Shown here: one piece after another, positions 1 through 46,862 of the stretch
Numbering within the stretch: the stretch's first letter is position 1
Layout: every line of letters begins with the position of its first letter
Origin: Chitinivibrionales bacterium
Lineage (GTDB): Bacteria; Fibrobacterota; Chitinivibrionia; Chitinivibrionales; WJKA01
Length of the DNA stretch: 46,862 nt
Assembly: GCA_014728215.1 (NCBI GenBank)
Contig: WJLZ01000142.1
Coordinates: forward strand, 1-46,862
Direction of reading: 5' to 3'
Notes under the pieces: model-generated
The model's input: only the letters and a program-made list of their open reading frames with translations
Told to the model about the DNA's origin: nothing
Database searches by the model: none
Position numbers and translations under genes: made by a program

Positions 1-2156
1 AAAATATCGAAGACCTTCTGGTGCATGAATATTCAGGTACCGGATCGATCCTCACTGCGACGAATCAGCCGAAACAGCGGACCATGGGATGTTATGCCGG
101 AGACTGTAACGACCGCCGTGGCGGAACCGATATTACCCTGGCCACAATGGCGGCCCAGGATGCTTTTGGTAAAGACACGCTCAATTACTCCGATGATTAC
201 AGCCGTCAGCGACAGTTCGTAATTCTTATTTCCGACGGCGAAAACAGTAATGTTAATGAAGAAATGGAGCCCTATCAGACCCAGTATATCAGCGGTGATA
301 ACATGCCCACCACATTTACGATATATCTGAAAAACAAGCCGGATAAACTGCATTCCATGACACTTAATATCCGTCAAAATGATTACAATCCGGGTAATGA
401 CCCCAACAAAAACAGCGAATTGTGGCCGCTCAACGGTGCAAATCACGACCGCCTGTATCAGATAATGAAAGAAGAAATATTTACCCAGGTATTCAAGGCC
501 CAGGTGACTCCCCTGAGCGGTACGATCAGCGGTAATGTGTCGCAGACTATTGCAGGAAGTACCTTTGATTTCGATAACCCGAATCCTCTGGAAGCCGAAA
601 CAACGGATGTGTCGCTCAGTTTCGAATATCTGATCGACGATACCGCCGGTGTTGTCGGGCAGGGCGATACGACAATCGCTTCAACGTTCAAGATCATTCG
701 CAACCCGAAAGTCACAACCTGGGCTCTTCCTTACGGCATCACAAAAACCTGTTACAACCGCGATATTACAATGTCCTACGACAGCGATAATATTACATCG
801 TCAAACCCCGCAACAGCGGAAATGAACGAGCTGGATATTGAACTCGATCTTGAAGGATTTACCAGTTCACAAACCGTCACCGCCCGGGTGGTGAACACCT
901 CGGGAACAGATAGTGTCACTGTCTCTCTGCAATATTCCGGAGGTGTCTATACCGGCTCATTTGAGCAGAAATTAATCGGAAACTCTTCAACAAGCGACAA
1001 TGTTCTCCACCATTCGACATCAGACAGTATCATTGTCAGATGGCAGAACCCGGATATTTCTTTAGACAAAGTCTCGAAAACATTTCCTTTCGAAGGCTAT
1101 GATCCGGTGACAATCGAATGGGCCGCTTACTACGATAGTGATGGCGACGGGTATATCGATTCTATTCATGTTGAGACCGACCAGCCGGTCAATCCTCTGG
1201 ATATCGCCCATCTCGATTCGGCCAAAGGCGGGAGTAGTGGAGGAGGAAGAATAATTCTTCCGGGCGACAGGAAACTGACAGTTACCGGTGTTACCGCCAC
1301 GCTCTCGGGATTCGGTATCAAAGTCGACCATAACGGATCAATCAATACCGCTGTGGATGCCGACGATTCACTTGCGTTCAATCTCTTTGAAATAGGTCCC
1401 TATGCGAGGTTTGTCAGCGATACGACCGTTTTTATTCAGGATAAAATGGCCCCCGTTATTGTGAAGGCCACCTATGAGCCGGCATCACTGGACGATGGGA
1501 GAAAGGATGCGTTGAGAATTCTTTTTTCGGAAGATATCGATAATATTAATCTGAACAAACCCTTCGGTTTTATAACAGAAGACGGTACTCCTTATTCCAT
1601 GGATTTGACGATAGATACAACTATTGGAATGAAGTATCTGTTTGAGGTGTCTTCAATCAGTGGAGATGGGATTACACCGTCCAAAACCGATCAGATATGG
1701 CTTGAAGATAACAGCGTTTATGATTCTGAAAATAACTCCGACATGAGTGGTAAAAAACCTCTGGGTATAAAGCCGCCACCGTTCTCATTTGATGCCGGAG
1801 CGATTTCAATTATTCCCGGTAAGGAGCAAAAATTTCCGGTCGACATAGGGGGCAGTAATGAAGGCGCTATGATTGTTCTGGATGCTTCGGTGTACGGCAA
1901 TGATACTTCCTGGATAGAAATCGAACGGGTTACGGTTGAAATATACGATCCTCTGGGTAATTTGATTGCCGAAGGGATTGAAGGTCAGCGATATAATACC
2001 GACTGGTTTATGCACTGGAATGGAAGAAACCGGAATCTCCGGGCTGTTGAAAGCGGAACTTATCTTGCAATTTTGAGTGTGTATACCAGAGATGAAGACG
2101 GTAATGTGAGGTCTACCCCTGAAACAAAAAAGACAAAAATCGCTATCCGTCGGTAA
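1..2156 (+). CDS. C-terminal part of a vWA / Ig-like / FlgD-Ig surface protein (5' end cut by window)
   Basis: The reading frame is already open at the first base, so the true start lies upstream. The first ~170 visible residues are the second half of a von Willebrand A domain: a strand reading FVILISDGENSN is the typical strand carrying the late MIDAS Asp, and GGTDITLATMA precedes it. Several beta-rich repeats follow, including a calcium-loop-like stretch (YDSDGDGYID, about residue 370) and a segment VFIQDKMAPV that recurs in the large protein at 18734-22147. The last ~75 residues are a FlgD-type Ig domain (EIYDPLGNLI ... MHWNGRNRN ... SGTYLAIL). I infer a secreted, cell-surface adhesin-like or cell-wall protein. 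It is clearly a paralogue of the 18734-22147 protein. A strong terminator follows it, so it ends its transcription unit. Confidence 0.8.
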   Translation, partial: NIEDLLVHEYSGTGSILTATNQPKQRTMGCYAGDCNDRRGGTDITLATMAAQDAFGKDTLNYSDDYSRQRQFVILISDGENSNVNEEMEPYQTQYISGDNMPTTFTIYLKNKPDKLHSMTLNIRQNDYNPGNDPNKNSELWPLNGANHDRLYQIMKEEIFTQVFKAQVTPLSGTISGNVSQTIAGSTFDFDNPNPLEAETTDVSLSFEYLIDDTAGVVGQGDTTIASTFKIIRNPKVTTWALPYGITKTCYNRDITMSYDSDNITSSNPATAEMNELDIELDLEGFTSSQTVTARVVNTSGTDSVTVSLQYSGGVYTGSFEQKLIGNSSTSDNVLHHSTSDSIIVRWQNPDISLDKVSKTFPFEGYDPVTIEWAAYYDSDGDGYIDSIHVETDQPVNPLDIAHLDSAKGGSSGGGRIILPGDRKLTVTGVTATLSGFGIKVDHNGSINTAVDADDSLAFNLFEIGPYARFVSDTTVFIQDKMAPVIVKATYEPASLDDGRKDALRILFSEDIDNINLNKPFGFITEDGTPYSMDLTIDTTIGMKYLFEVSSISGDGITPSKTDQIWLEDNSVYDSENNSDMSGKKPLGIKPPPFSFDAGAISIIPGKEQKFPVDIGGSNEGAMIVLDASVYGNDTSWIEIERVTVEIYDPLGNLIAEGIEGQRYNTDWFMHWNGRNRNLRAVESGTYLAILSVYTRDEDGNVRSTPETKKTKIAIRR

Positions 2157-2191
2157 TTTCAAACCTGAAAATATCATTTACAATGTCAAGG

Positions 2192-2217
2192 GCGAGGTTT
2201 TGGACCTCGCTTTTTTT
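2192..2217 (+). terminator. Rho-independent terminator after the vWA protein
   Basis: GCGAGGT and ACCTCGC form a perfect 7-bp stem around a 5-base loop, followed at once by seven T. It lies 36 bases after the stop codon of the upstream gene and well before the next start. Confidence 0.85.
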
Positions 2218-2278
2218 ATAACTCGGTTCTTTTATCTATTAAATCTTTCTGAAATTTCGCTATCGTGGTGAGAGTAAA

Positions 2279-4081
2279 ATGATATCTGTTGATAGAGTAT
2301 TCCCCGACGATTCCGGAGTTGTCGATGTCGCCAGGCCTCCCTACAATGCCCGGGGGGACGGCATTACCGACGATACTGGGGCGATTCAGGGTGCTCTTGA
2401 CGATAATCCCGACGGAAGGGCAATTATCTACCTTCCCCGGGGTATCTATCGTGTTTCCGACACCCTGCGATGGCCCGCGGGAGAACCCGGCCATGCTCAG
2501 AAAAACACGATTCTTCAGGGGCAGAACAAAGAATACACAGTAATCAAGCTTATCGATTCGTGTGAGGGTTTTTGTGATGCCGACAATCCCCGGGCTGTGA
2601 TCTGGACCGGCAAAGCACCCGCTCAGCGGTTCCGCAATGCGGTGCGTAATCTGACAATCGATACGGGAAAGGGTAATTACGGGGCAATCGGTGCGCAGTT
2701 TATGACCAATAATCAGGGAGGCATGTACCATGTAACCATCCGCTCGGGTGACGGCTCCGGTGTTATCGGCCTTGACATGTCCTACAGTGATGAGATCGGA
2801 CCGCTGTTGATCAAACATGTTGGTATTGAAGGCTTTAATTACGGCGTAAAAATAAAATACAGTGTCGACAGCATGACCTTTGAACATGTTGCACTTGAAG
2901 GGCAACGTGTTTGCGGGATTTATAATGATGGTCAATGCGTGAGCATTCGTAAGCTGTTCAGCAAAAACAGTGTTCCGGTTATTATCAACAAACCGGGCAC
3001 CGGTATGATCACCCTGGTGGACTCGGAATTTTCGGGTGGAAAAGGAGCCGGACTGCACGATGCTGTTATTAACGAAGCATCGCTCTTTGCCCGCAATGTT
3101 TTTGTTGATGCATATCGGAATTCAATCGTGAGTAGGGTGGAAAAACCCGTTGCCGTAAGTGATACATACATTAAAGAGTTCGTATCCCATGAAATCAAAA
3201 CACTTTTTCCAACGTCCGAAAAGTCATTGAATCTTACTGTTAAAGAGACCCCCGACATCCCCTGGGACCAGCCGGATCAATGGGTGAGTCCCACTCATTT
3301 CGGGGCAAAACCGGGAGACAGTGAAGATATATCTTCTGCAATACAGCAGGCGATCGATTCGGGAAAATCAACGCTCTATTTTCCCCGGGGCGTCTATCGG
3401 ATCGAAAAGCCGCTTCTGATCAGAGGGAATATTCAAAGAATTATTGGGTGTGAAGCTTTCCTGGATGTGCCTTCCATGGATACTCCTGTTTTTACGCTTG
3501 TTGACGGCACCGCGCCGGTGGTGGTATTCGAGCGTTTCGAGAGCAATTTTGAACCGACCATTTTTCTTACAAATAAGTCTTCCCGGACACTGATTATCAG
3601 AAGTTGCTGTAATGTAACCGGTCATTTTGCAGGCGGGGGTGAAATATTTATCGAAGATGTCTGTTCCAATCCAGTAACTTTCTGGAAATTTGCCGGCTGC
3701 AAAGTATGGGCCCGTCAGTTCAACCCCGAACCTGTAGGGACGCATGTAGTCAACGATGGCGGCTCGTTATGGATCTTGGGATTCAAGACCGAGCGGGGAG
3801 GGGTACTCCTCGAAACGAAAAACGGTGGAGCGACCGAAATCCTTGGCGCCTTTGCCTATTCGACATCAAAAAAAGAAGACGCCCCTGCTTTTGTCAATAA
3901 TGAATCATCATTGTCCTTCACCGCCGGGGAAGCCTGTTTCGGGCCGAGAACACCCTTCTGCCGGGTGGTTGAAGAAACCAGGAGCGGCCGACCAAAAGTG
4001 CTCAAAAGAGATATGGTCCCCTCCCGATGCAATGGTTATATGGTCTCGCTGTATACAGGAAGAAGTGAAAGGGATTCGTAG
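2279..4081 (+). CDS. Pectate-lyase-superfamily beta-helix protein, two tandem N-cap modules
   Basis: The 600-residue protein has the hallmarks of the pectate lyase 3 superfamily: NARGDGITDDTGAIQ near residue 25, then a PRGIYRVS strand. A second copy of the same kind starts near residue 338 (HFGAKPGDSEDISSAIQQA, FPRGVYRI). Short beta-helix rungs lie between and after them. Such proteins usually bind or cleave acidic or neutral polysaccharides, but no catalytic residues can be assigned here. The ATG at 2279 is the only plausible start: the frame is closed by TAA at 2240 and has no other ATG, GTG or TTG in between. The encoded protein therefore begins directly in the fold with no signal peptide, which is odd for this family. 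The ribosome site is weak (GGTGAGAG). Confidence 0.75.
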   Translation: MISVDRVFPDDSGVVDVARPPYNARGDGITDDTGAIQGALDDNPDGRAIIYLPRGIYRVSDTLRWPAGEPGHAQKNTILQGQNKEYTVIKLIDSCEGFCDADNPRAVIWTGKAPAQRFRNAVRNLTIDTGKGNYGAIGAQFMTNNQGGMYHVTIRSGDGSGVIGLDMSYSDEIGPLLIKHVGIEGFNYGVKIKYSVDSMTFEHVALEGQRVCGIYNDGQCVSIRKLFSKNSVPVIINKPGTGMITLVDSEFSGGKGAGLHDAVINEASLFARNVFVDAYRNSIVSRVEKPVAVSDTYIKEFVSHEIKTLFPTSEKSLNLTVKETPDIPWDQPDQWVSPTHFGAKPGDSEDISSAIQQAIDSGKSTLYFPRGVYRIEKPLLIRGNIQRIIGCEAFLDVPSMDTPVFTLVDGTAPVVVFERFESNFEPTIFLTNKSSRTLIIRSCCNVTGHFAGGGEIFIEDVCSNPVTFWKFAGCKVWARQFNPEPVGTHVVNDGGSLWILGFKTERGGVLLETKNGGATEILGAFAYSTSKKEDAPAFVNNESSLSFTAGEACFGPRTPFCRVVEETRSGRPKVLKRDMVPSRCNGYMVSLYTGRSERDS

Positions 4082-4200
4082 CCGTACAAATCCCGGGGTA
4101 ATTGTTTCACCGGCGTGGGCATGGCCTTCCAGGCCATAGTAGGTAACATTAAAATTATGTATCTACTCAGATCCCTGTGGTTAATTTCATTTCAGCTGCC

Positions 4201-4220
4201 ATTCCGGCTTCCGCCGGAAT
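4201..4220. repeat. Isolated palindrome of the ATTCCGGC...GCCGGAAT repeat type
   Basis: ATTCCGGC, a TTCC loop and GCCGGAAT form a perfect 8-bp hairpin in the space between two converging genes. Read on the minus strand it translates as VIPAEAG, the tell-tale of a palindromic intergenic repeat that is dispersed in many bacterial genomes. I see only this one copy in the window. It may also help stop transcription from either side. A second, shorter palindrome (ATGGCC TTCCA GGCCAT) lies at 4121-4137. Confidence 0.6.
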
Positions 4221-4233
4221 AACGAGACTAAAA

Positions 4234-6015
4234 TTATAGTGTTTCACCCTTTTTCTCGCTCCGGGCTTCACTTGCCCGCACCATCCGCGCAAAGAGCCCG
4301 TTTTTTTCATAGAGTTCATCGAAGGCGCCCTGTTCGACAATGCTGCCGTCCTGGAAAACAAAAATCCGGTCGACATGTTTGATTGTCGAGAGGCGGTGGG
4401 CGACAATAATGAGCGTCTGTTCTTTGAGCTGTTCGTAGAGTGTTGCAAACAGTCGTTCTTCGGTGATAACATCGAGCGCAGATGATGGCTCATCGAGAAT
4501 GATGATTTTCGGGTTTCGAAGAAATATCCGGGCCAGACCGATACGCTGGCGTTGCCCTCCGGAAAGCTGTACCCCCCGTTCCCCCACATGAGTATTAAAC
4601 CCCTCAGGAAGCGACTGGATGAACGAATAGATCTCAGCTTTCCTGCACGCCTCGACCAGATCTTTTTCGGCAGCCTTTAAATGGGCAAATCTCAGATTCT
4701 CACCGATTGTGGTGTTGAAAAGAAATGTATCCTGTGTCAATATTGCGATTTGTTCTCTCAGTTTATTTAGTTTCAGATCCCTGATGTCGTAGCTACCGTA
4801 ATAAATTGTTCCCTTTCCGATCGGGTATAATCCCAAAAGAGCATTGATCAGAGTAGTTTTTCCCGAACCGGTGGTCCCTACCAGCGCAGCGCGCATACCT
4901 GCGGGAATATCCATACAGATATTCACGAGCTGTTTCTGGCCTCTTCGGGTTTCATAACTGAAATCGACATGATCGACCTTGATTCTGCCGTCAATAACAA
5001 AATCGTGTATTAAGGGTTTAGGGTTTTCGATCTCTTTATTGGCAATAATATTCTGGATTGCGGCAATGGACGGTGATGCCGCTACAACACGGTCGAATGA
5101 TGAAAAAAGAAGGTTGAACGACATAAGCAGTTGGTTGACAAGGGCAATATAGGCAACCACGGCGCCCATTGTGAGTGAAGACTTGTAAATCATCAGTATT
5201 CCCGCAACACCCCAGAGGAGGACCGGCGTGAAATCTCTGAAAAACTGGATTATCATAAACAGAATGCGCATGATCATGGTGAAATGAATATCAGCTTCTT
5301 TCACTGTATCCACTTCATTGAGAATCATTTTGCTGTGATCGGTTTCGGTGGCGAAAATTCTGATATGCTTGATCCCGGAAATGAAGTCGACCAGTTTTTC
5401 ACTCAATCGTTCGTTGGTGTTGCGCAGGGCATATGAGCGGGTGCTTACCCTTTTTTGGAATAATCGTTGTATAAGTGGAACCGCAGGGATATACATATAG
5501 GCAATGAGGGTCAGGAGAGGATCGACATGGGTAAGAAAGGGGAATACTGTTATCATACCGACTACTGCCTGAAGAAATGCAACCATGAGCCAATCATAAA
5601 ACTCCTGGAGCTTTTCCATATCCCGAAGGATTTTTGCCGATGTAGCGCCGGTCCCGCGCTCATCAAAGTGCTTGATAACCATTACCTGGAGTTTTTTGAT
5701 TATCTCCGACCTCACGTTTGCGACAAGGGTCCTCACTAAAAAGATCCGGTGTTTTGCTGCAAAGAGGGTAAAAACGCTATGGATCGCAAAAACCGCAATC
5801 CAGAGACCTAAAAACCAGAGTATCTTTGAAATGCTTTGCTGGGGGATAAGCTCATCGACAAAGTATTTGAGCGAAAAAGAGAGAAGGTTATAACTTCCCA
5901 TCTGAAGCACCAGAAAAAAGAGCATGAGCGCATACTTACTCTTATGTTTTCTGGTAAACCGTATGAGGTTGAGCAGCTTTTTTATCTGAAGGGAATATTT
6001 TTTACCTTGCTCCAT
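4234..6015 (-). CDS. ABC exporter half-transporter (fused permease and ATPase)
   Basis: This is a 593-residue fused ABC exporter of the MsbA/lipid-multidrug type. Residues ~20-320 are the six-helix transmembrane domain. The C-terminal ATPase has Walker A GTTGSGKTT at 380, the Q-loop (TQDTFLF), the signature LSGGQRQR at 484, Walker B IIILDEP with Glu509, and the switch His540 in VAHRLST. Length and order are normal for a homodimeric exporter. The substrate cannot be read from the sequence; lipids, peptides or drugs are all possible. It is transcribed divergently from the aroF-like gene and converges on the beta-helix gene, so it is probably a single-gene unit. Confidence 0.93.
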   Translation of the reverse strand: MEQGKKYSLQIKKLLNLIRFTRKHKSKYALMLFFLVLQMGSYNLLSFSLKYFVDELIPQQSISKILWFLGLWIAVFAIHSVFTLFAAKHRIFLVRTLVANVRSEIIKKLQVMVIKHFDERGTGATSAKILRDMEKLQEFYDWLMVAFLQAVVGMITVFPFLTHVDPLLTLIAYMYIPAVPLIQRLFQKRVSTRSYALRNTNERLSEKLVDFISGIKHIRIFATETDHSKMILNEVDTVKEADIHFTMIMRILFMIIQFFRDFTPVLLWGVAGILMIYKSSLTMGAVVAYIALVNQLLMSFNLLFSSFDRVVAASPSIAAIQNIIANKEIENPKPLIHDFVIDGRIKVDHVDFSYETRRGQKQLVNICMDIPAGMRAALVGTTGSGKTTLINALLGLYPIGKGTIYYGSYDIRDLKLNKLREQIAILTQDTFLFNTTIGENLRFAHLKAAEKDLVEACRKAEIYSFIQSLPEGFNTHVGERGVQLSGGQRQRIGLARIFLRNPKIIILDEPSSALDVITEERLFATLYEQLKEQTLIIVAHRLSTIKHVDRIFVFQDGSIVEQGAFDELYEKNGLFARMVRASEARSEKKGETL

Positions 6016-6209
6016 GGCTTTGCTTTAATACTGCAGGTGAAACTTATTGCTGAACATGGAATATATAGAAATTACAATATGCTCCGATTCTATATTCTAA
6101 ACTATACCATAAAAAAAGACCAAATCAAAAGGATCATACATTAAGTAATCAAAAGAATTATTTTACCCTTTCCGAATTTCCATTAAATCAGATAATCCAG
6201 GAGATTTCA

Positions 6210-7274
6210 ATGATTATTCATCTGTCGAAAAGTGCTAGCCCGGAGCAAAAAGAGACCATATTGAATAAGATTACCTCGAAGGGGTTCAATTATGAGATAA
6301 GCCATGGTTCAACGGGAATAGATATCATTGGTGTTTTAGGTGATCTCAGTGGCATTGAAGAGAGCTATTTTGCTGAAGCTGAAGGGGTTGAAAAGGTAAT
6401 CAGGATATCAAAACCCTATAAACAGGTTTCGCGAGAATTTTCCGCTGCAACAAAAATAATTGAAATCGACGGGATTAAAATCGGCGGCGAAAAGCCGGTC
6501 ATGATGGCAGGGCCCTGCTCGGTCGAGAGTGAAAGTCAGATAATGGCCGTTGCCGACTATGTTGCCGAACTCGGCATTCCCTTTCTCCGCGGAGGCGCTT
6601 ACAAGCCCAGAACATCTCCCTATAGTTTTCAGGGCATGGGGGTTGAGGGATTAAAAATACTGGACAAGGCTCGTAAGAAGTACGGCCTTAAAATCGTAAC
6701 CGAGGCCACGGGAATGCATTGCCATATTCTCGAAGACGGTAGTGTGGAAAAGAAAAGTGTGTTGGATAATGTAATCGATTATACCGATATTATTCAGATC
6801 GGCACTCGAAATATGAAATCCTACGGGTTTCTTCAGGCTCTTGCAATGAAGACCCGGGAGAGCAAAATACCAATTCTTCTCAAACGGGGAGATTCATCAA
6901 CCCTCAAAGATTTCCTTCTTGCAGCAGAATATATTGTTTCGAACGGCAACCCCAATGTCATCCTTTGCCTTCGGGGGATTAAAACGTTCGAAGAATCCAA
7001 ATTTCAGAGAGCGACCGCTGATATTGGTGCGGTTGCAGTTCTTAAACAGGAATCAAACCTTCCGGTCCTCTTTGATCCTTCCCATTCAACCGGTTATCGA
7101 AATCGGGTGTATGCTATGAGCATGGCAGCCCTGGCCGCCGGAGCCGATGGGCTTCTTATCGAGACTCATAATGATCCTTCGAGCGCCTTGTGTGACGGTG
7201 AACAGAGTATTACCAGAGAACAGCTTGCCGCCATTATTAAAAATGCGGCAAAGATTAAAGACGCAGCAGGTTAA
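6210..7274 (+). CDS. aroF: 3-deoxy-7-phosphoheptulonate (DAHP) synthase, type I-beta with N-terminal regulatory domain
   Basis: This enzyme condenses phosphoenolpyruvate and erythrose 4-phosphate in the first step of aromatic amino acid synthesis. Residues 1-~70 form the ferredoxin-like domain that gives feedback control in the T. maritima-type enzymes. The barrel then shows AGPCSVES (metal-binding Cys), RGGAYKPRTSPYSFQG, IGTRNM, LLKRG, DPSHSTG (metal His) and IETHNDP (metal Glu). Two points are unusual: the usual TEVMD stretch reads TEATG and is followed by an insertion of about 15 residues (near residue 170), and the usual CERG motif is CLRG. An AGGAG ribosome site at 6199-6203 fixes the start. 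No operon partner is present. Confidence 0.9.
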   Translation: MIIHLSKSASPEQKETILNKITSKGFNYEISHGSTGIDIIGVLGDLSGIEESYFAEAEGVEKVIRISKPYKQVSREFSAATKIIEIDGIKIGGEKPVMMAGPCSVESESQIMAVADYVAELGIPFLRGGAYKPRTSPYSFQGMGVEGLKILDKARKKYGLKIVTEATGMHCHILEDGSVEKKSVLDNVIDYTDIIQIGTRNMKSYGFLQALAMKTRESKIPILLKRGDSSTLKDFLLAAEYIVSNGNPNVILCLRGIKTFEESKFQRATADIGAVAVLKQESNLPVLFDPSHSTGYRNRVYAMSMAALAAGADGLLIETHNDPSSALCDGEQSITREQLAAIIKNAAKIKDAAG

Positions 7275-7299
7275 TAATTTAAATTTCCCGAAAAAACAT

Positions 7300-7328
7300 T
7301 TGCTTTTTTCGCCAAGTGATGGTATCCT
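7300..7328 (+). promoter_or_regulatory. Candidate promoter of the STAS-FapA genes
   Basis: TTGCTT (7300-7305) and TATCCT (7323-7328) are separated by 17 bases and lie about 70 bases before the STAS gene. This resembles a housekeeping-type promoter; assignment is by consensus only. Confidence 0.35.
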
Positions 7329-7397
7329 ATTTATAATAAATCAGTTACGAATACTGATTATCTGTAATTCTCTGGAATATTGTAAAGGGAATTAATA

Positions 7398-7727
7398 ATG
7401 AATATTGAATCCGATATCAAAAACGGATACCACGTATTCAGAATCAAAGAGGATCTTGATGCTGATGCCGATCTTTCGGTGCTCAAAGAAATGATCCGGG
7501 AGAAAGTAGATCAGAATGCTTCGCATATAGCACTGGTGTTTACAGAAGGCACTTATTTTTACAGTGCTACAATTTCGGTTTTGGTTCAATGCCTTGGAAT
7601 TGTTAAAGAACAGGCGGGAGAACTCGCCATCGTTCAGCCTAATGAAGGCATTCAGGATACTCTCCGATTGACCGGCCTTGCAAGGCTTATTACAATATTC
7701 AGTTCTGAAAATGAAATAGGCAACTGA
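7398..7727 (+). CDS. STAS-domain protein (anti-sigma antagonist-like)
   Basis: The 109-residue protein has the size and pattern of a single STAS domain: an N-terminal beta pair (GYHVFRI), a central strand IALVF, the loop FYSATISVLVQC, then a helix and the C-terminal segment LRLTGLARLITIF. STAS proteins usually act as partner-switch antagonists of anti-sigma factors or as input modules. The loop that normally reads D-S-[ST]-G here reads FYSAT, so the conserved Asp and Gly are missing; Ser or Thr at this place could still be the phosphosite. It sits 29 bases before the FapA-like gene and is very likely co-transcribed with it. No kinase or phosphatase partner is in the window. Confidence 0.65.
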   Translation: MNIESDIKNGYHVFRIKEDLDADADLSVLKEMIREKVDQNASHIALVFTEGTYFYSATISVLVQCLGIVKEQAGELAIVQPNEGIQDTLRLTGLARLITIFSSENEIGN

Positions 7728-7756
7728 GGATCACGCACCATATTTACCGGGGATTT

Positions 7757-9373
7757 ATGGCTAACCCGCTGGAAAAATTTTTTAAGGTTGAGGAAAGGGA
7801 CGACGGTATTTATATTGCCGTTCCACCCGAAATGAAAGGAAAGATCGATCCCGACCGGGTACGGCGCGCTCTTGAGACCGGACAGATTATTAATTACCAG
7901 TGGGATATTATTGAAGACGTTATTTCACGGGCCACGGGGGAATATGAACCGATCGGGCCTCCTTTTGAGCAGTATGACGGGGCTCTTGACAGGTATGTGG
8001 AGGTCTCCATTTCGGATATGCAGGCTTCCATGAAAATCGATTCCAACTGCATTGCCGATAATGTAAGACCATCACTGCTCCCTCTCCTCTGTTGTCTTCG
8101 GCGAAAAGGTATTTGCTATGGCATACTTCGGGAAAAAGCCGCTGAAATTCTTAAAAACATGCGATTCGATACGTATGTTGAGATTGCCCGGGGAAAGGAA
8201 CCAGTCGACGGTGAAGATGCAAAATTGGATATGCAGGTTAATCTCAATCCAGACACCAGACCGCACAGCAGGGGTGACGGCAGTGTGGACTACCGGAATA
8301 TCGAGTCTTTTGTTCAGATCGGAAAAGGGCAGGTACTTGCAGTAAAAATTCCCCCCACGCAGGGTATTCCCGGTAAAAAAGTTACCGGTGAAGAAATCCC
8401 GCCCACGCCGGGAAATGATATCAAAATGCCCCAGGGCAAAAATACCATTATTTCCGACGATGGTAGTCGGTTGATCGCAGCATGTTCGGGGGTGTTAAAC
8501 CAGTATGGTCAGTTACTCCAGATACTGGAAGTGCTTATGATCGAAAAGGATGTCGATTTCAGGGTCGGAAATATTAAATATTCCGGTGATATAACTATCA
8601 AAGGAAATGTTCAACCCGGCTTTTGTGTTGAAGCCGACGGAAATGTGACCATAAAGGGGATCGTGGAAACTGCACAGATCATCTCACGCAATGGGAAGGC
8701 TGTAATCGAAGCGGGAGTTATCGGGAAAGAGGAAGCGGAAATATATGGAAAAGCAGGAGTTTATCTCGCATTTTGTCAGGAAGCAAAATGTGTTGAAACC
8801 GAGGGGATGTGTGAAATTCTGAAACATTGCCTTCATTCAAAAATCAAATGTGCAATTCTCGGGGCCACCGATAACCAATCCAGCGTAGTCGGAGGAGAAG
8901 TTAGTGCCTATGACCACGTGGAAGTCCGCCAGCTGGGAAATGACAGTAATGTGGAGACAAAAATATCGATCGTCGACAAAAATCTCGAAATCAAAAAAGA
9001 AAAACTCAGCGAACTGGAAAACCTGAAAACAGAGATGCTTAAAAAGAAAGAACCTATCGAAAAGAATATCAAGGCAAAAGCCGCAATCGTCAAAAAAGCC
9101 GGTAATGCCATTACCGACAGGCAGAGAAATGAAATGAAAACCTGGATCGATACGTACAATGCAATGAACATGAAATTAAAATATATCGACCAGCAGATAG
9201 ATAAAATAAAAGAAGCTGTCAGGCAGCCCGGCACCCGGCATGGATATATCAAAGTAAGTGGAGATATTTATCCAGGTGTTATTTTATCTCTTTATGGCAA
9301 TACAAAGATTATAAAAAACCGTATGACCAATAAGACATTTCGTGTGACTCCGGATGGTCTTGAAGCAAAATAG
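7757..9373 (+). CDS. FapA / DUF342 family protein
   Basis: The 538-residue protein matches the FapA (DUF342) layout: an alpha/beta N-terminal part to about residue 170, a long right-handed beta region of short repeats (GDITIKGNVQPGFCVEADGN, then VIEAGVIGKE), a Lys/Glu-rich coiled coil at roughly 400-490 (KKEKLSELENLKTEM), and a C-terminal beta cap (GYIKVSGDIYPGVILSLYGN). In Vibrio this family affects polar flagellar assembly; in most other bacteria its job is unknown. Here there are no flagellar genes nearby, and the preceding STAS gene suggests a signalling role. The start at 7757 has a GGGGAT ribosome site. Confidence 0.82.
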   Translation: MANPLEKFFKVEERDDGIYIAVPPEMKGKIDPDRVRRALETGQIINYQWDIIEDVISRATGEYEPIGPPFEQYDGALDRYVEVSISDMQASMKIDSNCIADNVRPSLLPLLCCLRRKGICYGILREKAAEILKNMRFDTYVEIARGKEPVDGEDAKLDMQVNLNPDTRPHSRGDGSVDYRNIESFVQIGKGQVLAVKIPPTQGIPGKKVTGEEIPPTPGNDIKMPQGKNTIISDDGSRLIAACSGVLNQYGQLLQILEVLMIEKDVDFRVGNIKYSGDITIKGNVQPGFCVEADGNVTIKGIVETAQIISRNGKAVIEAGVIGKEEAEIYGKAGVYLAFCQEAKCVETEGMCEILKHCLHSKIKCAILGATDNQSSVVGGEVSAYDHVEVRQLGNDSNVETKISIVDKNLEIKKEKLSELENLKTEMLKKKEPIEKNIKAKAAIVKKAGNAITDRQRNEMKTWIDTYNAMNMKLKYIDQQIDKIKEAVRQPGTRHGYIKVSGDIYPGVILSLYGNTKIIKNRMTNKTFRVTPDGLEAK

Positions 9374-9488
9374 GTGGTTCTTTTTCCCGCTATATTTCCT
9401 GTCTGCATTAATTTTCTCGAAAGCGATCGGTTTGCATTAAAATCCAGAAGGAAATATTTTTTTATAGTCCCATACGAGTACAGGTGCT

Positions 9489-10001
9489 ATGATACAAAAA
9501 CTGATTCTACTGACATTTCTTTTGCATATCGGCGGATGCCTGTCGGGTTCCCGCATGGTAAGGCATTCGTATTCTGATGACATGTCTCCTTATGTATTCG
9601 ATTATCTCGGCACAAAACCAGTTGCGCTCAAGGATATCGATACATTGCTCAAGCAGCTCGGTTTTACTATCGATACTATCGATACGGTAAGGTTTATGCT
9701 AACCACCAAGCCGAAAGTCCTTGAATACGATGAGCGGGAAGAGGCCCGTTTTATTATCGAAAGTGGTATTTACAGTACAGAAATCCCGCAGGATAAAGGA
9801 GTCCTTACCTTTACAGTTTCGCATTCTGAGGTCGACTCGGCGATGGTAAAAGTTGAAATGACAAGCCGGATCAGGCCCGAAAAAGCCGATTCAGCAACAG
9901 CCAATATTCTTCCAAAATCCCATCCATTCCCCGCAAAAATTGCCCGTATTCTTCGGCGAACCGGAAGATTTGAACCCCGGGAGCGGCTGATCGCACCGTG
10001 A
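9489..10001 (+). CDS. Small lipoprotein of unknown function
   Basis: The 170-residue product begins with a lipoprotein signal (hydrophobic core LILLTFLL, lipobox ending IGGC, with Cys17 as the acylation site). The rest is a soluble alpha/beta domain rich in Asp/Thr without a family I recognise. It lies 115 bases after the FapA gene on the same strand and could be a third member of that unit. It converges on the next gene with a gap of only 16 bases. Confidence 0.65.
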   Translation: MIQKLILLTFLLHIGGCLSGSRMVRHSYSDDMSPYVFDYLGTKPVALKDIDTLLKQLGFTIDTIDTVRFMLTTKPKVLEYDEREEARFIIESGIYSTEIPQDKGVLTFTVSHSEVDSAMVKVEMTSRIRPEKADSATANILPKSHPFPAKIARILRRTGRFEPRERLIAP

Positions 10002-10017
10002 CATGGATGCAATTATT

Positions 10018-10710
10018 TTAGTCGCGCAAATAGGCTTCGAATACAGGAGAGATCGATTCAATCCAGTTGTTGGAAATTGAAAATTGGCCGATCTGGGCGA
10101 ATACATTGAGAATAAGAAGCGCATTCACGTTGGCGTCTTTTCCTTTCAATTCTCTGAAACGTTGAAAAAAGGAGCCGTTGATTTCCTGTATTGTAGCGTA
10201 CAATTTCTGAAAGTCCTCCATGTTCCAGTCGGGGGTTTTTCCGTGTTTGTTTCTGATAAGTTGACCGAACAGATAGGCCAGTGCGGCCCGGTAAATAGTC
10301 TCCCGATCATTTGCAAAGGGCAGATGAGTGACTGCCATCGGTTTCAGTTTGTTGAGTATCGGACAGCCGCTGGTCGCCATAATCAGGCCGATCAGCGGAC
10401 TGACTGCATCCTGAAGCGCACCGTAGCGATGAGTCTGGCGGTTTTCGGTGTGCACTTTGGTAAGAACATCGACATAAGAATATTCACTTTTAAACCGGAG
10501 AAGCACCGGAAGAAGGTTCCGGGCAACCGGGCAGTATTCGTGAGTTTCGGCGCTCAGTGGACAGCAGGGGCATTGATGAAATTCGAGTTTGATCCACGAG
10601 TCCTTTTCTTCTATCGGCAACGGTCCAAGGGTAAAATCGGAATCATCGAAATTCAATTCAAACTGCTCGACCCGGTTTTCGGGAAAGAAAAATTCGTACA
10701 TGATTTTCAT
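10018..10710 (-). CDS. Conserved protein with Cys motifs (DUF6901-like)
   Basis: The 230-residue protein has a recognisable conserved core: a CPCCPLSAETHEYCPVARN stretch at about residues 47-65, then ATSGCP and a run resembling HLPFANDRET. This arrangement of five Cys and one or two His looks like a metal or redox centre. I recall it from an uncharacterised bacterial family (DUF6901 or close), but no function has been described to my knowledge. There is no signal peptide, so it is probably cytoplasmic. The first ATG has AAAGGGTG just upstream. It could share a transcript with the aldo/keto reductase gene upstream (124 bases). Confidence 0.65.
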   Translation of the reverse strand: MKIMYEFFFPENRVEQFELNFDDSDFTLGPLPIEEKDSWIKLEFHQCPCCPLSAETHEYCPVARNLLPVLLRFKSEYSYVDVLTKVHTENRQTHRYGALQDAVSPLIGLIMATSGCPILNKLKPMAVTHLPFANDRETIYRAALAYLFGQLIRNKHGKTPDWNMEDFQKLYATIQEINGSFFQRFRELKGKDANVNALLILNVFAQIGQFSISNNWIESISPVFEAYLRD

Positions 10711-10834
10711 GGCACACCCTTTGGTTATGGTACACGATTGAGAGTCCTGAGTTATTATTATAGTTTAAAGGGGAGAGAAGAGCAACAGGGAGATAAGGAT
10801 TATAAAAATAGTGCACCCGGTTTATGCACCTGTT

Positions 10835-11950
10835 TTAGCCAAGATCGGTATGGGCCGCTTTGAGATTCCTGATTATCTCGATATTCTGCGGGCAATTCTT
10901 TTCGCATGCGCCGCATTCAATGCAAGAGTCGGCTTTTTTTCGCTTGTCATTCTCCTTTACGCCGATTTCCCGATAGAGCATCGTTGCCCGATCCCAGTAA
11001 CCGTAGAGCCGTCCGAGATTATACCATTCGAAAATGCGGCTGATTGCTACGTTGTTCGGGCAAGGCTCGCAGTAGCCGCAGCCGGTGCAGTAGAGCTTCT
11101 CCAGCTCCTTGATACGCAGGGCTGTGTCGTCGATGAGTCGTTTCTGTTCTTCGGTAAGCGGGGGAGTATCCGATGCGACCGAAATGTTTTCTTCAACATG
11201 ACTCATGGTACTCATTCCCGAAAGGGCAACCGAAACATTGGGATTGGCAAGAACATGCCGGAGCGCCAGTTCCGGCACTTTCCGGAGATGAGGAATATTT
11301 TCTTCGAGTATCGATGAGGTCGCGCCAAGCCGCCCCCCGGCAACAGGACCCATCACGACAATACCGATACCCTTTTCCGCAGCATAGGCAATGCCCTCTT
11401 CAAGCCCGCGGTTCAGGAGGTTGTATTGAAGGGTGATTACTTCCGGGTATCCCGTGTCGACCAGTTTCACGAGCGCTTCGGTGGAATCGTGAAAGGAAGT
11501 ACAGATATGCCTGATCAATCCCTGATCACGGGCTTTTTGCATCCATGCACTCAATCGCGGAGCCACATTTTCTTCATAATGGCGCCAGTTGATACCATGA
11601 TGACTATAGATATCGATACAATCGATATTAAGTCGATAAAGACTGTCTTCAAGGTTTTTCCACCATTCCTTTTCATCCGGACCATAGTAATGATTCTTTG
11701 TAGAAACAATTATTCTATCCCGCCACCCCCTGAGCGCTTCACCAATAGCCCGCTGGCTGTCGCGGTTACAGTAGCCTACTGCTGTGTCGATATAATTAAC
11801 CCCGGCTTCAAAAGCTCGATGGATCATGGGAACAGCCCGTTCACGGTCAACACACGCATCGATGCCTTCACCGGTCATGGGAAGGCGCATGGCGCCGAAT
11901 CCTAACTGGGATGCCATCAGGCCGGTTGTGCCGAGTTTTCGGTAAATCAT
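10835..11950 (-). CDS. Aldo/keto reductase with C-terminal two-cluster ferredoxin domain
   Basis: Residues 1-~270 form an aldo/keto reductase barrel with the complete tetrad: Asp55 and Tyr60 (DTAVGY), Lys85 (STKNH) and His118 (DIYSHH). The C-terminal ~100 residues carry two [4Fe-4S] motifs, CTGCGYCEPCPNN and CIECGACEKNCPQ. This is the common predicted ferredoxin-type AKR of anaerobes; it likely reduces an aldehyde or ketone using NAD(P)H with electron exchange through the clusters, but the substrate is unknown. The ATG at 11950 (preceded by GAGGAA) is preferred over the TTG one codon before it. It is probably monocistronic or paired with the Cys-motif gene downstream. Confidence 0.9.
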   Translation of the reverse strand: MIYRKLGTTGLMASQLGFGAMRLPMTGEGIDACVDRERAVPMIHRAFEAGVNYIDTAVGYCNRDSQRAIGEALRGWRDRIIVSTKNHYYGPDEKEWWKNLEDSLYRLNIDCIDIYSHHGINWRHYEENVAPRLSAWMQKARDQGLIRHICTSFHDSTEALVKLVDTGYPEVITLQYNLLNRGLEEGIAYAAEKGIGIVVMGPVAGGRLGATSSILEENIPHLRKVPELALRHVLANPNVSVALSGMSTMSHVEENISVASDTPPLTEEQKRLIDDTALRIKELEKLYCTGCGYCEPCPNNVAISRIFEWYNLGRLYGYWDRATMLYREIGVKENDKRKKADSCIECGACEKNCPQNIEIIRNLKAAHTDLG

Positions 11951-12175
11951 CAACGGTAATTCCTCTCAACCAGATATATAATTTGTCAGATTACCAGTCA
12001 ACAGGAAAATATATAATGATAGAGCCGGCAGTTTCATATCGGGGAACAGAGCAGGGGTACCGGTAAACGGAAAATTCTGGAAATCTATTTTATTGTAGCA
12101 TCCATGAGGTAAATATTTTATATTGTGACGTTTCTCTTTTTGGAAAAACAAATGTTGATTTATTGAGGAGCTATT

Positions 12176-12262
12176 GTGGATAAATGCGCGAAATATGCTT
12201 TCCTGAATATTATTTCCGATTTTGACGGTGCACTCACTAATGTTCTATCCGAGGTGAAGTAG
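12176..12262 (+). CDS. Possible 28-codon leader peptide upstream of the lipase-like gene
   Basis: A GTG at 12176 follows a good ribosome site (TTGAGGAG at 12163-12170) and opens a 28-residue frame (begins VDKCAKYAFL) that ends at TAG 12260-12262, about 110 bases before the hydrolase start. It may be a translated leader or the remains of a different N-terminus; it is not in the hydrolase frame. Confidence 0.25.
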   Translation: MDKCAKYAFLNIISDFDGALTNVLSEVK

Positions 12263-12372
12263 GTATTTCCGTAAAAGAGGTAAAAAAACGGGTATTCATT
12301 CCTGCTATTGCTGTCCTGCTGATAGCTGTGGCAACGATCAGGGCCGGTGATATGCAACGGAAGGAGCGGAGT

Positions 12373-13284
12373 ATGGATGTTTCATCGGTAAAAAAGCAGA
12401 TGAAACCTCTGAGGATGGATTCTACAATCCCTTATCCGGACCAGATAGTTTCCTATTTTTCCTTTTATTTTCTGGACATTCCGTGCGAACACCATTTTGG
12501 TATTTTCGAATCGCAGGGGTATTCTCTGGCCGCCCATGTATATAAGCCAAAGAATCCCAAAGGAACAGTTTTTTTCCTTCACGGCTACTACGATCACACG
12601 GGTACGGCCCATTATTTATTTCGGTTTTTAATCGAATCGGGGTACTGTGTGGCTGCCTATGATATGCCCGGTCATGGTCTTTCCTCTGGAAAACGCGCCT
12701 CGATCCCATCATTTGAGCTTTATGCGGCGGTGCTCAATGATTTCATCTCCTCTTGTGCACCTCATTTGCCGGAACCCTGTATTCTGATGGGCCACAGCAC
12801 GGGATGTGCGGCATCTTACGAGTATCTGATGAACTATACCCAAAATGTTTTCCGACGGGCAATTTTTCTTGCACCGCTGGTTCGAAGCAGGTATTATCAT
12901 CTCTCCAAAATCGGCTATTTCCTCATGTCCCCTTTTACCGAAAGGATGCCGCGGTGGTTCAGGCACTCATCCCATGATAAAAAATTTATCGAATTCCATC
13001 GCAAGGACCCCCTCGGGTGCCGTCATTTCCCCATGGAATGGGCAAAGGCATTTTATGCCTGGACAGATAAAATCAGCGGGTATGGTATGCTTTCTACGCC
13101 TCTTACGGTAATACAGGGGTCAAAGGATGATGTTGTGGAATGGCGGTATAATAAGAAATATTTTGAAAAAAAGGCGGCTCATTTGGAATATCACACAATA
13201 AAAAATGCCCACCATCAGCTCATGAATGAAAACGCGCCCTACAGAGACCGATTTTTTGACGTTTTAAAAGACAGTTTCCGATGA
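12373..13284 (+). CDS. Alpha/beta hydrolase, monoacylglycerol lipase / lysophospholipase type
   Basis: The 303-residue enzyme has the oxyanion-hole motif FFLHGYYDHTG (~68-78), the nucleophile elbow MGHSTG with Ser142, the acid in GSKDDVV (Asp253) and the base in NAHHQL (His281). This is the Serine aminopeptidase S33 / monoacylglycerol lipase pattern, so it probably cleaves mono- or lyso-acyl esters. ATG 12373 is chosen because AAGGAG lies 6 bases upstream. The same frame stays open back to 12241 and encodes a signal-peptide-like run (KKRVFIPAIAVLLIAVATIR) that has only a GTG (12328) and an ATG (12352) inside or after it and none before it, so an exported version would need an unusual start or a lost one. 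Confidence 0.85.
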   Translation: MDVSSVKKQMKPLRMDSTIPYPDQIVSYFSFYFLDIPCEHHFGIFESQGYSLAAHVYKPKNPKGTVFFLHGYYDHTGTAHYLFRFLIESGYCVAAYDMPGHGLSSGKRASIPSFELYAAVLNDFISSCAPHLPEPCILMGHSTGCAASYEYLMNYTQNVFRRAIFLAPLVRSRYYHLSKIGYFLMSPFTERMPRWFRHSSHDKKFIEFHRKDPLGCRHFPMEWAKAFYAWTDKISGYGMLSTPLTVIQGSKDDVVEWRYNKKYFEKKAAHLEYHTIKNAHHQLMNENAPYRDRFFDVLKDSFR

Positions 13285-13292
13285 CCGGACAG

Positions 13293-13505
13293 TCAGCGGT
13301 ATTTAGCTTTCTCTAATGTTTTTACAAACTCCTTGGAAAATTTATGTTTTCTCACTGATTTTCTATCGGACTGAAAGATTTCAAAGGACACGATCTCTTT
13401 TTCAGCACTCAGCCAGTCATCCATATCGTTGCCATGATTGCAGTCTCGCTGCTGAAAAAGCTGATATGCACGTTTTTCGATTCGCTTTTTAATAGTAACA
13501 ACCAT
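13293..13505 (-). CDS. DUF2934 family small protein
   Basis: The 70-residue protein contains the DUF2934 pattern: RIEKRAYQLFQQRDCNHGND followed by DDWLSAEKEI. In other members this reads like R-A-Y-x-L-[WF]-x-x-R-G-x-x-x-G-x-x-x-x-D-W-L-x-A-E. The function is unknown; the Lys-rich C-terminus could bind nucleic acid. A GGAG site lies ahead of the ATG. It converges with the hydrolase gene with only 8 bases between stops. Confidence 0.82.
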   Translation of the reverse strand: MVVTIKKRIEKRAYQLFQQRDCNHGNDMDDWLSAEKEIVSFEIFQSDRKSVRKHKFSKEFVKTLEKAKYR

Positions 13506-13607
13506 GAAAGCTCCTTCAATTAATACTTGTAGAAATATATATTTTCAGGAAAAGGATAAGAAAAGAAAAAATTGAAAAATCTTATCTATTCAAACAAGGA
13601 TCGGAAT

Positions 13608-14141
13608 ATGGAAGTAACATGCTTTAAGAAATCGGAATTAACGATAGAGCAGAGTGATGCAATTGCCGAGCTGCAACATCTCTGCTTTCACTCAAAACCG
13701 GAACCACCGAATCCCAGAAAGCAGGATTTTGAATTTACCGATGAGCCGGTGCACTTTACTATTTGGAATGGTTCGCATCTTCTGGCCCATGCCATGACAT
13801 TTTTGCGGATTTATAATACCGTTGGTGGCCCCCTCAGAATTATGGCTCTTCGAGGGGTATGTGTCCTACCCGAAAAGAGAGGGAGTGGACTGGGAGCGGA
13901 GGTTGTCAAAAGCGCCTTTGCGCGTATCGATGGGACGCTGTTTTGTGGATCCATTTTTCAAACCAGGGCCCCTGATTTTTATCAAAAACTGGGTGCCCGC
14001 CTTCTTACCAACAGATTTGTTAATTCCAGATGGAATGGGCACACCGAAGAAAATCCCTGGTGGAATCCATATATCATGGCATGGCCTGCGACAATGCAGG
14101 TTCCTGACGGAACCATCGATCTGAATGGTCCGGGATACTGA
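13608..14141 (+). CDS. GNAT-family N-acetyltransferase
   Basis: The 177-residue protein has the GNAT core: motif A VCVLPEKRGSGLGAEVVKSA (acetyl-CoA pyrophosphate loop R-G-S-G-L-G) and the motif B region DFYQKLGARLL. The substrate is not identifiable. I prefer ATG 13608, preceded by AAGGA at 13596-13600, over the TTG 12 codons upstream. The gene stands alone; two tandem hairpins follow it. Confidence 0.85.
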   Translation: MEVTCFKKSELTIEQSDAIAELQHLCFHSKPEPPNPRKQDFEFTDEPVHFTIWNGSHLLAHAMTFLRIYNTVGGPLRIMALRGVCVLPEKRGSGLGAEVVKSAFARIDGTLFCGSIFQTRAPDFYQKLGARLLTNRFVNSRWNGHTEENPWWNPYIMAWPATMQVPDGTIDLNGPGY

Positions 14142-14161
14142 TGGATTTTTGCTTAAAAACT

Positions 14162-14195
14162 GCGGGGGAATGGTCCCCGCTGAAACAATGTTTCA
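14162..14195 (+). terminator. Two tandem hairpins after the GNAT gene
   Basis: GCGGGG ... CCCCGC (14162-14180) is immediately followed by TGAAAC AAT GTTTCA (14181-14195). There is no long T run, so this is a hairpin pair that may terminate or protect the transcript rather than a classical terminator. Confidence 0.4.
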
Positions 14196-14316
14196 TTTGG
14201 GAAATCAATTTTTGGCAAAAACAGTCCTTTTCTTTGTATATTATAAAGAAGAAGTAATAAGGTAAAAAGATACAGTTTGGAATCCACTCATTTACAATCT
14301 TTTCCTGCTAAACAAA

Positions 14317-14724
14317 ATGCGACAGTACATACGGCATCCATCCGACATCCCTATCGAATATTCGGTACCAAACAGCACTGCTCAGAACAAAAAGCCTCTG
14401 AAAAATATTAGTAAGGGTGGAATCTGTTTTATTGCTGATGATTCCATGACACCGGGATCTCCGATAAAAATCAGATTTCCTCACATTGGAAACCGGTATG
14501 AAGCCGATGGTAAAGTTGTATGGTGTCGGGAGTGCAATGACAATTGTGAGGTAGGGGTGGCATTCTCGGATGAATCTACGAATTTCTGTGTCCGGATGGT
14601 TGAGCAGATTTGTCATATCGAGCATTATCGAAAAGAGGTTTTGCAGAAAAATGGACGGAGGCTTTCCGGTGAACAGGCTGCTGCCGAATGGATTGAAAAG
14701 CATGCTGAGAGTTTTCCTCAGTAA
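14317..14724 (+). CDS. PilZ domain protein (c-di-GMP receptor)
   Basis: The 135-residue protein starts with RQYIRHP, the RxxxR arm that clamps cyclic-di-GMP, and has NISKGGI, a form of the (D/N)xSxxG motif, at about residue 28. Strands KIRFPH and GKVVWCRE complete the barrel, and the C-terminal helix ends the protein. Both c-di-GMP contact motifs are present, so binding is likely. No ribosome site is seen before the ATG. It sits 15 bases before a secreted protein gene, so coupling is likely; the process controlled is unknown. Confidence 0.88.
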   Translation: MRQYIRHPSDIPIEYSVPNSTAQNKKPLKNISKGGICFIADDSMTPGSPIKIRFPHIGNRYEADGKVVWCRECNDNCEVGVAFSDESTNFCVRMVEQICHIEHYRKEVLQKNGRRLSGEQAAAEWIEKHAESFPQ

Positions 14725-14739
14725 TCAATTATATTCAAT

Positions 14740-15270
14740 ATGAATGATTATTTATTTATTAGACTAAAGTGTACTATTGTGGGTTGTTTGATTTTCTTTT
14801 TGGTTGTAACGATATTCTCTTTTGATATCGTATATGCTCAGAATGAAACTACTGATACAGCGATTACTGGCAAAGCGAGCGACGATTCAGTAATTGCTGA
14901 TTCGGCGGTCTTTGATACTTCGGCCGGAGATTCGGTCGAGGAAGTCGAGGAGTTTTGTGTATTCTGGTATGAAGATTCTGCCTTTGGGGAATTCATTGAG
15001 CCCGAAGATGACTCTCTGATTCTGGGGTGTCCGGATTACCGTTGCACAGGATTTCCCCACGAGTTGTGGGGAGTGGTAAAACACAGCTCTATGGCCCCGG
15101 AAACACTTCACTGCCTCGATACAATTTGTACAATCAGAGGTGAGGATGGTGTTCATAACATTTCGTGGTATTTCTTGCATTTAATAAAAGAATGTAAAGA
15201 AAAAAAACTTCGACGGCACCAGGCTGAACTTGATAAATTAAGGAAAATGATGGAACGCAAAGAACCTTGA
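14740..15270 (+). CDS. Secreted protein of unknown function with Cys pairs
   Basis: A clear signal peptide (hydrophobic core CTIVGCLIFFLVVTIFSF, cleavage expected after VYA) is followed by a Thr/Asp/Ser/Ala-rich linker, then a domain with CPDYRC, HCLDTIC and a conserved-looking Trp region (HELWGVVKH), and a Lys/Arg/Glu-rich C-terminal helix. The paired Cys suggest disulfides. I do not recognise a family. It begins 15 bases after the PilZ gene and ends 28 bases before the OsmC gene, which points to a three-gene unit. Confidence 0.65.
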   Translation: MNDYLFIRLKCTIVGCLIFFLVVTIFSFDIVYAQNETTDTAITGKASDDSVIADSAVFDTSAGDSVEEVEEFCVFWYEDSAFGEFIEPEDDSLILGCPDYRCTGFPHELWGVVKHSSMAPETLHCLDTICTIRGEDGVHNISWYFLHLIKECKEKKLRRHQAELDKLRKMMERKEP

Positions 15271-15298
15271 TTTGCTGCACGGAAGGGATGGTATTGAT

Positions 15299-15766
15299 AT
15301 GTCGAAATATCAGATAGCACTTGAATGGAAAAGAGATTCCGAAACTTTCGATTATAAAGCATATACCAGGGATCATACGATCAGGTACGGTGAAGAGGGG
15401 AGTCTCTGTGCATCAGCAGCCCCTGAGTATCATGGAAATAAAAATTGTCTCAATCCCGAGCAGGCCTTTGTGATATCAATGGCGAGCTGTCATATGCTGA
15501 CCTTTTTAGCCCTGGCAGCAAAAAAACGTTTTACTATCGATGATTACAGCGATACTGCAATTGCAGTGTTGGGAAAAAATCCGGAAAAAAAACCGGCAAT
15601 CACCAGAATTGAGCTGAGCCCGCGTGTCTCTTTCAGCGGCGATAGGACGCCCTCGGAACAGGACTTTCAGAACCTTCATGATCAAGCCCATGATCTCTGT
15701 TTTATCGCTAATTCGGTTGCGAGTTGTGTTGAAGTTGTCATTCATCCCGAAATAGTCAGTCAATAA
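15299..15766 (+). CDS. OsmC/Ohr family peroxidase-like protein
   Basis: The 155-residue protein shows the OsmC fold pattern with both reactive cysteines: the first in SMASCHMLTFL (about residue 64) and the second in AHDLCFIANS (about residue 138). Family members reduce organic hydroperoxides with thiols. ATG 15299 is preferred; GGAAGG and GGGATGG lie upstream. A TTG nine codons earlier is in frame but less likely. A hairpin with T run follows. Confidence 0.85.
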   Translation: MSKYQIALEWKRDSETFDYKAYTRDHTIRYGEEGSLCASAAPEYHGNKNCLNPEQAFVISMASCHMLTFLALAAKKRFTIDDYSDTAIAVLGKNPEKKPAITRIELSPRVSFSGDRTPSEQDFQNLHDQAHDLCFIANSVASCVEVVIHPEIVSQ

Positions 15767-15769
15767 TAT

Positions 15770-15800
15770 AAGCCCCGCACAATACTCTACAGGGCTTTTA
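15770..15800 (+). terminator. Likely terminator after the OsmC gene
   Basis: AAGCCC (15770-15775) and GGGCTT (15792-15797) form a 6-bp stem with a 16-base loop, followed by a short T run. It separates the OsmC gene from a converging gene. Confidence 0.5.
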
Positions 15801-15820
15801 CAAATTGGCAAAAATCGGGA

Positions 15821-16405
15821 TTAGTAGTGAATTGTTCGTTTCTTTTTATTTTTAATGGCATACCCGAATACAAAGGATATCCGCTGTCCTTCATCATTGG
15901 TAAGCAATCCCAGATTAAGCGGAATGTTTACCCCGCGGAAATTCAGGCTTTGACCGACCGCAATAAGTAACGATGTGCCCACCGGGTTGTTCCTTTCTCC
16001 GGTGTAGTATATCTGGGGACCCATCCCGAATTCCAGGCCCATGGGCATTCGTATCCCCATAGCCAATGAGGTACTCGGGATAACCGTTCCGTATTCAACG
16101 CCGCCGAGAAAGGGGATCGCCTGAATTACAAAGCCCGGACCACCGCTTCGGGGAGCAACGACCCATTCAAAATGCCAGCCAAATTGACTGATTACAGGAT
16201 CAATTCCCTTATCCGTTAATCTGTCCTGCATAGTTCCCGGAAGAACATAGGTTATTCCCATACGGGGACCCGATAACCGGTTCGATTCCATTTCTTCACC
16301 GGTATACTCATCATACGCTTCTTCCGTCTGACCCGAAACCGGGATCTGCCATAGCGAAGTGATCATTAATGCAATCAATAGTGAGTGTATGGTAAACTTA
16401 CGCAT
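15821..16405 (-). CDS. Exported, probably outer-membrane beta-strand protein
   Basis: The 194-residue product has a signal peptide (core LLIALMITSLW, cleavage after VSG) and then alternating hydrophobic strands with Gly and aromatic residues, such as GITYVLPG, GWHFEWVVA, GLEFGMGPQIYYTG and ISFVFGYAIK. This pattern suggests a small outer-membrane barrel or lipocalin-like envelope protein. I recognise no family. ATG 16405 follows GGAGG. It is 22 bases after the CsgG-like gene and almost surely co-transcribed with it. Confidence 0.65.
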   Translation of the reverse strand: MRKFTIHSLLIALMITSLWQIPVSGQTEEAYDEYTGEEMESNRLSGPRMGITYVLPGTMQDRLTDKGIDPVISQFGWHFEWVVAPRSGGPGFVIQAIPFLGGVEYGTVIPSTSLAMGIRMPMGLEFGMGPQIYYTGERNNPVGTSLLIAVGQSLNFRGVNIPLNLGLLTNDEGQRISFVFGYAIKNKKKRTIHY

Positions 16406-16427
16406 TGTTTCCTCCAATAAGTGGTTT

Positions 16428-17168
16428 TTACAGTATGGAATTTATTGCAACAACAAGTGCAATACCCGAAATTATGGATAATGCACCAAGACCTAATTTC
16501 TTTGAATCGATACTTTTATACTGCTGCTTCTTTGAGAGCTGTACAGCACTGGAATGTTCTGTATTCGATTTCATCTCCTTTCCTCTATAAGGTTCAATTT
16601 CAACGGTGTTAAAGACTGTATCCGTTATCGTGGTGATAAGTGTATCGGTAATCGTTACAATCGAATCTTTGACTATGATTTCGGGCTTGATTGACGTTAC
16701 CAGAAGCATTTCAAGGGCCCGGTCGGTAAGGGGGAGAAGTGAATCGATTTCACCCCGGCATCGTCGGTTAACCGATGACTCTATGGCGCCGCTTGATATA
16801 TCAATAAGCTTCAGGACAATATTATAGGTTGTTCCGATTTTACCGACAGTACCGGTGACAAGTTTTGAAACGCCCAGAATGGCGCCGGCTTTGACAAGAC
16901 AGGCACTGTCCGAACAGACACCCTGTTGCTGAAGTCGTGTTTCGGCAAGAATTTTATCCATATCGGTCCTTGATACAACTTCAAAATTGCCATAATGAAT
17001 AAGATTCGATTCAATTTGTTCCTGAAGAGAAAGTGCCAGCGACTGGGAAATATCGATTGATCTGAAACCATACACCGATATTGTGGTTTGAGTGGATTTC
17101 TCTGCAGAAACCACAACGACTGCCCAGATGCATATGAATATCGATTTTCGCATAGTAAGTGATTTCAT
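16428..17168 (-). CDS. CsgG-like envelope protein with C-terminal membrane helix
   Basis: After an N-terminal signal/anchor (IFICIWAVVVVS), residues ~30-150 show the CsgG/LpoB-type nucleotide-binding-like fold: VVSRTDMDKILAE, then GAILGVSKLVTGTVGKIG, and a strand YNIVLKLIDISSG. A linker follows with a repeated ITDTLITTITDTV pattern, and the protein ends in a hydrophobic helix (LGALSIISGIALVVAI). Relatives form secretion pores or sense envelope state. CGS Cys residues at about 84-89 (VCSDSACL) are a common feature of this group. Co-transcription with the barrel-like gene supports an envelope role. Confidence 0.75.
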   Translation of the reverse strand: MKSLTMRKSIFICIWAVVVVSAEKSTQTTISVYGFRSIDISQSLALSLQEQIESNLIHYGNFEVVSRTDMDKILAETRLQQQGVCSDSACLVKAGAILGVSKLVTGTVGKIGTTYNIVLKLIDISSGAIESSVNRRCRGEIDSLLPLTDRALEMLLVTSIKPEIIVKDSIVTITDTLITTITDTVFNTVEIEPYRGKEMKSNTEHSSAVQLSKKQQYKSIDSKKLGLGALSIISGIALVVAINSIL

Positions 17169-17325
17169 TGTATATTCCTTTTGTGCATCATCCTGAGATA
17201 TTTATTCGTGCCTAATTTCATTCCGAATGGAAACTCAAATTATATGCCAATTCTGAAACATTTCTATAAAAGGTTGATTTAACGAAAGATATAAGAAGGA
17301 TAGCGATATTCAATCGCGAAATGAA

Positions 17326-17374
17326 AGTCGCAAAAATGCGACTACTTGGGGCTGGTAGTGATCGATATGCGACT
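17326..17374. promoter_or_regulatory. TGCGACT inverted and direct repeat in a divergent intergenic region
   Basis: AGTCGCA (17326-17332) and TGCGACT (17337-17343) are a perfect 7-bp inverted repeat with a 4-A spacer, and a further TGCGACT stands at 17368-17374. The region lies between the divergent CsgG-like gene and the small membrane protein gene at 17508. This looks like a regulator-binding site or an RNA hairpin. The rest of this 339-base gap is AT-rich without a clear gene. Confidence 0.4.
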
Positions 17375-17507
17375 ATCGCCGGCTTTTTTTCTTATTTCCG
17401 CCCTTTTTTTGCTTGAAAATGTGCATTTGGGGCTTAATAATAAATTAGTGAGATCAGATGTGATTTAACGAGACAGGATTGCACGATATACTGAGAGAAG
17501 ATTAATA

Positions 17508-17972
17508 ATGCAAGAAGAAATAGTAAGGGCCGACAAAACCTACCGTAACCGTCTTTTTTCTGGATATGCGTTAGGAGCAGTGTTTTTGGTCCTGATTATT
17601 AAATATGTAATTCCCTGGTTTTTACTGCAACTTCAAGAACTTTCTATTCCCCGGGCGATGGTGGTAATTGAAACCGTGGCGATAATTTTCTTGCTGAGTT
17701 TTATCGGGCCGGCATATTATCTCATTATCACCGGGCGAAAAATTCTGAAATTCAAACGAGTGCCCTATCCAGGTATGAAAGTTATACGAGATACAAAAGT
17801 CAAGCGTGGAAAACCGGCCTTTTTACAGGCGAGAGTGTTGATTGGTGTAGGAACACTTTCGATTCTCATGTCATTGGCGGGTTCTTTCATGACTCATTAC
17901 TATTTTGTTAAGTTTAAAAATGATCCGATGTTTAAAGGAATCTTCCAAAATCCCTCCGAAAACCGGAAATAA
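17508..17972 (+). CDS. Small integral membrane protein, about three helices
   Basis: The 154-residue protein has hydrophobic helices at about 20-40 (LGAVFLVLIIKYVIPWFLL), 48-72 (VIETVAIIFLLSFIGPAYYL) and 108-130 (LIGVGTLSILMSLAGSF), separated by a basic loop (KILKFKRVPYP). It shows no family signature that I recognise. It stands alone, and a long, poorly coding gap follows it. Confidence 0.6.
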   Translation: MQEEIVRADKTYRNRLFSGYALGAVFLVLIIKYVIPWFLLQLQELSIPRAMVVIETVAIIFLLSFIGPAYYLIITGRKILKFKRVPYPGMKVIRDTKVKRGKPAFLQARVLIGVGTLSILMSLAGSFMTHYYFVKFKNDPMFKGIFQNPSENRK

Positions 17973-18051
17973 TTACTCTTTACGATTGTTATAATATAAT
18001 TAGTGAAGAAAATGCTTGCTTGATGCTGTGTGCAGATATTTCTTTTTATAG

Positions 18052-18249
18052 AATTCAGATTCTGAATTTCCGGTAAAGTTCACCGTTTATTCTATAAAAT
18101 TTTCTTCACAGGGGGTGGTATGGGAGCATGCCGATTCGATTCGAAGAGTTGATTCGATTCGTATCGCCGATTCTATTCATCATGAAATTATGAGACTTGA
18201 AAAGGAAAAACTTCGGCTAATTCTCGAAACACAGGAAGGTGATGATTGA
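18052..18249 (+). pseudogene. Possible gene remnant with DSIRxx hexapeptide repeats
   Basis: A frame without ATG stays open from 18052 to TGA at 18247-18249. Its second half looks coding: DSIRRV, DSIRIA and DSI repeat in register, encoded by imperfect 18-base DNA repeats from 18133, and then a charged helix (EIMRLEKEKLRLILET) follows, like the end of the secreted protein at 14740. A GTG at 18115 could start a 44-residue peptide. I read it as the 3' remnant of a lost gene, but a short real gene is not excluded. Confidence 0.3.
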
Positions 18250-18288
18250 GGATTTATTGGATTTCATCTGAAAAAAATACGTTTGGAC

Positions 18289-18390
18289 ATGAAAGAAATG
18301 GCCGAATTTATGGTTACAATAGCGCCAAAAGAAAAATGCAGGGCAAAAAAGAATGGTGAAAATAAAGCATTGAAAATCGAAATGAAATAA
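18289..18390 (+). CDS. Possible 33-residue basic peptide
   Basis: ATG 18289 to TAA 18388-18390 encodes a Lys-rich peptide beginning MKEMAEFMVTIAPKEKCRAK. There is no strong ribosome site. It may be spurious; it is listed because it fills the gap before the Mop gene with a Lys-rich composition unlike random AT-rich DNA. Confidence 0.2.
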   Translation: MKEMAEFMVTIAPKEKCRAKKNGENKALKIEMK

Positions 18391-18466
18391 AGATATAATC
18401 TAATTCATTACTTTTAAATCCAGAGTCCTCATAATTACCAGGTATCAAGCCGCAGAGGGGGATCGA

Positions 18467-18676
18467 ATGAAATATGGAGCTCGCAATAATATTACTGCAA
18501 AAGTGCAATCGATTAAAAAGGGTGATGTAATGTCGCTTGTTAAATTCGAAGTGATGGTTCCTTCGGAAATGGCCTCGGTGCTGACAACCGAATCTGTCGA
18601 AAATCTGGATCTTCGGCATGGCGATCAGGTACAGCTCGTCGTAAAAGCAATTAATGTGCTGCCGGTAAAAGAATAA
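18467..18676 (+). CDS. Stand-alone Mop (molbindin-like TOBE) domain protein
   Basis: The 69-residue protein is a single Mop/TOBE domain: ARNNITAKVQSIKKGDVMSL, then TTESVENLDLRHGDQVQLVV and KAINVLPVK. Molbindins of this size bind molybdate or tungstate as oligomers and serve as store or sensor. AGAGGGGG upstream of the ATG is a strong ribosome site. No molybdate transporter or cofactor gene is in the window, so what it serves is unknown. Confidence 0.88.
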   Translation: MKYGARNNITAKVQSIKKGDVMSLVKFEVMVPSEMASVLTTESVENLDLRHGDQVQLVVKAINVLPVKE

Positions 18677-18733
18677 AGAATTCAGCCCATGGCATACGAG
18701 GGGGAGTTCCCGGAACAAACAAGCTCTCCCGGC

Positions 18734-21700
18734 TTAGTGCAACACTCCCACTCTTAAATACTGAACAGTGGAATTGTTGTCGATATCGGTCACTGTAATT
18801 GCGGCAACATAGGTACCGCTTCCAACAACTCTTCCATTCCTGTTAAGACCATCCCAGCCAAAGTAGTACTTGTCCTTGTTATCATCCTGTACGAGAGGTA
18901 ATTTGTCTGCGACGATATTCCCAACGGCATCGAAAATGGTAACGGATGTCTTATGGATATCGAGTTGCAGTGCTTTTGCGGATATAACCTGACCGAATGT
19001 ACCGGTTCTAATCGAGCTGTACCGGGGGTTATCATCAAGGATATCTTTAATATTTCCAGGAAGTGGTTTGTCGGGTGCAAAGGGGCTCTCTACCGCAGGA
19101 ATCCAGTTCAGTTCCACACCCCATTGAATAGGTGCAAGGTTTCCCGGGGGAAATGCTCCCTGCATATCTTTCAGGTGAGGGGTGTTTGATATGAGCCAGA
19201 TTGTATCCTTTCCCGGTGTAATGACAACATTTTCGATTTCATCAGGAGGAATGATCAGCCATACATATTCTGCTGAGTCGGATCCTTCAGGATATCGGAT
19301 CTCCATATTCAACGAGTCGATTGTATCTGATTTCGAAGTATAGATTTTGAATACATCGGTTACTTTAGTCGGCGTAGCTGATTTTCTATAGGGCCATGTT
19401 ACTTCTTCGTTGAATTGAATAAGAATATGATCAGGATTTTCAACCGGCGCCATGGGCTGCTGACCGGGAAAATAAAGGGCCTTTACTATTGATGGTCCCG
19501 GATTGTAAATGATGTTGAGTTCCCGGAAGGCAGTATCGATTCGCGTCGAGTCGATTGGTGCAATCGTTGTTGCACTCAGAATTTCCGAATTTTCACCTGT
19601 TGGATCGGCAATAGCTCCCTCAATAACAGTATTCTCTGAAGAGGGAGATTTAGTAAATGCAAATGGCAGTGTAGCCGTAAACTTATTGCCCTTCTCACGT
19701 GTGAGTGTATAAACTTCCGAGTCACTATTATCGCAGGTGATGATTAGATCGAGACTGTTATTAACCGTTTCGCTTTTCACTACAGCAATAATTTCTTTAT
19801 TGCCTGGTCCGGACCAGGAGATCTGTGAAACTGGTTCATCGGGGGTATCCGGAAGAACAAAATAGATATGGGTCGCAACCGAGAGTTCTACTCCCTTTTC
19901 AGCCGGAGCATTTCCCGCTTTATCGGTAAAATCGCCGGAAGAGTTAAGAAAAACATAGCTTTCCGAAGACAGGTCGACATCTTTGGGCAGGAGAATTCTG
20001 TAAGTGAATCCATCCGATGAAAGACTGATTAGTTCCGCACTCTGGAGACTCTTCGATGAATCATAATTGCTTGATGACGCGATGCGTATGAGTTGATCGA
20101 TTCCAGTCTGATCCAGCGGTTCTGAAATGGTGACAACCAGTGTATCATGATCATCACCTGCCTTTGAAGATGGATAAAGGATGGCTTCAATAGGAACCGG
20201 CCCGATCTTATCCTGAATGAGCACGTTATTGGTTGTAAGTACGAGGTTACCGCCGGAGATTTTTGCATAGGGGGGCGAAGAACCGGCTGGTCCGGTGAGA
20301 TTCTCATCGAACGGGTTACCCGAAAAATCATAGGAAACAGAATGTGAATCGCTGTGCATTGTTGCTGTAGGATTGATGCGGACAAAATCCGGCTCCGTAC
20401 GATTCCAGAAAGCCGAATCGACTTCGATGATGTCCGGAAGTTTTGTGCTGTCGGATATTGTATACTCGATTACCAGTGAATCGCCTCTGCCGTCATGATC
20501 AGAATCGTACAGGGATGCATGAGAAGGGGTATAGGTAGTGATTACACTCTGTTTTACAATAAGTTCAGCCTGTGCCGTGTCACGCGGGTCTCGGGGATGG
20601 CGCCAGGTAACCACAACTCGATCGGAACGTGCAGCTTCGATGGTGGTGTTGCTGTCGGTTGATGGTTCATAAGCGAAGCTTACTTGCTTTTGCAGGACAA
20701 GCGGTGTTGATGATGGATCCAGGGCGTGATCGTTAATGTGAAGACGTGTTGTTTCATTGTCATCTCCGGTTCTGGTTTCAATTGAAGGATCAAATGTTTT
20801 GAGCCCTTCTGCACTGGTACTCAGTTCAATATAAAATAAACTGTCATCCCGGAGTGTATCGATATATTCCATACTATTATCAAGGAACTTTATTTGTGAC
20901 GCACCGCATTCTTTGGCGAAATATTCGGCGAAACTGCCTTTGGATTGATAATCTGAATCGTTGACAACATAGAAATAGGCATTCTCATCATCATCTGATG
21001 AATGGTACAGATTTACCTTGATTTTATTTACCCGATCGGATTCCAGTGCAATAACGCTGTCCAGTTCAACCACAAGAGAGCTTCCGCTTTTCCTGGAGAT
21101 TGTGTTCAATGCATTACTTGTCTGGTTGTTTGTGGTATTGGTGATCGTGACATCGGTGGTTAAATTATAGAGGACCTCTCGAAGGATTTCTTCGATAACG
21201 CCGTCAAGACTATCGGGGCGAGAGGGGGGGACAAGATAAAAGTGACCACCGGTGGTATCGGCAAGTTCTTTTAATGGGCCCGCCTTCTGGTCATTATAAC
21301 CCAGAAATATTCCATAGATAACAAATCGGGTGGGATTCGGCGCCAGAAGTGATTTGTATTCACCAACGTCGTTTGTATCTTTGGGTTCGCCGTCGGACAG
21401 GAAAACAATAACCTGTTTTTCTGTTTTGGCAACAAAAGGATCTCCAAGCCATTTCAATGCAGAATCCAGCGGATAGTTGTAATGGGTCGATTGATTGTCT
21501 TTATCCCATTTGACTGCAATATCGCTCATTAAGGCATCATAATGCGTCTGCTTGCTTAACGAGTCCGGACGGATTGCCGATATAACCGTCGTGGCAAAAT
21601 CGATATAGCCGGCGGTTGATGTCGGTGCCCGTTCTTTTTGTTTTGCTATGGCGGTTTTTATTGCATTGGCGCGCTGACGCAGTGGATCTCCGGCATCTGA

Positions 21701-22147
21701 AAGCTTGGAACAGGAACCGCAAATCGGCAACTCAATCTCTCCGTCTTCATACACCACCGTTCTTGTTCCCTGTGTATTCGTACAACCGTCCGCACAGTAA
21801 AACGTATCGGCGTCTTGAATAACTATACCATTAACATTTCCTTTCATGCTTCCTGAATGGTCAACAATATAGACGATGTCGGCAGGCACAATCTGAGGAA
21901 AAATTCGCGGGCAGATTGCCAGGCCATTTTTGGATATACGAGTGATTTCCGGTGGTATATGGATTGTATCACCGGCAATGTTTCGCGGCTCGATACATTG
22001 AATTTCCCCTGAAATATTTTCTTTGCTTATCAGGTCGCACCGTTGATCTGATTGAGCAAAGACAGAGGCTGTAAGTACTATAAGAATATACGCGATTAAA
22101 TAACAATTGTAACGACTAAGCGCCGAGTTGGTCTTTGGAACTGCCAC
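18734..22147 (-). CDS. Giant secreted vWA protein with Ig-like repeats and FlgD-Ig C-terminus
   Basis: The 1137-residue protein has a signal peptide (core YLIAYILIVLTASVF, cleavage after FAQ) and a vWA domain from about residue 88: MIDAS DHSGS at 96-100 and the later metal Asp in FLSDGEPKD. Between MIDAS and the first helix is an insertion with Cys118, Cys122, Cys143 and Cys146. The long middle is beta-rich, with a calcium-loop-like DSDHDGRGD and the segment VLIQDKIGPV shared with the protein at 1-2156. The last ~75 residues are a FlgD-type Ig domain (IFDAVGNIV ... FGWDGLNRNGRVVGSGTYVA). A GTG at 22147 preceded by GGGGAGAGG is preferred to the GTG five codons upstream. A metal-dependent cell-surface adhesin or cell-wall protein is likely. 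Confidence 0.85.
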   Translation of the reverse strand: MAVPKTNSALSRYNCYLIAYILIVLTASVFAQSDQRCDLISKENISGEIQCIEPRNIAGDTIHIPPEITRISKNGLAICPRIFPQIVPADIVYIVDHSGSMKGNVNGIVIQDADTFYCADGCTNTQGTRTVVYEDGEIELPICGSCSKLSDAGDPLRQRANAIKTAIAKQKERAPTSTAGYIDFATTVISAIRPDSLSKQTHYDALMSDIAVKWDKDNQSTHYNYPLDSALKWLGDPFVAKTEKQVIVFLSDGEPKDTNDVGEYKSLLAPNPTRFVIYGIFLGYNDQKAGPLKELADTTGGHFYLVPPSRPDSLDGVIEEILREVLYNLTTDVTITNTTNNQTSNALNTISRKSGSSLVVELDSVIALESDRVNKIKVNLYHSSDDDENAYFYVVNDSDYQSKGSFAEYFAKECGASQIKFLDNSMEYIDTLRDDSLFYIELSTSAEGLKTFDPSIETRTGDDNETTRLHINDHALDPSSTPLVLQKQVSFAYEPSTDSNTTIEAARSDRVVVTWRHPRDPRDTAQAELIVKQSVITTYTPSHASLYDSDHDGRGDSLVIEYTISDSTKLPDIIEVDSAFWNRTEPDFVRINPTATMHSDSHSVSYDFSGNPFDENLTGPAGSSPPYAKISGGNLVLTTNNVLIQDKIGPVPIEAILYPSSKAGDDHDTLVVTISEPLDQTGIDQLIRIASSSNYDSSKSLQSAELISLSSDGFTYRILLPKDVDLSSESYVFLNSSGDFTDKAGNAPAEKGVELSVATHIYFVLPDTPDEPVSQISWSGPGNKEIIAVVKSETVNNSLDLIITCDNSDSEVYTLTREKGNKFTATLPFAFTKSPSSENTVIEGAIADPTGENSEILSATTIAPIDSTRIDTAFRELNIIYNPGPSIVKALYFPGQQPMAPVENPDHILIQFNEEVTWPYRKSATPTKVTDVFKIYTSKSDTIDSLNMEIRYPEGSDSAEYVWLIIPPDEIENVVITPGKDTIWLISNTPHLKDMQGAFPPGNLAPIQWGVELNWIPAVESPFAPDKPLPGNIKDILDDNPRYSSIRTGTFGQVISAKALQLDIHKTSVTIFDAVGNIVADKLPLVQDDNKDKYYFGWDGLNRNGRVVGSGTYVAAITVTDIDNNSTVQYLRVGVLH

Positions 22148-22413
22148 AATTCCTCTCCCCACTGTAAAAATGCCTTATACAATCGGCATGATTTTTTCGC
22201 CTTACTATCTGCCGACATTGAAGAACAGCTATTGGTTTGCTGCAATAATAATATATATTATTTATAGACCAAATCAATATATATTAGCTCTATTCTTCTT
22301 TTTTACAGAGGATGTATTTAAGCGTTCAATGTCTTTGCTGGCTTGGGACAGCGCCGGCAATAAGGCTGCTTTTCAGAGAGGCTTATCGGAATACGCGCGG
22401 AAGGAGAGAAATT

Positions 22414-24360
22414 ATGGGAATTTTTCAGAGGGCAAACATTTGCCTGTTTGGCTTGTTTGCAAGTTTGTGGTCATTCGATTTAAGTGTCGATACGTTATAT
22501 GCGTTTCAGTTCGACAGTACCGAACGGTCTGAAACATTTTTTGAAAATACCACCGGCAGAACAATAGTATTCGATTCCTTTGATCTGGAAGAAATCGAGC
22601 TTCACGGCGATCAATATAATCTCCAATTCGAATTGCGAACACCGGATTCCAATGGTGTCTCCATGAGAACTAAATATCAATTCGAACGTGAAGGTGCCTA
22701 TGTTCACGGTACCCGGAAACGGTCGGCCATTGTGTACATGGGAGAGGTCGTAACTATCAATGATCTTCAGCTGGACCTGTGTCTCTGGTGCATGGGTTTG
22801 CCCAAAAGAAGCGCTATTGCTGCTATGAACGATCTGATTATATTCAAGCTGATTGTTCACGCTGGCAAAGAAACTGCATCGGTTATTATTGCAAGCAAGC
22901 AGCGTGTCGCCAAACCCGAAGCGCCTTCCGGGCTGACGGCGGAAGCGTTGAGTGAGAACGATGTTAAACTGACCTGGGACCCGGCTCAGGATGATGCAAC
23001 TGAAAAGTGGCGTGTCTATCGTGAAGGTGATTTGGTGGGAGTCACCAGTCAACCCTCCTTAATCGATTCGAGTCTTTCGGGCGACCTTACGGTTTTCTAC
23101 CGGATATGCGCTGTTAATTCAATCGGTATGGAAAGTGAAAAAACATCATCGATATCAGTAACAACTCCTTCCGACAGCAAACCCCCGAAAATTGATAACG
23201 TAGGCTGTTTTCACGGTCCGACGAAAGTATGGGTGATTTTCAACGAGCCGCTCGATACAACGACTGCTCAGGATAAATTAAACTATGTGATTGATAACGG
23301 CATATCGGTGAAATCCGCAAAGCTTCTTGCAGATTACCGGACTGTTGAACTGGCCGTTGACAGCCTTTCGGTTTTGGTCGATTATACACTGACTGTGAGC
23401 GGGGTTTATGATATGTCTGATTTGAGGAACAGAATTGAAGATAATTCGACGGCCGGGTTCAGGCTGGGTGGTGTATTTGATGATTTCGACGATAACAGCC
23501 TTGATCCGGTCTGGCAACAAGTCGATTACGATAACTGGAACGGAAGTTCGGTTAATGAAACGGGGAAGCAACTGGAGGTCACCGCGCGGGGTACTGATGT
23601 TAACGGTGTAAACAATGAATTTGTCGGTATATACCGAGATGATGTTTATGGTGATTTTGACATTTCAGTCAAAGTTGTCTCTTTTACAAACACCGACCGC
23701 CATGCCCGCTGTGGTATTATGGCCGCTAACGATCTTACCGATCTGTCAAAGGGTGGTTATTGTATTTCCGGCACGTTTCCGCAGGAGACCTATATGGCCG
23801 CCAATGATATCGGAACGATAGGTCAGATAGAAGGATATGCTCCGGGCGGAGCGGTCAACCTTCCCTGCTGGCTCCGGCTGAAAAGAACGGGAGATTCATT
23901 TTCATTTTATTATAAAAATTCGGAACTGACCGATTGGACAGAGATCAAAAGCGGAGTGACACCCCTTCAAACGGCTGCCAATTCCCAAATCTGTCTTTTT
24001 GCCTGCAGCCATAATACCGGCGCTGAAGCTACGGCTGTTTTTGATGATTTCAATGCTGGAAGCAGTGGTAGGACACCACCGCCAATTATTCCAATTACCG
24101 TACCGGTAAAAGCTACCATTCAGAGCAACAGGGGCATGCTCCCGCTGCAAATAACCCATGGAATGGCTGTGATTACCCTGCCGCCGATCCAATGGCAGGC
24201 GCACCTGGCTGACGCCTCGGGGAAAACCATTATATCCTATGACGGCACCGGAAACGGCATACTCCAATTGCCTGCAACAAAACTAAGTTCGGGATTATAT
24301 TTTTTCCGACTCATGACGCCGTCAAAACAATATAATATTACGCTGCCAGTGGTTGAATAA
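22414..24360 (+). CDS. Secreted multidomain protein: Fn3, Ig-like, lectin-like domain and sorting tail
   Basis: The 648-residue protein starts at an ATG preceded by AAGGAGAG (22401-22408) and has a signal peptide (core ICLFGLFASLW). The first ~165 residues are unassigned beta structure. A fibronectin type III domain follows (APSGLTAEALSENDVKLTWD ... YRICAVNSIG), then an SbsA/Big-5-like Ig domain (VWVIFNEPLDTTTA ... VDYTLTVSGVYD) and a DUF1349/concanavalin-like domain (FDDFDDNSLDPVWQQVDYDN ... AVFDDFNAG). It ends in a Por-type C-terminal sorting module (HLADASGKTIISYDG ... LSSGLYFFRLMT). Carbohydrate binding is inferred. It is divergent from the giant vWA gene; both may share control. Confidence 0.8.
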   Translation: MGIFQRANICLFGLFASLWSFDLSVDTLYAFQFDSTERSETFFENTTGRTIVFDSFDLEEIELHGDQYNLQFELRTPDSNGVSMRTKYQFEREGAYVHGTRKRSAIVYMGEVVTINDLQLDLCLWCMGLPKRSAIAAMNDLIIFKLIVHAGKETASVIIASKQRVAKPEAPSGLTAEALSENDVKLTWDPAQDDATEKWRVYREGDLVGVTSQPSLIDSSLSGDLTVFYRICAVNSIGMESEKTSSISVTTPSDSKPPKIDNVGCFHGPTKVWVIFNEPLDTTTAQDKLNYVIDNGISVKSAKLLADYRTVELAVDSLSVLVDYTLTVSGVYDMSDLRNRIEDNSTAGFRLGGVFDDFDDNSLDPVWQQVDYDNWNGSSVNETGKQLEVTARGTDVNGVNNEFVGIYRDDVYGDFDISVKVVSFTNTDRHARCGIMAANDLTDLSKGGYCISGTFPQETYMAANDIGTIGQIEGYAPGGAVNLPCWLRLKRTGDSFSFYYKNSELTDWTEIKSGVTPLQTAANSQICLFACSHNTGAEATAVFDDFNAGSSGRTPPPIIPITVPVKATIQSNRGMLPLQITHGMAVITLPPIQWQAHLADASGKTIISYDGTGNGILQLPATKLSSGLYFFRLMTPSKQYNITLPVVE

Positions 24361-24363
24361 GAT

Positions 24364-24397
24364 AAAAAAACGGCCATTGAATTTGAAAACGACCGTT
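24364..24397 (-). terminator. Terminator of the minus-strand lipoprotein gene
   Basis: Read on the minus strand, AACGGTC and GGCCGTT pair with one mismatch and are followed by seven T (A run at 24364-24370 on the plus strand). It lies just after the stop of the 24420-24920 gene. Confidence 0.55.
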
Positions 24398-24419
24398 CGA
24401 AGATAGGGGATTACATAAT

Positions 24420-24920
24420 CTATTTTGATGTTGTCAACCCTATCCGCGTAATACTTTCATCGGGCATAATCACCACCTGAGCGGCTCGCTCGCCCTTTTT
24501 AAAAGAGAGCATCGCCTGTTCTCCCATGTCGAGTGATGCCTCCTGCGACCATCCCTGAGCTTTCATATCGGCTTTATAGGTTTCGGCTATTTTGGTTACA
24601 TCGTCGTCGCTCTTCAATTGAACCGAATACCCCTCGGGAACTTCCATTGCCGCTTCAACCGACGATCCTTGGTAAATTAGAATGTCCGTTGGAAATGCTT
24701 CGGGGATTCTGGCATTTTTCCCGGAAGTAACACTCATTTCGCCGTCATCGGTTTTAATATTGACATTGCCGTTGGAGATATCGACATCGGCCTTGCCGCC
24801 GCTTTCCTTTTCAATGGCTTTTTTGACAATGTTCTCGGCAATTTTTTCTTCACCCTTTTTCCCGCAACCGGAAAATGACAGCGCCATCATTGCAATCAGA
24901 AAAGATGTTCGAACAACCAT
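24420..24920 (-). CDS. Lipoprotein of unknown function
   Basis: The 166-residue product has a lipoprotein signal with lipobox FSGC (Cys19), then a charged Lys/Glu segment and a domain with IPEAFPTDILIYQGSSV and a C-terminal beta strand AAQVVIMPDESIT. Lipoproteins with the segment P-x-x-[FL]-P-x-D-[IV]-x-[IV]-Y-x-G are widespread in Gram-negatives, without a known role. The GGAGGG ribosome site is strong. It forms a single-gene unit with its own terminator. Confidence 0.72.
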   Translation of the reverse strand: MVVRTSFLIAMMALSFSGCGKKGEEKIAENIVKKAIEKESGGKADVDISNGNVNIKTDDGEMSVTSGKNARIPEAFPTDILIYQGSSVEAAMEVPEGYSVQLKSDDDVTKIAETYKADMKAQGWSQEASLDMGEQAMLSFKKGERAAQVVIMPDESITRIGLTTSK

Positions 24921-25107
24921 TGTATCCCTCCTTTAAATGGTTATGTGATAGAGATAAAATAATTCGGGCATATTCATAATCCATACTATTCTTTCGGGCA
25001 AAAAATGATACTAACCCTAAAAAAATAGAATCCTCAATTTCCTTCATTTATATTACCCATAGAGATAATTAAGATTCATTGATGTTTAAAGATTCAAGGG
25101 TTAGTTC

Positions 25108-25410
25108 ATGAAGTATCATCCGGGAGATTGCATTGTATATCGCCGGCATAAGGTTTCGATTCATCCGGGACCGAGGGCCGAAGATATTTGTCCGGCTCCC
25201 AGGGGAGATTCATATTCTTATAAAGTCCCGAAATACTGGCGGGTATGCTCGATCATTGACGATAATACCATTGAAGCGGTCACCCGGCAAGGAAAGCGCC
25301 ACCGCTTAAATATCAAAGATCCTAATCTGAAAAAACCACACCCCCTGTTTCAACTGATACATCATCAGGAATTCCCGGATACGCTATCAACGAAAAAACA
25401 AGCCAATTGA
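25108..25410 (+). CDS. Small conserved beta-barrel-like protein
   Basis: The 100-residue protein opens with PGDCIVYRRHKVSIHPGPRA and continues with APRGDSYSYKVPKYWRVCSI and a basic stretch RQGKRHRLNIKDPNLKKPH. I recall this sequence style from conserved small proteins in several phyla, without an assigned role; the beta pattern and basic residues resemble small SH3/KOW-like nucleic-acid-binding barrels. No signal peptide. It may be co-transcribed with the DUF3795 gene 43 bases downstream. Confidence 0.65.
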   Translation: MKYHPGDCIVYRRHKVSIHPGPRAEDICPAPRGDSYSYKVPKYWRVCSIIDDNTIEAVTRQGKRHRLNIKDPNLKKPHPLFQLIHHQEFPDTLSTKKQAN

Positions 25411-25453
25411 AAATAGCGGCCATTTCAGGGACACCTTCTCACCCATAGTGCCT

Positions 25454-25882
25454 ATGAAAACCTCCTTAATCGCTCCATGTGGTATGAATTGCTCTTTGTG
25501 CATGGCCTATCTGCGGGAAAAGAACCGATGTGAAGGATGCAGATCCGGGAGTACCCGGAAACCGTATCACTGCCTTATCTGCAGCATCCCAAAGTGTAAT
25601 ACCTTTAAAAACAGCAAGGCAAAGTACTGCTTTAAGTGTGATACATTCCCCTGTACCCGCCTTAAACAGCTGGATAAAAGGTATCGGACAAAATACGGAA
25701 TGAACATGATCGCAAATCTCCGGGAGATCAAGGAAAAGGGGATCAGGCGGTTTGTGAAAAGCGAGCGGGAGCGATGGAAATGCCCGGAATGCGGGGAGAT
25801 GCTGTGTGTTCACCGGAAAAATTGCCAAATGTGTGGGTTTGAGCGGATATTTGATTCTGTTGAGAGATATTCCACGAATTGA
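25454..25882 (+). CDS. DUF3795 Cys-rich protein
   Basis: The protein matches the DUF3795 pattern: APCGMNCSLCMAYLREKNRC, then CEGCR, YHCLICSIPKC, KYCFKCDTFPC and a C-terminal CPECGEMLCVHRKNCQMCGF. These ~16 Cys in CxxC pairs imply zinc or Fe-S binding. The first ATG (25454) is chosen; a GTG two codons earlier is also possible. The function of this family is not established. Confidence 0.82.
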   Translation: MKTSLIAPCGMNCSLCMAYLREKNRCEGCRSGSTRKPYHCLICSIPKCNTFKNSKAKYCFKCDTFPCTRLKQLDKRYRTKYGMNMIANLREIKEKGIRRFVKSERERWKCPECGEMLCVHRKNCQMCGFERIFDSVERYSTN

Positions 25883-25946
25883 AAAGAGATTATCCTGAGC
25901 TATACCGGCTCTGTGTATGGATCTGCCTGATCAAAACATCCCCAAA

Positions 25947-25963
25947 CCTCGTTTCTGACGAGG
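25947..25963. repeat. CCTCGT/ACGAGG hairpin in a 331-base non-coding gap
   Basis: CCTCGT TTCTG ACGAGG is a perfect 6-bp hairpin 64 bases after the DUF3795 gene. There is no T run, so termination is uncertain. Apart from this and the promoter/operator at 26155-26187, I see nothing in the gap 25883-26213. Confidence 0.4.
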
Positions 25964-26154
25964 CGATAAGCTCAATATCTTTAAAAACACCGTAGCCGGA
26001 TGCTGATCGATATACAATAGCGCGTTATCTTCTTATCTTCCCGGCACATTGTTGGGGAGAGGAATTGCTTCCTCTGCTTCTTCAGCGAATTACAGCATGA
26101 GAAAAAAAACGGATTTTCTGCAAAAGCAAAAGTGAAAATATATTCGGAAAATTA

Positions 26155-26187
26155 TTGACATATTCAAGCACATAAATTTATTTATGT
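26155..26187 (+). promoter_or_regulatory. Promoter with overlapping inverted-repeat operator
   Basis: A perfect -35 box TTGACA (26155-26160) is followed, after 17 or 18 bases, by TTATTT/TATTTA. The perfect 8-bp inverted repeat ACATAAAT TT ATTTATGT (26170-26187) covers the -10 region. A repressor bound there would block transcription of the gene at 26214. Confidence 0.5.
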
Positions 26188-26213
26188 AAAAATTTCCTGA
26201 AGGAGAAACAGAA

Positions 26214-26846
26214 ATGAAATTCATCATCCCCATCATAGTCCTTTGCCTGAGTTTACCGGTCTTGTCAAAGGGGCCGAAATTCAGGTACGAAGAACTACGC
26301 AATGCAGAAATATTTATTGCCCAGCCCTGTTATATGAAAGAATACCAAGAGGCAAAGGTGTTTTCCGATATCCTGATTGTCGAGATACTGAAATATGCCT
26401 ATAAGAAAAAGATAACCATGCAGCGACTGGAGAGGGATATTAACGGTGCAATACTCGAAAGGTATCAGACATTTAAAAATAAACCGGTTATTGAGCTACT
26501 CCCCGACAGTATCGTCTCAGACAAGCCTGCGTATCTTATGGTGATATATGATATCAGTTATCTTGACCAGGATGACAGAGAGATAAAATGGTATGAGAAA
26601 ATCAAAGTCGCTAATGTACCGGTTGGTGCATCAGGAGGAACTTTCCCTCTCATCCTGCCCCGGGATCAGTTAGCAAAAGTTAATCAGTTCAGCAAAATCA
26701 AGTGCACTATTGCGCTGATTAACCTGAAAACCGGGGAAACGGTGTTTGTTGAAAAAAATACAGATGAAAGAAGTCCGGTTTTTTATGATTCTATTGATGA
26801 AGTAAAAGATTTGTCGAAGGGTGTTGTGCATTTGTTGTTGAAATGA
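26214..26846 (+). CDS. Exported protein of unknown function
   Basis: The 210-residue product has a signal peptide (core IIPIIVLCLSLPVL, cleavage about residue 18) and a soluble alpha/beta domain with FIAQPCYMKEYQEAKVF, a strand YLMVIYDISYLDQDD and a late strand CTIALINLKTGETVFVEKN, resembling DUF4136/CsgG-like envelope lipoproteins without the lipobox. GAAGGAG precedes the ATG. It has its own promoter and operator-like repeat and converges on the next gene at a terminator. Confidence 0.65.
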   Translation: MKFIIPIIVLCLSLPVLSKGPKFRYEELRNAEIFIAQPCYMKEYQEAKVFSDILIVEILKYAYKKKITMQRLERDINGAILERYQTFKNKPVIELLPDSIVSDKPAYLMVIYDISYLDQDDREIKWYEKIKVANVPVGASGGTFPLILPRDQLAKVNQFSKIKCTIALINLKTGETVFVEKNTDERSPVFYDSIDEVKDLSKGVVHLLLK

Positions 26847-26863
26847 ATCCGGCAGTTCTCGAT

Positions 26864-26893
26864 AAAAAAAAGGCCGCTTATTATCAAGCGGCC
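26864..26893 (-). terminator. Strong terminator between convergent genes
   Basis: GGCCGCTT ATTATC AAGCGGCC is a perfect 8-bp stem; on the minus strand it is followed by eight T (A run at 26864-26871). It ends the minus-strand unit that starts near 29.0 or 30.0 kb, and probably also stops the plus-strand gene. Confidence 0.85.
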
Positions 26894-26926
26894 TCAGTTT
26901 ATCAAATCTTGTCAATCAAAAATGAC

Positions 26927-27472
26927 TTATTTTTTCTTCCTGCGTATTCCAAGTCTGATTCCGATAGGAATAAGAAAGGCAAGTCCTGCGCCGGTGCCAC
27001 AGCCGCTATCATCGTCATCATCCGATGGTGTTGGAGTCGGATCGGTTGTTGGATCTGAAGATCCTTCACCGAAAACTTTTACCGTGCATGAACCGATCGG
27101 ACGGCGTGAGAACTTCTGTTCACCACCAACCCACATCTCGATATCCAGATTGAGTTCGATATCGGTTTGGGTAACGAAGGTTGAATCGAAGATAACCGAT
27201 GTTGTATCGGCACCGGTTGCAACGGTAGTGATAATCTTTTCGAACGTACCGTCGGGACCGAAGTCGTATTTTGTTTTCACTGTATCTCCTGCCGGTACTC
27301 CATAAAACTGGACTTCCCAGGTAACGTTATAGGGTGAGGAATCGGCCCAGAAACATCCGGCGTTACCATCGAGCTTCTCGCCCTGCATAAGGATTTCGGG
27401 GATCTGCTGTGCAGAAGTAATAGTGCAGCCAATCAGGATTATCCCTGAAATCAGACGACCAAGCATTTTCAT
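26927..27472 (-). CDS. Exported protein with Cys-Gly C-terminal anchor signal
   Basis: A signal peptide (core LISGIILIGCTIT, cleavage after TSA) leads to a ~110-residue beta domain (VTWEVQFYGVP ... SVIFDSTFVTQTDIELNLDI). A Thr/Pro/Asp linker (DPTTDPTPTPSDDDDDSG) follows, and then a tripartite tail: CGTG, a hydrophobic helix AGLAFLIPIGI and a basic end RLGIRRKKK. This tail resembles MYXO-CTERM/Synerg-CTERM/GlyGly-CTERM sorting signals handled by a rhomboid-type protease. Three close ATGs occur; 27472 has the best spacing to GGAGG. The gene follows the outer-membrane protein gene by about 35 bases. Confidence 0.72.
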   Translation of the reverse strand: MKMLGRLISGIILIGCTITSAQQIPEILMQGEKLDGNAGCFWADSSPYNVTWEVQFYGVPAGDTVKTKYDFGPDGTFEKIITTVATGADTTSVIFDSTFVTQTDIELNLDIEMWVGGEQKFSRRPIGSCTVKVFGEGSSDPTTDPTPTPSDDDDDSGCGTGAGLAFLIPIGIRLGIRRKKK

Positions 27473-27507
27473 CATAAACCTCCTTGAAAAACGGTAAAGT
27501 AGTATGG

Positions 27508-29019
27508 TCAAACCTTAATTTCTAATCTCATTGCAAAATACCAGGGACCTTTGAAAATATAGTTTGGTGTAAGCTTTTTTATGCCCCGGGTGACTGGAAT
27601 GAATTCAGGACGGGCATCGGTAGTATAGGGACGGATATGATCGTTTGCGATCTGACCGAAGAGTGAGAAGTGATTGCCAAAATGCTTTGATGCATAGACC
27701 GACCATTTCCAGTCATCGCTTTCATACTGCTCGGCAAAGGTTTTGTATTGCGGGTCGGTTCCGAGTTTTGAGTAATAACTTTCGGAGTTAAGGCTGTCGG
27801 GATGACCACCTCGCATATCCCAGACCGGGAGCTGCTCCTGATAAACCTGATAATAGGATTCTTCATACCGAAGAGGATAATATTCCGCTTCAAAGGCGAG
27901 GACATCAAGAACTTTTAACGTCGGCAGGTTGATTCCGAACATCAGTGGAATTCTCTGAAGAATCTTATCATAAAACAGGGGGTAATCTTTGATACCCAGA
28001 ACCGAAGCTTCAGCATACACCTTAAGATCTTCTTCCCCAAAACCATCCCAGGTGATAAAATATTTCGGGTCAAGGGTAATCCTGGCCATCGTTTTTATGC
28101 CCTTGAATGTATAATTTTCGATCCCCTGGGACATGCTGTCAACATACCGAGCGCTATCCTCGCCGGTAACTCCAAGTGGTGCAACCGGATAGTTTTCATC
28201 AACCCACATATCATCTTTATATCTGCTGCTTTTGTTTTCCGGAGTTGTTTTTTCTCCATCTGCCGGTAAGATATGATTGAGGGTAGCTCCCAAGCCCACA
28301 TCAACGAAAGGAATAGGCTGATAAGCGCCGATATAACTGAGTGATAAGTCGTACATGGGAGGAAAATCACGCTCCATATGAAGAAGGACACTCTGCTGAA
28401 GGGTGCTGTCGAGAAGGTGACTGGTAAGCTGGACACCCTGGGCAAAATAACGGGGCCCGATAAGGGCTTCATTATGCCGGTCGGAAAAGAAATCGCCACC
28501 GATCATATCCCATCCACCGGTTTGAACAATACCTGGATAGCAATTACTTCTCAGGAGATATTCACCAAGATTTTTCGCTTCTTTATTGTACTTAACCGAA
28601 AAGGAGCCGAACTGGAGTGAAAAAGGAGCCATTTCGGGGCCGAAAGTATAAATACCGGTGGCCGTAGGAATAAAGGCACGAAATTTTGTGTACAGCGTTT
28701 GCGGCATACCATCAAGTTCGGGAAAGGAATACCAGAATTGACCGCCTACACCAATTTTTAATTTCAGGTGATCGCCGATCATGACCTCCTGCAATACCAT
28801 TGCCGAGGTCCGCTGGATCCACTGGCCGTTGGCATTTTCCTCGATATAAAGCTCGTCTTCACCTCTGATAATCCGTCCACCTTCAATGCTCGTTTTGATA
28901 ACTAAAGGCTTTCGGGTTACCTCTGGTTCTTCTTTTTTATCGGTTTCCGCTCCGACGATAGCAACCATGGAAATCATCGTGAGGAAACAGATAATTCGAA
29001 TCGCAGCACTTCTGTTCAT
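27508..29019 (-). CDS. Outer-membrane beta-barrel-like protein
   Basis: The 503-residue product has a signal peptide (core IICFLTMISMVAIVG, cleavage after VGA). Many amphipathic strands with aromatic girdle residues follow, for example LKLKIGVGGQFWYSF, APFSLQFGSFSVKYN and the last strand GPWYFAMRLEIKV, which ends in a hydrophobic residue close to the C-terminus as in outer-membrane barrels. I recognise no specific family. The ATG at 29019 is preceded by AAGGAG. It is followed 35 bases on by the Cys-Gly-anchored protein and preceded 66 bases by the ThuA gene, so a joint envelope unit is likely. Confidence 0.65.
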   Translation of the reverse strand: MNRSAAIRIICFLTMISMVAIVGAETDKKEEPEVTRKPLVIKTSIEGGRIIRGEDELYIEENANGQWIQRTSAMVLQEVMIGDHLKLKIGVGGQFWYSFPELDGMPQTLYTKFRAFIPTATGIYTFGPEMAPFSLQFGSFSVKYNKEAKNLGEYLLRSNCYPGIVQTGGWDMIGGDFFSDRHNEALIGPRYFAQGVQLTSHLLDSTLQQSVLLHMERDFPPMYDLSLSYIGAYQPIPFVDVGLGATLNHILPADGEKTTPENKSSRYKDDMWVDENYPVAPLGVTGEDSARYVDSMSQGIENYTFKGIKTMARITLDPKYFITWDGFGEEDLKVYAEASVLGIKDYPLFYDKILQRIPLMFGINLPTLKVLDVLAFEAEYYPLRYEESYYQVYQEQLPVWDMRGGHPDSLNSESYYSKLGTDPQYKTFAEQYESDDWKWSVYASKHFGNHFSLFGQIANDHIRPYTTDARPEFIPVTRGIKKLTPNYIFKGPWYFAMRLEIKV

Positions 29020-29085
29020 CAATAGCTCCTTATGAAAAACAAATAAATAAGAAAATCATGACTATAAGTGATCAAATGGTACATA

Positions 29086-29982
29086 TTAGAAGTTGGTAGA
29101 GTTTTCCCAGGCTGTATCCTGCGCTGCCCAGAACAGAGCGTTGGTCACCATCTGTTCCATGTTACTACCCTGTTTAAAAGAGGTCAAAAGATGGCCGATG
29201 GTAATATAAAAACTCCGTCCGCCGTCATAATCTTCCTGGCACCATGCAGTAGGATGAAAATCGCCTTCTTCACCGCCCTGAAAAGTGTTTTCATCGATAG
29301 TGAGCAGTGTTGTCACCTTAGAATTATTTTGCGGTTTGTCCATAACTTCATTTTCAACATAGTTATACCATTCATCTTTTATGTTGAAATTGGCATCGAC
29401 ATTTCTGAGCAGCACGTGGTCTGACAGTGCCGGATTAATATTTACATCGGCATAAACCATTGCGGTATGGTTTTTCATAACACCGCCAACGAGTTTGGCA
29501 AACCATTCCCATAACTGATAGTTGGCTGCCGTACCGTGCCAGCCGATATGCCCACCGCCGTTGCTGATATAGCTTTTGTATGCTTCCTTTTCGTCGGGAC
29601 TGAGGACTTCTTTGGTGTTGTTGTTCCAGACAACAACATTATAACGGGGAAGGTTCCGGTTGGTGAAATAACCCGCCGAATTATTGCTAACTTCTACTTC
29701 AAAACCGTATTTCTGACCTATACGTTTAACCATTTCGGCGCCTTCTTCGGTCGACATGTGTTTAAACCCACCCATTTCCGTAAAAACCAGCACCCGTTCC
29801 AGCTTGTTTTTTGTGGCCGGCGTCGGCATCAGTACTTCCATCTCTTCTTCGGAATACTTGTAGTAATTATCCGACGGTTCCAGACTGAAGTCGCACGTGG
29901 CAATAAGCACAACAGAAACAGTGAATGCTATATAATACAGCATATTCCACTTAAATTTCTTTGAACCTTTCTTTTTGATCAT
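29086..29982 (-). CDS. ThuA-domain lipoprotein
   Basis: The 298-residue protein carries a lipoprotein signal (core YIAFTVSVVLIATC; Cys is the acylation site) and then a ThuA (trehalose utilisation, class I glutamine-amidotransferase-like) domain: RVLVFTEMGGFKHMST, YNVVVWNNNTKEVLSPDE, GGGHIGWHGTAANYQLWEWF, and HPTAWCQEDYDGGRSFYITI. ThuA-like proteins are linked to 3-keto-glycoside and related sugar metabolism. Being surface- or periplasm-anchored and next to a Tat aldo/keto reductase suggests sugar processing outside the cytoplasm; this is inference. Confidence 0.88.
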   Translation of the reverse strand: MIKKKGSKKFKWNMLYYIAFTVSVVLIATCDFSLEPSDNYYKYSEEEMEVLMPTPATKNKLERVLVFTEMGGFKHMSTEEGAEMVKRIGQKYGFEVEVSNNSAGYFTNRNLPRYNVVVWNNNTKEVLSPDEKEAYKSYISNGGGHIGWHGTAANYQLWEWFAKLVGGVMKNHTAMVYADVNINPALSDHVLLRNVDANFNIKDEWYNYVENEVMDKPQNNSKVTTLLTIDENTFQGGEEGDFHPTAWCQEDYDGGRSFYITIGHLLTSFKQGSNMEQMVTNALFWAAQDTAWENSTNF

Positions 29983-30171
29983 AATTCTACCACCCTGTAC
30001 TTAAAAATGAGAAAAAAAGGACCTTCACATATTCGAAAATCAAAAACAATATCGAAAATTTTATAACCCGATAATTATGTGTGTTTATAAACGAAAGTAT
30101 AGCCGAATCGATATATTTTTTACAAAGAGGCACTCACTGTTGCCCGCAGAGACTGCCCCCTTAAGAATCTT

Positions 30172-31251
30172 TTATACTACAGCGCCGTCATGGTAATCTC
30201 TCCGGGTCCAGACAAGTTCACCCGGAACAGTTAAATGAGCCAGCCGTTTCTCGAAGTTTTTCATCGCTGTACTGCTCATTCGTTTAGATAAAGAATTTTT
30301 AACCAGATCGGCGTTTCCTTTTACTTCGGCTGGAGTCGTATGCCCGATCAATGCGGAGGAGACCCCTTTGGAGTGTGCATAGTTGAAAAGCTCTTCGGCT
30401 GTAATGGGATTTCCATTGGTATCGGCCTCTCCAACCAGGCCTTTCATGACTTTCATACCGAAAACCGCGACATTATGCTGCTTTGCCACGGGAAGAGTCA
30501 CTGAAGCAAACTCGATGTATTTTGCATTGCCGTCACCAAGACTTCCGCCCGTGGGTGTCATGGGAATGATGACAAAATCGGGTTTTGGATCGAGCCCTTC
30601 AATCGCCTCTTTCATTTTGGTGGCGCTTTCCATGCCTGACAGACCGATATATCGGACTTTTCCGCTACTTTTGAGACTGACCAGTTTCTGCCAGATAGTC
30701 GACTGCATAAAAGAAATGTCGTCGGAGCCCACAATATTCCATGCCGAATAAAAATCGACATAGGTTGTTTGAAGCCTGGTTAAGCTCTGGTCAAGTTGTG
30801 TGTCGATTGCATCGAGAACCGCCTGTTGTTCCGCTGCGGTCTGATTTGCATTGGGGCGATTGGTTGTTTTTGTCGATATGAGAACTTTATCACGATGTTT
30901 AGAAAGAACCTTTCCGTAGCGTTCTTCTGATATATTAAAGGGAATATACGCATCCCCGTCTTTGCGAGTCAGGTGATAATTGGGACCGGTATCATAGAGA
31001 TTGATTCCGGAGTTTACGCATTCTTCCAGAACACTCTGTGCTTCGGCGTCGGAAAGCCCAAAGAAAACCGCACCGCCTCCCATACCTATCACGGATATTT
31101 CCTCTGTACCCGATCCGATAGCAACACTCTGTTTCGGAACCGTGGCTTTTTCTTCAGGATTGGTTGAACACGATGTAATAACCGGCAACGCCGATAAAGC
31201 AGCCGTATTCTTAATGAATTCCCGTCGTGAAAAATTATTTGTTGATTTCAT
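30172..31251 (-). CDS. Tat-exported aldo/keto reductase lacking the catalytic His
   Basis: The 359-residue protein starts with a twin-arginine signal (SRREFIK) and a lipobox-like end (PVITSC), so it is exported folded and perhaps lipidated. The barrel has GSGTEEISVIGMGGGAVFFG, the Asp and Tyr of DTGPNYH and the Lys of LISTKTT. At the catalytic His place (usually D-x-Y-x-x-H) it reads DFYSAW, so His is Trp. The NADP-binding C-terminal region (SSALIGHTTPAEVKGN) is kept. ATG 31251 follows AAGGAG. It is 19 bases after the DUF2271-like gene. Confidence 0.88.
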   Translation of the reverse strand: MKSTNNFSRREFIKNTAALSALPVITSCSTNPEEKATVPKQSVAIGSGTEEISVIGMGGGAVFFGLSDAEAQSVLEECVNSGINLYDTGPNYHLTRKDGDAYIPFNISEERYGKVLSKHRDKVLISTKTTNRPNANQTAAEQQAVLDAIDTQLDQSLTRLQTTYVDFYSAWNIVGSDDISFMQSTIWQKLVSLKSSGKVRYIGLSGMESATKMKEAIEGLDPKPDFVIIPMTPTGGSLGDGNAKYIEFASVTLPVAKQHNVAVFGMKVMKGLVGEADTNGNPITAEELFNYAHSKGVSSALIGHTTPAEVKGNADLVKNSLSKRMSSTAMKNFEKRLAHLTVPGELVWTRRDYHDGAVV

Positions 31252-31270
31252 AATGACGGCTCCTTTCAAA

Positions 31271-31825
31271 TCAATTTGCAGTATAGGTTGCGCTTACATT
31301 GGATAAAGCATCACTAAATCCTGTATGGTCCTGGATAAGAGTGGCGCTGCTTTGAGACTGATCGCTGCCTATTTCAATTTCGCCGGCGGCGATAAAATTG
31401 GTGCCGACAGAATCCATGAGCATGATTTCAACCATGTAGAGGTAGGTCCCGGGTGAAAAGTCGGTAGGGATTTCTATGGTAGTTGTCTGGCTTCCAGCGG
31501 TAGGAGTTGCGGCTGCAACTGCGTTGGGGTCGCCGGAATAGCTTGTCTGCCAACGCGAATTAATAACATCGCTATATTCTAAGGCTCCTCCTGTCCTTAT
31601 CCAATCTGAAACAAATACTGTTTTGACAAAGGTGCTGTCGGTTGTTTCGAGCCAGACTGCATCTGATCTGCCCGATTTTGCAATATTCGAGGAATAGGAG
31701 ATTTGCAGGGTTCCCATCTTTTCCTCAACCGGATCCACTGTAGTATCTCCACCATCATCACAATTTGAAGCTAAAAGAAAAGCCATCGCTGCGGTAAGTG
31801 AAAAAACGGTAAGTAGTCGTTTCAT
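31271..31825 (-). CDS. DUF2271-like lipoprotein
   Basis: The 184-residue product has a signal with LLASNC (lipid-modified Cys at about residue 22), then an Asp/Val-rich linker and a beta domain whose core VWLETTDSTFVKTVFVSDWI matches DUF2271 (flavin-associated periplasmic protein pattern W-x-E-[DT]-x-x-x-x-F-V-K-T). Later strands include YLYMVEIMLMDSVG. Members often accompany PepSY or FMN-transferase (ApbE) genes; none is visible here. It starts the reductase unit. Confidence 0.7.
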   Translation of the reverse strand: MKRLLTVFSLTAAMAFLLASNCDDGGDTTVDPVEEKMGTLQISYSSNIAKSGRSDAVWLETTDSTFVKTVFVSDWIRTGGALEYSDVINSRWQTSYSGDPNAVAAATPTAGSQTTTIEIPTDFSPGTYLYMVEIMLMDSVGTNFIAAGEIEIGSDQSQSSATLIQDHTGFSDALSNVSATYTAN

Positions 31826-32284
31826 TGGGGGGCCCTTTCCTGCTAATAATAATTAGTGTTTATTGTTTTTCTTTATTTTTTTTTAAAATTTTTGCGCAGC
31901 TCCCCGAAAAATTCGCATATCGGAGCCGATTATTTCAAAAATATTAAAATATATCTAAGTATAAGAAATTATCTACTTTTAGTGGAATAATAAAAGCTCA
32001 TTATTTTAAAAAAAAATGGTTTAACTCATTAGTTTTTATGTTACTTTATATCATAAAGTCGTACCGATGCTTTATATCTGTTTCGCTTATGTATCATAAG
32101 GTTTATTCAACGATATTTTGAGCACCTCCAAAACGTTGTTTCAACTATACTGTAAATATGGTTGTCCTGCAGAGTCTTCGAAAACTATTTTGATTTTCTG
32201 GTATTAACCTGAATTAACTTTGGTTTCATTCCAGATAACCCATTTACCTGAGAATTCCATTTATTATAAATATGAGGAGGTATT
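31826..32284. other. 459-base AT-rich divergent intergenic region
   Basis: This gap separates the minus-strand reductase unit from the transporter. It contains two copies of CTTTATATC (32044-32052 and 32070-32078), the first inside the inverted repeat CTTTAT ATC ATAAAG, and a GAGGAGG ribosome site just before 32285. I see no gene and no manganese or other metal riboswitch pattern. Confidence 0.45.
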
Positions 32285-33697
32285 ATGAGTGAAAAGCAAG
32301 GTCACTCGGTTAAAGGTTTGCCCATGTTTGCGGAGGCGAGTCCGGAAGCATTGGCAAAGGACAAGGCGCAACTGGCCGAGCTTGAAAAGCTCCCCACTTT
32401 AGAAAAATGGAAAGGATACTGGGCCAGGACCGGTCCTGGCTGGTTTCAGAGCGCGATGACGCTTGGCGGCGGGACCGCGTTTGCTTCTCTCTTTGCCGGC
32501 GCCTTTTTAGGATATAAACTCCTCTGGCTTCAGCCGGTCTCCATGTTTTTAGGTATTATCATGCTGTCGGCGATGTCTCATCAGTCTTTATCTGTTGGCG
32601 AAAAGCCATTTTCCGCGATCAGTCGACACATTCATCCGAGCATTGCATGGGCCTGGGCCCTTGGAGCGCTTATTGCCAACATAATATGGCATTTCCCTCA
32701 ATATGCGCTCTGCTCGGCAATGATTGCAGATATCATTTCTGCTATTACCCGATGGGACCCCGGCGCTACCGCTCATGGTATCCTTTTACTGGTTATCGGA
32801 ATTTGTATTCTCTTCGTTGCCACTTGGATATCATGGAATTATGCCAAAGGAAAAAAAGGTATAAAGCTCGTTGAGCGAATTATTAAATGGAATATCTGGA
32901 TAATAATATTCTGTTTTGCCGCCGTGGTTATTCGTCAGAGTTTTGCCGGTGAGGTCGCATGGGGCAAGGTATTTCTCGGATTTATTCCCTTTTCCTATAT
33001 ACCCAGAGAGCATGTGGGTGTTTCGATTATGATCGCCGGTTTCTCGGCCGCAGTCGGTATCAATATGACTTTTCTGTTCGGTTATTCTTACCTTGCCAAA
33101 GGGTGGGGAAAAGAGCACCGGGGAATAGCGAAGTTTGACCTGGTGACCGGTATGTGGATACCCTATACTCTTGCTACGGGGCTCATGATTATCGCCGCGG
33201 CATGTACTATCCACGGAAGCGCTGAATTTGACGGTACCAAAATATCACCAATTCAGGCTGCATCGATGCTCCAGGGGGCGGGAATCCCGCTCTTCTTATC
33301 CCGGGTGATTTTCGGCCTTGGAATCGCCGGAATGACATTCAATGCAATCAATATGCAAATGCTGACTTCCGGATTCGCTGCATGTGAAATGTTTAATGTC
33401 GAACCCGGTGGTTGGAAATACAAACTTGCCTGTATGATCCCTGCTCCCGGCTTTCTGGGTGTGGTGCTCTGGAAATATATGGGATCATGGATCGCCATTC
33501 CAACCTCGGCAATATGCGGCCTTATGCTTCCTATTGCGTATATCTCATTTTTCCTGCTCAATAACAAAAAAGAGTATCTTGGAAAGGATATGCCTAAAGG
33601 AGGGCTCCGATTCTGGTGGAATCTCGGCATGCTTACCGCAATTGGTATTTCAATCGTTTCGGTCGTCTATTATTTGTATAATATATTCGGCAAGTAA
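32285..33697 (+). CDS. Divergent NRAMP-superfamily transporter
   Basis: The 470-residue membrane protein has 10-12 helices. Its first helix region, GPGWFQSAMTLGGGTAFASL followed by FAGAFLGYKLLW, is the NRAMP first-helix pattern, but the metal-binding DPGN is replaced by GGGT. The helix 6 counterpart (GFSAAVGINMTFLFGYSYLA) lacks the MPH motif. So it has the NRAMP fold without the known manganese/iron ligands, and substrate prediction is open (Mg, other cation, or non-metal). The ATG is preceded by GAGGAGG. It is a single-gene unit followed by a terminator-like hairpin. Confidence 0.82.
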   Translation: MSEKQGHSVKGLPMFAEASPEALAKDKAQLAELEKLPTLEKWKGYWARTGPGWFQSAMTLGGGTAFASLFAGAFLGYKLLWLQPVSMFLGIIMLSAMSHQSLSVGEKPFSAISRHIHPSIAWAWALGALIANIIWHFPQYALCSAMIADIISAITRWDPGATAHGILLLVIGICILFVATWISWNYAKGKKGIKLVERIIKWNIWIIIFCFAAVVIRQSFAGEVAWGKVFLGFIPFSYIPREHVGVSIMIAGFSAAVGINMTFLFGYSYLAKGWGKEHRGIAKFDLVTGMWIPYTLATGLMIIAAACTIHGSAEFDGTKISPIQAASMLQGAGIPLFLSRVIFGLGIAGMTFNAINMQMLTSGFAACEMFNVEPGGWKYKLACMIPAPGFLGVVLWKYMGSWIAIPTSAICGLMLPIAYISFFLLNNKKEYLGKDMPKGGLRFWWNLGMLTAIGISIVSVVYYLYNIFGK

Positions 33698-33726
33698 AAG
33701 GTATCGAATCAAAAGGAAATATGAGA

Positions 33727-33770
33727 AAGAGATTTCCGTCTCTTCCGAAAGGCAGGGGCGGATTTTTTTT
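33727..33770 (+). terminator. Candidate terminator after the transporter gene, in a 329-base gap
   Basis: AAGAGA tttccg TCTCTT (33727-33744) is a perfect 6-bp hairpin; further on, TCCG and CGGA pair just before eight T (33763-33770). The remainder of the gap 33698-34026 is AT-rich, with a ribosome site AAAGGAG before 34027 and no gene I would support. Confidence 0.4.
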
Positions 33771-34026
33771 GTAAAATTTAAAGTGTTGTTTTGCTTTTTG
33801 ATATGACGGTATTTCAACCGTGCCGCCGCGCCGTATTCATTGGCGGACCTGTCTCCGGCGTGTTGAGCGGTATGGTATCTATGTTATTATGTTGAATGAT
33901 TTTAAAATTTAATTTCACGGCTATTATGTATTTCATTATATATTTTTGTAATGAAATATTAGAATTTTTCGGGAATTTTGTTTATATTGCAAGAAATAAT
34001 CAGATTTTCAAAGAAAGGAGCGTGCA

Positions 34027-36252
34027 ATGACGGCAGAGCACAAGGGCACACACCATGACGGAACCTCTTTAGCGAATTTTTTTGTTTTGATTTCATCCGC
34101 TATTTGTATGCTGATGGCATTTTCTACCGCGGGTTACAGTGCATGGAACATAACCACCGATTGCTCTCAAAATGGTGGAGAATTGAAGCACTTCTGGAAT
34201 TGTGTGGGGGGGGATCTCAAATATAACACTTCCCGGGGAGAGAGAGAGGGTGCATATAATACGTTCATTTCACCGCTTCAGCAACAGAATTTATCGCTTA
34301 TCGGCACGGTGCCCCATGGTAGTGTCAAATATATACGCTATCTCTTTTTGATGGACCTGGTTGGAGGCTCCGATTTTGTATCGTCAAACCCCACCTATGA
34401 TTTCACAAAGTTCGATGAAGCGATTACTGCAATTCTTGATGCAGGACTCAAGCCTTTTATTCAATTGATGGGGTATCCGGCAGATTTCATCTCCTTTTCC
34501 AGGAATGATTCCACCTTCAATGAGCAGAAAGACGCCTGGCGCAAATTCATGAAAGAATTTATTAACCATTTAACTGCTACCTATGGCGGGAGTGAAGTCA
34601 AAAGCTGGTATTTCGAAGAATGGAATGAACTGGGAACCGCTTTCTGGCCCTATGGCCCGCATAAATACAACCTTCTTTATGAAGCGATCCGTGCCGGTAT
34701 TGATGAGGCTGACCCGGAAGTGAAGCTTGCTGCGCCGGCTTCCGAATATATGCTGGAAAAATTCTTTGCCCACATAACCGACAGCACCAATGCTTATACG
34801 GGCGAAACTGGAACGAGACTGGATGTTTTTTCGGTCCATGTCAAGGGCGATCATGCCGATGACGATTTGAACCTCCGGGCGCGTACCGTTACCGATAAGG
34901 AAATTGAAGAGTATCATGAGCTTCTGGATCTGGGCTTTACCGGTGTCTCCGATATTCCTTTCATGAATACCGAAGCCGATCCGATTATCGGATGGAACAG
35001 CATTGGAGAACTCAATCCGGACACCCGTGAGTTTGTGTCAATTTTCTATTGGCGGGCCAATACCGAATACGCCGCCTATATTGCATCATGCGCCTATCAG
35101 CACCAGAAACGTATTGTTGACAGCGCAGGCATAGACCTCAAACTGATCAGCAACGATAATGGCTTTATCACCTCATCCATGGATTACCGTAAAAGTTGGC
35201 TGGTGCGTTCTCATTTTGTTGCCTTCGGCGACAGTACGCAGTTCAGCACAGTAAAAAAACCGGTCCATAATGTCATGACCATGCTCGGAATGCTCGGAAA
35301 TCAGCAGTGTGTTGTTACCCAGGGAGAACCGGATGCATCCAACAGTGATTCGCTGGGAATATTCGTGACAAAGAACGGTGATCAAGTTGCGGCACTCCTG
35401 TTTAACTACCGGTATACTCAACAGGATGTCAATCTGACTTTTAATAATCTTCCCTTTGATTCTGCTGTGCTGGCCCATTACCGCATCGACAACGAGCATA
35501 CTAATCCTTACCCGATCTGGCCCGACGACACCACCTCGAATCCACCGCAGGACAAACTCGATGAGATGCGGAGACACAACGAGCTGGAATACTACCTTGG
35601 CTATGAGCCCGGCATTATCAGACCTTCAAACGGCTCCTATTCCATGGGATTCAAGCTTCCGAACAATGGTATCAGCCTGATCGTGATGACCCCCCCGCTG
35701 GCAAATGAGGTCGATACACTCGATGCGCAGGATGTCCGGGTGGAAGAATACGATGGTCTTTATGGAAAAGAATATCTGGTTTTATGGGACGACCTTCTCT
35801 CAAAACGGATTAAAACCTACGAACTGCTCTATTCCGAATCAGAGCAAGGCGATTACGCCCGGGTTAACGATCAGGATATCCTCTGCACCGGTTTTATTCA
35901 TTCGGGACCCTCACAGGAAGGTTTTTACAAAGTGCAGGCACTCGATTATTGGGACAATCCGGTTTCGGAATACGAAATACCTGTTGTAAATCCTGTGCGC
36001 ATGGCTCGCACCGGAATGCTCCACCCCTCTACCATGAGGTTGCCTGCATACGACGGTATGTCTTCGTACAAGATTTCGCTTCCCGCGGGCATACAGGGTT
36101 TTTCGATATATACGGTTAACGGCAGAAAAGTCTACTCCTATTCGAGAAAAAACAGCGCCGTGGCGGAACAGGTACAGCTTGGTCGGAAAAATCTCACCAG
36201 GGGGGTCTATATGATCAGGCTGGAAGCCGATAATACGTTTGCAGGCCTTTGA
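34027..36252 (+). CDS. Secreted GH39-like glycosidase with sorting tail (copy 1)
   Basis: The 741-residue protein has an N-terminal signal (core FFVLISSAICMLMAF after a long polar head) and a GH39/clan-A barrel. The acid/base is Glu201 in YFEEWNELG and the nucleophile Glu316 in FMNTEADP; both carboxylates are present. A beta-sandwich region follows, then a Fn3-like stretch (VEEYDGLYGKEYLVLWDD) and a Por-type tail (GFSIYTVNGRKVYSYS ... LTRGVYMIRLE). GH39 enzymes are beta-xylosidases or iduronidase-like. The protein at 36649-38745 is a close paralogue on the other strand. A strong AAAGGAG ribosome site fixes the start. Confidence 0.85.
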   Translation: MTAEHKGTHHDGTSLANFFVLISSAICMLMAFSTAGYSAWNITTDCSQNGGELKHFWNCVGGDLKYNTSRGEREGAYNTFISPLQQQNLSLIGTVPHGSVKYIRYLFLMDLVGGSDFVSSNPTYDFTKFDEAITAILDAGLKPFIQLMGYPADFISFSRNDSTFNEQKDAWRKFMKEFINHLTATYGGSEVKSWYFEEWNELGTAFWPYGPHKYNLLYEAIRAGIDEADPEVKLAAPASEYMLEKFFAHITDSTNAYTGETGTRLDVFSVHVKGDHADDDLNLRARTVTDKEIEEYHELLDLGFTGVSDIPFMNTEADPIIGWNSIGELNPDTREFVSIFYWRANTEYAAYIASCAYQHQKRIVDSAGIDLKLISNDNGFITSSMDYRKSWLVRSHFVAFGDSTQFSTVKKPVHNVMTMLGMLGNQQCVVTQGEPDASNSDSLGIFVTKNGDQVAALLFNYRYTQQDVNLTFNNLPFDSAVLAHYRIDNEHTNPYPIWPDDTTSNPPQDKLDEMRRHNELEYYLGYEPGIIRPSNGSYSMGFKLPNNGISLIVMTPPLANEVDTLDAQDVRVEEYDGLYGKEYLVLWDDLLSKRIKTYELLYSESEQGDYARVNDQDILCTGFIHSGPSQEGFYKVQALDYWDNPVSEYEIPVVNPVRMARTGMLHPSTMRLPAYDGMSSYKISLPAGIQGFSIYTVNGRKVYSYSRKNSAVAEQVQLGRKNLTRGVYMIRLEADNTFAGL

Positions 36253-36261
36253 TAATTCGAT

Positions 36262-36349
36262 GTACGATTACGAGAATGATTATGAGTGATAAGAAAGAGG
36301 TGCCGGAGAGTATCTATTCCATTTTATCATTATCATTCTCGAATTGTAC
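36262..36349. repeat. Imperfect long inverted repeat between GH39 paralogues
   Basis: Left arm 36262-36292 and right arm 36324-36349 pair over about 25 bases with a few mismatches and gaps (shared core CGAGAATGAT on one arm, ATCATTCTCG on the other), starting with GTAC and ending in GTAC. It sits 10 bases after the copy-1 stop. There is no T run, so it is a hairpin or small mobile remnant rather than a classical terminator. The rest of the gap 36253-36648 holds no gene I would support. Confidence 0.5.
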
Positions 36350-36587
36350 CCCCCCGATACAGGGATTACTCCACGTGTATATTTAAAACAGGTATCTTCC
36401 TTTGCTTTCCCCATTCTGTCTCACCACCCATGATCGTATCCGCATCCACTGGTTATTTTCTGTTATCCAATAGACGATGAACTATTCTGTTCACAGTCCC
36501 TTTCGCTGATGAAACTATATTTGAGGTCTTGAGGTGAGTATCCGGAAATCCGATTGGGGGCGGGACTGGATATAAGAGTGGTTCCAT

Positions 36588-36621
36588 AAAAAAGCCGCTT
36601 CACCAGGTATGGGAAGCGGCT
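36588..36621 (-). terminator. Terminator of the second GH39 gene
   Basis: Minus strand: AGCCGCTTC ... GAAGCGGCT (perfect 9-bp stem, 11-base loop) followed by six T. It lies 27 bases after the stop at 36649. Confidence 0.85.
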
Positions 36622-36648
36622 CTGTTATGTCGTTGTAATGAGGCTGGT

Positions 36649-38745
36649 TTACTGGTGCACATACCGGACAACGTGTATACCCTGGCCGAACCGGGACATA
36701 TTCACCGGAACTACCGTTGCCTTGTCGGCCGTGTTTCTGCGATATTCGAATACTTTTCTTCCCTGAGCGTTAAAGATATTGAATCCGGTAATGCCTTTCC
36801 GGAGTGTAATCCTGCTCTTTATACCGGCTTCGGGGATTACAAGCATGCGATCGGTGAGTTTCGCATGGGTAATCGTCGCACGGCCGGCTCTGATCCATTT
36901 TGCCGCGGTGCCGTCTGACCGGCGGCCCCAGTAATCGGTTGCCCTGACAGTATAATAGCCTTCAGTTTCAGGGCCTGCATGGATAAATGCCGTTGAAAGG
37001 AGGTCGTAATTGTTGACCCGCTCCCAGGGACCATTGGGAGTTTCCGAATGCATGACCTCGTATGTTTGCAGATGGTAATTGTCCAAATCGTCCCATGTAA
37101 CCAGATATTCAGGGCCATAGATACCATCATACTGCTCCACGGTAACGCCGGTGGGGTCCATCGGGGCATCGACCGGTTTGCCGCTCAAAACAACAAGTGA
37201 GACACTGTTTTCGGGAAGCATAAAATTGTGTGAAAAAGTTCCCCCGCTGATTGTCACCTTATCGATCGGCAATACGTATCCGGGCTCCTGATTGTTCCTC
37301 AGAAGTTCCAGCGTGTCCTCGGGTGGTATGCTGTCGCTTTGCCAGTGGGCATAGGGGTTACAACGTGTGCTGTCGATGATATAATGTGCCAGCGCCGCTT
37401 CGGTAAAAGGAATATTGTTGATTTCCAGTTCAATTTCATCGGATCCCGCTTTCCGATTGCTGAAAAGAACCACCACCTGATTATCATCACGGGTTGTTGC
37501 AAGTACTCCTTTATTCCATAAGGTATCGCTCAGATTTTCATTGTTACACTCGACCCGCTTGTCTCCCAGGAGCGAAAGCAGGGTCATAACGGAATGGGCC
37601 GGTTTCTTAACATAGGTGAAACTGTCGGACTTTGCGTTAATTTCAAATTTATTCGGCATTGGATTCCCGAATTTGGCAAACTGGCCCCGCCACATCCATG
37701 GTCCGATGAACCCGTTGTCGTTACTGAGGACCGGATAGTTAATACCGGCCGAATCGATGATACGGATCTTTTTCTGGATCACCTGATTGGCAATGAAGGC
37801 GGCATATTCGGGGAGAGGACGGAAATATTTCGGTGAACTGAACCCGATTGCCGGATCGGCTTCATCGTTGAAAAAAGGTTTATCGGCAAGTGAAGGCCAG
37901 GTGCGGGCAAGGCTGTCGTGGTATTGCAGCTCAAGCTTGGTCAAACCGGCGGCCCAATCTTTCAGATGGACCGAAATGAAATCGATCGGTGTTCCGGTAT
38001 CGCCGGTCACATAATTTTCTTCATTAACGATATGATTAAAGAAAACTTCCCACTCTTCCTTGGAAGCAGGCCCGCCGACCCGTAATGAAGAATCCGCTTC
38101 CTTTATGCCGGCGACGGTATAATCGTAAAATCGTGCATAGGTCTCGGCTCCGTTGGGCCAGAATCCGGTGCCGACTTCATTCCAGACTTCAAAATACCAG
38201 TCCTGAACGGCTTCCAGGCCATATCTGTTGATATAATGTTCGGCCAATGCTTTCACCAGCTTGCGCCAGTCTTCGTTCTGGGTTAAATCATAATAGTTAT
38301 TGTGATCGAATTCACCACCAGGATTGCCCATGAGTTCAAGAAAGGGCGTCAAACCACTGGCATTGTAGAGATCAAAGAGGGAATCAAGCTTGGAAAAGTC
38401 GTAAACAGGATTTTCGCCTCTCAGATCGGTACCTTCAACAAGGGTGAGAAGCCAGTGCATGCGGCAGTATTTCTGACCATTGTGGGGTACCGCGCCCAGA
38501 AGCGCAAAGTGAACCCGCCAGTCCGGATCGAAAAGCCGCATGAGTGTCGCCTGATCATCAACCCCTCCGACAACCATACCAACAGCATTCCAGAATTTGT
38601 CCACTTCGCTGATTTCATTGCTGCAATCAACGGTAACACTCGTGGCGGCGGATACGGGCAGAGCCAGTATGCCAAGAGTGAAAATCAGGGCAAGTGCGGT
38701 GGTGATCCTTTTCCCGGCGGATTGTCGGCAGGGAGTAAATGCCAT
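36649..38745 (-). CDS. Secreted GH39-like glycosidase with sorting tail (copy 2)
   Basis: The 698-residue protein has a signal peptide (core ALALIFTLGILAL, cleavage after VSA) and the same architecture as copy 1: acid/base Glu190 in YFEVWNEVG, nucleophile Glu295 in FFNDEADP, a Fn3-like stretch (VEQYDGIYGPEYLVTWDD) and a sorting tail (GFNIFNAQGRKVFEY ... FGQGIHVVRYV). Copies 1 and 2 share many aligned stretches and converge on each other. A xylan- or xyloside-type activity is likely by family, but specificity is not visible. AAGGAG stands before the ATG. Confidence 0.87.
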   Translation of the reverse strand: MAFTPCRQSAGKRITTALALIFTLGILALPVSAATSVTVDCSNEISEVDKFWNAVGMVVGGVDDQATLMRLFDPDWRVHFALLGAVPHNGQKYCRMHWLLTLVEGTDLRGENPVYDFSKLDSLFDLYNASGLTPFLELMGNPGGEFDHNNYYDLTQNEDWRKLVKALAEHYINRYGLEAVQDWYFEVWNEVGTGFWPNGAETYARFYDYTVAGIKEADSSLRVGGPASKEEWEVFFNHIVNEENYVTGDTGTPIDFISVHLKDWAAGLTKLELQYHDSLARTWPSLADKPFFNDEADPAIGFSSPKYFRPLPEYAAFIANQVIQKKIRIIDSAGINYPVLSNDNGFIGPWMWRGQFAKFGNPMPNKFEINAKSDSFTYVKKPAHSVMTLLSLLGDKRVECNNENLSDTLWNKGVLATTRDDNQVVVLFSNRKAGSDEIELEINNIPFTEAALAHYIIDSTRCNPYAHWQSDSIPPEDTLELLRNNQEPGYVLPIDKVTISGGTFSHNFMLPENSVSLVVLSGKPVDAPMDPTGVTVEQYDGIYGPEYLVTWDDLDNYHLQTYEVMHSETPNGPWERVNNYDLLSTAFIHAGPETEGYYTVRATDYWGRRSDGTAAKWIRAGRATITHAKLTDRMLVIPEAGIKSRITLRKGITGFNIFNAQGRKVFEYRRNTADKATVVPVNMSRFGQGIHVVRYVHQ

Positions 38746-38853
38746 TGCTGAACTCCTTTCAGTTCAAATAATGATGATTTAAACGATGATCGTATAACCT
38801 TATAATATAATAATAAATATCCTAAAAAACAGCTTTGATGAGCTAAGTACGGG

Positions 38854-41043
38854 TTATTCGAAATTAATTACTCTGAAATGTTGGTTGCTTTTTTCCGTTT
38901 TGATTTGACAAATATAGGCATTTCCCGGAAATCCTCCGGCCCTCCTCAAATAAAGTGTTTGTTTGCCCGGATTTATCCTGTTGAATTTTCCGGCCGCAAT
39001 GGCCCTTCCAAGAAAATCGTAGAGCGTAATTTCGAGGGGACTCTTTGATTTCGAAGAAAATATCAGCTCAATTACAATGTGATTGCTTTTCTTCGATGTT
39101 ACCCTCACAGTAGTGGCGTAAGGTCCGGTTGATCCAATAAATCGAGACACAGAGGCATCCAAAGTCCGGTCGGTTATTTCGCCGATCCATCCACCTGCAG
39201 CATCAACTTCCTGAAGGATAATGTTTTGTATGGAGTCGTATTGAGGGGTGCGGGATGTCGAATCCAGGTGATTTATCCACTGGTTATCGCCTTTGTGTTT
39301 GATGCTGATAACATCGTGTGTTTCAGCCCATGAGATATTTGATTGCAGGAGGGTGCTATCGACATTGTCATCCATATAAACAGCATAGGCCCGCCGTTTA
39401 TCGAAGGGCATGGTCGTGTAATGAGTAAGATTATCTTTAAATTCATTATAGGCCCCGCATGACCAGGTATAATAGGCGCCACCATCGGCGAGCTTCAGCA
39501 TGCAGTCGACCACGATATTTTTCTCCACAATATTACTACGCGAATGAAGATAGGGGAGTACATTGCCCCGGGTAAAAAGCATGCCCGGGATTTCATTCCA
39601 TCTGATATGATGCATTGCTTCACCATTACCATAGGTATCCACCGCACCTGTACCGGGGCCCCGGTTAATTGTTTCATAGCTGGTTCCGACAATGGAAACC
39701 CCACAGTAGGGGAGATCGTGCATGTAATTATGAGAAATGGTATTATGCCCGCTCTGGAACAGCGAAACGGCACATCCATGCCAGTAGACCAGTCCTACAT
39801 GGTGAATATGATTACGGATAACCGAATTGTATTTCTGTTCATCTTTTGTCCCCGGACCGTATCCGTACATCTGGACTCCACCCGAGCCGCACCAGGCGAG
39901 CTCATTGCCTTCGATGGCGACATTCTGGACATGGTGATCGAGAGCTATTGCATTGGCACCGGTGTGGATCACCCGGCAATTGCGGACTGCGCAGTATTCG
40001 ACACCCTGCAGATAAAGAGCGCCGTCAGGATTTTCGAAATTTCTCTTTGTCCATTCGTCGGGCCACTGGTCGGCGGGCATACGATCGGCATAGGCAAAGG
40101 TTATGCCTTCAAATTCGATATGGTGGACCCATTGACTTGTGCTTTCTTCACCTTGCAGCCGGATAAGGTTGTAAAGACGGGGTGCGTCGACCTGCTTATT
40201 ATTCATGGTATCATCGGGCGGCCAGTAGTAAACTTTACCGATACCCGAATCGACACACCATTCGCCGGGGGTATCCAATGCCGAAATGATATTTTCTATG
40301 CGAAAAGGCGCCCCGGTACTTCGAAAACCGGTAATGATATTTTTGCTGTGCCGCATGGCTGAATTCAATGAAGTATCGATATTCCGCAACACGGAGAGAT
40401 CATTTTTCCAGTCGATGGGGGCAACATTTATTTCAAGACATCCGTTGGCTGGAGGAGAGGAAAGGTAGCCGGAAGGAAGTACGATGTACTGACCGATAGG
40501 GGACACACTTTGCCAGCTTTCGAGGTCGGGCCATTCTTCCTGACCACCCACAAAATCTTTCCAGATATCATGATCGGGCTTCATTGCCCGTCGTTGTTCG
40601 ATCCCTTCAACAATAAGCGAATGAAACAACCATCCGGTATCGATATCGGCCTCCCAGAGTTTTCCCGCCGCCGCGGCAGGAGTACCGGGAGGATCAATTG
40701 TAACCTTGTGCCACCCGGTAATTGTTGCCCCACCATGAATGATAACGTTTTCACCGGGAAATGAAGAAAAAACAACCTTTGCATCGGCGGTACCGCTGTG
40801 CTCAGGGGTGAATGTAAGGGTGCTGTCGAGGTAATAGGTTCCCTCGCGAATAATGACTGAAATTGCTTCTGTCTTGCCTGATAATGCAACAGCCTCTGCA
40901 GCTTTATGCAAACTCCTGAAAGGCTGGGCCTCCGTACCCGGATTTGTATCAAGCCCTGTTGGTGAAACATAAAAAGAAAGAGCAAAAAGAGAGGGTTGGA
41001 AAGTAAAAAAGAAAAAAATAAGGGTACGAAAAAAACGTTGCAT
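38854..41043 (-). CDS. Secreted GH141-like beta-helix glycosidase with sorting tail
   Basis: The 729-residue protein has a signal peptide (core LIFFFFTFQPSLFAL) and the opening FYVSPTGLDTNPGTEAQPFR typical of right-handed beta-helix enzymes. The run NHIHHVGLVYWHGCAVSLFQ, then GHNTISHNYMHDLPYCGVS, is like GH141 (fucosidase/xylanase) enzymes. A C-terminal sorting module ends it (ITLYDFLGRAIAAGKFN ... NAYICQIKT). It follows the copy-2 GH39 gene on the same strand, upstream in transcription by 108 bases, so both may share a transcript. Substrate is inferred only as a plant-type polysaccharide. Confidence 0.78.
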   Translation of the reverse strand: MQRFFRTLIFFFFTFQPSLFALSFYVSPTGLDTNPGTEAQPFRSLHKAAEAVALSGKTEAISVIIREGTYYLDSTLTFTPEHSGTADAKVVFSSFPGENVIIHGGATITGWHKVTIDPPGTPAAAAGKLWEADIDTGWLFHSLIVEGIEQRRAMKPDHDIWKDFVGGQEEWPDLESWQSVSPIGQYIVLPSGYLSSPPANGCLEINVAPIDWKNDLSVLRNIDTSLNSAMRHSKNIITGFRSTGAPFRIENIISALDTPGEWCVDSGIGKVYYWPPDDTMNNKQVDAPRLYNLIRLQGEESTSQWVHHIEFEGITFAYADRMPADQWPDEWTKRNFENPDGALYLQGVEYCAVRNCRVIHTGANAIALDHHVQNVAIEGNELAWCGSGGVQMYGYGPGTKDEQKYNSVIRNHIHHVGLVYWHGCAVSLFQSGHNTISHNYMHDLPYCGVSIVGTSYETINRGPGTGAVDTYGNGEAMHHIRWNEIPGMLFTRGNVLPYLHSRSNIVEKNIVVDCMLKLADGGAYYTWSCGAYNEFKDNLTHYTTMPFDKRRAYAVYMDDNVDSTLLQSNISWAETHDVISIKHKGDNQWINHLDSTSRTPQYDSIQNIILQEVDAAGGWIGEITDRTLDASVSRFIGSTGPYATTVRVTSKKSNHIVIELIFSSKSKSPLEITLYDFLGRAIAAGKFNRINPGKQTLYLRRAGGFPGNAYICQIKTEKSNQHFRVINFE

Positions 41044-41185
41044 GATTATACTCCGAATTCCGGTTATAAGCTAAAAGAGTAGCAATACAATAATAATCTA
41101 TTGCAATGCTGCTCCTTGCTGAAACACATAAAAAGTTTATAAATTAAAATAATGCACAAACTTTAGAATGGAAAGGGGGGATAAT

Positions 41186-41222
41186 AAAAAAGGCTGCCTT
41201 CTGGAATGCTGAAAGGCAGCCT
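41186..41222 (-). terminator. Terminator of the Spy-like / ECF unit
   Basis: Minus strand: AGGCTGCCTT pairs with AAGGCAGCCT (10-bp perfect stem) followed by a T run (A run at 41186-41190). It lies 30 bases after the Spy-like gene stop and separates this unit from the beta-helix gene. Confidence 0.85.
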
Positions 41223-41251
41223 CGGGTAGTTTGACAGGGCCCCGTAAAGGA

Positions 41252-41719
41252 TTACCAGCCGTGCATTTGGCCATGACCTTTACGGCCGCAACCAAATTTA
41301 TGCATCATGAAACCCGGACCAAGCTCCTTTAAATACTCCCGTTGTTCTTCGGTGAGTACTTTTGCAATTTCGCGGTGGTGAGCGTATCGTTTTTTCATGC
41401 CTGTTGCCCGGTGTTCGGCGATCTGGTCGATTTTGGCGTGAACTTTGGGTTCAGCAACGTCATCTTCGACCAGTTTTTTCAATTCGATCATCAGTTTGAG
41501 CCCCTTTTTCCGTTCATCTTTCATTGCCGAGCGTTTCTGTTCGATAAGTGTTTCGATCTCCGCCTTCTGATTGTCGGTCAGATCGGGGATGATCTCCAGT
41601 ATGCGGGGTGAGCCCTCACAGTTTTTCCCATGATGGGGTCCCCGGGCAAGGGCGGTTCCTGCAAAAAGCGTCATCGCCAATGCGGCCAGAGTTATTAGTG
41701 AGAGTGTTCGTTGTTTCAT
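41252..41719 (-). CDS. Spy/CpxP-like periplasmic protein, His-rich ends
   Basis: The 155-residue product has a signal peptide (core LITLAALAMTLFAG, cleavage after ALA), then RGPHHGKNCEG, and the two LTxxQ motifs of the Spy/CpxP fold (DLTDNQKAE and VLTEEQREY) on a mostly helical body. His/Gly/Cys-rich ends (MMHKFGCGRKGHGQMHGW) suggest metal binding, as in ZraP. Family members act as periplasmic chaperones or metal-stress sensors. A GGAGG ribosome site stands before the ATG. It is 140 bases downstream of the next Spy-like gene and may be the effector of the ECF system. Confidence 0.85.
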   Translation of the reverse strand: MKQRTLSLITLAALAMTLFAGTALARGPHHGKNCEGSPRILEIIPDLTDNQKAEIETLIEQKRSAMKDERKKGLKLMIELKKLVEDDVAEPKVHAKIDQIAEHRATGMKKRYAHHREIAKVLTEEQREYLKELGPGFMMHKFGCGRKGHGQMHGW

Positions 41720-41859
41720 GATTACCTCCCCTGAGAGTGGTTAAGTGAACTATGGGTGGCCTTTCGTGAGATACCCGGGTATTCCCTGAACGACCGTTAC
41801 GTTTTTATGTGCTTTCTATTCGGCAGCTGTTCAGAAAAGCTTCTTCTGGAAATTACTCC

Positions 41860-42402
41860 TCAATTACCCTTTCTGAAAGGGCCTCTGCCCATTCTCCCGT
41901 GCAAATGACGGCGTTCTTTTCCGTCGGGTGGCATGCCGGGGAAACGGGGGCCGCACTGTTCTATTCGTCTTTCGAATCTCTTCATCATTTTTTCGCGTTG
42001 TTCGGGCGTCAATATTCCTTTTTCTTTCATCATTCCGTAAATTGCTTTCCTGTGCAGCGCATACTGGTAACGTGATATCGTTTTAAGGATACTGTCGATG
42101 GCTGCGGTATCGGGATTTTCTTTTTGCACATATCCCAGAAGGCTTTTCTGGGAGTCCCGGAGCGAATTCCTGATATCCGATGTTTCCCGGTGGATTTTTT
42201 TTCTGAGCATGAATATTTTTTGCCGTTGCTCCGGCTTGAGTTCAAGGTCTCTGATTAAGCCCCGCGGCCCATGTCTCATGAGGCCGGGAGCTCGATGATA
42301 GGATGGACGGGTAAAAAAACGGTGATAAATCATGAACCCGAATCCGGTGATATTTATGGCTGTCAAAATTATTAAGAGAAAGGTTATGGTTTTTGTTTTC
42401 AT
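41860..42402 (-). CDS. Membrane-anchored Spy/CnrX-like stress or metal sensor
   Basis: The 180-residue protein has an uncleaved N-terminal helix (ITFLLIILTAINITGFGFMI) and a helical periplasmic domain of the metal-resistance/Spy type: ELKPEQRQKIFMLRKKIHRE, then GILTPEQREKMMKRF. The tail is rich in His, Arg, Pro and Gly. Its start overlaps the anti-sigma stop by 4 bases (ATGA), which implies translational coupling; sensor, anti-sigma and sigma thus form one operon as in the CnrYXH scheme. Confidence 0.85.
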   Translation of the reverse strand: MKTKTITFLLIILTAINITGFGFMIYHRFFTRPSYHRAPGLMRHGPRGLIRDLELKPEQRQKIFMLRKKIHRETSDIRNSLRDSQKSLLGYVQKENPDTAAIDSILKTISRYQYALHRKAIYGMMKEKGILTPEQREKMMKRFERRIEQCGPRFPGMPPDGKERRHLHGRMGRGPFRKGN

Positions 42403-42878
42403 TGTACCGTCTCCTCTTCATACGCCGAGGTTCCGTAGTAATAATCAGCCATCGTGTTGGTCGGCAATACATCGAAAACATCGTAATAGCCCTCTGATGC
42501 CGTTGCCACTTTGGTTGTATCTGCATGCTGCTGTGTCTGCCCCGTGCCCAGGTAGGCACCAAGGCGGATTCCCGCAATAATAAGAAGTATCGCTATTGCC
42601 GGTTGTACTATCAGTTGCCATTTATGCATTGTTTCTTCGATAAAAGTAAGCGGATTATGGTTATGTTCGATTTTTTGAACAATTTCATGATAAAAATTTG
42701 GTGGAACCTCTATTTCTGCTGCGGGATCCCACTTGTTCCAGGATTCACTGACCTTCTGTACTATGTTCCGGCAACGGGTACACGATCTAATATGGACATG
42801 ATACTGCTCGATTTTTATGGACTCCGGGCTTCCATCGATTATGTCGATTAATGAATTTTGTATGTCTTTGCAGTTCAT
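42399..42878 (-). CDS. Zinc-finger anti-sigma factor (RsxA/ChrR-like, single TM)
   Basis: The 159-residue protein begins with MNCKDIQNSLIDIIDG and has the zf-HC2 motif HVHIRSCTRC (H-x3-C-x2-C) that binds zinc and an ECF sigma factor. A transmembrane helix follows at about 92-112 (VQPAIAILLIIAGIRLGAYL), and a short periplasmic tail. It lies 52 bases after the sigma factor gene and overlaps the sensor gene, so it should hold this sigma factor at the membrane until the periplasmic signal arrives. Confidence 0.9.
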   Translation of the reverse strand: MNCKDIQNSLIDIIDGSPESIKIEQYHVHIRSCTRCRNIVQKVSESWNKWDPAAEIEVPPNFYHEIVQKIEHNHNPLTFIEETMHKWQLIVQPAIAILLIIAGIRLGAYLGTGQTQQHADTTKVATASEGYYDVFDVLPTNTMADYYYGTSAYEEETVQ

Positions 42879-42930
42879 TTTTTGTACCTCATTTAATATG
42901 ACACCTCTATTTTAAAAAAACTTGCGAACT

Positions 42931-43506
42931 TTATGAACTTTGGTAATATGAAACAAGCTTTTTCTGAAGATTTACTTTTGCCCGGTGAATAAGGGACTCC
43001 ACTGATGAAAGACTGGTTTTCATAATATCAGCGATTTCTTCATAGGAAAAATTGTCATATTTGCTCAAGACAAAGGCAATCCGCTGCTTTGCAGGAATTT
43101 TTCCCAGAGCCTCATTGAGCATTCTCCGCTCGTCCTTGCGATCCATTCGGTGGTCCGGGCGGTCATTGTTCGATGCCGGTGGAACATACGCTGTTTTGCC
43201 GGGTTCCTTATCGGAAAGGGAAAAGATATCCAGAAAGGAAACCCATTTCCTTTTTCGAAGATGGTTGAGGGAAGTGTTCACCGCTATTTTGTACAGCCAG
43301 GTGGAGATTTTTGAATCTCCCCGGAAGTCACCGGCTTTTTTAAGGAGCCGAACAAAAACATCCTGTGCGGCATCTTCAGCCTCTTCTCTGGTGCCCAGAA
43401 TACGGTAACATGTTTTCACTACCATCGACTGGTACTCCCGTACCAGAGCGGCAAAAGCGCTACGGTCACCATCGTGAAGTTTTTGCAGTAATTCGTCGTC
43501 GTTCAA
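42931..43506 (-). CDS. ECF (RpoE-like) sigma factor
   Basis: The 191-residue protein has sigma region 2 (TCYRILGTREEAEDAAQDVF, then FRGDSKISTWLYKIAVN) and region 4 (IPAKQRIAFVLSKYDNFSYE ... SSVESLIHRAKVNLQK), with a Pro-rich linker between. Together with the downstream anti-sigma factor and Spy-like proteins this is an envelope-stress regulon controller. It is transcribed from the 43507-43702 gap; AAAACTTGCG occurs both there (43577-43586) and just after its stop (42917-42926). Confidence 0.93.
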   Translation of the reverse strand: MNDDELLQKLHDGDRSAFAALVREYQSMVVKTCYRILGTREEAEDAAQDVFVRLLKKAGDFRGDSKISTWLYKIAVNTSLNHLRKRKWVSFLDIFSLSDKEPGKTAYVPPASNNDRPDHRMDRKDERRMLNEALGKIPAKQRIAFVLSKYDNFSYEEIADIMKTSLSSVESLIHRAKVNLQKKLVSYYQSS

Positions 43507-43702
43507 CTAAAACTCCGGAACAAAATACGGCCCTGTTTAGACTACTCATCCAATATATATGACGAATGAACCTGAGAAAACTTGCGGAAAAAATTTTGGT
43601 CTTTTGTTTAGGGAAATGCTTTTGGATGCGGTTTTTTTTGAGGCGACGCTTTTTCCTTACAGTTTTTCGACAGGAGTGGTATTCCCCCTCAGCACCACCG
43701 TA

Positions 43703-44803
43703 TCAGCGTGCGATATAAAAATCCTGCTTGTAGTTTCTCGGTCCCGATTTCATGATATAGATGCAGGAGCTATGGGAGCGGGGACCGCCTGAGAGAGAAC
43801 CGGAATTGATATTGCGATGGAGAATTCTTTTTCCTGATAAAGTATAGAAAACAGGCGTGAAACCAGCATTGATATTGAGGGCTGGTTTGTCGGTCAATTG
43901 ACGGCAAAAGGGGCGTGCCGCTACCGGGTCCTGTTCCGGCAAAAAGCCGTGCTTTTCGAAGAATGCCATTGTCCAGGAAATGACCGAGTCTTCACCGGCC
44001 GGTGCAACGGTAGAGTCCTCCCGGAAACAGAAACTGTGCCCTTTTCTTCCTTCACCGTTGAAAATGTGGAGTTCAGTATCGAAAGAATAATCGGCGGCAC
44101 TGTCGATAAACTCTTTCCCTTGCTCCTTAAGGCCGTCATCAAAGCCGTACATGAGAATAGTAGGGGGCATGTTGTCCGAAAGATTCCGTAAAGCTTCAAT
44201 TTCTTCTCCCATCCGTGTATCTTCATCGTAGACGGTTCCGGCGATTTTCAGGACCGCGGAGACTTCCATGCAGAGGTCGGGTTTTGACGATATGGTCAGG
44301 TCCTGGTCTGAATGTTCAAGTCCCTCGATCGCAGCAGAAGAGGTTGAAAGAAATCCTCCCGCCGATCCACCGAATGAGATAATCCGATTTGGATCAACGC
44401 CAAGTTCGGCTGCGTTTTTTCTGACCCACCGCACAGCCATCTTGCAATCGGGAACCTGTTCTTCGATATAGGTTACTCCCTGGCTGAGCAACTGGTATTC
44501 GTGGACAAAGACCACAAAGCCCTGCCGTGAGTAATAACGCCGGAAAGCGGTAAAGCCGTCGACACATTTTTTGTTGAATCCCCCGGCGAAAACGATAAGC
44601 ATGGCAGGACGGCTGTCGCTTTGTTGCCAGTTGTCGGGGGTAAACATGACCATCCGCAGATCGTCGATACCATTGTTGCCGAAAACAAAGGCGTCGGGTC
44701 GGCTAAAAACCCGTGATGCACAGCCCCACGACTGGGCGAATAGAGCCGGCGCCCCCAGTAAAAGAAGGATGATGATCCCGTGCAGCTTTTTATCTCCAAT
44801 CAT
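43703..44803 (-). CDS. Secreted alpha/beta hydrolase, carbohydrate-esterase type, with sorting tail
   Basis: The 366-residue protein has a signal peptide (core IIILLLLGAPALFA), the esterase block LIVFAGGFNKKCVDG, the nucleophile Ser147 in FGGSAGG, the acid in MYGFDDG (Asp222 or 223) and the base His256 in KGHSF. This fits the BD-FAE/Est-type acetyl or feruloyl esterases. The C-terminal ~50 residues are a sorting module (VFYTLSGKRILHRN ... CIYIMKSGPRN). GGAG precedes the ATG. It begins 17 bases after the deacetylase and completes a three-gene esterase unit. Confidence 0.86.
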   Translation of the reverse strand: MIGDKKLHGIIILLLLGAPALFAQSWGCASRVFSRPDAFVFGNNGIDDLRMVMFTPDNWQQSDSRPAMLIVFAGGFNKKCVDGFTAFRRYYSRQGFVVFVHEYQLLSQGVTYIEEQVPDCKMAVRWVRKNAAELGVDPNRIISFGGSAGGFLSTSSAAIEGLEHSDQDLTISSKPDLCMEVSAVLKIAGTVYDEDTRMGEEIEALRNLSDNMPPTILMYGFDDGLKEQGKEFIDSAADYSFDTELHIFNGEGRKGHSFCFREDSTVAPAGEDSVISWTMAFFEKHGFLPEQDPVAARPFCRQLTDKPALNINAGFTPVFYTLSGKRILHRNINSGSLSGGPRSHSSCIYIMKSGPRNYKQDFYIAR

Positions 44804-44820
44804 TATTTCTCCTTTGGAGG

Positions 44821-46031
44821 TTATTGTTTCGCAACCATAAAAGAATGGAATTCTCCTTGACTCGATTCTATTCTGCAGATATAGACGGCGCTGCTTGAGG
44901 GCAGCGGGAGTGTTATCGAGGAAGGTGAGTCTCCCCGCCGGGCTGTACTTGAAATTTTTCGTCCCGACAACGAATACAGGGAAACGGCAAGAGCCTCATG
45001 GTGCACCGAGGGCATGGTAAGGTGCAATGCCGTTCCATCATTACTTCTGACGGCCCGGAGTTTCCGGTGTTCTTGTCCGGGGACGGTTTTCCCGGATATT
45101 TCATTGGAGGTCGGATCGGCGCCTTTTGTATAACACCGGCTATACTCAATGGTGACGGGATCGGGGCCCGGAACGAGATCATAAAGCAGTTCTTCACCGC
45201 CCTCATCGATTATGAGAGTCAGGGGGACGTCGAACCATTTGAATCCATAGGTTTCTTTGCCGGCCATTTCCGGGGGAAGGGTCAGTCGGACCGTCACGCT
45301 GGTTGCGGTACTGCTCACAACTTCGAGTGTGGCACTGTCCCGTTCCATGATATACCGTCCCACATTGGCGTAGGTGTCGACCCAGAGACTGTCGTCGTAT
45401 GTCTCGTGGACATAATGAATATGTTGGGCAAGACTGTCGAATCCCCAGGGAAGAAGACCGCCGTTACCAATGGCATGAAAAAGGGCAACCGCCCAGAGGG
45501 GGTCCAGCGCCCATGCCTTGCCGCCTGAATAGTCATCTGCCCGTTAACATAGAGTTTTCCGCATATCCGATCGAGCGGATGAACATCGAGAATATATTTC
45601 CTGCATCGCTCGGTATATTTACATCCTGGGTAGGCAAAGGACATGGGGAAAATCCCGGTCATCCGGTAGATACTGTCGGCAGCCTGTTTGATCTCGTAAT
45701 CGTAATCAGCAACATCCATGTTGCCGTTCTGATGGGTCCAGGTGTGATTGCTGACCTCATGGCCGTTTTGTGCAATTTCACGCCAGTGAGGCCACTGGTC
45801 TTCAAAAGTCCGGTTTACCTGGATATATTCGGTGATTTTGTAACCATACATATCAAAAAGTGGGGCGGCCTTATCGAAGGCGCAGGAGAGAGCATCATCA
45901 AAAGTAAATGACGCCGCCGCTTTTTTATTATACCGGAAATAGGCAATTTCTACATCGGCGGCCAAAAGTATCCCCTGTAAAATCGCGATGCACAGGAGGA
46001 GTTTGATATGTATGCGGGATCGATTATTCAT
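44821..46031 (-). pseudogene. Polysaccharide deacetylase with sorting tail, one frameshift at about 45540
   Basis: ATG 46031 (after GGAGG) opens a NodB deacetylase: signal (core LLLCIAILQGILLA), SFTFDDA (Asp45 base, Asp46 metal), NHTWTH (His96 and His100 metal ligands) and FAYPG. After YVNG (Gly164) the frame goes off and would end in a nonsense tail, while the -1 frame continues seamlessly: ADDYSGGKAWALDPLWAVAL, then HYVHETYDDSLWVDTYAN. It ends in a sorting module (VSLYSLSGRKIS ... SAVYICRIES). One missing base in the GGG at 45540-45542 restores 403 residues. Either a real lesion or a sequencing error; the downstream frame is intact. Confidence 0.82.
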
Positions 46032-46068
46032 AATACCTCCAGAATTGGTTGTAGGCGGCGGCGCCAAA

Positions 46069-46862
46069 TTAAGGTTTTGCAGGTGAATTTGTATTGATGA
46101 TCAGTGTTGTAGTACCCTTTTTATTTATGTACACTCCCCTTGCAGAATTAGTGGGCATCACCCCGATTTTCTGTCCTGCCGGATTAAAGATGAAATTATC
46201 GACTGCATGGTTGAATTCCGGGATGGAATGAGCCGGGGCGGTCTTAAAGCGGGCAAGAGTTGTTGCTCCGCTCTTTAAATTCTGCCACCGCAGCCATTCT
46301 TCCGCCGCGGTTTCTTCGGCCCACTCCCAGTCACTGTCGGATGCCGTACCCGAAAGCAATTCACCGGTGGAATGACGGTACGTCGAGAGCCCGATCGGAC
46401 TTTCACCGGTAAGATATTGGTAGAGCATGTGGATATTCATGATTATGGCAAAACGGGAGGCATGGATATTATCACAGGTGACGTAGTTATAGCCACGTTC
46501 CTTGTAGATGCGGATAAACAGATAGCTCGCCGGAACGACCGTACAGTTTTGCGTATTTTCGAAGTCAACAAGGCAATCGAAATCGCTGAACTCGTAAGGT
46601 GACTCGCCGTCCCCGATACCATGATTCGGGCCGTGGGGCCATGCTACACAGGCAACATTGAATGTCAGTTTTGCTCCGGTATTTCTCATCGAATCGATCA
46701 TGTCTTTGTATTCGACCATGAGATCGTTGACAATATAATCGCACGGATCACCGCTCTTGAACCAGTCGAGGACATTGATGATATATTCATCGGTGCCGTC
46801 CTTTATAGCCTTATGCCATTGATCGGGATTCGCACTCATACTGACTTCCCGGGACCAACTGA
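46069..46862 (-). CDS. SGNH/GDSL-like hydrolase (5' end cut by window), sorting tail
   Basis: The frame is open to the window end, so at least the N-terminus is missing. The visible part has NVLDWFKSGDPCDY, PASYLFIRIYKERGY and YVTCDNIHAS; the D-x-x-H pair followed by helix and LTGESPIG is the late catalytic block of SGNH-type (DUF4886-like) hydrolases. The C-terminal ~50 residues (NFIFNPAGQKIGVMPTNSAR, then a TTLIIN strand) are a shortened sorting module. It is followed by the deacetylase after 37 bases, so it heads (or continues) the esterase operon. Family assignment is moderate because the Ser-containing block lies outside. Confidence 0.6.
   Translation of the reverse strand, partial: SWSREVSMSANPDQWHKAIKDGTDEYIINVLDWFKSGDPCDYIVNDLMVEYKDMIDSMRNTGAKLTFNVACVAWPHGPNHGIGDGESPYEFSDFDCLVDFENTQNCTVVPASYLFIRIYKERGYNYVTCDNIHASRFAIIMNIHMLYQYLTGESPIGLSTYRHSTGELLSGTASDSDWEWAEETAAEEWLRWQNLKSGATTLARFKTAPAHSIPEFNHAVDNFIFNPAGQKIGVMPTNSARGVYINKKGTTTLIINTNSPAKP

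Follow-up and report, generated by a model that had tools for sequence, protein, structure and literature searches.

We found that the genes for an exported ThuA protein and for an outer-membrane protein confidently predicted to be a porin-type barrel are a core that recurs across the Fibrobacterota. In the window, the whole analysed stretch of 46,862 nucleotides from a Chitinivibrionales bacterium, this core stands in a five-gene block together with three local additions, namely a Tat-exported aldo/keto reductase (AKR), a DUF2271-like protein and a small protein whose C terminus has a characteristic tail. An earlier note on this DNA had proposed exported sugar or ketosugar chemistry with an outer-membrane port, and this is still the best reading of the block, based on the predicted porin and on its family links to ThuA proteins and 3-keto-disaccharide hydrolases. 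In our judgement there is an even chance that the block encodes an envelope unit for the uptake and processing of an oxidised (keto-) sugar or glycoside, of which we infer both the substrate and the reactions.

The block lies on the minus strand at 26927-31825, with all genes co-oriented and every product carrying an export signal, as assigned by inspection of the sequences. Five consecutive minus-strand genes with exported products had also been described in the earlier note, and all five open reading frames were recovered at the positions and on the strand it gave. The starts of three of them were revised, to ATG codons at 31251 (AKR), 29019 (porin) and 27475 (tail protein), each preceded by a Shine-Dalgarno-like AAGGAG. 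The intergenic gaps along the block are 19, 189, 66 and 32 bases, and the genes may be co-transcribed. Directly past the last gene a terminator-like hairpin was found (26870..26895, minus strand) with an 11-pair stem, a 4-base loop and a T tract, in a region where the total number of terminator-like sites was not above that in shuffles. Promoter-like matches numbered 18, compared with 10.6 (sd 3.3) expected, and were not counted as evidence. The possibility of a conserved regulatory element was considered for the 189-base gap between the AKR and ThuA genes and ruled out, as the alignment with a relative from the same genus gave scattered identity only.

This genus relative keeps the AKR-ThuA-porin-tail order, with the AKR cut by a contig end, and its proteins are 65-81% identical to those of the block. 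As both gene order and protein identity are kept, the block is not noise. The earlier note had suggested checking the five-gene order in related genomes: four of the five genes were found in order in the genus relative, but the five do not form a single conserved unit. It could be that the five genes stand together by chance, each with its own promoter and role, and that the ThuA-porin pair alone is meaningful. This would agree with the DUF2271-like and tail genes, which were not found beyond the genome or genus at useful similarity, and with the 189-base gap, whose promoter-like matches are themselves no evidence of function. However, we consider it unlikely in view of the order kept in the genus relative, the recurrence of AKR-ThuA adjacency in another family of the same taxonomic order and the shortness of the other gaps. 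For the keto-sugar unit, the poorly conserved AKR-ThuA gap is a point against, and two GH39 proteins just past the block are a point in favour.

The porin gene (27508..29019, minus strand) encodes 504 amino acids, and its AlphaFold2 model had a pLDDT of 85.4 and a pTM of 0.86. In comparison with solved structures (VIA) the model gave Z scores of 19.5 to 5o78, 19.0 to OprB (4gey) and 18.5 to VhChiP (7eqm), with similarity spanning 260-330 residues, and Foldseek E values went down to 6e-11. The predicted model closes into a barrel like those of solved 16-strand porins, as judged from the overall fold. By sequence, the window's porin (P0004) had no match in Pfam, NCBIfam or the PDB, and searches of 24 family members against Pfam and NCBIfam gave one isolated, sub-significant, non-porin match per library. 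The porin is the new element of the block, and in our sample of 76 loci the family was seen only in Fibrobacterota MAGs and one further MAG, with many paralogs in some genomes.

At these 76 porin loci 25 of the 30 ThuA genes directly adjoin the porin, 24 on the same strand, and the ThuA-containing loci were drawn from 11 MAGs. ThuA accounted for 25 of 134 immediate porin neighbours, in comparison to 4 of the 395 genes at greater distance (Fisher p 2e-12, which is nominal because related loci were sampled on the basis of porin similarity). From the ThuA side, about 12 ThuA clusters were compared, of which six directly adjoin a porin and two more have one within 6 kb. Porins were also partitioned in the tree according to their partner gene. 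One half (54 rows, SH-aLRT 98) held the full set of 43 ThuA-linked porins, among them that of the window, and the other half contained 30/30 porins linked to PF06439 (3-keto-disaccharide hydrolase) and 8/8 linked to YVTN/MauG proteins. The ThuA label changed 11 times along the tree, compared with 35.8 in shuffles. GSDH and CBM6 proteins were recurrent near family porins as well. Counting against the keto-sugar unit, ThuA and the porin are separated by about 5.5 kb in genomes G004 and G010, and the intervening genes look unrelated.

The ThuA protein (29086..29982, minus strand) matched PF06283 with 172.3 bits (cut-off 33.4) over the full profile (1-209 of 209), has a relative in the PDB (4jqs) and is 80% identical to its counterpart in the genus genome. 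Residues H75, H149, E204, W205, Y206, H243 and H264 were invariant (alignment A3). It had previously been described as a lipid-anchored ThuA protein, of which the ThuA domain and the export signal stand, but the lipobox is atypical. The Cys motif IATC has T at -1, and the corresponding motif of the DUF2271-like protein, ASNC, has N; both break the strict lipobox rule, and lipid anchoring of these two proteins is therefore only plausible. Related ThuA proteins beside porins mostly start with ordinary-looking signal peptides, and the function of ThuA may differ between members. Plasmid searches with the AKR and ThuA gave distant relatives only, with 24-39% identity among the matches listed. One of three inspected plasmid ThuA regions was near a PQQ-dependent sugar dehydrogenase and another near a TonB receptor and GH43; the one plasmid AKR region inspected was without ThuA.

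The AKR (30172..31251, minus strand; PF00248 87.9 bits, cut-off 24) starts with the canonical Tat motif SRREFIK and a lipobox, ITSC, that on inspection conforms to the strict [AGS]-before-Cys rule. Its relatives in G004 and G010 have the same Tat-lipobox start, with IASC. The catalytic tetrad is incomplete, with D87, Y92 and K128 kept and W171 in place of the His, a position assigned by alignment with L-galactose dehydrogenases and with further AKRs from the phylum. The codon for W171 is TGG, and the change is thus not a one-base error from His. These motifs and the alignment bear out the earlier description of a Tat-exported lipobox reductase with the catalytic His changed to Trp. As two cytosolic 4Fe-4S AKRs of the phylum share this Trp, it was ruled out as a unique feature of the block. 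Identity was 65% to the genus-genome relative and 29-33% to the relatives in G004 and G010. The AlphaFold2 model of the AKR, made from two sequences, was unusable (pLDDT 44), and a pattern scan that used only the AKR as query and covered 84,980 species gave no close relative. Linkage of AKR and ThuA recurs at a lower rank than that of ThuA and porin: exported AKR-ThuA pairs were found in the window, G001, G004 and G010, and a cytosolic AKR-SDR-ThuA arrangement in G000:C47 and G002:C51 (75-81% alike).

The periplasm is not expected to contain NAD(P)H, and this, like the absence of the tetrad His, counts against a keto-sugar unit with an exported AKR as reductase. Possibly the AKR is catalytically dead and repurposed as a binding or scaffold protein, leaving function with ThuA and the porin only, and W171, the low identity (28-31%) to the nearest full-length exported relatives and the unlikely supply of reducing cofactor outside the cytoplasm all fit with this. 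We regard it as somewhat unlikely, however, as D87, Y92 and K128 are retained, cytosolic AKRs with Trp at the same position exist, and the exported counterparts in G004 and G010 keep the His, so that judging by their sequences at least those may be active.

The two remaining proteins are best read as lineage-specific accessories. The small DUF2271-like protein (31271..31825, minus strand) is exported, with a Cys-containing signal peptide. Its earlier label of DUF2271 lipoprotein could not be upheld, since the PF10029 match is sub-threshold (17.9 bits, cut-off 27.3), and a paralog at G000:C71 is also below the cut-off with 26.1 bits. Its gene was found in one of 61 genomes, the window's own; the contig of the genus relative ends inside the AKR. 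The tail protein (26927..27475, minus strand) is a small exported protein of no Pfam family, with an acidic linker and a C-terminal SGCGTG-hydrophobic-RRKKK tail. A 65-69% relative with the tail conserved is present in the genus genome, and outside the genus the protein gave weak partial matches only. The idea that it belongs to a larger set of C-terminal sorting-signal (CTERM) proteins was not taken further, as a pattern search of its own genome gave this protein alone with the exact GCGTG tail.

The DUF2271-like scores and the invariant His residues of ThuA could also indicate an envelope metal or redox unit, in which ThuA and the AKR would be scaffolds or metal-binding proteins. An Nramp-family transporter is encoded divergently from the block at 32285-33697 (PF01566, 59.2 bits), and a NicO-like His-rich transporter adjoins the AKR-ThuA pair in G004 and G010 (PF03824 55.5 bits, L073). 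Such a unit is nevertheless quite improbable, as the loci vary in their metal-transporter families, none of which recurs by ThuA-porin pairs annotated elsewhere, the DUF2271 match is below cut-off, and several carbohydrate families are among the recurring partners of the porin family.

In the preferred keto-sugar unit, the porin would pass the sugar through the outer membrane, and ThuA would act on it in the periplasm or at the surface of the membrane, hydrolysing or isomerising a 3-keto-sugar in line with the activity inferred for its family. The AKR would be folded, and loaded with any cofactor, before export by the Tat route, and might carry out reduction or epimerisation with retained NADP(H) or serve as a binding subunit. 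Counting against this unit, none of the block's five genes encodes a C3-oxidising enzyme or a PF06439 hydrolase; the own genome has two PF06439 domains, both outside the block, in open frames of about 1,200 amino acids. The Gfo/Idh proteins checked in this genome had no obvious Tat signal, and their genes are on other contigs.

The earlier note knew of no described system with such a gene set, and none was found in the open literature searched, where no open-licence paper joined ThuA with DUF1080, 3-keto-sugars or Fibrobacter. Passages retrieved by keyword from Fibrobacterota genome papers held little on sugars crossing the outer membrane beyond TonB-dependent import. A multi-copy porin family with subgroups paired with particular exported enzymes is a testable uptake system, and the pairing suggests that oxidised sugars are handled outside the cytoplasm. 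As a candidate oxidoreductase with a retained cofactor, the exported reductase would make a test case.

ThuA (family PF06283) belongs to thuAB, the rhizobial trehalose-oxidation system. As in thuAB, ThuA has a member of an NAD(P)-type oxidoreductase family beside it, which is an AKR in the block and Gfo/Idh-like in G007, and the ThuA domain of the block is far above the cut-off. Unlike in the cytosolic thuAB, the block's ThuA is exported and paired with a porin, and its neighbours are the AKR and the porin, with no ThuB-type Gfo/Idh protein or ABC importer. In comparison to the 16-stranded general and sugar porins (OmpF/OmpK35, OprB, VhChiP, OmpM1), the predicted barrel fold is alike (Z 18.5-19.5), whereas identity is 6-11% with no Pfam or NCBIfam match, the chain is longer (504 amino acids) with low-confidence loops, and the paralogs are sorted by partner enzyme. 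Bacterial 3-keto-glycoside deglycosylation pathways, such as the GlycDH-OGE-hydratase-Gfo pathway of Agrobacterium (PMC10628242), may share with the block the principle that a sugar is oxidised and cleaved and the 3-keto-sugar reduced, and PF06439 and ThuA recur beside related porins. However, the block is without a C3 oxidase, an eliminase or a PF06439 gene, its enzymes are exported, and an AKR takes the place of Gfo/Idh. As in SusCD-type polysaccharide utilisation loci, outer-membrane transporter paralogs are each tied to exported sugar enzymes, but here the transporter is a porin-type barrel and not a TonB-dependent receptor, and SusD is absent, neither family being among the five proteins. 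Tentatively, and with rather less than even confidence, we suggest that the Fibrobacterota have a large, undescribed porin family in which each part of the tree has one kind of exported enzyme as its partner (ThuA, 3-keto-disaccharide hydrolase or YVTN/MauG). This would be a porin-based counterpart of SusCD for oxidised sugars, with the window's block as a ThuA-type member to which a cofactor-carrying exported reductase has been added.

The genome to which the window belongs is placed in Fibrobacterota; it is 5.0 Mb in size and 96% complete, and the window is contig 142 of its 229 contigs. All five minus-strand open reading frames that an earlier note had described as an envelope block (26927-31825) were present as given. 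They comprise a DUF2271-like gene (31271-31825), an aldo/keto reductase (AKR, 30172-31251), a ThuA gene (29086-29982), a porin gene (27508-29019) and a gene for a small exported protein with a C-terminal SGCGTG-hydrophobic-RRKKK tail (tail protein, 26927-27475). Gaps of 19, 189, 66 and 32 bases separate the genes of the block, and 3' of its last gene is a hairpin followed by a T tract. Based on Pfam, the AKR matched PF00248 with 87.9 bits and ThuA matched PF06283 with 172.3 bits. The DUF2271 match scored 17.9 bits, below the cut-off of 27.3, and no match in Pfam was found for the porin and the tail protein. A divergent gene for an Nramp-family transporter (32285-33697, plus strand; PF01566, 59 bits) lies 460 bases upstream of the block. 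Farther along are two GH39-family proteins, one with a weak Por secretion tail (34027-36252, plus strand) and a second one (36649-38745, minus strand), and next after this pair a beta-helix protein that weakly matches GH141 (38854-41043).

Conservation of the five genes as a unit was borne out only in part. In a relative from the same genus the tail protein, porin, ThuA and AKR genes were found in the order of the window with 65-81% identity, but the DUF2271-like gene was seen only in the window's own genome among the genomes searched, the contig of the genus relative stopping within the AKR gene. Among 40 genomes from the order, a ThuA was detected at E 1e-10 in just 7. In two genomes of another family (G004 and G010) the AKR adjoins ThuA, and the nearest porin is located approximately 5.5 kb downstream of this pair, separated from it by a NicO-like transporter and by two proteins that Pfam did not match. 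At loci L073:7241-11228 and L074:10420-14463 the genes for the exported AKR and ThuA precede one for a NicO-like transporter rich in His. A cytosolic AKR-SDR-ThuA group was present in the window's genome (contig C47) and in genome G002 (contig C51), with 75-81% identity between both genomes; the former group (C47:5155-7586, locus L083; counterpart L183) is close to a GH3 gene and a CE2-type esterase gene. In another genome (G007), a Gfo/Idh-like gene, assigned by sequence inspection, adjoins ThuA.

The N terminus of the AKR, MKSTNNFSRREFIKNTAALSALPVITSC, combines a Tat motif with a lipobox, and the same start was found in its two counterparts in G004 and G010. The remaining Cys motifs of the block are atypical. 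In alignments D87, Y92 and K128 matched the catalytic positions of the Asp-Tyr-Lys-His tetrad and W171 occupied the position of the His; the reported His-to-Trp change is real. It is, however, not exclusive to the exported enzyme: among the other AKRs compared, Trp was found at this position only in one from contig C44 of the window's own genome and in one from genome G034, both of which by inspection carry Cys-rich tails of the 4Fe-4S type. The exported AKRs of G004 and G010 retained the tetrad His. A second AKR in the window (10835-11953, minus strand) has 4Fe-4S domains and kept the tetrad His.

An alignment of 24 relatives of the porin gave no sequence match in PDB and no meaningful match in Pfam or NCBIfam. 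The AlphaFold2 model of the porin, built with 91 sequences, had a pLDDT of 85.4 and a pTM of 0.86, and its structural neighbours by Foldseek and VIA-align were OmpM1, OmpK35/OmpF, OprB and VhChiP (Z 18.5-19.5). In a scan of 84,980 species 151 porin relatives were confirmed, with 31-44 matching segments in some genomes, some of them being fragments of one gene. The 76 loci kept came from Fibrobacteres, Fibrobacteria, Chitinivibrionales, Chitinispirillaceae, Fibrobacter and one further MAG of the same phylum. The scan relied on two peptide patterns, with the best 80 kept, so that absence of the family outside Fibrobacterota is unproven.

The genes of the 76 porin loci were clustered and representatives were scanned; neighbouring genes were called with a longest-ORF rule, and each cluster label comes from one scanned representative. 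Recurring partners of the porins were ThuA, PF06439, GSDH, CBM6, TPR, YVTN/MauG and HZS_alpha proteins. In these loci 25 of 30 ThuA genes touched a porin gene, 24 being on the same strand, as did 14 of 21 genes of the PF06439 cluster. A tree was built from 124 porins. Its 43 ThuA-linked members, including the one from the window, all fell within one half (SH-aLRT 98), and the PF06439-linked and YVTN-linked members were all in the opposite half. Because the root was set at the midpoint, the ThuA half is a split and not a proven clade. At six loci (L142:827-6601, L119, L126, L129, L132 and L136) porins of the non-ThuA half adjoin a YVTN/MauG-like protein as well as a protein of 900 aa that contains a hydrazine synthase alpha middle domain; such loci were found in Chitinispirillaceae, Chitinivibrionales and Fibrobacter MAGs.

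Most simply, the conserved core formed by the porin and ThuA would be an uptake-and-processing unit, with uptake of an oxidised sugar followed by its processing. ThuA itself may hydrolyse or isomerise a 3-keto-sugar. The AKR is most plausibly an add-on to this core and a putative enzyme, and its Tat export would permit a cofactor to be bound before export. The block described in the earlier note is real, and its general nature was well guessed there, but the unit is the ThuA-porin pair and not the five-gene set, and the porin family is a more interesting object than the block. The 3-keto-glycoside pathway is already known (PMC10628242), and, together with the name of PF06439, the 3-keto-disaccharide hydrolase family, it would make keto-sugars the leading candidate substrate class of the porin-ThuA unit.
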